Virus record (IMG/VR): IMGVR_UViG_3300049811_000125
Coordinates: 1-28,276 of that record
DNA: 28,276 nucleotides
Origin: a virus
Reading direction: 5' to 3' (one strand)
A program made the translations under genes and the position numbers. This document shows positions 1 through 28,276 of this stretch, one piece after another. Under the pieces are notes generated by a model that saw only the letters and a list, made by a program, of their open reading frames with translations, was not told where the DNA came from and did not search any database. Numbering within the stretch: the first letter of the stretch is position 1; the number at the start of each line of letters is the position of its first letter.

Positions 1-30
1 CTCATTTGATTATATTATACAACAAATGAG
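1..30 (-). promoter_or_regulatory. stem-loop carrying a GTATAAT box at the window edge
   Basis: Arms CTCATTTG (1-8) and CAAATGAG (23-30) form an 8-bp stem around a 14-nt AT-rich loop. The minus strand of the loop contains GTATAAT (rc of 14-20), the heptamer found in five other minus-strand gene gaps here. It lies just past the stop of the 35-433 gene, so it could end that transcript, start the next gene to the left, or both. The window ends too soon to decide. Confidence 0.35.
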
Positions 31-34
31 GTTA

Positions 35-433
35 TCAGCCGTAGAAAGACTTGACCTCTTTGGGGGTAGCAAGACGGAATCCATCTTCCGTGTCGAAAAT
101 AAACTCTGCGTCATCTTCGTTAATGGGGAGGAATGGGTGACGAGTGGTAAACTCATATGTTCCGCCTGGGGTACGTACTTCGTATGCTGGATTCTGCCGC
201 TCCATTTTGACAAGCAGTAGACTTCCTACATCTTGCACAACCGGCTTCTGAACATAGCCCTCGTCCTTGGGGTCTACCTTTTCAGCATTGGCAAATGCTT
301 CGTATGCCTCATAGGTAACGCCTTCTAGTTCTAGGGCATTAAGGGTGTCTTGCTTGTTAAGCCCAGCAACATCGACGCCAAACATCTCTGCTACCTCGCG
401 CAAATCTTTTACGCGCATATCCTTGAATGACAT
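35..433 (-). CDS. small phage protein with Rho_N/SAP-like N-terminus, downstream of major capsid
   Basis: 132 aa. Residues about 6-35 (MRVKDLREVAEMFGVD, then KQDTLNAL) have the helix-extended-helix pattern of Rho N-terminal, SAP or LEM-like modules, which often bind nucleic acid or structural partners. The C-terminal half (about 65-132) reads as beta-rich, with PGGTYEFTTRHPFLPI and a final EVKSFYG. The ATG is preceded by AGAAAGGA at good spacing. It follows the major capsid gene in the transcription direction, across a terminator, so a head-completion or decoration role is possible from position alone. No family is firmly recognised; the Rho_N resemblance is moderate. Confidence 0.8.
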   Translation of the reverse strand: MSFKDMRVKDLREVAEMFGVDVAGLNKQDTLNALELEGVTYEAYEAFANAEKVDPKDEGYVQKPVVQDVGSLLLVKMERQNPAYEVRTPGGTYEFTTRHPFLPINEDDAEFIFDTEDGFRLATPKEVKSFYG

Positions 434-455
434 AAAAATCCTTTCTCTTAGTTAC

Positions 456-461
456 ATTATA
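456..461 (-). promoter_or_regulatory. candidate -10 box for the 35-433 gene
   Basis: The minus strand reads TATAAT 22 nt before the ATG at 433, leaving room for the AGAAAGGA ribosome-binding site. It follows directly after the capsid terminator. No good -35 is visible because that position falls in the hairpin. Confidence 0.4.
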
Positions 462-470
462 TCATATTAA

Positions 471-501
471 ACTGAAAGGGCGGGAGGTTTCCCTCCCGCC
501 C
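471..501 (-). terminator. strong rho-independent-type terminator after major capsid gene
   Basis: A perfect 10-bp stem, GGGCGGGAGG (minus-strand reading from 501) with CCTCCCGCCC, closes a GAAA tetraloop and is followed by TTTCAGTTT on the minus strand. It sits 14 nt beyond the capsid stop codon. It is a clear terminator or attenuator separating the capsid gene from the small gene at 35-433. Confidence 0.85.
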
Positions 502-515
502 CTCAATGGTTGCTA

Positions 516-1514
516 TCAGGCGGCAATTTTTACATCTTTGACCACAACGAAGGCATCAAGATTCTCAATCTCTACACCAACACGGGTGTACATTGTGAAC
601 TCAATGGTGTCCTTCTTCTGGGCAAACTGACGGTAGACCTGAATATCCCGCTTAATACCGACGATGCGGTTATTGGGGAATGTCAACTCTACGTAGCCGT
701 GGTTACCAGTACCGACAGATGCCGGAACTGAGAGGTCTTCCTTAAATAGGGGAACCTCAAAGATTGGTACACCGAAGGCGAACGGGTATGATCCGCCACC
801 CTGACCCTGAGGCCCAGCCTGGTTACCGCGAAGAATACCGGAAGCGATATCCTCAGGGGCGGTAGCAGACGAACCTAGAGTTGTTAGGTTGTACATGTAA
901 TCCTGCACCAAGTTAGACCCAGTGTAGAACCGTAGTTGGTTCCGACGAGCCTTGTAAGAACGCGGCATTGCCTTTAGTGCGCTGTTGAAGGTAGCCTTAG
1001 AAACTGCGGCTGAACCTCCTGCAACGACACGGCCACCAGCGAGAACCTTCTTGCGCCAACCGTCGAATGACTTGTAAAGAGCGTCACCGCTTAGGGCAGT
1101 GTCACCATTAATGGCGAGGTCTTCAATGTCATTACCGGCCTGTGTGGCCATCAGTTGTGCAACGTGATCCTCAAGGTCAGTACCCTCAATACCATCCTCA
1201 AGGGATTCGGTTGAGAGTTCCCAGTCTAGACGGAGTTTCTTTGTCGTAAGGGAAACCTTGGTGAAGGTGGGGACAGCGTTAACACCATCGTCAACTGCCT
1301 CTGTTGCCAGACGCAGCAACTTGCTGCCAACACCGATCTTGTCAATGTCCATGGTGTCAGCGCGCATACGCACAGTGCGAGCGGTTGCTACCAGGGAGGT
1401 TGCGTCCCACATGTAGTCGATGAAACGGTCTGCCTGCTCCTTGGCTAGAAGGCCACCGCCCCCTGAACCTAGTTCAGTAGTCCGAATCACCTTTTCAAGT
1501 AGTTCGTTACTCAT
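516..1514 (-). CDS. major capsid protein (HK97-fold type)
   Basis: 332 aa; builds the icosahedral head shell. The sequence has the usual composition and layout of HK97-fold capsid proteins without a long N-terminal scaffold domain: N-terminal ELLEKVIRTTEL followed by a Gly-rich stretch, a helix-rich middle (STESLEDGIEGTDLEDHVAQ, about 101-120), GNDIEDLAINGD (about 127-138), and a C-terminal beta-rich part with PNNRIVGIKRDIQVYRQF and FTMYTRVGVEIENLDAFV. The missing scaffold function is explained by the protease-scaffold gene immediately upstream. A GAGTGAGGTG ribosome-binding site precedes ATG. The gene lies 20 nt after the protease stop and ends before a strong terminator, as expected for a highly expressed capsid gene. 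The identification rests on overall pattern and on portal-protease-capsid synteny. Confidence 0.9.
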   Translation of the reverse strand: MSNELLEKVIRTTELGSGGGGLLAKEQADRFIDYMWDATSLVATARTVRMRADTMDIDKIGVGSKLLRLATEAVDDGVNAVPTFTKVSLTTKKLRLDWELSTESLEDGIEGTDLEDHVAQLMATQAGNDIEDLAINGDTALSGDALYKSFDGWRKKVLAGGRVVAGGSAAVSKATFNSALKAMPRSYKARRNQLRFYTGSNLVQDYMYNLTTLGSSATAPEDIASGILRGNQAGPQGQGGGSYPFAFGVPIFEVPLFKEDLSVPASVGTGNHGYVELTFPNNRIVGIKRDIQVYRQFAQKKDTIEFTMYTRVGVEIENLDAFVVVKDVKIAA

Positions 1515-1534
1515 GCTTTTTTCACCTCACTCTC

Positions 1535-2059
1535 TTAATTTTCTAGGGAACTAATGCCGAGAAATTGCCCGTCCCACAAACTTTTCTTAATTGGTGCCGG
1601 ATCACTGCCAAGATCACCGGACTTCTTTCCAGCAGTTGCTTCGGCAACAGCGTCAATCTGCTTCTCTACAGTATTGATGCTCTTGGAGATTGATTCGACA
1701 GCCTGGGTCAACTTGGACTCAAGCGCTTCAATCTTCTCATCGAATGCCTTGCTTACATCTGCCGTGGCCTTTGCGGTGACTTCCTCAGAAGTCTTAGAAA
1801 CAATCTGTTCAAGAATTGTACGAAGGTCGGCTAGTTCGGCGGTAATGCGCTCGAATTCACTGACCTCCACTTCCTCCGCACCAGCAACGGCTTCGCCTTC
1901 GTCAGAATCGGTAGCCTCTACCTCAGCGTCTTCGGCAACAGCCTCAACACTTTCGACGGTTTCAGCCTCAGGCTCAACTACCTCTTCGGCAACAGCCTCA
2001 GGCTGTTCTACCTCAGACTCTTCTGCGACAGGCTCTTCTACATGCTCTTCATTTGCCAT
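1535..2059 (-). CDS. predicted nested scaffold protein from internal start
   Basis: An in-frame ATG at codon 258 of the protease-scaffold gene begins MANEEHVEEPVAEE and would give a separate 174-aa product: the acidic stretch plus coiled coil, without protease or zinc ribbon. It has a perfect AAGGAG (rc of 2068-2073) 8 nt upstream, better than the ribosome-binding site of the full-length gene. Lambda C/Nu3 uses the same nested logic to make scaffold in excess over protease. Seen: the start and its ribosome-binding site. Inferred: that it is used. Confidence 0.7.
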   Translation of the reverse strand: MANEEHVEEPVAEESEVEQPEAVAEEVVEPEAETVESVEAVAEDAEVEATDSDEGEAVAGAEEVEVSEFERITAELADLRTILEQIVSKTSEEVTAKATADVSKAFDEKIEALESKLTQAVESISKSINTVEKQIDAVAEATAGKKSGDLGSDPAPIKKSLWDGQFLGISSLEN

Positions 2060-2830
2060 GTGTATTTCTCCTTCGCTAGTTTTTTCATCCGTTTCTGGCA
2101 ACGGATTGTTTTCCGGCTCATCACCGGAAGTATAAAAGGCGTCTACCATTTTCTGTATTTCTTTATGTACAGTGGTATCACGCTCGATCCATCCAATATC
2201 AGTCATAGCAGTGCTGCATTCTGGGCAGTCGCGGGAATCCATGGGAGACGCAATAACAGTGCGGCATTTCTTGCATGTATAAACATGCTCAGCAGCAGTC
2301 TCAACCTCAGTTCCCGCCACCTTTTGAACAGACACAATATTAGCAAACTGATTTGCCGGATTATCTACAAGGGAAAGTTCATATAGTTCGAGTTCTTTGA
2401 TGACCTGAACGCTTTTCTTAAGGTCTTCGTTGAATACCATTTCAGCATCTTTAACAACGCCGCCGATTGAAAAACCGGAAAGTGTACCGTCCAAAACTTT
2501 CTCCCATGTGTCACTTGCTCCCTTGGAGACATAAGCATTTACATATACGCCATTATAGTATTTTCCGGTTGATGGATCATACAGGGTTTCCGGCGCAAAA
2601 GACTTGATTTTACCTACGGCAATTGGCTGATGCATTTCACGCAGATTGCCGCGAAACTGGCTAAATGCTTGGAGTGATCCTTCGAGGGTTACAATGTCAT
2701 CGTGTGTGTCTACGTTATCAAGCGTGGCAAATCCACTTACAGTGCGTGACTCTTTATCAACCTTCTGAAATGGCATGGTCATTGTTACCTGACCATCTTT
2801 AGAATACCAATTCGCTTTATTAATATTCAT
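1535..2830 (-). CDS. prohead protease fused to zinc ribbon and scaffold
   Basis: 431 aa. Residues about 15-175 match the HK97 gp4/U35-type prohead protease: SGFATLDNVDTHDDIV, a candidate catalytic His67 in LREMHQP, Ser121 in GTLSGFSIGG, and the family signature LYELSLVDNPAN near 149-160. It then has a four-Cys zinc-ribbon-like segment (C186-x2-C189, C202-x2-C205), a linker, a very acidic Glu/Val/Ala-rich stretch (about 260-335) and a coiled-coil-like segment (about 335-405) typical of scaffolds. The fusion would assemble the procapsid and then cleave scaffold and capsid N-termini. The first ATG has only a weak ribosome-binding site; Met17 or Met19 are alternatives. The zinc ribbon inside a protease-scaffold is unusual. 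It sits between portal and capsid, as expected. Confidence 0.9.
   Translation of the reverse strand: MNINKANWYSKDGQVTMTMPFQKVDKESRTVSGFATLDNVDTHDDIVTLEGSLQAFSQFRGNLREMHQPIAVGKIKSFAPETLYDPSTGKYYNGVYVNAYVSKGASDTWEKVLDGTLSGFSIGGVVKDAEMVFNEDLKKSVQVIKELELYELSLVDNPANQFANIVSVQKVAGTEVETAAEHVYTCKKCRTVIASPMDSRDCPECSTAMTDIGWIERDTTVHKEIQKMVDAFYTSGDEPENNPLPETDEKTSEGEIHMANEEHVEEPVAEESEVEQPEAVAEEVVEPEAETVESVEAVAEDAEVEATDSDEGEAVAGAEEVEVSEFERITAELADLRTILEQIVSKTSEEVTAKATADVSKAFDEKIEALESKLTQAVESISKSINTVEKQIDAVAEATAGKKSGDLGSDPAPIKKSLWDGQFLGISSLEN
2068..2073 (-). promoter_or_regulatory. internal Shine-Dalgarno for nested scaffold
   Basis: Minus-strand AAGGAG lies within the coding sequence, 8 nt before the in-frame ATG at 2059-2057. 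Its quality and spacing are the reason for calling the internal start. Confidence 0.7.
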
Positions 2831-2869
2831 ACTAGATTGAGAATAGCAACAAATGCATTAAAATGCAAA

Positions 2870-4408
2870 TTATTGCTGTTGCCGCCCCTCTCCCTTAGCG
2901 TTGCGTGGCTGAGAGCCGGAAGAATCTGGATTAGTGGCCGATCTTTCCTGATCGCGCTTACGATTTCCAGACGCCTGCGTAGATTGTTCTGCTGATTGCT
3001 GAGGCTTCAATTCAATTACTTTATCGCCGCCCGAAATTGGTGTCATGCCCTTACGCAGACGAACCTCATTCGGTGTGTATACCTGCATGCGTAGGTACCG
3101 CTCATCAATGCGGCTTTGCGTGTCTTCGTCGGTCAACGTAAGTTCATTAAATTCAAGTTCCAGTGCGTCAGTCATTTCACGAATAATACGATTGATTTTC
3201 TTAGCAAGCGCGCGCTGCTCGGGCTGACATACCTGTTCTTTGAATGTCTTGTCAGCATCCTTTGCAAGGGCTACCGATGCATTGTCACTAATACCAATTT
3301 TTGTAATTGGTACACGGTGGGCCATAAGAATTTCGTCCCTGTTCGATGTACGGTAATTATCGAACGATGAATCTTGGATTCCGTTTTCCACCGCCTGCAT
3401 ATTGAACTCTGTCTTAGAGCCACTAGGGTCATCCGGTGGCAGGGGAATGATTACACTGCGATGACTTTTACCTTTAAGGTCTGATTGCATAAACTCTAGC
3501 AAGCGCTGTTCGGTTGCCGCTGAGAATTTACCGCCCTTTAGGGTAATGACGTAACGTGGTGCGGCGCGGTGTTCAAAGTAATCAAGGTTGAAGCGTGTAG
3601 CGAATTCGTTACCTGCTACCGCTCCCAGCGCAGATACGATATCTGGAACGCCGTAATAACTATTTGTCGGGGAGGACTTCTTCAGGACAATAATTTCGTT
3701 AGGCTGCTTTTGGTCAGAAATTGGGTCGGGAGTTGTGGTGTCCCCAAAGTTACGGAAAAATACTGCTTTGTTACCACTGATCTGTACATAGCCGTCACGA
3801 GCATTACGAACGCGCATTGTCAATGACGGGATATGGCCAAGATATCCAATATTACCATTGACTGTACGGCCTACTTCAATGTATCCCATGCCGGTCGCTT
3901 CGTAGTCAGTATACGCAGCAGTAATGATTTGAATAAATAGGTTTTCGTCGTTGAAAGATTCTAGACGCTCAGTAAGTTCATATCGTAAACGATCTAGTTT
4001 TTGACGAATGGTTTTGCGCTTCTTTTCTGAAGACGCCCGCTCCACCGCTTGCTTCGTAGCAAATGTTTCTACAAACTCAAAGCCCAGCCCAACGACGTTG
4101 GCTGCTTTGGCATTAATCGCAGCATAGTTATACGGCGATACTTCATATAGTTTGGCGAGGTATTTAAGGTCGTATGGCGGTGTTGCCAAATCAAGTGCGT
4201 CGTATGATGTATAGTCAGATGTGATCTGTTTGGATTCCGCCCCATCGCCCTCTAGGCGCTTGCGTATTTGATTTTGAACACGGCGACTGGCATTACGGCC
4301 AAGGCTGATATCAGACACCGGCCTCTTAAATGGATCATCACTGCCGTAATTACTTGCCTTGCGTATATCTAGATACGCAATTTCAATCTCATCGCCCTCT
4401 GTTGTCAC
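2870..4408 (-). CDS. portal protein
   Basis: 512 aa from the chosen start; the dodecameric portal forms the DNA entry vertex and binds terminase and head-tail connectors. Portal-like features include the N-terminal helical start with PPYDLKYLAKLYEVSP followed by NYAAINAKAANVVGLGF, a stem/wing region with DFEHRAAPRYVITLKGGKF-like pattern, and VPITKIGISDNASVALAK then FKEQVCQPEQRALAKKINRI near the C-terminal third, as in PBSX-type portals. The C-terminal 45 residues are Gln/Ser/Arg-rich and probably disordered. I chose GTG at 4408: it has GGAGGA 5 nt upstream and overlaps the end of the preceding gene. An ATG at 4438 in the same frame would add 10 residues but lacks a comparable ribosome-binding site. 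Confidence 0.9.
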   Translation of the reverse strand: MTTEGDEIEIAYLDIRKASNYGSDDPFKRPVSDISLGRNASRRVQNQIRKRLEGDGAESKQITSDYTSYDALDLATPPYDLKYLAKLYEVSPYNYAAINAKAANVVGLGFEFVETFATKQAVERASSEKKRKTIRQKLDRLRYELTERLESFNDENLFIQIITAAYTDYEATGMGYIEVGRTVNGNIGYLGHIPSLTMRVRNARDGYVQISGNKAVFFRNFGDTTTPDPISDQKQPNEIIVLKKSSPTNSYYGVPDIVSALGAVAGNEFATRFNLDYFEHRAAPRYVITLKGGKFSAATEQRLLEFMQSDLKGKSHRSVIIPLPPDDPSGSKTEFNMQAVENGIQDSSFDNYRTSNRDEILMAHRVPITKIGISDNASVALAKDADKTFKEQVCQPEQRALAKKINRIIREMTDALELEFNELTLTDEDTQSRIDERYLRMQVYTPNEVRLRKGMTPISGGDKVIELKPQQSAEQSTQASGNRKRDQERSATNPDSSGSQPRNAKGEGRQQQ

Positions 4409-4739
4409 GAATATCCTCCACAATTGCCGGTAGGTCATATTCGTCAGGAATAAGACCTTCCTTCATTCGGTATTGCTGCCGTGCGTATTCTTCGTCAGAT
4501 ACCTGTCGGTGGCCGGGGAAAAAGATTGGCTGACCTTCAGTAATTCCAAACTCAATCCGTACAAATTCACGCAACTTTGCAATGCGCGTTAGGTCACCAG
4601 CCTGGGACGGAATATTGAGAAAGTTACGGTCATCATCTGCAATAAAAGAGCCATCTGGCATCTCCCACATATACACACCGAACTGGTCGAACTGGCCTTG
4701 GCTTACCGGCCTCAATCTAGACTTTTTTGTATTTGACAT
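4389..4739 (-). CDS. conserved-looking small phage protein upstream of portal
   Basis: 116 aa, not recognised. It begins with a basic segment (MSNTKKSRLRPV), followed by FGVYMWEMPDGSFIADDDRN, which looks like a small beta-hairpin domain with a W and a DGSF turn. It ends in a charged helical tail. Its last 20 nt overlap the chosen portal start, so the two are translationally linked. There is no Shine-Dalgarno; instead TTGCTT-N17-TACACT lies exactly 6 nt before ATG, so the gene may be leaderless. Position beside the portal suggests a head or packaging role, but nothing in the sequence proves it. Confidence 0.7.
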   Translation of the reverse strand: MSNTKKSRLRPVSQGQFDQFGVYMWEMPDGSFIADDDRNFLNIPSQAGDLTRIAKLREFVRIEFGITEGQPIFFPGHRQVSDEEYARQQYRMKEGLIPDEYDLPAIVEDIRDNRGR

Positions 4740-4745
4740 ACCATG

Positions 4746-4774
4746 AGTGTACAGAAATATGTTTCACAAAGCAA
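4746..4774 (-). promoter_or_regulatory. candidate leaderless promoter for the 4389-4739 gene
   Basis: The minus strand reads TTGCTT (4774-4769), a 17-nt spacer, TACACT (4751-4746), then 6 nt to ATG. The spacing is the same as in the leaderless genes of the GC-rich island, although the boxes are only moderately good. Confidence 0.45.
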
Positions 4775-4782
4775 ATTGAGTA

Positions 4783-7700
4783 CTACGGCGTGCCATTAAA
4801 CACTTGCCATGGGGCGGAAATTGACAATGGTGCGCCATCATAAATCTTTGGGTATGAACCGCCTATTACTGTTTCCATTACGTCGTCTACGGCTATTGAA
4901 GTGCCGCGCGATAATGTTGACTGGTAGTTGTCTAACACTTGACTTGCCGTTAACGCTTTTTCGTGAATAGTAATATTTGAATACGTGGCAGTCATTTGAC
5001 CAGCGCCATTGTATGACCCATTCCAAAACCATTTTGAGTTTATGCTTTGATCTATACACTCATTATAATTTCCAAAGTAGTTATATATTAAACTTCTTGA
5101 ATTATTAGCAGTACCTTCCCAGACACCGGGATATACCGAGCCATCAAAGTATGCTGTGTTGTAGCCATCATTCACAAGCATTATTCCGGCAACATAAAAC
5201 TTTTCAGTGTTTGCAGCGCCAACAAAGCCAATAAACACCGTGGCTTTATCCGTAGATGATGGCGTATAAAATGTAGCATAGTATCTAGTCCATTTAGTAG
5301 AAACTGCCTGCTGCTCAAATGTTATTCTTGAGTTTCTTAACTCAGTGCCCGCCGAGTTTTTCCATTGAATGTATGCAATAGGCTGCCTAGAGGTCGTAGA
5401 TGCCCTAGCATAAAATGACAACGTATAATATTTTAACTGACCAAGTTGTGTAACATCAGTATATAGCGAGCACTGGTATCCGGTAGCGGCAGCGCCGCCC
5501 GTCCATGTAGCGGTTAGCGCAGTAGACCCTACTGGATGCTCAATGCTTTCACTGCTCATCGTTGTACTTGCGCTGGCGTTCCAGGCAGTCGTTCCTTGTG
5601 GTACTGGATTTACAATATGGTTTATTGTAGTGCTAAAGTTATTTGGAATGAATACAAGGTGGTGCCATTTCCCGCGTACAAAATTAGTTGTGCCACTGGA
5701 TATTGCAACTCCATCTAGGTAAACAGCCTGCATATTAGTATATGTAATGCCAGTAGATGTATAATAAATTCCACACTTTGTTGAAAAAGAAGTTCTATGC
5801 TCTGCTACCGTTAACGTAGTTCCCGGCGCAGGGTTTGCATCGTCATACCTAATCCATTGCTCAAATGTTCCAATGTTCTGCTGGCGCGGCATTGATGACA
5901 TGTAGCCTTCGTCGTTAGACGCTGAAGTTAAATATTTTTTATCCAGTTCTAAACGCATTACAGATGGTACGTTGTCTTCATAGGCTGTAACAGAAGCACC
6001 CTGCTCAAGTTGTACCTCGTCAACGTACAAAACCTCGCCACTTGATATATTTGTAATAAAAAATCTCAGCCATGCGCTACTAGTGTTTGCTGGCGATGTA
6101 ATAGTTGCCGATATAGTTGTCCATCCACTATCTACCGAAATCACTGAGTTGGTGTCATATGGGGAAATAGTAGCCCCCGCTGCATCAACCCACAGAATTC
6201 GTATAAACGCACTACAAGAATTTCCAATATTTGATTTTACTTTAGCGCTCAGAGTATATTGGGTGGACGGCGACAATCCAGCAATTGAAATTGGTGGGCC
6301 GTCAGTAAAGCCGTATGGGTCATACGCATATGGAGAGGGCAGTGGATTGCTATACTCAAATTGTACATCAGCAATGTAATACGTTTCATTTGCTAGCCAA
6401 CCATCAGAGTTGTTGCCGGTAACGTAGAGAGATAGTGTAACACCGGCCACATTTGCCGGGTTAGTTAACGATACAGTTTCCCATTCTCCGACCGTGGCGG
6501 TATTTAGCACTGCACTCGTCGTACCCACAATAGTATTACTAGAGTTATATTCATCTATGTAGACAGTTAACGGCCTGGCAACAGTTTTATATATTTTAAG
6601 TGTAACTCTGTACTGGACGCCAGTCCAGGCCATAGCATAACGCTTGCCGTTTGTTCTGGTTAGACCAAAAGTGTGATTTGAGCCAGCGGCAGTTTTAGTA
6701 ATTTTTGCTACAGGAAGTCCTGAATCTCTTTTAATATCACTTGTTTGGGTTGCCGTACAGTTACTCGTATAGTCAAATGCGTTGTCGCCAAAATCTGTTA
6801 CAAAATGCTTAAACCAGTTTCTAGAACCATTTGCAATGGTAGCAAATTCAGCCCGATCTTTTAACGCTGTTACTTTAAGGCTTGAGCCACCGGAAACATA
6901 TTCTTCAGTAGACCGCTCCAAGATACACCATGCATCTCGCCATGGCACCCAATTACTGGTATCATATGTAAATCCTCCATTTGGAACAAAGTTCTTAGAC
7001 GCCGACCCCTTTGTAAACTTGATGCCATTTTGAGCAAACTGGTTTATGATTGGTGTTGATTTGGTGGGAACAGTAAAACTGCCGGTCGGCTTTAGAACAT
7101 GATTCGCCGTCTTAGTCTTAAACTTAACGTTATCCAGCATTGTTAATGACATATATTGTAATGTTGCTGGACGATAAATAAGGTTTGTTGTTTCAAATGC
7201 CGCGCGCAGGTAGTATTGCGGGGCGGTAAGCGACGGGCAATACCCACCTTTAATGGGCGATGGCTCTCCACCTGATGTAAGTTGTGTAGGTGGATTTGTA
7301 ACTACCCCGCCATACAACTTAACAGCATTATTATTTGGCCCCCACTCAATCTTTGCGTCATCAATGGATTCATATACGCCATTAAAGTCAAACGTAAATT
7401 CGGCATATCCCTTCATGCAGATATTTACATCGTTGGCTAATGGTAAGTAGTAATTACCGTTGGAAGTTTGGTCTGAAACAAATGACGCTGTGGATGGTAT
7501 ATACTCATGGATTTTAACATTTTTTATTGCTGTTCCAAGTCCATTTTGACCGTCAATTCCGGCCCCCAATGTCAACTCAGTTGAGTATGACAACTGGAAA
7601 GAACTATGTGACGAAGTATCATATTCTGTAACAATCCATGTTCCGGCGTCTAAGGCTGCGCTAAACAAGTCACCAGACCATGCCAGGAGTACATAATGCC

Positions 7701-10008
7701 ATGCATTGTAGTCACCGCCCGCCAATTCTTTTAGCGTTATGTCGTACTTTGCAGGAAGGCCATTGTCAACGTATGCATGGCGCAGAACTATTTTGTGCTT
7801 TGAGTCGGCGGTGTCGTATTTCTTAACAATTTGCATGCCATTTGATTCATCGTCTAATGACATAATACAGAATTCACGAGATGTTTCTTGGTGGAAATTG
7901 GCAAGGTAGAATCCAACGCCCGCCGCGCCTTCGGACGCGCTGGCGACACGGTTCATTTCTTCAACTACCAAATATTGAGCGGCTTCGCCTACCAAATCTT
8001 GAATGTATATGTTGTCAAAGTATACTTCTCTCCCAAGTTGTAGTGCTGATGTAGACTTCAGGACAAAAGTAATCTGTACGCTTGACGTAAGAGCCGGGGC
8101 TTTGTTAGCGGCATACATGGGAGTCCATGCGCCGACGCCAATTGACTGTGACGAGGTTACTGTGGCACCAATTTTTGTGCCGGAAACGTCGTACCATTCA
8201 TATCGTATTTCGCTTGTTTCTGTACCGGCCAGATCGGCAACAAGATACGAACTAAACCGTGCATAAATCACATCGTCTGGGTCTGCTGGCAGTCGCTCAG
8301 ACTTGATGCCAATTTCTGTACTAGAAGCATCGGTACACTCTAATTTAAGGGAATAGAATCCGCTGTCGTACAACTCGCCACGCGACAACCTGGGGAGGGC
8401 ATGACTAGAATGCTTAAACCATCCATCAACGTAATCATTGAACATATAGCCAAGTTGTAGCATGGCATTATCAATAAATACCTGGCCGGTGGCAGTGCCA
8501 TTAGACACCGCCTCAAACTGTACTACTACGTCTGTAGCATTAGACAAGATATCAAACGATATGACGCGAGATACCCATGACGTAGGAACATTTATTGGAA
8601 TAACTGTATCTGCTAGCGCAGAGCCGCCATTCCATTGCAATACCCGCGCTTGAAATACTTGTGCGCTAAGAGTACCTTTTACATCAAACGACAAAACCAT
8701 TTTATTTGGATTGCCACCAGTGGGGTCGAATGGTTCTGGTGTCGGTAGTTTGAGTGGAATAATCCCATACGGATTACCGGCGTCATTTACTACGGTTTCT
8801 TTGACAGGAATCTTATTAGTGTTTTTAATAGCAATTTTATTGCCATTGGCTGTTGCGCCAAGCGTTAGCACTGCTGAGTATTGGGATGACATTGCATCTT
8901 GGGACATTGTAACGCTTGATCCGCCGCCCGCTGTATTTACTACGTCCCAGAGGTCAGGGACACCGGCAGGGGCAACAGCAACATCAACATCGAACGAGGC
9001 ATTTTCAAATAAGTTGATGCCATTATTGAATGTTGACATATCATCGGAAATAAGTTTTTCGCCAGGTAGTAATTGGAATGATCCTCCAGTAAAGAATATA
9101 TTATCATCTACTGTATCTGGCGATGTAACGTCTACCAGCCCAATTTCGTTCCGATTATAGGACACATTGTAAGAAGAGTCGGATACTGGCCACACTCCGT
9201 CCTGCGGAAAGTCAATGTCTACCACGGCATCTGAATCAGTGTCGTCAATGGGGAAGAAATGGCCCTGTGTACGCTTTGCTATTTCCTGGGAGCCTACTGT
9301 TGACCGGCCCAAAAGATAGTGTCGCTGAATTGCCTCTGCCGAAAGAATAGTTTTGTATAAACTAATGGCATCTACAGTTACCGACCCAGACGAAGGGCCA
9401 GCGACCCTGTAGTTAGACGTAACAAAATTCCATTTCTGCTTGTACGGAACCTTGGCAGCAGCCACCAACTTTTGGTCGATGTACAACTCTATCCGGCCAT
9501 TGTCAAACGTCGCTACGAGGTGGTGCGACATTTGCGGCTCTAGTAAATCGTGGAATATGACGGTATCCTGGCCGGTTGATTTTGCATTCTCTGTGTTAGA
9601 CACTTTGAATATTACTTGACCGTCTTCTATGCCGATGTAGTTGTTTTCTACCGCTCCTGTTGATGTGTAGGGCTGGAAGAGTCTTATGCCGGTCTGGTTC
9701 TTATCATTAAGCAGAAACCACATTTCAACAGTAAATGCATATGACTCCCGTGACAGATTCCACATTTCCATAGATGGAATTTCAATGTAATTGGAGGAAC
9801 CCAGTACAGTGCCATAAACACCACCTGATACTAACGGTAATGCTCCGGTAGTTGGCGGCGTTCCTTTATATGTTGCATTTAATGCCGATGCTGCATCTTT
9901 AGATGTGTCATACGCAACCTGATTGTTTCCCTGGTTAGACTCATCTAGTTTATACATGGCCATGGGGTTGTCCAGCATGACCGCATCGTAATAATATGAA
10001 GAAACCAT
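4783..10008 (-). CDS. very large modular tail protein/adhesin with LamG-like and CBM-like domains
   Basis: 1741 aa. Residues about 1-230 form a LamG/concanavalin-A-like domain (PMAMYKLDE, FTVEMWFLLND, HHLVATFDNGRIELYIDQKL, ending LSAEAIQRHYLLGR). Downstream are CBM4/9-like jelly-roll modules recognisable by repeated N-terminal NP/NA-SF-type starts and terminal VFIDNAMLQ, VYFDNIYIQD and LYVDEVQLEQG motifs (about 330-690 and 1004-1350), another LamG-like segment (about 690-850) and a C-terminal LamG-like domain (about 1355-1700). Two modules appear inserted inside others, near 1055-1235 and 1455-1640. Such proteins usually sit on the tail tip or fibres and bind host surface glycans. There is no Shine-Dalgarno; TATAAT lies 8 nt before ATG. 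No catalytic signature is seen, so binding is likelier than depolymerase activity. Confidence 0.85.
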   Translation of the reverse strand: MVSSYYYDAVMLDNPMAMYKLDESNQGNNQVAYDTSKDAASALNATYKGTPPTTGALPLVSGGVYGTVLGSSNYIEIPSMEMWNLSRESYAFTVEMWFLLNDKNQTGIRLFQPYTSTGAVENNYIGIEDGQVIFKVSNTENAKSTGQDTVIFHDLLEPQMSHHLVATFDNGRIELYIDQKLVAAAKVPYKQKWNFVTSNYRVAGPSSGSVTVDAISLYKTILSAEAIQRHYLLGRSTVGSQEIAKRTQGHFFPIDDTDSDAVVDIDFPQDGVWPVSDSSYNVSYNRNEIGLVDVTSPDTVDDNIFFTGGSFQLLPGEKLISDDMSTFNNGINLFENASFDVDVAVAPAGVPDLWDVVNTAGGGSSVTMSQDAMSSQYSAVLTLGATANGNKIAIKNTNKIPVKETVVNDAGNPYGIIPLKLPTPEPFDPTGGNPNKMVLSFDVKGTLSAQVFQARVLQWNGGSALADTVIPINVPTSWVSRVISFDILSNATDVVVQFEAVSNGTATGQVFIDNAMLQLGYMFNDYVDGWFKHSSHALPRLSRGELYDSGFYSLKLECTDASSTEIGIKSERLPADPDDVIYARFSSYLVADLAGTETSEIRYEWYDVSGTKIGATVTSSQSIGVGAWTPMYAANKAPALTSSVQITFVLKSTSALQLGREVYFDNIYIQDLVGEAAQYLVVEEMNRVASASEGAAGVGFYLANFHQETSREFCIMSLDDESNGMQIVKKYDTADSKHKIVLRHAYVDNGLPAKYDITLKELAGGDYNAWHYVLLAWSGDLFSAALDAGTWIVTEYDTSSHSSFQLSYSTELTLGAGIDGQNGLGTAIKNVKIHEYIPSTASFVSDQTSNGNYYLPLANDVNICMKGYAEFTFDFNGVYESIDDAKIEWGPNNNAVKLYGGVVTNPPTQLTSGGEPSPIKGGYCPSLTAPQYYLRAAFETTNLIYRPATLQYMSLTMLDNVKFKTKTANHVLKPTGSFTVPTKSTPIINQFAQNGIKFTKGSASKNFVPNGGFTYDTSNWVPWRDAWCILERSTEEYVSGGSSLKVTALKDRAEFATIANGSRNWFKHFVTDFGDNAFDYTSNCTATQTSDIKRDSGLPVAKITKTAAGSNHTFGLTRTNGKRYAMAWTGVQYRVTLKIYKTVARPLTVYIDEYNSSNTIVGTTSAVLNTATVGEWETVSLTNPANVAGVTLSLYVTGNNSDGWLANETYYIADVQFEYSNPLPSPYAYDPYGFTDGPPISIAGLSPSTQYTLSAKVKSNIGNSCSAFIRILWVDAAGATISPYDTNSVISVDSGWTTISATITSPANTSSAWLRFFITNISSGEVLYVDEVQLEQGASVTAYEDNVPSVMRLELDKKYLTSASNDEGYMSSMPRQQNIGTFEQWIRYDDANPAPGTTLTVAEHRTSFSTKCGIYYTSTGITYTNMQAVYLDGVAISSGTTNFVRGKWHHLVFIPNNFSTTINHIVNPVPQGTTAWNASASTTMSSESIEHPVGSTALTATWTGGAAATGYQCSLYTDVTQLGQLKYYTLSFYARASTTSRQPIAYIQWKNSAGTELRNSRITFEQQAVSTKWTRYYATFYTPSSTDKATVFIGFVGAANTEKFYVAGIMLVNDGYNTAYFDGSVYPGVWEGTANNSRSLIYNYFGNYNECIDQSINSKWFWNGSYNGAGQMTATYSNITIHEKALTASQVLDNYQSTLSRGTSIAVDDVMETVIGGSYPKIYDGAPLSISAPWQVFNGTP

Positions 10009-10016
10009 TTGTACAA

Positions 10017-10023
10017 ATTATAC
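10017..10023 (-). promoter_or_regulatory. GTATAAT promoter box for the 1741-aa tail gene
   Basis: Minus-strand GTATAAT ends 8 nt before the ATG at 10008. It is preceded by CAGT and has no clear -35 box. This transcript would be leaderless or nearly so. Confidence 0.55.
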
Positions 10024-10046
10024 ACTGATTGATAAGAAAATGCGAA

Positions 10047-10098
10047 TGCGGTACGGGTGCATGCTCACATTACCCCTGGTTCCGTGTCCCGTACCGCA
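10047..10098 (-). terminator. long inverted repeat in a 196-nt gap between tail genes
   Basis: Arms TGCGGTACGGG (10047-10057) and CCCGTACCGCA (10088-10098) form a perfect 11-bp stem with a 30-nt partly structured loop. On the minus strand it is followed by TTCGCATTTTCTT, weakly terminator-like. The rest of 10009-10204 holds GTATAAT boxes at both ends and no convincing gene or tRNA. Confidence 0.45.
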
Positions 10099-10193
10099 CC
10101 GCTGTAACTAACAACCATCCTAAGGAGTCCTGCACAAGAACGCGCAACATAGGCGCACCGGCAACCACAGACTCTCATCTGAATGGTACTACC

Positions 10194-10200
10194 ATTATAC
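10194..10200 (-). promoter_or_regulatory. GTATAAT box in the gap after the 10205-10723 gene
   Basis: Minus-strand TGGTATAAT, an extended -10 form, lies 4 nt past the stop of the 10205-10723 gene and heads into the 10009-10204 gap. Any RNA from it would begin with the 10047-10098 inverted repeat as a leader to the 1741-aa gene. Confidence 0.35.
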
Positions 10201-10204
10201 CATA

Positions 10205-10723
10205 TTACTTTATGCCCCAAAATGAGGGGAACAATTCTTTAAGGCGTCTACCAAACGTGGACGGTGTGTTGTAATCTGCCATATCTTGTGACCAGACCGC
10301 CTGCGCTACTTCATCAGGTGTTGGGCCGGAACTACCTCCTGTAGCCACACCAGAAGCCAATGAAGACCGCTCAAAAATTACCGTAACGTCTGACGCATAA
10401 GCAGAGTTATCAATAATTGGCGAGTCTGGATCAACGCCATAAAGATTGCCAGTAAGATATAATACCTTCTGCCCCGCCGTTCCGGTTGTACCGATTCGCC
10501 AACCAAGATGGTTGTTTAGGAACAAATATTGACCCAAATAGGAGCCACCGCCCAGCGGGTCGTTTCCCACCGAGTTTGAGAATGCGGGGAGCCATTGCTC
10601 GTTTCCCGTCGCTACCCATTCTTTCCATTTTGAATACACCTCCACGGCATCTACTGTTGTTGTTGTCGTTGGCAATGTAATGGTAATTGTTTTATTGCTT
10701 CCATTAAATGCTACAGTTGCCAT
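10205..10723 (-). CDS. tail-region structural protein, unknown function
   Basis: 172 aa. The N-terminus (MATVAFNGSNKTITITLP) begins with a short beta segment closely resembling the start of the neighbouring 444-aa protein (NTAGKTITLNKTGNL). It continues with VYSKWKEWVATGNEQWLPAF, GGG-rich loops and a C-terminal segment PDEVAQAVWSQDMADYNTPSTFGRRLKELF. That segment resembles the short tail helices found at the ends of many phage tail-associated proteins. I infer a tail or baseplate-accessory component from its place between two large tail genes. There is no Shine-Dalgarno; TATAAT lies 8 nt before ATG. No specific family is recognised. Confidence 0.75.
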   Translation of the reverse strand: MATVAFNGSNKTITITLPTTTTTVDAVEVYSKWKEWVATGNEQWLPAFSNSVGNDPLGGGSYLGQYLFLNNHLGWRIGTTGTAGQKVLYLTGNLYGVDPDSPIIDNSAYASDVTVIFERSSLASGVATGGSSGPTPDEVAQAVWSQDMADYNTPSTFGRRLKELFPSFWGIK

Positions 10724-10731
10724 AATAATAC

Positions 10732-10738
10732 ATTATAC
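10732..10738 (-). promoter_or_regulatory. GTATAAT promoter box for the 172-aa tail-region gene
   Basis: Minus-strand GTATAAT ends 8 nt before the ATG at 10723, the same spacing as at the 1741-aa gene. A weak TTAATT lies about 18 nt upstream of the box. Confidence 0.5.
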
Positions 10739-10760
10739 TACCAGCAGCCAATTAAGGCAA

Positions 10761-12095
10761 TTAGACGTTGCTGTAGTTACGCTCTAGGGCGCTAACAAGG
10801 GCAATAGAGTTAGCGTTAGATCGCTGAATTGTACCAGTACTGGATACATACTGTCCGGTATTCAGACCAATACCTACAACAGTAATGGCAGCATCGGTTC
10901 CCGCCGTGCGCCCACCCTGGACGTTACCATCATAGTCAAACGTTTTGGTAATACTTGACTGACCAGAGACGTTACCAGCCATTGCAATGTCGTCATTGTC
11001 TTCAACGGTAATTGCCCCTGCTGTGCCATAGCCAGAAGTAAAGAATACGCGGTATACGGCGTCTGCGTCGTTGACAAGGTTAGCGCCGAAGTTAATGGTC
11101 AGCGTTGCTACATATGGGAAGATTCGCTCTACGCCGTTCTTGTCAGTAAATACAAGTCGGTTAGTGTCAGATGGGCTGAAGTTATCAATGTAAACACCGG
11201 CCCGAGTCTTAAGGGTATCACCAACGAAGTAAAGAAGGTCGTCAGCGGTTTTACCAGTTACGGTACCACCGCCAGCGTCAATGTCTGAGTTCTGACGAAG
11301 CGACCACTGTACTTTTTCGTAAATCTGCTCAGCAGTAGCGTTGTTACCGTCAATAATTACGCGGAAAGGATATGAACCGGCACCAATTGTGCGGTTTTGG
11401 TCAACTCCGTAATATGTAATATCAATTCCAGAATACGGAGCATCTGTAGATACCGCGCTTTCAGTATGCGTAACCTTAAGATCAGCACCAGAAGACAGCG
11501 GGAAGGCGTAAGACTCAGAAGAAATCTGGGTGTAACCAATGTCATCTAGATTAGCCGCAGCGTATGATTGCTGCCATTCACGAACAAATAGATTGAGAAC
11601 TGTGCGACGGTCATAACCATCTGCGGTTGATCCGTCACCATTGGGGTCGGAGTAAATCTGAATGGCTTGGTTTACGGGGCCGGTAAGAACAAAGTTTGTG
11701 GATGCCCCGCCCGTTGCTTGCTGGTAATAAACCTGATCGTCAGACTCAAGGCTACCCAGTGTCTTTACACCGGCCCAAATTGCTGTTTTGACACCAGAAG
11801 TGTTAACAACAGCCCAGCCAGCACTACGAATAAGATAGCGAGTAGAGTCATTGGCAAAGTCCCAGCCAGACACCAACTCAAATGACGAGTCGGTAATGGG
11901 CGTCATGGGGAACGGATACTTAATAAGACTAGTGTCCGACTTCCACTCTTCCTTCAAGAAAGAATACAGCGCTTTAAGAGTCACCCCGTCATCAGAAAGG
12001 TTGCCGGTCTTATTTAGCGTAATAGTTTTTCCGGCAGTATTAATTGTTACTTCAGTACCCTGGGTAAGTTGGTCTGGGTCTACAATCAAAGCCAC
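10761..12095 (-). CDS. tail-region structural protein with shared beta N-terminus
   Basis: 444 aa, starting with GTG preceded by a perfect GGAGGAG 9 nt upstream. The N-terminus (VDPDQLTQGTEVTINTAGKTITL, shown in part) resembles that of the adjacent 172-aa protein. It is followed by LKALYSFLKEEWKSD, SSFELVSGWDFAND, long beta-rich stretches and a C-terminal GRTAGTDAAITVVGIGLNTGQYV region. Similar openings, as I recall them, occur in tail or baseplate proteins of environmental phages, so I call it structural, but I cannot name its place in the virion. It follows the 1011-aa fibre-like gene by 39 nt and has its own GTATAAT box and ribosome-binding site, so it may be transcribed separately. Confidence 0.8.
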   Translation of the reverse strand: MALIVDPDQLTQGTEVTINTAGKTITLNKTGNLSDDGVTLKALYSFLKEEWKSDTSLIKYPFPMTPITDSSFELVSGWDFANDSTRYLIRSAGWAVVNTSGVKTAIWAGVKTLGSLESDDQVYYQQATGGASTNFVLTGPVNQAIQIYSDPNGDGSTADGYDRRTVLNLFVREWQQSYAAANLDDIGYTQISSESYAFPLSSGADLKVTHTESAVSTDAPYSGIDITYYGVDQNRTIGAGSYPFRVIIDGNNATAEQIYEKVQWSLRQNSDIDAGGGTVTGKTADDLLYFVGDTLKTRAGVYIDNFSPSDTNRLVFTDKNGVERIFPYVATLTINFGANLVNDADAVYRVFFTSGYGTAGAITVEDNDDIAMAGNVSGQSSITKTFDYDGNVQGGRTAGTDAAITVVGIGLNTGQYVSSTGTIQRSNANSIALVSALERNYSNV

Positions 12096-12116
12096 TTATA
12101 ATCACTCCTCCATATG

Positions 12117-12123
12117 ATTATAC
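12117..12123 (-). promoter_or_regulatory. GTATAAT promoter box for the 444-aa tail-region gene
   Basis: Minus-strand TGGTGTATAAT lies in the 39-nt gap, 21 nt before the GTG start and upstream of GGAGGAG, so this transcript would have a short leader with a Shine-Dalgarno. Confidence 0.5.
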
Positions 12124-12134
12124 ACCATATTTTA

Positions 12135-15100
12135 TTATGGGTTGGCATACTGCCTATCAATTGTTTGCTGTACCGGAATAGACAATCCGCTCGCAGTAAG
12201 ACTGATTCCTTCATAGCGAATTGGAAGCCAGCCTAGTGCGTGTACCACGATATAAACACTTGTATCGGCACCAGTATGTTCGTACTGGTATGAGAATGAT
12301 GTGCCAGAGTTTTCAATTCCGGCCAATTCTTGATCGTCAGACACCCTGAATACACGAACCTCAGAGTTTGTCTTTAATCCAGTAAGTTCAAGGTTGGCTA
12401 CCGTAGGGTCTAGCGGATACAGATTGTCTCTCTGAGCAGCGAATGTGCTTAGCGTATTCACACGAATATGCGTAATGGCATTAGTTGTGTTGGCTGTTGC
12501 CGTAACAACCCTAAACTTCATCTTAAAGCCAACGGCGGGGTCGATGGTATGAGTAATCAAATTAGTAGCATTTAGTGTAAGCCATGTTCCGTTGTACCCA
12601 CTGCCTAGATCAATTTGATATGTAAACGTCATGTTGCCAGTGTTGGTACCAGTCAGGGTCGGCGCTGTGTTTTCAAATCCAGTATGTCCTAAAGCAAAGT
12701 AATCCATCTCAACAATTACTTCATCTCCGACGCTTGGATTAGATAATGAAGGCACAGAAGTAAACTGCGGAGTTCCGGCGACATAAGTCACCTGAGATGC
12801 CGTTTCTGCTGTAGGCTCGTTAAAGATACACACTACGCGGCCTGTAGTATCTCCGGTATGCAAGTCATAAATGTGAGTTCCGTATACCGATGCGTTTGCT
12901 GCTACTGAGTTTGATCCAGAACCGATCCCGCGTGATTGCTGGTTAATTGCTGACGGTGTATGTGCAGATGCCATACCAGTGCTAGCAAGAATTCCGTACA
13001 CACTTTCTTCACGAACACCCTTGTCGGAGTTAACCGTTACAGATGGGCCGGTGCGAACCATTCCTAAATAACAGCGCTTGACAGATATACTCGCATTGTT
13101 GCCGCCAGAAGTCCATACTGATGCCGGGACGTTAAGGCCATGACTCGTAGGTGTTAACGGTGTAGTTCGTGATCCAATATTTTGCATTCTTATGTTTGAC
13201 GAGGCGGTAGTAGACAATAAAGCGGTATATGGATGAACTCTTGGTATCAACCCTTGAAATCCTAGCGTCATACCGTCAATTTTAATACTGTCAGACTTAG
13301 CAGAAATTGTTACTGCTGAATATGCACCAGTATTGGTTACACCGATATAACGATCAACATAGTCCAAGTTATTTATTTCAATATCTGAACATGTTACAAG
13401 AGCCAGAGTTCCGTTGATTACCGACGTTTCTGAAATGACAGTTCCGTCAGACTGTGCGATGTTAATTGGATACCCAGATGAGCGAGCAAACTGGACGATC
13501 CCGCACCGCCCGCGAGTAAAGTTCATACCAGAACATGTTGTAATTGATACAGCATGGTCGTTTGTACCGGGGGCATTGCCACGGTGACTATGCCAGTCGG
13601 TTATTTCTGCACCGGCAAAGTTAGACGTAAGCGTGAGAGTCGCAATGTCCAGAGCGCCATACATGCCACAGCCGCCGTCATTCAATACAATTCCGGTAGC
13701 GCACTCTGCAATAGATATTGCGTCGAAAGTGGCAACGTGGCTTAATTTAGTCGCATAAGACTGTAGTGTCAGGTAATACCAGTCTCCATACGTGTACTCG
13801 TGATCGACAACACCGGCACCAGTAGTTGTAAAGTCGGGGCGGTTAGCAATGGTGGAGTTAGGGACAGCGTTAGTGGCCCTAGCGCCAGTAGTACACTGCC
13901 TAAGAAAAATATTTGGAACTCGTATCCTTCTATTTGCTTCAGGCACATGGCCTATAGTTTGCCTAACAGTCAGGTTTCCGCTTGTTGTTCCAGCCACCGG
14001 CACGTTTAACGTAATCTGGCCAACCGCAGTGCTACTTATCTCATAAGCACCGCTCGCTACACTCCCAGATGTAATATTAAGATAAAGTTTATTACCAACT
14101 GCATATGGCTGAGAAGAATACGTAATGGTAATACGCCCTCTAAAGGATACGTTACCACCAGTACCAGAACCAGCAAGACTTACAACAAATGTCGATGTTG
14201 ATGGGACTCGTGTAATTGTATAAACACCATCTGCTGTGGCAGCACCAGATGTAAAGTCTAGATATACTTGCTCGCCAACGGAATATCCGTGAGCGGATAG
14301 CGTAACAGTAACCTCGTTAGAAGCCCATGTATATGTTGCCGCAGAAGTGGCGATGGTATATGCCAATGAAGCAGTTTCAGATAGTTCGCCAATTTGCAAC
14401 TGACCAGTACCAATATCCTTAACAAACTGGACTCTTGCGTCGGTGCTCCCTCGTGGCTGACTAATATGCTGTATTGCCCATCCGTTAGACGCACTCGATA
14501 GTGCTGGCCAAAATTCATATTCGTCAGTATTCTCACCAGTTTCAATCCATAAGCCGGGAGACTGTGTTGTAGCCCCGCCGCCATTGGTAGGAACCTGAAC
14601 AACTTGCGCTGCCGAACCAGATGTTGTACCTAAATAAAACCAATCTCCGCGTGTAACAGAGCCAATCCCTTTACGGCTAACGGTGATCGTAGATGACTGA
14701 TCCATTACTACTTCGAGCCAGCCAGTTACATCGGCACCTGTAGCAGACGCTCCGATGCCCGTAAGAGCACCCGCAGAAAATGCGCCACCAGTTACCTCTC
14801 TGAATTTTATATACCCAGTTGCTGGCATTGCAGCGCCTACGGCTGTTGGAGCAGATGTATAACTTGACCATACTCCTAGGAGGTATCCAGAAACTCCACC
14901 TTGAGACACCGCAGCCCCGATTGCAGGTACGTTTCCAGTTCCAGAGTTATACGCTAACCACCTTACATTACGGGCATCAATCATAAACCCACCACCAAGG
15001 GATGAAGAAACTGCAACGGAGCCTAGCGATCCAGTCATGGAAGCCGGGGCATTTGCGTGCCAGCGTGTATCTGTTCTAACAGTTAAAATGCCGCCATTGC

Positions 15101-15170
15101 AAGTCCAAGCCTCACCGGCAGTTCGGGCAGTTCCTCCATCAAGGTAGGTATCAGTGGTAATAGTAGCCAT
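12135..15170 (-). CDS. large fibre- or spike-like tail protein, probable beta-helix
   Basis: 1011 aa, rich in Gly, Ser, Thr and Asn. Residues about 1-270 form an N-terminal beta domain (DTYLDGGTARTAGEAWTCNG, ISRPRGSTDARV-like region). At about 280-400 are two Ig-like repeats of the type HGYSVGEQVYLDFTSG then DGVYTITRV, and QPYAVGNKLYLNITSG then GAYEISSTAV. They appear inserted between GQLQIGELSETASLAYTI and GHVPEANRRIRVPNI. From about 430 to 720 repeated short strands with SITTCSGMNF, LVTCSDIEINN and VTISAKSDSIKIDG suggest a right-handed beta-helix, as in tailspikes. The C-terminal 300 residues are beta-rich. A host-binding fibre or spike is likely. The ATG lies 5 nt after the stop of the previous gene, so translation is probably coupled. 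Confidence 0.8.
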   Translation of the reverse strand: MATITTDTYLDGGTARTAGEAWTCNGGILTVRTDTRWHANAPASMTGSLGSVAVSSSLGGGFMIDARNVRWLAYNSGTGNVPAIGAAVSQGGVSGYLLGVWSSYTSAPTAVGAAMPATGYIKFREVTGGAFSAGALTGIGASATGADVTGWLEVVMDQSSTITVSRKGIGSVTRGDWFYLGTTSGSAAQVVQVPTNGGGATTQSPGLWIETGENTDEYEFWPALSSASNGWAIQHISQPRGSTDARVQFVKDIGTGQLQIGELSETASLAYTIATSAATYTWASNEVTVTLSAHGYSVGEQVYLDFTSGAATADGVYTITRVPSTSTFVVSLAGSGTGGNVSFRGRITITYSSQPYAVGNKLYLNITSGSVASGAYEISSTAVGQITLNVPVAGTTSGNLTVRQTIGHVPEANRRIRVPNIFLRQCTTGARATNAVPNSTIANRPDFTTTGAGVVDHEYTYGDWYYLTLQSYATKLSHVATFDAISIAECATGIVLNDGGCGMYGALDIATLTLTSNFAGAEITDWHSHRGNAPGTNDHAVSITTCSGMNFTRGRCGIVQFARSSGYPINIAQSDGTVISETSVINGTLALVTCSDIEINNLDYVDRYIGVTNTGAYSAVTISAKSDSIKIDGMTLGFQGLIPRVHPYTALLSTTASSNIRMQNIGSRTTPLTPTSHGLNVPASVWTSGGNNASISVKRCYLGMVRTGPSVTVNSDKGVREESVYGILASTGMASAHTPSAINQQSRGIGSGSNSVAANASVYGTHIYDLHTGDTTGRVVCIFNEPTAETASQVTYVAGTPQFTSVPSLSNPSVGDEVIVEMDYFALGHTGFENTAPTLTGTNTGNMTFTYQIDLGSGYNGTWLTLNATNLITHTIDPAVGFKMKFRVVTATANTTNAITHIRVNTLSTFAAQRDNLYPLDPTVANLELTGLKTNSEVRVFRVSDDQELAGIENSGTSFSYQYEHTGADTSVYIVVHALGWLPIRYEGISLTASGLSIPVQQTIDRQYANP

Positions 15171-15175
15171 TTATA

Positions 15176-15550
15176 TCACGGCCCATACGTAATAGTAAGC
15201 CTGTCATCCCATATATGAATAAACTCAGACGTACCATTCGCCCAATCAATTGATGTTCCAGTTGGTGTTTCTGTTACCTTACGAATACGCCATACAGCAT
15301 CAGAGGTTAATGATCCCACAGGCGCTTGACCAATATAATACACCCCAGGTACGCTAAAGTCTGACTCTACATCAAACACTTCATCCTCCTCCACTACTGC
15401 TACAGTGCCAGTGTCATACTGTAACACCGTAACGAGTATTTCGCTTTTTTCTACTTTTCCTAATATTTCTTGGCTATCTATGACAGCATTAACGCTTTGC
15501 TGGCCAACTGTCACCAGCAATTCCGGCTCGTCTACATACGCTACCGTCAT
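15176..15550 (-). CDS. small tail-associated protein, unknown
   Basis: 124 aa; its ATG overlaps the stop of the preceding gene in an ATGA arrangement (15547-15550), so the pair is translationally coupled. Seen are acidic, Val-rich segments (PELLVTVGQQSVNAVIDSQ, VAVVEEDEVFDVESDF), then PGVYYIGQAPVGSLTSDAVWRIRKVTETPTG and a final FIHIWDDRLTITYGP. The C-terminal half looks like a small beta domain suited to a fibre attachment or chaperone role. No family is recognised; position in the tail-fibre operon is the only functional clue. Confidence 0.7.
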   Translation of the reverse strand: MTVAYVDEPELLVTVGQQSVNAVIDSQEILGKVEKSEILVTVLQYDTGTVAVVEEDEVFDVESDFSVPGVYYIGQAPVGSLTSDAVWRIRKVTETPTGTSIDWANGTSEFIHIWDDRLTITYGP

Positions 15551-15882
15551 GTTGTCACAGTCCTGTTAACGGTAATGGTACCGCCCGCAGGAAAGAACTT
15601 TGACGTACCATTCGTAAGCATTACGTCCCACAGCATTGTAGACTTAAACTTTTCTGTATCTGCTGCCGGTACGGTAACAGTAATAGTAGACGTACTAGTA
15701 TTGATACTGATACCACTTGCAGGAGATGACAATTCGCTAAATACAGTTCCGCCTACTTTTTCACGAATTTGTATTTTTGCCGTATATCCAGCAAGCGGGA
15801 ACAGCGTCTTGTCTTTGTTTTGTACAATAATTGTAAAGACAAGATCGCCGCCCGCCTCTGCTTCTAAAACCCTTTTATCCAT
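15547..15882 (-). CDS. small Ig-like/BppU-N-like tail protein
   Basis: 111 aa. The order GDLVFTIIVQNKDKTLFPLAGYTAKIQIREK followed by (in separate pieces) GISINTSTSTITVTVPAADTEKF and MLWDVMLTNGTSKFFPAGGTITV resembles the small beta-sandwich at the N-terminus of lactococcal-phage BppU and similar baseplate proteins, which anchor receptor-binding proteins. This is a pattern resemblance only. There is no Shine-Dalgarno; GTATAAT lies 9 nt before ATG. It opens the tail-fibre operon and is coupled to the next gene by ATGA. Confidence 0.7.
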   Translation of the reverse strand: MDKRVLEAEAGGDLVFTIIVQNKDKTLFPLAGYTAKIQIREKVGGTVFSELSSPASGISINTSTSTITVTVPAADTEKFKSTMLWDVMLTNGTSKFFPAGGTITVNRTVTT

Positions 15883-15891
15883 ATTAGTTCT

Positions 15892-15898
15892 ATTATAC
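15892..15898 (-). promoter_or_regulatory. GTATAAT promoter box opening the tail-fibre operon
   Basis: Minus-strand TGGTATAAT, an extended -10 form, lies 9 nt before the ATG at 15882 and overlaps the stop codon of the HNH gene. No good -35 is seen. Confidence 0.55.
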
Positions 15899-16354
15899 CA
15901 CTGGCAGTTTATCGCGCTTGCGCGAATTACACGTTCTACATAAAGGTTGTATGTTCTCTATTACGTTAGCGCCACCTTTTGATAGCGGAATAATATGATC
16001 CTGTGTAATATCTTCTGCGCTGCCACAGTAGGCACACCTGTAATTAAACCGCTCTAGCATTGCTTGCCAGTCAACAATATCTATTTTTCCACTTTTCAAA
16101 GCATACTTACGCCTACGTTGATCGTCTCGTTTAACTTGTAAGTACTTTTCGTAGTTTAACTTTTTCCAACGATCTTTTTGCGCGCGGCTTTTATCTGGAT
16201 TTCTAACCACCCAATCTTTTATTTGAGCATTTTTACATGACTTACACTTACTTGTCACGCCATATTTTCCGTTAGCCTGCCGGTGAAAATACTCTGGTGT
16301 TGCTAGCAATCTATCATTACACCCAGAACATACTTTATATTGTGCAGGAGTCAT
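15893..16354 (-). CDS. free-standing HNH homing-type endonuclease
   Basis: 153 aa from the chosen ATG. The C-terminal HNH nuclease domain shows the paired CAYCG and CRTCNSRK zinc knuckles around the ITQDHIIPLSKGG core (catalytic DH) and ENIQPLCRTCN. The N-terminal third has two further Cys pairs (VCSGC, KCKSC), a zinc-finger arrangement seen in several phage HNH proteins, then a basic linker. The ATG at 16354 lies inside the last codons of the ribonucleotide reductase gene. Upstream TTG and GTG codons in frame could add 6-7 residues. A free-standing HNH directly beside an intein-bearing RNR is a typical mobile-endonuclease position, and it may promote its own spread into related phages. Confidence 0.85.
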   Translation of the reverse strand: MTPAQYKVCSGCNDRLLATPEYFHRQANGKYGVTSKCKSCKNAQIKDWVVRNPDKSRAQKDRWKKLNYEKYLQVKRDDQRRRKYALKSGKIDIVDWQAMLERFNYRCAYCGSAEDITQDHIIPLSKGGANVIENIQPLCRTCNSRKRDKLPVV

Positions 16355-19300
16355 TGCTACAATACCTATCACCAATTGCCTCTAGATTATCAACGCCATC
16401 ATATATTGCCGAAAAGTCAATCTTTTTAATTTGACCGATATACGAATTGTACTCATCTTCCGTAATTTGAGTATATGGTTGCTGCGGATATGATTCATTA
16501 CTCATGGGCAAAAATGACACTGCTTTCAGCGACCCCTCATGTAATCTTAATGCTGGAACAAGGAGGTGCTTTTCTGTTTCCTTATCAAAAGAGACAGTGA
16601 CAGAAACACCATTGTCGCTCCAATAATGCTGTGCTTTTGCAGCCAGACCGATTTTTTCAAATACTGAAACTTCTCGCTCTGAGCGATGGGCATTAGACTT
16701 CACCGGAAAATACACAACATAAGTATCATGGCTAACAAGGTCTTTTTCGATCTTGTACCCAGCAGCCCTGAATAGTGGAATCATTTTGTCTGATCCGCCG
16801 AATCTGATAGCGCGCATATAGTGCTTGCCCCCTGGCCCCCAGTGGATGCCGGGGGAGGCACCCGACAAAAGGCTTACCGTGCCTTCTGGCTTGATAGTAG
16901 TAACACGGTTAGATTCACGCACGCACAGCCACTCAGAATAAATCTTGTCTAGGCGACGAACCTCTTGATAGCCAGCATCCATCCACTCAAGAATTTCTGG
17001 GAGTCCATGCTCATCAATTACGTCAGTAATACCAGTAAGCGACAGGCCAATGCGACGGTTTCTTTGCATAACACTATTTGTTTTAGTCCATGGCGTAGGA
17101 ACAAGTGTCACTGTTTTAGCATATAGGAACGCAAACTTTAATGTTCGCAAAAAATCTTCTTTTGACTCGGCATTTTGTAAGTGAACAGTTACAAGGGTAC
17201 ACATTTCTTGTGACTCTAGAGGCTGTTCTGAATTGTGCGCGTAGAGTCCATTTGCGTCAAAAGCGTGCACATTGTCTACCTCTGCGTCCCACACTTCCTG
17301 CCGACCGACAAACTCAAATGAGTCAACTGTTGCCACGAATGGCTTTGTATACTCTTGCTTTCTCCAAGAAAGCGCGTGTTGCAGTTTCTCTGACTTTGCC
17401 TTGTGTAAGAATCCGATCTTGTCTGCATAGCGAAGTGCGCTGTCTGCGGAAATAACTAGCCTCCATGAAGCCTTGGTCTTATAGTAAGCCATTCCACCCT
17501 TACCGTCCGGTAAAAGAGATTCGCCAGCATCACGAGCCTTATAGATTTTTGAGTTGATTCCAAGACGGAGAAGCATTCTTTGCACTACAAGAAGCAAATC
17601 TCTACTGGACTGCCCTAGCCTAATGCTAAGCCCCTTATATGAATCTGACTCATTATAACCTTCTACATGACCGTCTGCATCAAACAAGCCTCGCAAGAAC
17701 CCTTTATAGAACTCGCTTGACTCGCCCTCCAAGTGAGTAACGTCATGCTTGTTGTCAAGTTTCATACCATATTTATAAGTCAATGGAGTAATACTCATCT
17801 TTTGATATGGACGGTCTGATACCGCAGACCACCCGCCCCAGTCCGACCTAGTTGCATGCTCTTCAGCGATCTTTTGAGTGTAGTCTGCAATATCACGATC
17901 ATCTCCGTCAATATCCCATACCTTAAGGTGTGCGGAATATACTGGCATACCGGCCTTAATATACCCACGGTCACGCTGGGCGACCTTATTCTGATTGCTG
18001 AAGTTGCCGTCGCCTACAAAATGCCCCAGAACATACCCGTCGCCATAGTTGTCTGTATTGCCCCATGAGATATCATTGTGGCTATTAAGCCTAATTTTAT
18101 CACCAGAACGCAAGTCTTGAGCCTGAACCCAATCTCCACCCTCCTTCAGCATTCTATGCTCTGGGGTAAGTTCTATGACGAACCCCTCCTTTGTAGAGAG
18201 CCTATAAACATCTCCAACTCCTGAAACCCATGGCTGGGACGCATGATATTCTTTACCGTCTACAATCGCAGTGAACTCGCTATCAATATCGCAGATTTGG
18301 CGCGGCCCGTCAGAAGTCATAATACTTGTAGTAGGCGCAACGCAGCATGGGTTAAAACCAACTACACGGCGATCCTTGTCGTCGGGGGCGTCCATCATTC
18401 TTCCGCGCGATTTGGCAACATCAAGCCATACAAAACCAGGCTCACCATTATTAACAATTAAATCAAGATACTTTTCATAATCTGCTCCAACAGGAACGTT
18501 AATTGAGTTGTTAGAGGCCCAGGCCCAGCCAGGATTATTTGGATCATATGAATTCCGCTCTGGGTAAACGCTTGCATTTTTTAAATCTAAGAATTTTGCA
18601 TCATCATAATCGCCCAACATAATTTCCGCACTGCGGCGAGTTGATCCAGCGATAACACAAGCGCCAATCATATTGAAAATATCTACAATTGTTTCAGAGT
18701 CAAGTGTTCTGCCGACTCGCTTCTCAAAAATTACCTCAAGCCTGTCGTGCAACATAATAAGTGGCTCTGGCCCAGATGCTAGCCCTCCAAAAGTCTTTAG
18801 CGGAGTCCCCTTCGGGCGAATAAGGCTATAGTCAAACTTAATTGGAGCATTATGGCGAAGGTATGAATTAATCAGAAGGCGTAGAGATTCTGCCCAACCC
18901 TCCCTAGAATCTGGAACTACAAATGTTTCAACGTTACCGGAGCGCTCACGGATTTCAATATGCTTTTTTGCGCCTAGCATATCAGCGCCGACCCCGACCC
19001 CATACATGAGCGCTAACATAGCCCACTGAAATACCGCTCCGGGGTCGTGTCGGTCAATGTCTCCGGTAGAAATAACAGCACAGTTTTGCAGGGATGCGCT
19101 ATTGCCATCCATCACCTGCTTACTGCCCATTTTCTCTAGACCGCGCCCAGGTGGAGTCCATTTTAGATTAAACATTCGATCAAAGAACTCTTTGGCGCTG
19201 GCTTGCCCTTTTTGATCATTCCACTCCAACTTATTTGTTTTTGCATGGCTTTTCTGAATTGAATATGTGCCATTCGTTACACGAACGCATGTATCCAGCC

Positions 19301-19460
19301 AGCGCTCTTTAGTTCCGTCACTATTAAGATTGGAGTAGGTACGCAAAAATGTCAATTCTCCTAAACTGTTACTCCCTGCATCACGGAATCCGAACGGTGG
19401 CTCCACCGTCTTGTACTTCTCAATAAAATCAGGCAACAGCCTAAAAGAAAAATCAGTCAT
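16335..19460 (-). CDS. nrdJ: adenosylcobalamin-dependent ribonucleoside-triphosphate reductase (class II), with intein
   Basis: 1041 aa; about 670 aa after splicing, somewhat shorter than the 739-aa Lactobacillus enzyme. It reduces ribonucleotides to deoxyribonucleotides using vitamin B12 coenzyme and so supplies dNTPs for phage replication. Visible features of the monomeric RTPR type: SLQNCAVIS (Cys127, redox pair member), radical-site Cys372 in FNPC directly before the intein, Cys at +11 after splicing (QEMCTL) as the redox partner, the PEGTVSLLSGASPG-like loop, and the C-terminal CSNDSC pair that re-reduces the active site. The ATG has GTAGGAGAG upstream. A small hairpin lies before the gene. 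It overlaps the downstream HNH gene. Confidence in the class is high because the Cys spacings match. Confidence 0.95.
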   Translation of the reverse strand: MTDFSFRLLPDFIEKYKTVEPPFGFRDAGSNSLGELTFLRTYSNLNSDGTKERWLDTCVRVTNGTYSIQKSHAKTNKLEWNDQKGQASAKEFFDRMFNLKWTPPGRGLEKMGSKQVMDGNSASLQNCAVISTGDIDRHDPGAVFQWAMLALMYGVGVGADMLGAKKHIEIRERSGNVETFVVPDSREGWAESLRLLINSYLRHNAPIKFDYSLIRPKGTPLKTFGGLASGPEPLIMLHDRLEVIFEKRVGRTLDSETIVDIFNMIGACVIAGSTRRSAEIMLGDYDDAKFLDLKNASVYPERNSYDPNNPGWAWASNNSINVPVGADYEKYLDLIVNNGEPGFVWLDVAKSRGRMMDAPDDKDRRVVGFNPCCVAPTTSIMTSDGPRQICDIDSEFTAIVDGKEYHASQPWVSGVGDVYRLSTKEGFVIELTPEHRMLKEGGDWVQAQDLRSGDKIRLNSHNDISWGNTDNYGDGYVLGHFVGDGNFSNQNKVAQRDRGYIKAGMPVYSAHLKVWDIDGDDRDIADYTQKIAEEHATRSDWGGWSAVSDRPYQKMSITPLTYKYGMKLDNKHDVTHLEGESSEFYKGFLRGLFDADGHVEGYNESDSYKGLSIRLGQSSRDLLLVVQRMLLRLGINSKIYKARDAGESLLPDGKGGMAYYKTKASWRLVISADSALRYADKIGFLHKAKSEKLQHALSWRKQEYTKPFVATVDSFEFVGRQEVWDAEVDNVHAFDANGLYAHNSEQPLESQEMCTLVTVHLQNAESKEDFLRTLKFAFLYAKTVTLVPTPWTKTNSVMQRNRRIGLSLTGITDVIDEHGLPEILEWMDAGYQEVRRLDKIYSEWLCVRESNRVTTIKPEGTVSLLSGASPGIHWGPGGKHYMRAIRFGGSDKMIPLFRAAGYKIEKDLVSHDTYVVYFPVKSNAHRSEREVSVFEKIGLAAKAQHYWSDNGVSVTVSFDKETEKHLLVPALRLHEGSLKAVSFLPMSNESYPQQPYTQITEDEYNSYIGQIKKIDFSAIYDGVDNLEAIGDRYCSNDSCTI
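17232..18344 (-). mobile_element. LAGLIDADG intein in the RNR active-site loop
   Basis: 371 aa (Cys373 to Asn743), inserted between the radical Cys372 and Ser744; splicing would restore NPC-SEQPLE. Splice features: Cys1 (CVAPTTSIMTSDG), block B near LTPEHRM, block F around VWDAEVDNVHAFDANG, the penultimate His and terminal Asn (YAHN), and Ser as the +1 residue. Two LAGLIDADG motifs, YVLGHFVGDG (about 476-485) and FLRGLFDADG (about 588-597), carry the acidic catalytic residues, so the homing endonuclease may be active. All key residues are present. Confidence 0.95.
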
Positions 19461-19495
19461 TTACTCTCCTACGTAAAAATAATTAGAAATTTGTG

Positions 19496-19520
19496 AGAAC
19501 TTTGAGATTTGCAAAGTTCT
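19496..19520 (-). promoter_or_regulatory. 9-bp inverted repeat upstream of the RNR gene
   Basis: AGAACTTTG and CAAAGTTCT form a perfect 9-bp stem with a 7-nt loop, 36 nt before the RNR ATG. No T-run follows, so an operator or leader hairpin is as likely as a terminator of the glycosyltransferase gene. No B12 riboswitch consensus is visible. Confidence 0.45.
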
Positions 19521-19558
19521 ACCCTTAGTGTATCACGACATTACAATAGGCAGATAAT

Positions 19559-20560
19559 TTACAAACTGTTAACCTTGGCTACTACCGGCGCAAATTGTTT
19601 GCGTACTAAGTAGTCCCAGTCGTACTCTTTGTGTATCTGCGGCGCTTGCTCAAACGTTTTGTCAGCAACTTCTTGAAAATGATCATATGCGTACAGGTAT
19701 GCTTTAACAAGATCGTCATGGCTTGGCTGCAACACCGCGCCTGGATGCTCTAGCGGCCATGGCGAACTGGTCATCGTATCACTGACATTTAATTCTGGAA
19801 TTACAAACCTGCTGTATGGTGCCCAGGTGGAAGTCTGGATGGTTGGCATACCCGAAGCAAGGGCTTGGAGGGGGATGAATCCAAAACCCTCGCCATATGA
19901 CGGGTATACCAACGCATCGTGAGAGTGAAACAATCCAATTAATTCATCTAATGTGAATTCTCCGTGAATGTGCTTGATGTTGTCACTGTACTCAGTAGCA
20001 GTATACAACAATCCGGTTCCAAGTTCTTTTCTAATCATGCAATATGAAGCGTGAGTCTTAAAAGTCAGTGAAACGTTAGGATTGTTACGTCCAAAGGCAT
20101 CTATGAAGGCATCGAAGGCGTCCTGCCCGCCTTTCCGAACTGCATCAGAGCCAACATGCAGGAATCGCACTTTGCGATGCGAGCGGCGGTGCTTAGGAGT
20201 CCATCTATGATCAATACCATGCTCAAACACTTTGATATTTTGAGTGCAGCCCGCCTCGTTAAACCATTTTGCGATGAGCGGTGAAGTCGTCCACATCTCA
20301 TCAACAGCGTTCATTGGAAGAATCCATGAAGGGTCAACTTCGTTGGACTCCCATGGAGTATACCCGATGTTGTACTGGCCGGTATTGTGAAATTGGTAGT
20401 ACGGTGGCTGTGTAAAATTTAATAAGATATCCGCGTTTGGATCATTGAACGGTACATCATAGCCAAACTTTTTTAAAGATGTTACAATGCCATAGCCAGC
20501 GGTTCCGTACCCCTGGGAAAGATCAAGCCCTCCGATGTGACTGTGATAGGAGATTTTCAT
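19559..20560 (-). CDS. GT-B glycosyltransferase (family 4-like)
   Basis: 333 aa from ATG. The N-terminal Rossmann-like domain starts MKISYHSHIGG. The C-terminal domain has FLHVGSDAVRKGGQDAF (nucleotide-sugar side) and YPSYGEGFGFIPLQALASGMP, the GT4 donor-binding motif in which the usual second Glu of EX7E is replaced by Gln. It would transfer a sugar to DNA, to a virion protein or to host surface glycans; phage genomes use all three. Start: the in-frame GTG at 20593 lacks a ribosome-binding site, while the ATG at 20560 follows GATGGGGGC, which is modest. It is divergent from the 20744 gene and lies upstream of the RNR. The Gln substitution may slow or alter catalysis. Confidence 0.88.
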   Translation of the reverse strand: MKISYHSHIGGLDLSQGYGTAGYGIVTSLKKFGYDVPFNDPNADILLNFTQPPYYQFHNTGQYNIGYTPWESNEVDPSWILPMNAVDEMWTTSPLIAKWFNEAGCTQNIKVFEHGIDHRWTPKHRRSHRKVRFLHVGSDAVRKGGQDAFDAFIDAFGRNNPNVSLTFKTHASYCMIRKELGTGLLYTATEYSDNIKHIHGEFTLDELIGLFHSHDALVYPSYGEGFGFIPLQALASGMPTIQTSTWAPYSRFVIPELNVSDTMTSSPWPLEHPGAVLQPSHDDLVKAYLYAYDHFQEVADKTFEQAPQIHKEYDWDYLVRKQFAPVVAKVNSL

Positions 20561-20586
20561 GCCCCCATCGTACCACACAGGCCGAT

Positions 20587-20615
20587 TTGACACAAAAAGA
20601 TTCAGATGCTAACGT
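20587..20615 (+). promoter_or_regulatory. candidate sigma70-type promoter toward the thyX group
   Basis: TTGACA (20587-20592), a 17-nt spacer and TAACGT (20610-20615). The -35 is consensus and the -10 is partial. It would place the start near 20622, about 120 nt upstream of the GTG of the first plus-strand gene. An alternative is TTGATA-N16-TATAAA at 20626-20653. Confidence 0.45.
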
Positions 20616-20645
20616 AGTGTTACACTTGATATATATAAAAATAAT

Positions 20646-20672
20646 ACTATAAAAACTATAAAGAACTATAAA
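20646..20672. repeat. three ACTATAAA direct repeats at helical spacing
   Basis: ACTATAAA begins at 20646, 20655 and 20665 (9 and 10 bp apart), within a run of almost pure A and T between divergent genes. Helically phased A-tracts often bend DNA. They could be iterons of a replication origin, an UP-like element or regulator sites; nothing here decides between these. Confidence 0.6.
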
Positions 20673-20694
20673 ATTTTTAGAGTATGTATTACTT

Positions 20695-20720
20695 AATCAA
20701 CTTACGTTAGTAAGTTGATT
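20695..20720 (+). promoter_or_regulatory. perfect 11-bp hairpin before the plus-strand gene group
   Basis: Arms AATCAACTTAC (20695-20705) and GTAAGTTGATT (20710-20720) enclose loop GTTA. It ends 23 nt before the GTG start at 20744 and just upstream of its AAGGGG. It may be an mRNA leader hairpin that protects the transcript or controls translation, or a DNA operator. No T-run follows, so a terminator is unlikely. Confidence 0.55.
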
Positions 20721-20743
20721 TAGGGGATTATTAAGGGGATTCC

Positions 20744-20977
20744 GTGAACATTCAACTATTCAACAAGGCGCGCAGTAAATCAATCAACTCAGCAGACAAA
20801 TTTAGCAAACTGTTCGAGTGTATTGATGATGACCACATGCTTCCTTTGCTTACTGGTTTAGATAAAGATTTAAATATCTATGTATGGTGTCTGGCTTGCG
20901 ACTATAAACATTTTATTGGTTTACAGACGTATGAAGATTTAATAAAATACGAAGGGGTTTCCTTTGATGAAAATTGA
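20744..20977 (+). CDS. small unknown protein
   Basis: 77 aa starting with GTG, which has AAGGGG about 7 nt upstream; no ATG is available near the start. The N-terminus is basic (NIQLFNKARSKS), followed by an acidic region with FECIDDDHMLPLLTGLDKD and VWCLACDYKHF containing a CxxC pair. It could be a small metal-binding phage protein. It opens a tight plus-strand group with the next gene and thyX (overlaps of 11 nt each), so it may share a role in nucleotide metabolism, but no family is recognised. Confidence 0.7.
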   Translation: MNIQLFNKARSKSINSADKFSKLFECIDDDHMLPLLTGLDKDLNIYVWCLACDYKHFIGLQTYEDLIKYEGVSFDEN

Positions 20978-21236
20978 AAATGCAGAAATTCTCAGTATTA
21001 GCAGAGAACCATCCTATGCTGCTTTGATCACTAATTATTTATATGCTTTAAACAAAAAAGTAGTAGATTTTAACGATATTCGGTATACGGTAGAATTGCT
21101 AGACGGCAGGGTATTCACAGGTGTACTATCTGGCGAGGATAACGTAATCCTTGAAAACAAATACGTTCACATTACTTTAATTACAGATACTATGGACATA
21201 GTGACAATACACGGAAGGATTGTTAATGAAGTTTAA
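20967..21236 (+). CDS. small unknown protein coupled to thyX
   Basis: 89 aa from ATG; TTG at 20964 is a weaker in-frame alternative. AAGGGG lies about 10 nt upstream inside the previous gene, whose last 11 nt it overlaps. The C-terminal half reads as a small beta barrel or Sm-like fold (DIRYTVELLDGRVFTGVLSG, shown in part, then ILENKYVHITLI and VTIHGRIVNEV), with hydrophobic strands separated by turns. That resemblance is weak and I name no function. The next gene, thyX, starts within its last codons, so the three genes are translationally coupled. Confidence 0.7.
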   Translation: MKIENAEILSISREPSYAALITNYLYALNKKVVDFNDIRYTVELLDGRVFTGVLSGEDNVILENKYVHITLITDTMDIVTIHGRIVNEV

Positions 21237-21915
21237 TGTTTTGGATAAGGGCTATGTACGGCTAGCCAAAATTAATGGCAGTGAATTAGATATTGTTAAC
21301 GCCGCCCGACTATCTTACGATAATAATTCTAGTAGTATGACTGAGGCAGACGAGCGGCTAATTAATTTTTTAATTAAAGAGGATCACACAAGCCCGTTTC
21401 GTCACGTTGGACTGAGTTTAGAATTTAAAGCACCGCTTATGGTGGCCCGCCAACATTGGCGGCATATCGTTGGCGCTTCCACCATTGAAGAAGGCACTCC
21501 ATACAGTGAACTTTCAAGGAGGTATGTTAGGGGGCAAGAAGAATTTTATATCCCCGCAGCGTGGCGTACAGCCCCGGCAAACAGCAAGCAGGGGTCAGGC
21601 CCAGACCTACCAGAAAGTACCTCAGGCCATCTTAATGAATTATATCTAGATTATCTAGAATATTCTGCTAGTCTTTATGAAAGAATGCTTGACTTAAACG
21701 TAGCGCCAGAGGAAGCAAGAATAGTTTTGCCAGCCAATGCCATGTACACAAAATATTTGTGGTCGCCCAGTTTGCATGCATTGCTAAATTTTGTAAATCT
21801 TCGATCCGCCAAAGACTCTCAGTTGGAGATACAAGAATATTCAAATGCTGTAGAAAAAATTATTGCCAGTACATTTCCTGTTACTTGGAAAGCGTATAGT
21901 CGCAAAGCAGTATGA
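21226..21915 (+). CDS. thyX: flavin-dependent thymidylate synthase ThyX
   Basis: 229 aa from ATG (TTG at 21220 is an in-frame alternative). Makes dTMP from dUMP using methylene-tetrahydrofolate, FAD and NADPH. Family features: NAARLSYDN (about 25-33), DHTSPFRH (about 53-60, folate/FAD contact), FKAPLMVARQHWRH (67-80), then EEGTPYSELSRRYV (88-101), which contains the SELSRRY end of the ThyX signature. The usual RHR-x7-S spacing is replaced by RHI and about eight extra residues. IVLPANAMYTKYLWSPSLHAL near 165-185 is the C-terminal substrate region. GGAAGG precedes the start. With the RNR it forms the visible dNTP-supply group. Confidence 0.92.
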   Translation: MKFNVLDKGYVRLAKINGSELDIVNAARLSYDNNSSSMTEADERLINFLIKEDHTSPFRHVGLSLEFKAPLMVARQHWRHIVGASTIEEGTPYSELSRRYVRGQEEFYIPAAWRTAPANSKQGSGPDLPESTSGHLNELYLDYLEYSASLYERMLDLNVAPEEARIVLPANAMYTKYLWSPSLHALLNFVNLRSAKDSQLEIQEYSNAVEKIIASTFPVTWKAYSRKAV

Positions 21916-21927
21916 TATACTGTAGTT
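21913..21927 (+). promoter_or_regulatory. extended -10 promoter for the HNH gene
   Basis: TGA-TATACT (21913-21921), an extended -10 form, followed by 6 nt and ATG. Its start overlaps the thyX stop codon. The HNH gene would be leaderless and independent of thyX transcription. Confidence 0.6.
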
Positions 21928-22455
21928 ATGATTATAGAATACTACGCTCCCTCCCCGCCAGCACTAGAATCTATTTTAAAGTGTGACTATTGTGGCCAGG
22001 AGAGACGAGTACGCAGAGTAAAAAATCTAATAAATAAAAACGAACATCCGTGTCGGTCTTGCTCTAATAAAATAAATGGAGTGAAAAAGCGTGGTAAGCC
22101 ATCGTGGAATTCAGGTAAAAAATATTCTATTCGAGAAGTAGAAAAAACTTCATATGTAGACAGTTTTGGGTACGTACAGGTTTGGTGCGGGCGAGGTGAA
22201 GGTAGCCGTGGCAGAAAAGATGGGTATAGACTTCAGCATCACTTAGTAATAGAAGACTCCCTTGGCCGACCTCTTGAAAAAGGAGAAATTGTCCATCATA
22301 TAGATGGAAACAAGTTAAACAACTCTATAGATAATTTGTATTTATGTAAAAGTGTGGCTGAGCATAGACAGATTCATGCACAACTAGAAAATGTTGCAAT
22401 GCAATTAGTAGCCTCTGGAGTAATTACTTTTAATGATGGGGTATACAGGGTATAA
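21928..22455 (+). CDS. free-standing HNH endonuclease
   Basis: 175 aa. An N-terminal zinc finger is suggested by CDYC near 19-22 and PCRSCSNK near 41-48. The HNH core lies at about 108-150: YRLQHHLVIEDSLGRPL, GEIVHHIDGNKLNNSIDNL and LCKSVAEHRQIHAQLE, with the HH, N and H residues of the HNH_3-type beta-beta-alpha-metal fold. It probably makes a site-specific nick or break and behaves as a mobile gene. It sits directly after thyX, a frequent target neighbourhood for such endonucleases in phages. It is convergent with the membrane-protein gene, whose stop codon starts at the very next base. Confidence 0.88.
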   Translation: MIIEYYAPSPPALESILKCDYCGQERRVRRVKNLINKNEHPCRSCSNKINGVKKRGKPSWNSGKKYSIREVEKTSYVDSFGYVQVWCGRGEGSRGRKDGYRLQHHLVIEDSLGRPLEKGEIVHHIDGNKLNNSIDNLYLCKSVAEHRQIHAQLENVAMQLVASGVITFNDGVYRV

Positions 22456-23175
22456 CTATTTACCGCCGTAGGCGTGCCGAAAGGCTGACGTAATATGCCA
22501 ACAGCCGTGCAAAGAATGCCCATTGACGATGTACTGGGGGCGGCTAAAAAAAGCAAACAATGTCACAATGACCGGCAATCCCCATGGGATATATGCAAAT
22601 CCTATGTACAGTAATGCAGCCGTAAGCGGCGGCACAAAACCCACCCACCACGTATCCTTCCATCCATCAATAAGTTCGGATAGTGTTATGTCGGAGAAAT
22701 ATGCTACGCCAGGGAGCAAAGTAAGACTGTTGACCATTTCGAAGACCAGCCCTGCAATAAGAATGCCAATAACAATTTCATTTGGTATGCTAAAGGCAAA
22801 TAGGGCGGATAGTGACGCCAAGGACACGGACACGAAGTTCACAAAGATTTTGGGCGGTGCTTGACGATTAATAAACCCCGTCAGCAATGACGCAATAAGT
22901 GCAGCAGCAGCCACAACGTCCAACGGCATCAATGTCATCATAAACAACAATGTCGTGGAGAACAGGCTAAAGTGCAGATATTCGCGGGCGGTAAAGATTG
23001 ACGTTCTAATCTGCTCACTTGCAGCAAATATCACAATAAGCAATATAAAGGCCATAAAGCCGCTAGCCGACAAAAGACTAAAAAATGCCACCGTCATTGC
23101 CAAGATGGATATGGTTGTACGCATGATCCAGGTGCGATCTTCTTTGACCGCCCGCTGAATCGCAGTATTGTCCAT
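22456..23175 (-). CDS. multi-pass membrane protein, unknown
   Basis: 239 aa. About six hydrophobic segments are visible: near 18-35 (IMRTTISILAMTVAFFSLL), 38-52 (SGFMAFILLIVIFAAS), 68-82 (HFSLFSTTLLFMMTL), 84-98 (DVVAAAALIASLLTG), 112-145 (FVNFVSVSLASLSALFAF then EIVIGILIAGLVFEM), and 175-208 (VGFVPPLTAALLYIGFAYI, then GLPVIVTLFAFF). Loop residues are mostly polar with WKDTWW near 171-176. It resembles no phage holin in length or topology, and no transporter or enzyme motif is seen; host membrane modification is possible. TATACT lies exactly 6 nt before ATG, so it appears leaderless. It lies at the edge of the GC-rich island. Confidence 0.75.
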   Translation of the reverse strand: MDNTAIQRAVKEDRTWIMRTTISILAMTVAFFSLLSASGFMAFILLIVIFAASEQIRTSIFTAREYLHFSLFSTTLLFMMTLMPLDVVAAAALIASLLTGFINRQAPPKIFVNFVSVSLASLSALFAFSIPNEIVIGILIAGLVFEMVNSLTLLPGVAYFSDITLSELIDGWKDTWWVGFVPPLTAALLYIGFAYIPWGLPVIVTLFAFFSRPQYIVNGHSLHGCWHITSAFRHAYGGK

Positions 23176-23181
23176 CTTTTG

Positions 23182-23211
23182 AGTATAGCACTAAATTGAT
23201 TAGTATGGAAA
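23182..23211 (-). promoter_or_regulatory. leaderless promoter for the membrane protein
   Basis: Minus strand: TTTCCA, an 18-nt spacer, TATACT (23187-23182), 6 nt, ATG. The -10 is good and the -35 weak. It overlaps the divergent plus-strand promoter at 23196-23225. Confidence 0.5.
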
Positions 23212-23225
23212 GCATCAGGTATAAT
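23196..23225 (+). promoter_or_regulatory. sigma70-type promoter reading into the GC-rich island
   Basis: TTGATT (23196-23201), an 18-nt spacer and a consensus TATAAT (23220-23225). The next gene starts at 23459, so the leader would be about 227 nt. That stretch (23226-23458) goes from AT-rich to GC-rich and shows no convincing ORF; a weak TTGACT occurs near 23316. Confidence 0.6.
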
Positions 23226-23458
23226 TTTGGTATAAATCTTAAATTTCGGAAAAATTGGATAAAAAATTAATTTTTGTCATACATGCTTTGATCCGCATTT
23301 TTGTTGATCTTGGAATTGACTTAGTGCGCCCATACGGAATGTCCCGAAATGTCCGATTCTATGTAACGAAACGGTAACGGTAATTGCGTAGGTCTTCCAT
23401 CCCTTACCTACCCGACTAATGTCGGTATTGCAGTACCCATCTAGTGAGAGGCAGGGCA

Positions 23459-23788
23459 ATGAATCCGAATCAACTTCCGGCCCCCCGTCCGATGCACGCG
23501 CGTACCGAATCGGGCTACGTGACGCAATCGGCAAACTTCAAGGCCACCGCACCGCGAACAATCGGCCGCGCACCGCGTACCACAGACGTAGTGGATTCAG
23601 ACGGAATTACTACGTCACGGCCCGACTCACCTAAGGCTATCCGCGCGCCGCGCGGGAGCATGCCCACACCTAAGCGCACTGCCCCTGTCGTCACCCGCAT
23701 GGCATCGGCGGAAGATCGCGCGCGGCTGTCTGGCCCACGTATCGCGGCGCGTATCGCGGGCGTGCGTCCTAACCCATTCCAAAACTAG
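23459..23788 (+). CDS. small basic, probably disordered protein
   Basis: 109 aa. Rich in Arg, Pro, Ala, Thr and Ser (NPNQLPAPRPMHARTESGYV, APRTIGRAPRTT, KAIRAPRGSMPTPKRTAP, RMASAEDRARLSGPR), with no hydrophobic core, so it is probably disordered or a nucleic-acid or protein partner. GTG at 23444 is an alternative start; ATG follows a purine-rich GAGAGGCAGGG. Codons are strikingly GC-rich compared with the neighbouring structural genes. It opens a plus-strand series of small genes separated by perfect hairpins. No family is recognised. Confidence 0.6.
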   Translation: MNPNQLPAPRPMHARTESGYVTQSANFKATAPRTIGRAPRTTDVVDSDGITTSRPDSPKAIRAPRGSMPTPKRTAPVVTRMASAEDRARLSGPRIAARIAGVRPNPFQN

Positions 23789-23795
23789 CCAATTC

Positions 23796-23825
23796 GCCAC
23801 GGTGCCCCGTGCGGGGCACCGTGGC
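23796..23825 (+). terminator. perfect 13-bp hairpin between small genes
   Basis: Arms GCCACGGTGCCCC and GGGGCACCGTGGC enclose loop GTGC, 7 nt after the previous stop. There is no T-run, so it may be a mycobacterial/actinobacterial-type terminator or an intercistronic RNA stabiliser. The next gene's AAGGG follows within 12 nt. Confidence 0.6.
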
Positions 23826-23846
23826 CCAATCCTGAAGGGTAAAGCC

Positions 23847-24248
23847 ATGAACTACTACGACAAATTGGACATTTGCGACAATTGCGGATGTTCCGTGCGC
23901 CTTGACTGCCAGTGCTCACCCAATCCGATCCAATGGGGCGATATGCGCGACCTAGTGAACGATATAAGCGCATACGGCGAACGCTTGTTCGATACCACTA
24001 CGGGTGAGCCGACTATTGAATTCGCAGCGCGTAAGCCCGCGCGTAACGACATATTCGACGTACCCACAATCGTCCTATGTGACAGCGTGACAGCGTACAC
24101 ACTGCCAATCGTGGTAAGCGCTACTCATCCGATGGACCGGGAATTCCCGATGCCAGAGGGTACGTCGTGGGCCGACTGGCACGAGGCCCTAGGATGGCCG
24201 CTAACGGACGCCGAAGAATCGGCGTATGGCGAATACCTATCTTGCTAG
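23847..24248 (+). CDS. small zinc-ribbon-like protein
   Basis: 133 aa. The N-terminus (residues about 9-23) has four cysteines as ICDNCGCSV then DCQCSP, a short metal-binding module. The rest is mixed with no known domain: MRDLVNDISAYGERLF, an FDVPTIVLCDSVTAYTLPIV strand region, and a C-terminal GTSWADWHEALGWPLTDAEES. AAGGG lies 8 nt upstream of this ATG, deciding the start. It is preceded and followed by perfect GC-rich hairpins. Its exact role is unknown. Confidence 0.75.
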   Translation: MNYYDKLDICDNCGCSVRLDCQCSPNPIQWGDMRDLVNDISAYGERLFDTTTGEPTIEFAARKPARNDIFDVPTIVLCDSVTAYTLPIVVSATHPMDREFPMPEGTSWADWHEALGWPLTDAEESAYGEYLSC

Positions 24249-24256
24249 TTCACCCC

Positions 24257-24284
24257 GCTAGGTGGCCCTTATGGGCCACCTAGC
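24257..24284 (+). terminator. perfect 12-bp hairpin between small genes
   Basis: Arms GCTAGGTGGCCC and GGGCCACCTAGC enclose loop TTAT, 8 nt after the previous stop and before the AAGGA of the next gene. As with the other hairpins in this series there is no T-run. Confidence 0.6.
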
Positions 24285-24302
24285 CCTATCTAAGGAATAA
24301 TC

Positions 24303-24542
24303 ATGGCCATATACACACCCCTACCTGAATGCCCTAAGTGTTCCCACCAATTGCACCCCTACCTATGGACAGACTCGCCAGTACTTGAATGGGTCGCAAA
24401 GTGTCTAGCGTGTGGATTCACTGGCAGTGATCCGCGCATGACGATATGCGCGCGCTACGGAACTAGCACGTATGCCGCACCGTACAGATGTTCGCATTGC
24501 GGAGACTTTCATCCCGTCCGCGCGCTTACCCCTACCCCCTAG
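24303..24542 (+). CDS. small multi-zinc-ribbon protein
   Basis: 79 aa with three Cys pairs: CPKC (9-12), CLAC (34-37) and CSHC (63-66). The first two could form one zinc ribbon, the third a partial knuckle with nearby His (DFHP). Such tiny zinc ribbons are common in actinophage accessory regions, where they may alter transcription or bind RNA or protein, but nothing specific is shown here. TAAGGA is 6-7 nt upstream of ATG. The terminal codons are part of a perfect hairpin, so termination and gene end overlap. Confidence 0.75.
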   Translation: MAIYTPLPECPKCSHQLHPYLWTDSPVLEWVAKCLACGFTGSDPRMTICARYGTSTYAAPYRCSHCGDFHPVRALTPTP

Positions 24543-24551
24543 GGGTAAGCG
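24523..24551 (+). terminator. 12-bp hairpin overlapping gene end
   Basis: Arms CGCTTACCCCTA and TAGGGGTAAGCG with loop CCCCC; the stop codon TAG at 24540-24542 is inside it. A second hairpin follows immediately. Confidence 0.65.
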
Positions 24552-24553
24552 AC

Positions 24554-24587
24554 ATACCCCCTATGGGTACATACCCGTAGGGGGTAT
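24554..24587 (+). terminator. second tandem hairpin
   Basis: ATACCCCCTA pairs with TAGGGGGTAT, and GGGTA with TACCC further in, with one T-G wobble between and a tight CA turn. Together with the preceding hairpin it makes a tandem terminator-like structure. Confidence 0.6.
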
Positions 24588-24591
24588 ACCT

Positions 24592-24660
24592 ATGCCTGTC
24601 AAGAATGTGAGGTTAGCCTACCCTCAGTTACGCACAGTGACGACTACAGAGAGTTACTAG
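24592..24660 (+). CDS. possible 22-aa peptide
   Basis: The ORF MPVKNVRLAYPQLRTVTTTE plus SY starts 4 nt after the hairpin, with GGGGGT upstream inside the hairpin's right arm. A structure-gated peptide is conceivable, but the ORF is short and unsupported otherwise. Confidence 0.25.
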   Translation: MPVKNVRLAYPQLRTVTTTESY

Positions 24661-24688
24661 CACAGACGTTCGAACCCCACGGGCGGGC

Positions 24689-24704
24689 GGCGCGGAGCGC
24701 TGCC
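24689..24704. repeat. cassette-boundary repeat, copy 1
   Basis: GGCGCGGAGCGCTGCC, one base different from the other four copies (GGCGCGAAGCGCTGCC). It lies between the left gene series and cassette 1. Confidence 0.8.
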
Positions 24705-24733
24705 GGGGCATGGTGTCCTTACGATCCGGCGTG

Positions 24734-24780
24734 AAAATACCCCGATTTTTGGGGGAGGGCTTGCGCCCTCCCCCGTGGGG
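24734..24780 (-). terminator. terminator of cassette 1 minus-strand gene
   Basis: A 10-bp stem GGGGGAGGGC/GCCCTCCCCC with a 4-nt loop, flanked on the minus strand by outer CCCC and GGGG, then TATTTT. It is almost identical to the one at 25529-25576. It lies directly after the stop of the minus-strand zinc-ribbon gene. Confidence 0.75.
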
Positions 24781-24781
24781 A

Positions 24782-25105
24782 TTAGATCGTAGGTGCCCAA
24801 GGGTCGGGCAGGAAGTCGATCCATGGGCCGTCTTCGACCCATTCGTCAGGCTCCATGAAGTCGTCTGCAACGTCCCAGAGCATGCATTCTTCGCACGCCT
24901 TGACGTTGTTTTCGCCCACCTCACAAACCGTGTGACGCGGCGTGTAGTGGCGCAGGATAACCGTATTGACCTCAGTCATATCGGCTTCCAACGTCATGCA
25001 CAGAATGTCACTGCCAGTGTCCACCCCCTCGCAGGTGCGAACCGGCATCTTGCATTGGGGGCAACGCCCCTCAGGTGTGGGATTGACCCACTTGTTTGTA
25101 CCCAT
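24782..25105 (-). CDS. cassette 1 zinc-ribbon protein, paralogue of 26197-26490
   Basis: 107 aa. MGTNKWVNPTPEGRCPQCKM shows a CPQC knuckle with a third Cys (TCEGVD) close by. Later come NTVILRHYTPRHTVCEVG and ACEEC. The spacing of these elements matches the cassette 3 protein (CPVC, HCQGVE, DTTILRHEN, CAVG, CVVC), so the two are diverged paralogues. The C-terminus is acidic and Trp-rich (DEWVEDGPWIDFLPDPWAP). A metal-binding regulator or host-interaction protein is possible; no family is recognised. TACCGT lies 6 nt before ATG, so it is probably leaderless. It shares the CRP-like palindrome with the plus-strand gene at 25225. Confidence 0.8.
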   Translation of the reverse strand: MGTNKWVNPTPEGRCPQCKMPVRTCEGVDTGSDILCMTLEADMTEVNTVILRHYTPRHTVCEVGENNVKACEECMLWDVADDFMEPDEWVEDGPWIDFLPDPWAPTI

Positions 25106-25111
25106 GCCCTT

Positions 25112-25141
25112 ACGGTACCGCAGACCTCAGACAGACCGCAA
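25112..25141 (-). promoter_or_regulatory. cassette 1 minus promoter
   Basis: Minus strand: TTGCGG, 18 nt, TACCGT, 6 nt, ATG at 25105. The palindrome centre lies 65.5 bp upstream of the start. Confidence 0.5.
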
Positions 25142-25162
25142 CCGGAAAACCCTAATTACTTA

Positions 25163-25178
25163 TGTGACCTAGGTCACA
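25163..25178. promoter_or_regulatory. CRP/GlxR-like palindrome, cassette 1
   Basis: TGTGACCTAGGTCACA, a perfect 16-bp palindrome, matches the CRP consensus TGTGA-N6-TCACA and the GlxR form with central TA. It lies between divergent leaderless promoters, about 10 bp upstream of the plus-strand -35. Confidence 0.8.
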
Positions 25179-25188
25179 CTTTTTCGTA

Positions 25189-25218
25189 TAGACAAACTCT
25201 CGCCGCCCATGCTCTAAT
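25189..25218 (+). promoter_or_regulatory. cassette 1 plus promoter
   Basis: TAGACA, an 18-nt spacer, TCTAAT, then 6 nt to the ATG at 25225. The palindrome centre lies 54.5 bp upstream of the start codon. Confidence 0.65.
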
Positions 25219-25224
25219 TGAGTC

Positions 25225-25431
25225 ATGGACACCTACATCTCTGAGCCTCAGTCGCTCAGCAAGGCCGAAGTTTCCGCCCATAATGACAACATTGTCATTT
25301 TGAACACGCTGCAATGGTTCGCCACGCCGAACACCGCCCACATCGAGGTTCGATCATATGTTCGATGGATCGACGCCGAGCCGGTCGGATCGTGGCAGTC
25401 AGTCACAGTCGGAGTCACCCGCAGGCGCTAA
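25225..25431 (+). CDS. cassette 1 plus-strand small protein, unknown
   Basis: 68 aa. The N-terminal half is polar and helical (DTYISEPQSLSKAEVSAHND), followed by IVILNTLQWFATPNTAHIEV and RSYVRWIDAEPVGSWQSV, which read as beta strands. There is no Cys pair and no known motif. Its promoter gives an mRNA starting at the A of ATG. It shares the central palindrome with the divergent zinc-ribbon gene. After the stop come GC-rich hairpins and the boundary repeat. Confidence 0.7.
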   Translation: MDTYISEPQSLSKAEVSAHNDNIVILNTLQWFATPNTAHIEVRSYVRWIDAEPVGSWQSVTVGVTRRR

Positions 25432-25485
25432 GGGCACCATAAGTCTCCCCCTGGTATGGACAAGGGGAGGCCCGCCCTGGCGGGC

Positions 25486-25501
25486 GGCGCGAAGCGCTGC
25501 C
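25486..25501. repeat. cassette-boundary repeat, copy 2
   Basis: GGCGCGAAGCGCTGCC between cassettes 1 and 2; just upstream are CCCGCCC-TGG-CGGGCGG arms. It is followed by the minus-strand terminator of cassette 2. Confidence 0.8.
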
Positions 25502-25528
25502 GCCCCTGGTTTTGTTTATGATCGGGGC

Positions 25529-25576
25529 AAAAAATACCCCGATTTTGGGGGAGGGCTTGCGCCCTCCCCCGTGGGG
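25529..25576 (-). terminator. terminator of cassette 2 minus-strand gene
   Basis: A 10-bp stem GGGGGAGGGC/GCCCTCCCCC with a 4-nt loop, outer CCCC/GGGG, then TATTTTTT on the minus strand. It starts 2 nt after the stop of the 25578 gene. The T-run makes this the best intrinsic terminator of the island. Confidence 0.85.
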
Positions 25577-25577
25577 A

Positions 25578-25775
25578 TTAATCCTCCCTGAAGTAAGTAG
25601 CCTCAATGATGGCGGCGTTGAGTTCGTCGGTGTCCACAATTGCCACCAATTTGAGTGCAAGGCTCTTGAGGAACGCCTCACGCTCGAATGAGTAGGTCAT
25701 GGTGTCCAGAATTTGAGACACCTTGTTGGTGTTGGTGTTGGTGCGGTTTTCTGAGTAATACCCTGTTGTGTTCAT
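25578..25775 (-). CDS. cassette 2 minus-strand small protein, unknown
   Basis: 65 aa. The start MNTTGYYSENRTNTNTNK is Asn/Thr-rich, followed by a helical segment VSQILDTMTYSFEREAFLKS and LALKLVAIVDTDELNAAIIE. It has no Cys pair. I chose the inner ATG because CAGAAT lies exactly 6 nt before it and TAGACA 17 nt further upstream; 19 extra residues of open frame would overlap the promoter. Function unknown. Confidence 0.75.
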   Translation of the reverse strand: MNTTGYYSENRTNTNTNKVSQILDTMTYSFEREAFLKSLALKLVAIVDTDELNAAIIEATYFRED

Positions 25776-25781
25776 GTTTTT

Positions 25782-25810
25782 ATTCTGCCTTAGTTCTAGG
25801 CCCGTGTCTA
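25782..25810 (-). promoter_or_regulatory. cassette 2 minus promoter
   Basis: Minus strand: TAGACA, 17 nt, CAGAAT, 6 nt, ATG at 25775. The palindrome centre is 64.5 bp upstream. Confidence 0.65.
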
Positions 25811-25831
25811 CCCCAAAACCCATATTTCTCA

Positions 25832-25847
25832 TGTGACTTAGATCACA
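25832..25847. promoter_or_regulatory. CRP/GlxR-like palindrome, cassette 2
   Basis: TGTGACTTAGATCACA, matching TGTGANNTANNTCACA, imperfect only in the centre. It lies between two divergent leaderless genes. Confidence 0.78.
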
Positions 25848-25857
25848 CTTTTTGGAG

Positions 25858-25886
25858 TTGTGATTTTGCTTGAACTACGGCACAAT
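25858..25886 (+). promoter_or_regulatory. cassette 2 plus promoter
   Basis: TTGTGA, 17 nt, CACAAT, 6 nt, ATG at 25893. Palindrome centre to start is 53.5 bp. Confidence 0.6.
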
Positions 25887-25892
25887 GAAGGT

Positions 25893-26081
25893 ATGAACAC
25901 AAACATAGGTGACACGGTAAAGGTTTCCGGCGAATTGTTCTCTGATCATCCCTCAATGATGGGGAAAAAGGTTTCGGGCATCGTGACCTCAATTGACACG
26001 GTTGACGGAATTGTCTACGCATTTGTCTATTCGGAGCGTTTTGGGTACTGCGCTCCCATTATGGTTGGTTACTCACAGTAA
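25893..26081 (+). CDS. cassette 2 plus-strand small beta protein, unknown
   Basis: 62 aa. NIGDTVKVSGELFSDHPSMM, KKVSGIVTSIDTVDGIVYAF and VYSERFGYCAPIMVGYSQ read as a compact five-stranded beta barrel (KOW/SH3-like in pattern, not proven). The start is the inner ATG, 6 nt after CACAAT; an upstream ATG at 25860 would lie within the promoter spacer. Its stop is followed 1 nt later by the 62-bp boundary repeat. Confidence 0.75.
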   Translation: MNTNIGDTVKVSGELFSDHPSMMGKKVSGIVTSIDTVDGIVYAFVYSERFGYCAPIMVGYSQ

Positions 26082-26082
26082 C

Positions 26083-26144
26083 CACCGCCCGCCCACGGGC
26101 GGGACGGCGCGAAGCGCTGCCGCCCCTCGCGGCTTTTACGAGGG
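26083..26144. repeat. 62-bp direct repeat, copy A (contains boundary repeat 3)
   Basis: Identical over 62 bp to 26906-26967, 823 bp away. It contains CCCGCCC-AC-GGGCGGG, GGCGCGAAGCGCTGCC (26106-26121) and a CCCCTCG/CGAGG-type hairpin. It starts directly after the cassette 2 plus-strand stop, so it probably ends that transcript. Confidence 0.9.
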
Positions 26145-26164
26145 CCTTCCAGAATCCCCCAATT

Positions 26165-26192
26165 CTAGGGGGAGCCTCACGGCTCCCCCTAG
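26165..26192 (-). terminator. 12-bp hairpin after cassette 3 minus-strand gene
   Basis: Arms CTAGGGGGAGCC and GGCTCCCCCTAG enclose loop TCAC. It lies 4 nt after the stop of 26197-26490 in the minus direction. No T-run follows. Confidence 0.65.
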
Positions 26193-26196
26193 CCTG

Positions 26197-26490
26197 TCAC
26201 ATGTGGCAGGTTTGATCGGTGGCGATTAGGCAGACCACGCATAGATCGTCTGTGCCGTCGTTGTCAATGCCCACGGCGCACCATTCGCCGTTAGCGTTTT
26301 CGTGCCGTAGGATCGTCGTGTCCTGGCCTTTCCATGGCTTACGGCGACCCTCCGCTACCAGGCAACCGTATTCGGCGGGCTGGTAGTAACTAGCGCCATA
26401 CAATTCGACGCCCTGGCAGTGAATCACTGTCTCGTGACAGACCGGACACTTGTAATCGTCTGTGGAGTCGATCCACGTATCTGTGCTCAT
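26197..26490 (-). CDS. cassette 3 zinc-ribbon protein, paralogue of 24782-25105
   Basis: 97 aa from the inner ATG. MSTDTWIDSTDDYKCPVCHE with nearby HCQGVE, later DTTILRHEN, EWCAVG, DLCVVC and a final DQTCHM. It shares the pattern W-x(5-9)-CPxC, CxGV, TxILRH, CxVG and CxxC with the cassette 1 protein. Seven or more cysteines suggest one or two zinc sites. The start is chosen because GACAAT lies exactly 6 nt before it and TTGTGC is 18 nt further upstream; 12 upstream residues of open frame would overlap the promoter. Confidence 0.8.
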   Translation of the reverse strand: MSTDTWIDSTDDYKCPVCHETVIHCQGVELYGASYYQPAEYGCLVAEGRRKPWKGQDTTILRHENANGEWCAVGIDNDGTDDLCVVCLIATDQTCHM

Positions 26491-26496
26491 GCCTAT

Positions 26497-26526
26497 ATTG
26501 TCGCATGGCCTGACTGTCTGGCACAA
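26497..26526 (-). promoter_or_regulatory. cassette 3 minus promoter
   Basis: Minus strand: TTGTGC, 18 nt, GACAAT, 6 nt, ATG at 26490. Palindrome centre is 54.5 bp upstream. Confidence 0.6.
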
Positions 26527-26536
26527 GCCCTAGAGA

Positions 26537-26552
26537 TGTGACCTACGTCACA
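26537..26552. promoter_or_regulatory. CRP/GlxR-like palindrome, cassette 3
   Basis: TGTGACCTACGTCACA, matching TGTGANNTANNTCACA, with arms TGTGAC/GTCACA intact. It sits 11 bp upstream of a perfect TTGACA. Confidence 0.8.
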
Positions 26553-26563
26553 CTGAAAACCTA

Positions 26564-26593
26564 TTGACAGGATATTCACGCTACACCCATAAT
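26564..26593 (+). promoter_or_regulatory. cassette 3 plus promoter
   Basis: TTGACA, 18 nt, CATAAT, 6 nt, ATG at 26600. Palindrome centre to start is 55.5 bp. This is the strongest-looking promoter of the island. Confidence 0.75.
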
Positions 26594-26599
26594 GGATAC

Positions 26600-26800
26600 A
26601 TGAGCACAACACACTTCCCAGACAGTTACTACACCCAACGTGATCCGCGCGAAACTAGCCTAGTGCTGGTCTGCGAGTCCTGCGAGTCTGAAAAACTGCG
26701 GGACGTTCTGGTAGCCAATGGCTACGCCGCATGGTGGTGCGAGTGTGGCGAACAAAACGTAACCGATATAGGTGATCTTGAGCCGGGAGTTGATTACTGA
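26600..26800 (+). CDS. cassette 3 plus-strand zinc-ribbon-like protein
   Basis: 66 aa from the inner ATG, 6 nt after CATAAT; 12 more residues of open frame lie upstream but overlap the promoter. Cysteines in VCESCES (29-32 region) and WWCECGE (about 48-52) form two close pairs suited to a small zinc site. The rest is acidic. The stop TGA overlaps the ATG of the next small gene, so the two are translated together. Function unknown. Confidence 0.78.
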   Translation: MSTTHFPDSYYTQRDPRETSLVLVCESCESEKLRDVLVANGYAAWWCECGEQNVTDIGDLEPGVDY

Positions 26801-26904
26801 TGGAAGCCTACTGCCCCAACTGCAATGAGCCGGTGTGGAAGTACGCCCAACGTTGCCCGATGTGTGGGCGTCCGACTTGGACGGATGAATACTGGGAAGA
26901 TTAG
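26800..26904 (+). CDS. 34-aa zinc-ribbon peptide
   Basis: The ATG overlaps the TGA of the previous gene (ATGA), and the product is MEAYCPNCNEPVWKYAQRCP followed by MCGRPTWTDEYWED. It is almost only a classical zinc ribbon: CPNC, 10 residues, CPMC. It is too short for common gene-length cutoffs, but the coupling and the intact Cys pairs make it convincing. It ends 1 nt before the 62-bp repeat. Confidence 0.75.
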   Translation: MEAYCPNCNEPVWKYAQRCPMCGRPTWTDEYWED

Positions 26905-26905
26905 A

Positions 26906-26967
26906 CACCGCCCGCCCACGGGCGGGACGGCGCGAAGCGCTGCCGCCCCTCGCGGCTTTTACGAGGG
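26906..26967. repeat. 62-bp direct repeat, copy B (contains boundary repeat 4)
   Basis: Identical to 26083-26144; contains GGCGCGAAGCGCTGCC at 26929-26944. In this copy the hairpin GCCCCTCG (26945-26952) and CGAGGGGC (26962-26969) is complete, with a 9-nt loop. As with copy A, it starts 1 nt after a plus-strand stop. Confidence 0.9.
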
Positions 26968-26987
26968 GCGTTGGAAAACCCCCGATT

Positions 26988-27191
26988 CTACCAGAGATTC
27001 CAAGGCTCAGGGAACCTGTCAGGCCATTGGATGTGTCCCCGGCAGTACCATGCCCAGTAGGCTGTCTCACGATCCTGGCAGTCTTCGCATTCCCAAATAC
27101 CCTCGAATTCGTGGTATGTGGCATCTTCGCCGTTGGCGGGCTGGTCGCAAATATCGCACTGAACGTCTTTTGCGTAATCAATTTGTTCCAT
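26988..27191 (-). CDS. cassette 4 minus-strand zinc-ribbon protein
   Basis: 67 aa. CDICDQ (12-15) and WECEDCQDRE (about 34-38) give the CxxC...CxxC of a small zinc ribbon; the C-terminal part is Trp-rich (AYWAWYCRGHIQWPDRFPEP). A CxxC-W-rich peptide like this could bind nucleic acid or protein; no family is recognised. GACAAT lies 6 nt before ATG and a perfect TTGACA 17 nt further upstream, so it is leaderless. It is not obviously homologous to the cassette 1 and 3 proteins beyond the Cys pairs. Confidence 0.8.
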   Translation of the reverse strand: MEQIDYAKDVQCDICDQPANGEDATYHEFEGIWECEDCQDRETAYWAWYCRGHIQWPDRFPEPWNLW

Positions 27192-27197
27192 GCCTCA

Positions 27198-27226
27198 ATT
27201 GTCTGCCCATCGCAGGCAATTGTCAA
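27198..27226 (-). promoter_or_regulatory. cassette 4 minus promoter
   Basis: Minus strand: TTGACA, 17 nt, GACAAT, 6 nt, ATG at 27191. Palindrome centre is 53.5 bp upstream. Confidence 0.75.
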
Positions 27227-27236
27227 TACTTAAAAA

Positions 27237-27252
27237 TGTGACTTAGGTCACA
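27237..27252. promoter_or_regulatory. CRP/GlxR-like palindrome, cassette 4
   Basis: TGTGACTTAGGTCACA, matching TGTGANNTANNTCACA, between divergent promoters, 11 bp upstream of the plus-strand TTGACT. Confidence 0.8.
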
Positions 27253-27263
27253 CGGAAAAGTGC

Positions 27264-27292
27264 TTGACTCTCACCTTGCTATCCCCCATACT
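27264..27292 (+). promoter_or_regulatory. cassette 4 plus promoter
   Basis: TTGACT, 17 nt, CATACT. The likely start near 27299 is 54.5 bp from the palindrome centre, as at the other plus promoters, but here a 23-nt leader with AAAAGGAGA precedes ATG: the only cassette gene with a Shine-Dalgarno. Confidence 0.7.
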
Positions 27293-27321
27293 GGAACTAC
27301 CAACCAAAAGGAGACGCCAAA

Positions 27322-27528
27322 ATGGCTAAGGTCGAAAAAATCAGCGGAATCAACATCTTCCTGTCAGACGATGAGGCCGGTGCGCTTGCATCGCTGCTTA
27401 ACTGGGGGCTTGACTACAGTTCCCGTCGCGAACTCGGATTGGCCGATCTTGGCCAATTGCTGAACATGAACGCACCGTACTTCTCGGTGTCGTTCGGCAC
27501 CAAGGCGACCATTGGTGACGCTGAGTAA
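27322..27528 (+). CDS. cassette 4 plus-strand small protein, unknown
   Basis: 68 aa. AKVEKISGINIFLSDDEAGA and LASLLNWGLDYSSRRELGLA then LGQLLNMNAPYFSVSFGTK: a mixed alpha/beta small protein with no Cys. The segment FLSDDEAGALASLLNWGLD has the look of a compact domain like those in small phage proteins of unknown function. AAAAGGAGA gives good translation initiation. Its terminator at 27536-27560 follows 7 nt after the stop. Confidence 0.78.
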   Translation: MAKVEKISGINIFLSDDEAGALASLLNWGLDYSSRRELGLADLGQLLNMNAPYFSVSFGTKATIGDAE

Positions 27529-27535
27529 TCACCAT

Positions 27536-27560
27536 GGGTGGGGGCTACCGGCCCCCACCC
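27536..27560 (+). terminator. terminator after cassette 4
   Basis: Arms GGGTGGGGGC and GCCCCCACCC form a perfect 10-bp stem with loop TACCG, followed by a second small stem CCCCGC-TTC-GCGGGG and the boundary repeat. Confidence 0.75.
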
Positions 27561-27575
27561 CCGCTTCGCGGGGAC

Positions 27576-27591
27576 GGCGCGAAGCGCTGCC
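27576..27591. repeat. cassette-boundary repeat, copy 5
   Basis: GGCGCGAAGCGCTGCC marks the right end of the GC-rich island; sequence becomes AT-rich within about 15 bp beyond it. Confidence 0.85.
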
Positions 27592-27634
27592 CCAAAATTC
27601 ACCATTTACGACGCACGTATTTAATTTCCTGATT

Positions 27635-27961
27635 TTATGGACATAATAGAACAAGTGTTCTATTTCCAGTAGGATTTAAATACGCTCGCCATCCTTCGTC
27701 AAATGTTACTCTCAGTAACTCCCCACCAGTGTCTACTATTGCGGTGGCCGGAATAAAGTCTTTAGGGGTAGGTGTACATCCTTGACTTTTGTATTCTAAA
27801 TAATCCCGCTCGTAAATAGCACGTTGCAGGCTTACCAGTTCATCTGTCATAGGTGGATGCCATAGTGCTGTTACTCCATACCATACCACAATATATGTAA
27901 TTATAAATGCTATGATCTTGCCTAGCGTCCTAATGGATACCAAGCCGCCTCTCTGCGTCAC
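27635..27961 (-). CDS. small single-pass membrane protein, unknown
   Basis: 108 aa from GTG. One hydrophobic helix (about 12-32, RTLGKIIAFIITYIVVWYGV) follows a short basic N-terminus, so the C-terminal 75 residues should lie outside or in the periplasm-like space. They contain YLEYKSQGCTPTPKDFIPAT and a beta-rich end (GGELLRVTFDEGWRAYLNPTG). The frame overlaps the HNH gene by 32 nt; TTG at 27943 with GAGAGG nearby is an alternative start. No holin or lysis motif is certain. Confidence 0.65.
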   Translation of the reverse strand: MTQRGGLVSIRTLGKIIAFIITYIVVWYGVTALWHPPMTDELVSLQRAIYERDYLEYKSQGCTPTPKDFIPATAIVDTGGELLRVTFDEGWRAYLNPTGNRTLVLLCP

Positions 27962-28238
27962 TCTTGACTGCGTGACAGTTAGGGCAAAGTGGCTGACACT
28001 TTGCTAATTCGTTAGTTAATGTTTCGTGTGAGTACCGATATACCATATCGGAGGGGTGAACACTCTTACCGTCTTTTGTACGATACTTATTGGTAGGATC
28101 AATATGATCAACCTCAATAAGGTGTGGATGCTCTAGTATCCACCATGTAGCGGTAGGACATTTACGTGCCGAGCATCCTTGTGACTTGAATCTGGCCATA
28201 GCCAATAAATTCCGCGCGGTACGCTCTGTCTTGTTCAT
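27930..28238 (-). CDS. small HNH endonuclease
   Basis: 102 aa. HNH core LIEVDHIDPTNKYRTKDGKS followed by LAKCQPLCPNCHAVKSDAER carries the catalytic DH and a CxxC-type zinc knuckle pair (CQPLCPNC); a further Cys pair CSARKC lies near 22-27. No extra DNA-binding domain is obvious, so it is one of the short HNH proteins found in phages. TACAAT lies exactly 6 nt before ATG in an extended -10 form (TGA-TACAAT). Confidence 0.85.
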   Translation of the reverse strand: MNKTERTARNLLAMARFKSQGCSARKCPTATWWILEHPHLIEVDHIDPTNKYRTKDGKSVHPSDMVYRYSHETLTNELAKCQPLCPNCHAVKSDAERRLGIH

Positions 28239-28244
28239 ACCGCC

Positions 28245-28273
28245 ATTGTATCAATGCCGACCCCACAAATCAA
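28245..28273 (-). promoter_or_regulatory. leaderless promoter of the right-edge HNH gene
   Basis: Minus strand: TTGATT, 17 nt, TACAAT, 6 nt, ATG at 28238, with TGA just before the -10. Same architecture as the cassette genes. Confidence 0.6.
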
Positions 28274-28276
28274 TAC

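Follow-up and report, generated by a model that had tools for sequence, protein, structure and literature searches.

The locus analysed here raises the question of whether the gene that lies between the portal and major capsid protein (MCP) genes of a virus gives rise to one protein or to two. The DNA, referred to below as the window, is a 28,276-base virus fragment, and the features discussed are collected in Table 1. Among isolates, the closest are Streptomyces phages with 130-kb genomes from the Stanwilliamsviridae (Faust, Karimac, Bmoc and Comrade), the protease gene being 43-47% and the capsid protein about 61-64% identical to theirs. The scaffold region is matched by 127 Streptomyces phage records, and the same gene type also occurs in Rhodococcus relatives and in many environmental contigs. 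None of the examined records from this phage group carries an annotation for a short nested gene, one protein being shown throughout, and a literature search limited to open-licence papers yielded no account of a nested scaffold for such phages.

Table 1. Features of the protease-scaffold locus in the window, in the order in which the minus strand is read.
Feature	Position	Strand	Basis or remark
Portal gene	2870-4438	-	
Promoter-like -35 box TTGCAT, 17 nt from the -10 box	2863..2868	-	Family pattern
Promoter-like -10 box TATTCT, 9 nt before the protease ATG	2840..2845	-	Leaderless-type
Protease-(zinc ribbon)-scaffold fusion gene, 431 aa	1535..2830	-	Between portal and major capsid protein genes; Pfam Peptidase_S78, PHROG 9427
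S78/HK97-type prohead protease domain, residues about 1-175	2306..2830	-	Pfam; His67 and Ser121 invariant; AlphaFold2
Zinc-ribbon-like insert, residues about 178-216, CKKC...CPEC	2183..2299	-	Weak DUF7129 match, alignment, pLDDT 76-88
Nested Shine-Dalgarno AAGGAG, 8 nt before the nested ATG	2068..2073	-	dG -9.6; family conservation
Nested start codon ATG, codon 258	2057..2059	-	Start codon at the same junction in 26/26 homologues
Nested in-frame gene, 174-aa scaffold-like protein MANEEHVEE...	1535..2059	-	Stop common with the protease gene
Acidic, predicted disordered N-terminal half of the nested product, residues 258-323	1862..2059	-	pLDDT about 30
Predicted long helices/coiled coil, residues 324-399	1634..1861	-	AlphaFold2
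Conserved C-terminal scaffold tail, KKS...W.G.F, including the common stop codon	1535..1633	-	Invariant A400, K403, S404, W419, F423
Strong Shine-Dalgarno of the capsid gene, GAGGTG	1523..1528	-	dG -12.0
Major capsid protein gene, HK97 fold family, no delta domain	516..1514	-	TIGR01554 match; identity to annotated Streptomyces phage MCPs

The minus strand at the nested site reads ...CTAGCGAAGGAGAAATACACATGGCAAATGAAGAGCATGTAGAAG..., and it was here that the sequence-only reading had placed an AAGGAG motif 8 nt before an in-frame ATG at codon 258, 174 codons ahead of the common stop; every coordinate of that proposal holds. The same reading had set this start at the junction between the protease/zinc-ribbon part and an acidic scaffold, and codon 258 indeed falls in a predicted disordered linker after the zinc ribbon. 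The duplex of the Shine-Dalgarno (SD) sequence with the anti-SD was scored at -9.6 kcal/mol, a value equalled or bettered by 1 of 216 internal in-frame starts in the 12 other minus-strand open reading frames (ORFs) of the window. An equally good site arose in the junction region in 12% of synonymous-codon shuffles of the window gene, so that the window alone does not settle the nested start, and the site judged from it is suggestive. The nested region was less RNA-structured than 83% of gene positions on average, and than 95% in the window.

The comparison was therefore carried by the family. A protein search of viral contigs with the protease gave no confirmed relatives, the same search with the neighbouring capsid protein found relatives, and the Rhodococcus capsid protein, used as a query, recovered nothing beyond itself. 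The first set consisted of 80 environmental loci found through the capsid protein, together with isolates, from which the ORF upstream of the capsid gene was taken; 26 homologues less than 80% identical were compared. In counts that are not independent, as the homologues are related, the nested start was the strongest SD-led internal start in 26/26, at 145-191 codons before the stop and with a median SD of -13.8 kcal/mol (mostly AAGGAGG). The next-best start in the same gene usually reached -4 to -8, and the AAGGAG of the window was the weakest nested SD of this set. In the other ORFs of the same loci, internal starts reached -11 in 1/1389 cases and -9 in 10/1389. The nested codon was ATG in 13 homologues, GTG in 11 and TTG in 2, and it lay within one alignment column (+/-1) in 23/26, the Rhodococcus sequences shifting with the linker. 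Furthermore, in a blind test on 61 new clusters from two further sets, fetched later, the nested start was present in 58 (median -13.7; 147-212 codons from the stop), and the other three formed a single type (L247, L249 and L251) with an ATG in the same place (MADE/MANE) and a weaker, more distant SD. The recurrence of the nested start across the family is far beyond chance. At one locus (L073:3780-4000), a deletion breaks the protease frame and spares the nested scaffold together with its SD and start; this is probably an assembly fault or a defective genome.

The 5' part of the gene was identified as a prohead protease by profile comparison. The 431-aa protein matched Peptidase_S78 with 30.5 bits against a Pfam cut-off of 21, its homologues also scored above the cut-off, and PHROG 9427 (head maturation protease) matched it over the full length with E=1e-117. 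A Foldseek search with the whole-chain model returned no structural match at E<=0.001, and the protease identity thus rests on the Pfam and PHROG profiles. In the family alignment, His67 in a REMH motif and Ser121 in an SGFSIGG motif were both invariant, and we take these to be the candidate catalytic residues of an S78 protease. An AlphaFold2 model built with our own family alignment of 20 sequences was well predicted as far as about residue 234, a stretch that takes in the protease and the zinc ribbon, with residues 161-177 as the exception, and the pLDDT of the protease domain was mostly 80-94 up to residue 160. The DUF7129 match of the zinc-ribbon-like insert was below the cut-off. The zinc-ribbon cysteines are absent in several homologues (L038, L042, L071 and L076), which indicates that metal binding by this module is not essential to the family. 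Nine other loci (L008, L010, L011, L013, L014, L016, L017, L018 and L021) carry about 73 extra codons between the zinc-ribbon region and the nested start; this insert is a TUDOR-like Hva1_TUDOR domain (36.4 bits in L008), and the nested gene is left intact.

Beyond the zinc ribbon, the model predicted disorder over residues 238-326, followed by long helices (residues 324-399), for which a PDB sequence search returned generic coiled coils only. The conserved C-terminal tail is likely to be the capsid-binding end of the scaffold. The capsid protein itself bears on the function of the nested product: TIGR01554 matched its residues 16-140 at profile positions 109-230, and the N-terminal portion of about 108 profile positions is absent. 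A capsid protein that lacks the delta domain should depend on a scaffold encoded separately, and the interval between the portal and capsid genes contains no other candidate. From its position, its acidic and coiled-coil anatomy and the delta-less capsid protein, we consider with good confidence that the nested 174-aa protein would serve as an assembly scaffold.

The two starts of the gene differ in their signals. At the protease start no SD was found, the median being +0.45 kcal/mol in the first set and +0.5 kcal/mol in the second. What stands there in the window, directly after the portal stop, is the promoter-like pair TTGCAT-17 nt-TATTCT-9 nt-ATG. Defined as TTGNNN and, after a spacer of 15-19 nt, a TANNNT whose end lies 6-10 nt ahead of the ATG, this pair was present at the protease start of 26/26 homologues against 0.74 expected in shuffles, and of 40/58 new clusters against 1.4 expected; the -10 box TANNNT alone was present in 26/26 and 52/58. 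The pair occurred at 0/84 nested starts and 0/82 capsid starts. A promoter of its own for the nested gene was rejected on this count and on a generic sigma-70 scan of the region, which was empty on the minus strand; the scan, demanding a closer consensus than the family pattern, found no protease promoter either. Leaderless genes in mycobacteria have been described with a -10 box directly before the start codon and without an SD (PMC4633059). The protease start has this layout, namely a -10 box just before the start codon and no SD, and translation of the protease is probably low-yield, from an mRNA with no leader or almost none. With a leaderless-type promoter instead of an SD at the protease start, the two products seem to use different initiation modes.

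This division of start signals extends beyond the gene. In the first 50 kb of phage Faust (L258), 34 genes had an SD, 9 had a leaderless-type promoter (by a criterion with a shuffle rate of 3%), none had both and 14 had neither. In the window, the SD-less minus-strand starts at 10008, 10723 and 23175 have a TATAAT-like box 6-9 nt before the start and a -35-like box, and these are candidate leaderless promoters. A broader proposal is that the protease would be made only from its own short leaderless mRNA, all transcripts that cross the region, whether this one or read-through from upstream, feeding the SD-led scaffold and capsid genes. The choice between leaderless and SD-led initiation, and not promoter strength alone, would then fix the ratio of protease to scaffold to capsid protein, and the phages would sort their genes into leaderless and SD classes. 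We regard the chances of this proposal as evenly balanced. The leaderless/SD split lies outside what the sequence-only reading had claimed; it may be the most interesting extension of the analysis, and it could surprise. If confirmed, it would supply a simple, testable rule for the proportions in which a phage makes its assembly proteins, and phages of actinobacteria could serve as a model in which to study leaderless translation.

Taken together, the comparison points with high confidence to a real, selected internal translation start at codon 258. A separate scaffold-like protein from this start, in excess over the fusion, is also supported, the excess being suggested because the start of the protease itself lacks an SD. 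The model that we consider very probably correct is that of one gene and two proteins: a low-yield, possibly leaderless protease-scaffold fusion and an SD-led free 174-aa scaffold in excess, in which the fusion enters the procapsid and the protease clears the scaffold. We infer the production of both products, their ratio, the leaderless transcript, the scaffold function and the proteolysis as parts of this single scheme. Full-length translation would yield an S78-type prohead protease that continues, by way of a zinc-ribbon-like linker, into an acidic coiled-coil scaffold, and a second initiation at the ATG at 2059, by its own SD, would yield the 174-aa scaffold alone in the same frame and to the same stop. 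The leaderless mRNA would give little protease, while its SD sites would direct high-yield synthesis of the scaffold and of the capsid protein encoded downstream. The free scaffold may then co-assemble with the delta-less capsid protein. Through its scaffold half, the fusion would enter the procapsid in a few copies, and its protease would degrade the scaffold ahead of DNA packaging. Provided that the promoter is real, transcription reading through from upstream would supply mRNA for the scaffold and the capsid protein and not for the protease.

The nested SD reads in frame as Glu-Gly-Gly, and conservation at the protein level therefore had to be excluded. The EGG(x)n-M/V stretch might be kept as protein, for example as a self-cleavage site of the protease, with the resemblance to an SD a by-product of the codons. 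Prohead proteases do cut their fusion partners, EGG or KGG is conserved in most members, and the cleaved scaffold half of herpesvirus UL26 is 21 residues longer than the nested herpesvirus product (PMC4498786), which is a precedent for a cleavage site near a nested start. The synonymous codons, however, are fixed. The two SD glycines are GGA in 25/26 and GGT in 23/24, against 34% and 26% elsewhere in the gene, and their codon entropies of 0.26 and 0.27 are the lowest among 37 conserved fourfold-degenerate columns, far under all other conserved glycine columns (next-lowest column 1.12, median 1.65); as the same sequences enter every column, relatedness is controlled in this comparison. Likewise, valine at the nested start is always GTG (11/11 against a background of 8%). 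The peptide becomes EGE in the window, EGV in Francesca and EGR in L244, L252, L253 and L255 (with GAGGGGAGGG) while the SD persists, and the SD-start distance varies by whole codons from 5 to 11 nt. The ribosome-binding site of the nested start is thus itself under selection in the family comparison, and a conserved cleavage peptide is a very improbable source of the pattern. Internal SD-like sequences can slow ribosomes, and this one lies between two domains, where a pause could aid folding. A role in elongation, either as a pause between folding domains or in frameshifting, would require neither a correctly spaced start codon nor GTG over other valine codons, and such a role is hardly credible beside initiation. 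Other fixed codons were observed near the end of the gene, at Lys403 (AAG, 23/23) and Ser404 (TCC, 74%; 1619-1624) and at Phe423 (TTC, 96%; 1562-1564).

The nature of the products leaves two further readings to be weighed. The gene might produce a single fused protease-scaffold protein, the internal site being idle, as in phage P2, whose gpO has scaffold and protease within one protein (PMC8508860); the annotations examined agree with such a single product. By the same scoring, however, P2 O has no internal SD-led start, unlike the window gene with its strong one, which nearly all members of the family keep, and it is the full-length start that lacks an SD. A single product with an idle internal site consequently has little to recommend it and is most unlikely. 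Alternatively, the nested protein may be made and yet not be an assembly scaffold, acting for example as a decoration or DNA-binding protein. It has no sequence match to a known scaffold family, which leaves room for such a role, but its gene stands immediately before the capsid gene, its disordered acidic and coiled-coil anatomy ends in the conserved tail, and, as set out above, the MCP has no delta domain and no competing candidate precedes it. A non-scaffold role is accordingly judged unlikely.

The preferred reading of one gene with two products has well-known counterparts. The sequence-only reading had likened the locus to lambda C/Nu3, and the likeness stands for the nested arrangement: in lambda too, the 3' part of the protease gene contains the scaffold gene in the same frame and with a common stop, just upstream of the capsid genes. 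It does not extend to kinship, and lambda is an analogue rather than a relative, as C is annotated as an S49 peptidase whereas the window protease is of the S78/HK97 type, with no S49 family among its Pfam matches. The signals are also reversed, since in lambda the C start has a strong SD (-12.0) and nu3 a weak one (-6.9). In phage Mu, the Z gene is contained in frame within I, which encodes the head protease and precedes the major head protein gene; the start of I is weak (-2.0) while that of Z has the best SD of the gene (-7.4), as in the window family. The Mu gene is shorter, its nested SD is weaker, and the protein matches to the window gene did not include Mu. Scored in the same way, the internal SD of the window family (median -13.8) is stronger than those of both textbook cases. 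Herpesvirus UL26/UL26.5 is similar in combining a protease-scaffold fusion with a free scaffold and differs in belonging to a eukaryotic virus, and the short protein UL26.5 comes from its own transcript, not from an internal SD. The two herpesvirus genes overlap in frame and have identical 3' ends, giving the protease-scaffold fusion and the free scaffold (PMC4498786). The present analysis gives a large phage group a structural gene that its annotations lack, and places the nested protease/scaffold arrangement, known from lambda, Mu and herpesviruses, in an S78-protease background.

Other phages arrange these functions differently. HK97 gp4/gp5 has no separate scaffold, and the delta domain of the capsid protein serves instead (PMC8508860). 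In HK97 and in T5-like Vibrio phages, as in the window, an HK97-type protease adjoins the capsid gene; in the latter phages (Ceto and JSF12), a protease of about 202 aa is accompanied by a longer capsid precursor of about 465-470 aa. In Vibrio phage 1.215, Stenotrophomonas phage DLP_5 and Rhodobacter phage RcKickapoo, which have the same MCP family, an XkdF-type protease and a protein of about 400 aa are encoded by two genes in the same order. A profile comparison of the nested scaffold with the separate genes at the scaffold position of distant phages showed no similarity, and a fusion of two once-separate genes thus stays a suggestion from gene order. Endolysin genes that yield two polypeptides through an internal start (iTSS) differ from the window gene in their proteins and in their purpose. 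In the archaeal phage psiM100 of Methanothermobacter (L098), the gene just ahead of the capsid gene, ORF12, encodes a 406-aa protein with a central XkdF-type protease domain, and is another fusion of a protease and a scaffold-like tail. A distant 661-aa protease-bearing gene, Tsac_2860 of Thermoanaerobacterium phage THSA-485A (L089:2971-4956), has strong internal SD-led starts at codons 162 (ATG, -12.5) and 343 (GTG, -13.1); these may mark a further nested arrangement or have arisen by chance, the gene being rich in purines.

Two minor observations were made elsewhere in the window. In the portal gene, an in-frame GTG at 4408 on the minus strand, 30 nt downstream of the listed ATG at 4438, has an SD of -9.3 against -2.7 for the ATG, and is likely to be the true start. 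Moreover, positions 16335-19460 contain a ribonucleotide reductase gene with a LAGLIDADG/intein-like insert, which matched LAGLIDADG_3 with 73.5 bits and Intein_splicing with 31.9 bits, the latter under the cut-off of 35.8.

Follow-up and report, generated by a model that had tools for sequence, protein, structure and literature searches.

The window, by which we mean the whole 28,276-nt stretch of viral DNA analyzed here, carries four exact copies of the CRP/GlxR-type palindrome TGTGANNTANNTCACA, each located between divergent small genes. Class-I-like activation of phage arm genes by host CRP/GlxR, through these four predicted sites, is in our judgment the probable explanation. The palindromes would serve as sites for a CRP/GlxR-family activator of the actinobacterial host, with one dimer between two divergent sigma-70-type promoters activating both through class-I-like contact with RNA polymerase, its center at about −54 or, one turn on, about −65. 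Upon infection, host CRP would turn on a whole set of small phage genes, most of which look leaderless and which are probably early host-takeover genes. The arrangement suggests that the phages switch on takeover genes by way of a borrowed main host activator.

Four palindromes and their small genes

The palindromes lie at 25163–25178 (TGTGACCTAGGTCACA), 25832–25847 (TGTGACTTAGATCACA), 26537–26552 (TGTGACCTACGTCACA) and 27237–27252 (TGTGACTTAGGTCACA), the same four places listed in the earlier note, and their number expected by chance is 0.00 (shuffles: 0). That note had also found the motif nowhere else in the window; this holds for looser matches as well, as neither a further copy of TGTGANNTANNTCACA with up to two mismatches nor TGTGAN6TCACA with one mismatch was detected there. 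The array adjoins a small-gene arm, and an unbiased count of all palindromes with 5-bp arms and gaps of 0–8 ranked TGTGA-N6-TCACA as the top palindrome of the arm. The window palindromes also match the published GlxR form GTG-N8-CAC (PMC10033298). By eye, this form overlaps the published strong Streptomyces Crp form, GTG(N)6GNCAC, which therefore would not tell Streptomyces Crp sites from GlxR sites.

The small genes are arranged as four divergent cassettes. Site 1 separates a minus-strand gene for a 107-aa Cys-rich protein (24782–25105; CPQC...CEEC) that lacks a Pfam or PHROG family from a plus-strand orphan gene of 68 aa (25225–25431), and site 2 lies between orphan genes of 65 aa (25578–25775, minus) and 62 aa (25893–26081, plus). 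The minus-strand gene of the third cassette (26197–26490; 97 aa, Cys-rich) encodes a paralogue of the 107-aa protein (27% identity over 92 aa, E 4e-8). On its plus strand, a Cys-rich gene of 66 aa (26600–26800) is followed by a second gene of the same unit (26800–26904; 34 aa, CPNC/CPMC, zinc-ribbon-like), whose start overlaps the preceding stop. The fourth cassette consists of a Cys-rich gene of 67 aa (26988–27191, minus; CDIC...CEDC) and an orphan gene of 68 aa (27322–27528, plus), for which neither phages nor viral contigs yielded a relative. The cassette proteins gave no clear match to a PADLOC, Pfam or PHROG family, and relatives of two of them were absent from phages (both searched) and from viral contigs (one searched). 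A feature that the earlier note lacks is a GC-rich hairpin present in five copies (24689, 25486, 26106, 26929 and 27576) between convergent gene ends. The hairpin regions occupy the convergent space left of cassette 1 (24675–24784), the spaces between cassettes 1 and 2 (25472–25580, terminator-like), 2 and 3 (26083–26192) and 3 and 4 (26906–26990), and the segment after cassette 4 (27553–27595).

Promoter geometry and helical phasing

A promoter-like hexamer pair flanks all four sites on both sides, which agrees with the earlier placement of the sites between divergent small-gene promoters. To the right of site 1, we read TAGACA (25189–25194) and TCTAAT (25213–25218) on the plus strand, and to its left TTGCGG and TACCGT (25112–25141, minus); in both cases, the −10 begins 12 nt before the ATG. 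Site 2 is followed by TTGTGA and CACAAT (25858–25886, plus; leaderless ATG at 25893) and preceded by TAGACA and CAGAAT (25782–25810, minus; leaderless ATG at 25775). The pairs at site 3 are TTGACA and CATAAT on the right (26564–26593, plus; leaderless ATG at 26600) and TTGTGC and GACAAT on the left (26497–26526, minus; leaderless ATG at 26490). At site 4, TTGACA and GACAAT (27198–27226, minus) precede a leaderless ATG at 27191, and TTGACT and CATACT (27264–27292, plus) serve a gene with a leader that contains AAAGGAG at 27307–27313. Some of the −10 assignments are weak, such as TACCGT for the gene starting at 25105, and a generic promoter scan recovers only four of the eight promoters.

Two regularities extend the earlier description. 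In seven of the eight genes, the start codon follows the first base of the −10 hexamer by exactly 12 nt, and these genes accordingly look leaderless. As a general rule, leaderless starts fail in relatives of 38% GC (19 found versus 13 expected). In addition, the spacing from site to promoter is constant modulo one helical turn throughout the window. In six promoters, about 53–55 bp separate the palindrome center from the inferred start downstream of it; in the other two, the distance is one helical turn longer, about 65 bp. The individual positions are approximately −54.5 (right gene) and −65.5 (left gene) for site 1, −53.5 and −64.5 for site 2, −55.5 and −54.5 for site 3, and −54.5 and −53.5 for site 4. 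All eight promoters thus occupy two adjacent phases, in which the −10 begins 33–35 or 44–45 nt past the palindrome, and the start codons of the seven leaderless genes, at 45–47 and 56–57 nt, anchor both. Compared with lac, this phase is about 2–3 bp off the E. coli class I positions.

The same periodicity is found in independent phages. Good promoters are enriched beside the sites in related phage arms (47 versus 20 expected, in 123 de-duplicated flanks), and their −10 positions cluster at 33–35, 43–44, 53–55 and 63–65 (Rayleigh p = 2.5e-6 at 10.5 bp). We also scanned all IMG/VR contigs for the palindrome with TTGACA 5–35 nt away. The two were 10–11 nt apart in 32 of 102 de-duplicated matches, with a second peak at 21 nt, and the phasing was significant overall (p ∼2e-7) and in contigs of 42–55% GC (p ∼3e-12). 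The site thus lies upstream of the −35 at a helically phased distance, as expected of a CRP/GlxR-dependent promoter.

Phage identity and distribution of the sites

Judged by its structural genes and gene order, the window is a fragment of a Stanwilliamsviridae-like relative of the Streptomyces BE-type phages. Its portal protein matches those of Streptomyces BE-type phages at 53–57%, its capsid protein matches those of ∼130-kb isolate-genome contigs of the BE-type size class at 61–64%, and its left arm is syntenic with Streptomyces phage Karimac. The Streptomyces-phage-like structural genes and the presence of WhiB in most relatives (14 of 24 phage records) point to an actinobacterial host and support nothing narrower; a search of bacterial genomes with the capsid profile returned only three irrelevant bacterial matches. 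The earlier proposal of CRP-family wiring stands in part: motif, spacing, phasing and recurrence all favor a site serving both divergent promoters, while the corynebacterial host is reduced to an actinobacterium.

Related long contigs contain 4–10 sites each; most of these lie within an arm of that kind, and almost all are intergenic. An unrelated WhiB-bearing phage contains 11. In each motif-bearing arm tested, no other gapped palindrome is as frequent as TGTGA-N6-TCACA. Unlike the random scatter in genes that would have counted against the earlier note, the sites in relatives are mostly confined to the arm, with only 6 of 65 inside ORFs of at least 80 aa versus 55% of positions. Of the 65 sites of the 38% GC relatives, only 21 have TA at the center. 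The array is patchy among relatives: the closest capsid relatives whose sequence covers the syntenic region contain only 0–1 exact site, and TGTGAN6TCACA is absent from the first 40 kb of Karimac as well as from its arm. Because most of the motif-rich relatives came to light through the motif itself, their number represents a biased sample; one (G031) was found by its capsid. Arrays with different or unclear motifs (G042/L219 and the L238 type) were left out. In L219/G042, a longer palindrome of another kind, TTTGTGACAYRTGTCACAAA, occurs 17 times and probably forms an operator array of the phage-encoded-regulator type.

The regulator and alternative readings

The earlier note had left the regulator as host or phage. 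We found no cNMP-binding domain in 24 phage records, several of them ∼100–118 kb and the window itself a fragment. For this reason, a phage-encoded CRP was rejected and the host regulator is favored. The operator of the NADH-responsive Rex, TTGTGAA-N4-TTCACAA, has A at half-site position 6. None of the 4 window sites and none of the 65 in relatives matches this form; an A hardly ever occurs at position 6, and the sites are thus not Rex operators. An activator encoded by the phage, devoid of a cAMP-binding domain and converged on the CRP motif to form a closed phage regulon, seems unlikely to us. Phage-encoded regulators typically have such single-operator arrays in a genome arm, the TTTGTGACAYRTGTCACAAA array probably being one, and the many small phage proteins of no known family leave room for such an activator. 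However, motif and phasing are common to phages that share little else (the window group and G041), the motif alone recurs in the Vibrio phage ICP1, HTH_Crp_2 has no match in the actinophage records and only a sub-threshold HTH in ICP1, and the motif is the host regulator's own.

Bound host CRP, or another protein, might instead repress or silence the arm, with infection or a shift in cAMP lifting the block. A single site controlling both directions would suit a repressor, CRP is able to repress, and M. tuberculosis CRP binds many sites without clear effect (PMC4117774). Yet the palindrome overlaps no −35, −10 or start in any of the eight promoters, helically phased spacing is a hallmark of activators that touch polymerase, and the repressing CRP sites of M. 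tuberculosis sit at the start site (PMC4117774), so that we regard repression as distinctly improbable. We give very little credence to the view that the palindromes belong to a repeated DNA module without regulatory function, such as a terminator hairpin or an element for recombination or packaging. Repeated hairpins are indeed common to the cassettes, and T runs follow two of the four palindromes, both of which have terminator-like scores. The remaining two lack such a score, and each palindrome adjoins the 5′ ends of a divergent gene pair, a place where transcripts do not end, which led us to reject the terminator reading; moreover, a DNA module leaves the promoter phasing unexplained, and the site is kept although genes and flanks differ.

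Activation by host CRP/GlxR has close parallels in actinobacteria. Promoters of C. glutamicum GlxR and M. tuberculosis CRP (Rv3676) share the palindrome TGTGA-N6-TCACA/GTG-N8-CAC and activating positions that include −54.5 and −57.5 (PMC4117774, PMC10033298). In M. tuberculosis, genes that fall in a crp mutant have sites at −44.5, −54.5, −57.5, −59.5 and −88.5, and divergent genes flank several of the strongest sites (PMC4117774). In contrast, it is a phage that carries the window sites, which belong to tandem cassettes of small orphan genes, are spaced much more strictly and form near-perfect palindromes. A host transcription factor also reads phage promoters in GIL01, where LexA represses lysogenic promoters, unlike the array of activator-type CRP sites described here (PMC4551915).

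ICP1 carries seven exact CRP palindromes in ∼5 kb among small genes of its early end, all in annotated intergenic spaces. It is, however, an unrelated phage of a gammaproteobacterial host, and in the clearest case (Porf17, TTGACA 26 nt from the palindrome) its spacing looks E. coli-like. A literature search on phages with CRP sites, GlxR or ICP1, with most subscription papers outside its scope, found no description of such an arrangement. To our knowledge, phage arms consist mostly of uncharacterized genes whose control has not been studied, and this applies particularly to phages of uncultured aquatic actinobacteria. A recognizable, phased host-activator site would point to promoters, to the starts of transcription and probably to sets of co-regulated genes in many of these contigs. 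We tentatively entertain the possibility that several unrelated virulent actinobacterial phage lineages and, independently, ICP1 evolved an arm “CRP regulon” through which the cAMP or energy state of the host gates the strength of takeover. If true, up to about a dozen promoters among small takeover genes would be involved. Should host CRP drive the arm genes, the outcome of infection could vary with the carbon and energy status of the host, or CRP could simply be a constitutively available activator.

Karimac shares with the window a syntenic order of small-gene arm, ThyX, DUF2637, glycosyltransferase, ribonucleotide reductase, portal and capsid. In its arm, many genes are preceded by a terminator and then a promoter of their own, and a second copy of the arm stands at the opposite end of the genome as a direct terminal repeat. 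The repeat genes differ from the cassettes in running mostly in one direction and lacking TGTGAN6TCACA; several have the palindrome AAAAGATCTT near the same place instead.

Exact palindromes and promoter geometry

Four exact TGTGA-N6-TCACA palindromes (25163–25178, 25832–25847, 26537–26552 and 27237–27252) are clustered in the window, where chance predicts none, and mismatch scans found no near-miss copies elsewhere in it, which bears out the earlier note's view of the sites as confined to this region. That note had also placed each site between divergent promoters of small genes, and we can indeed read a −35/−10 pair on both sides of every palindrome. The −35 begins 10–11 bases past the palindrome in six of the eight promoters and 21 bases past it in two, while the −10 begins at 33–35 or 44–45 bases, so that the palindrome is centered at approximately −53.5 to −55.5 or, one turn further out, at −64.5/−65.5. 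Some of the hexamers are weak, and a generic promoter scan detects only 4 of the 8. In seven of the eight genes the −10 hexamer begins exactly 12 nt upstream of the start codon, so placed that transcription should start at the codon itself, and these mRNAs are therefore predicted to be leaderless; the eighth gene (27322) has a Shine-Dalgarno sequence. The seven start codons stand 45–47 or 56–57 nt from the palindrome and thus provide an independent anchor for the promoter positions.

The cassette genes encode orphans of 34–107 aa with no clear family in Pfam, PHROG or PADLOC. Two left-hand genes are paralogues (27% identity, E 4e-8), paired CxxC motifs occur in several of the proteins, and searches with two of the cassette proteins found no relatives. 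A GC-rich hairpin is present in five copies at or near convergent gene ends. Directly ahead of the cassettes (24523–24587), the inverted repeats TACCCCCTAGGGGTA, TACCCCCTATGGGTA and TACCCGTAGGGGGTA are tightly clustered.

Helical phasing and recurrence in other phages

A collection-wide scan for the palindrome with TTGACA at 5–35 nt returned at least 102 de-duplicated matches of diverse sequence among those listed, 32 of the 102 at 10 or 11 nt (p ∼2e-7); for contigs of 42–55% GC the proportion was 27/54 among the matches listed (p ∼3e-12). The TATAAT counterpart displayed the same phase more weakly (p ∼1e-3 among the matches listed). In 123 de-duplicated flanks there were 47 good promoters versus 20 expected, with −10 positions clustering at 33–35, 43–44, 53–55 and 63–65 (Rayleigh p 2.5e-6); all of these phasing p values are Rayleigh approximations for which a few periods were tried, and some dependence between related contigs may persist after de-duplication. 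A first, cruder test with single −10 hexamers gave p ∼0.06 at 10.5 bp.

The earlier note had proposed a motif scan of relatives. The sites found there avoid ORFs, and a control scan with the reversed pattern gave 0 in every record save G055. Record G041 (sequence L118, 74.6 kb) has 11 sites, 10 of them TA-centered, spaced ∼0.3–1.0 kb apart, and the −10 starts ∼32 nt past most of them, in the phase seen in the window; it carries two WhiB genes and no detectable relative of the window capsid. Further scans led to a phage group at ∼35–39% GC. Its long records (G045, G048, G060, G064, G070 and G072) encode a 43–58% capsid homologue and have nearly all of their exact sites in one arm of ∼10–20 kb, and G031, reached via capsid alone, has four clustered sites. 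TGTGA-N6-TCACA is the commonest gapped palindrome in each motif-bearing arm tested. In relatives, DUF932, DUF1281-type and GP88-family genes are among those that follow the sites, and GP88 homologues (50%) do so in both G048 and G041. The wiring is patchy, since the nearest relatives by capsid have 0 or 1 site and the first 40 kb of the Streptomyces phage Karimac contain no site.

In L118 1–9800, in addition to the palindromes, GGGTGTAGGTCT recurs on the gene side, downstream of the palindrome, in nearly every unit; the other side bears a conserved block, ACTCTCTTC...GGGTGGGTGGGC...CCAACACAAACA, ending near a hairpin, and block and hairpin may represent a divergent small RNA per unit. TGTGACCTAGGTCACA occurs in six identical copies between 6196 and 8991 of a 10-kb contig (L238, 50% GC), with five copies within ∼0.9 kb.

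Candidate regulators of the palindromes

Host CRP acting as an activator is the best reading of the sites, because no cNMP-binding domain was found in any phage record tested, a Rex operator is excluded by half-site position 6, the sites fit the GlxR form, and Mycobacterium tuberculosis provides comparable positions. There, genes down in a crp mutant have CRP sites at −44.5, −54.5, −57.5, −59.5 and −88.5, several of the strongest CRP sites lie between divergent genes, and CRP abundance is estimated to be about equal to that of ribosomes (PMC4117774). The GlxR form is corynebacterial, and a bacterial-genome scan with the capsid profile yielded no usable host. Host CRP bound to the palindrome would activate the divergent phage small genes; the earlier note's link to cell cAMP state is a further hypothesis that these results do not imply. 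The earlier note had allowed for a host or a phage CRP-family regulator; the lack of a cNMP-binding domain in the records tested favors the former.

The motif matches 17 times in record G042 (57.6 kb, GC 66%). Of these matches, 13 are in sequence L219, where most lie within a longer AGTTTGTGACATGTGTCACAAACT-like palindrome that probably forms an operator array for a phage repressor, not for CRP.

In Vibrio phage ICP1, seven exact CRP palindromes fall within ∼5 kb (5140, 5649, 6348, 7195, 8199, 8274 and 10044), all intergenic and beside small ORFs. At its clearest promoter, annotated Porf17, TTGACA lies 26 nt from the palindrome, a spacing like that of E. coli class I; the literature searched makes no mention of these palindromes.

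Genome position of the cassettes

The 28,276-base record is probably a fragment of a virus genome. Its portal shares 53–57% identity with the portals of BE-type Streptomyces phages, Karimac among them, and its reversed gene order (small genes, DUF2637-type gene, ThyX, glycosyltransferase, intein-bearing ribonucleotide reductase, portal, capsid), in which the DUF2637, glycosyltransferase and capsid labels were assigned from position and by eye, is that of the left part of Karimac (Stanwilliamsviridae). Relative to ThyX, the cassettes (24.8–27.6 kb) are on the side of the small-gene arm. The small-gene arm of Karimac is a direct terminal repeat of ∼12 kb, genes 1–27 being present again as 259–285; this position and the type of gene suggest that the cassette genes may be early. 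Within that repeat (L370 1–12000), AAAAGATCTT(G) is found upstream of a TTGxxx...TAGACT promoter in several arm genes, about where the window instead has its CRP palindrome.

The window also contains several endonuclease sequences. The ribonucleotide reductase gene (16335–19460) is split by an intein that includes a LAGLIDADG endonuclease domain, HNH-type ORFs read from the sequence adjoin ribonucleotide reductase and ThyX (15893–16375 and 21928–22455), and a search-supported HNH-type ORF lies at the contig end (27930–28238).
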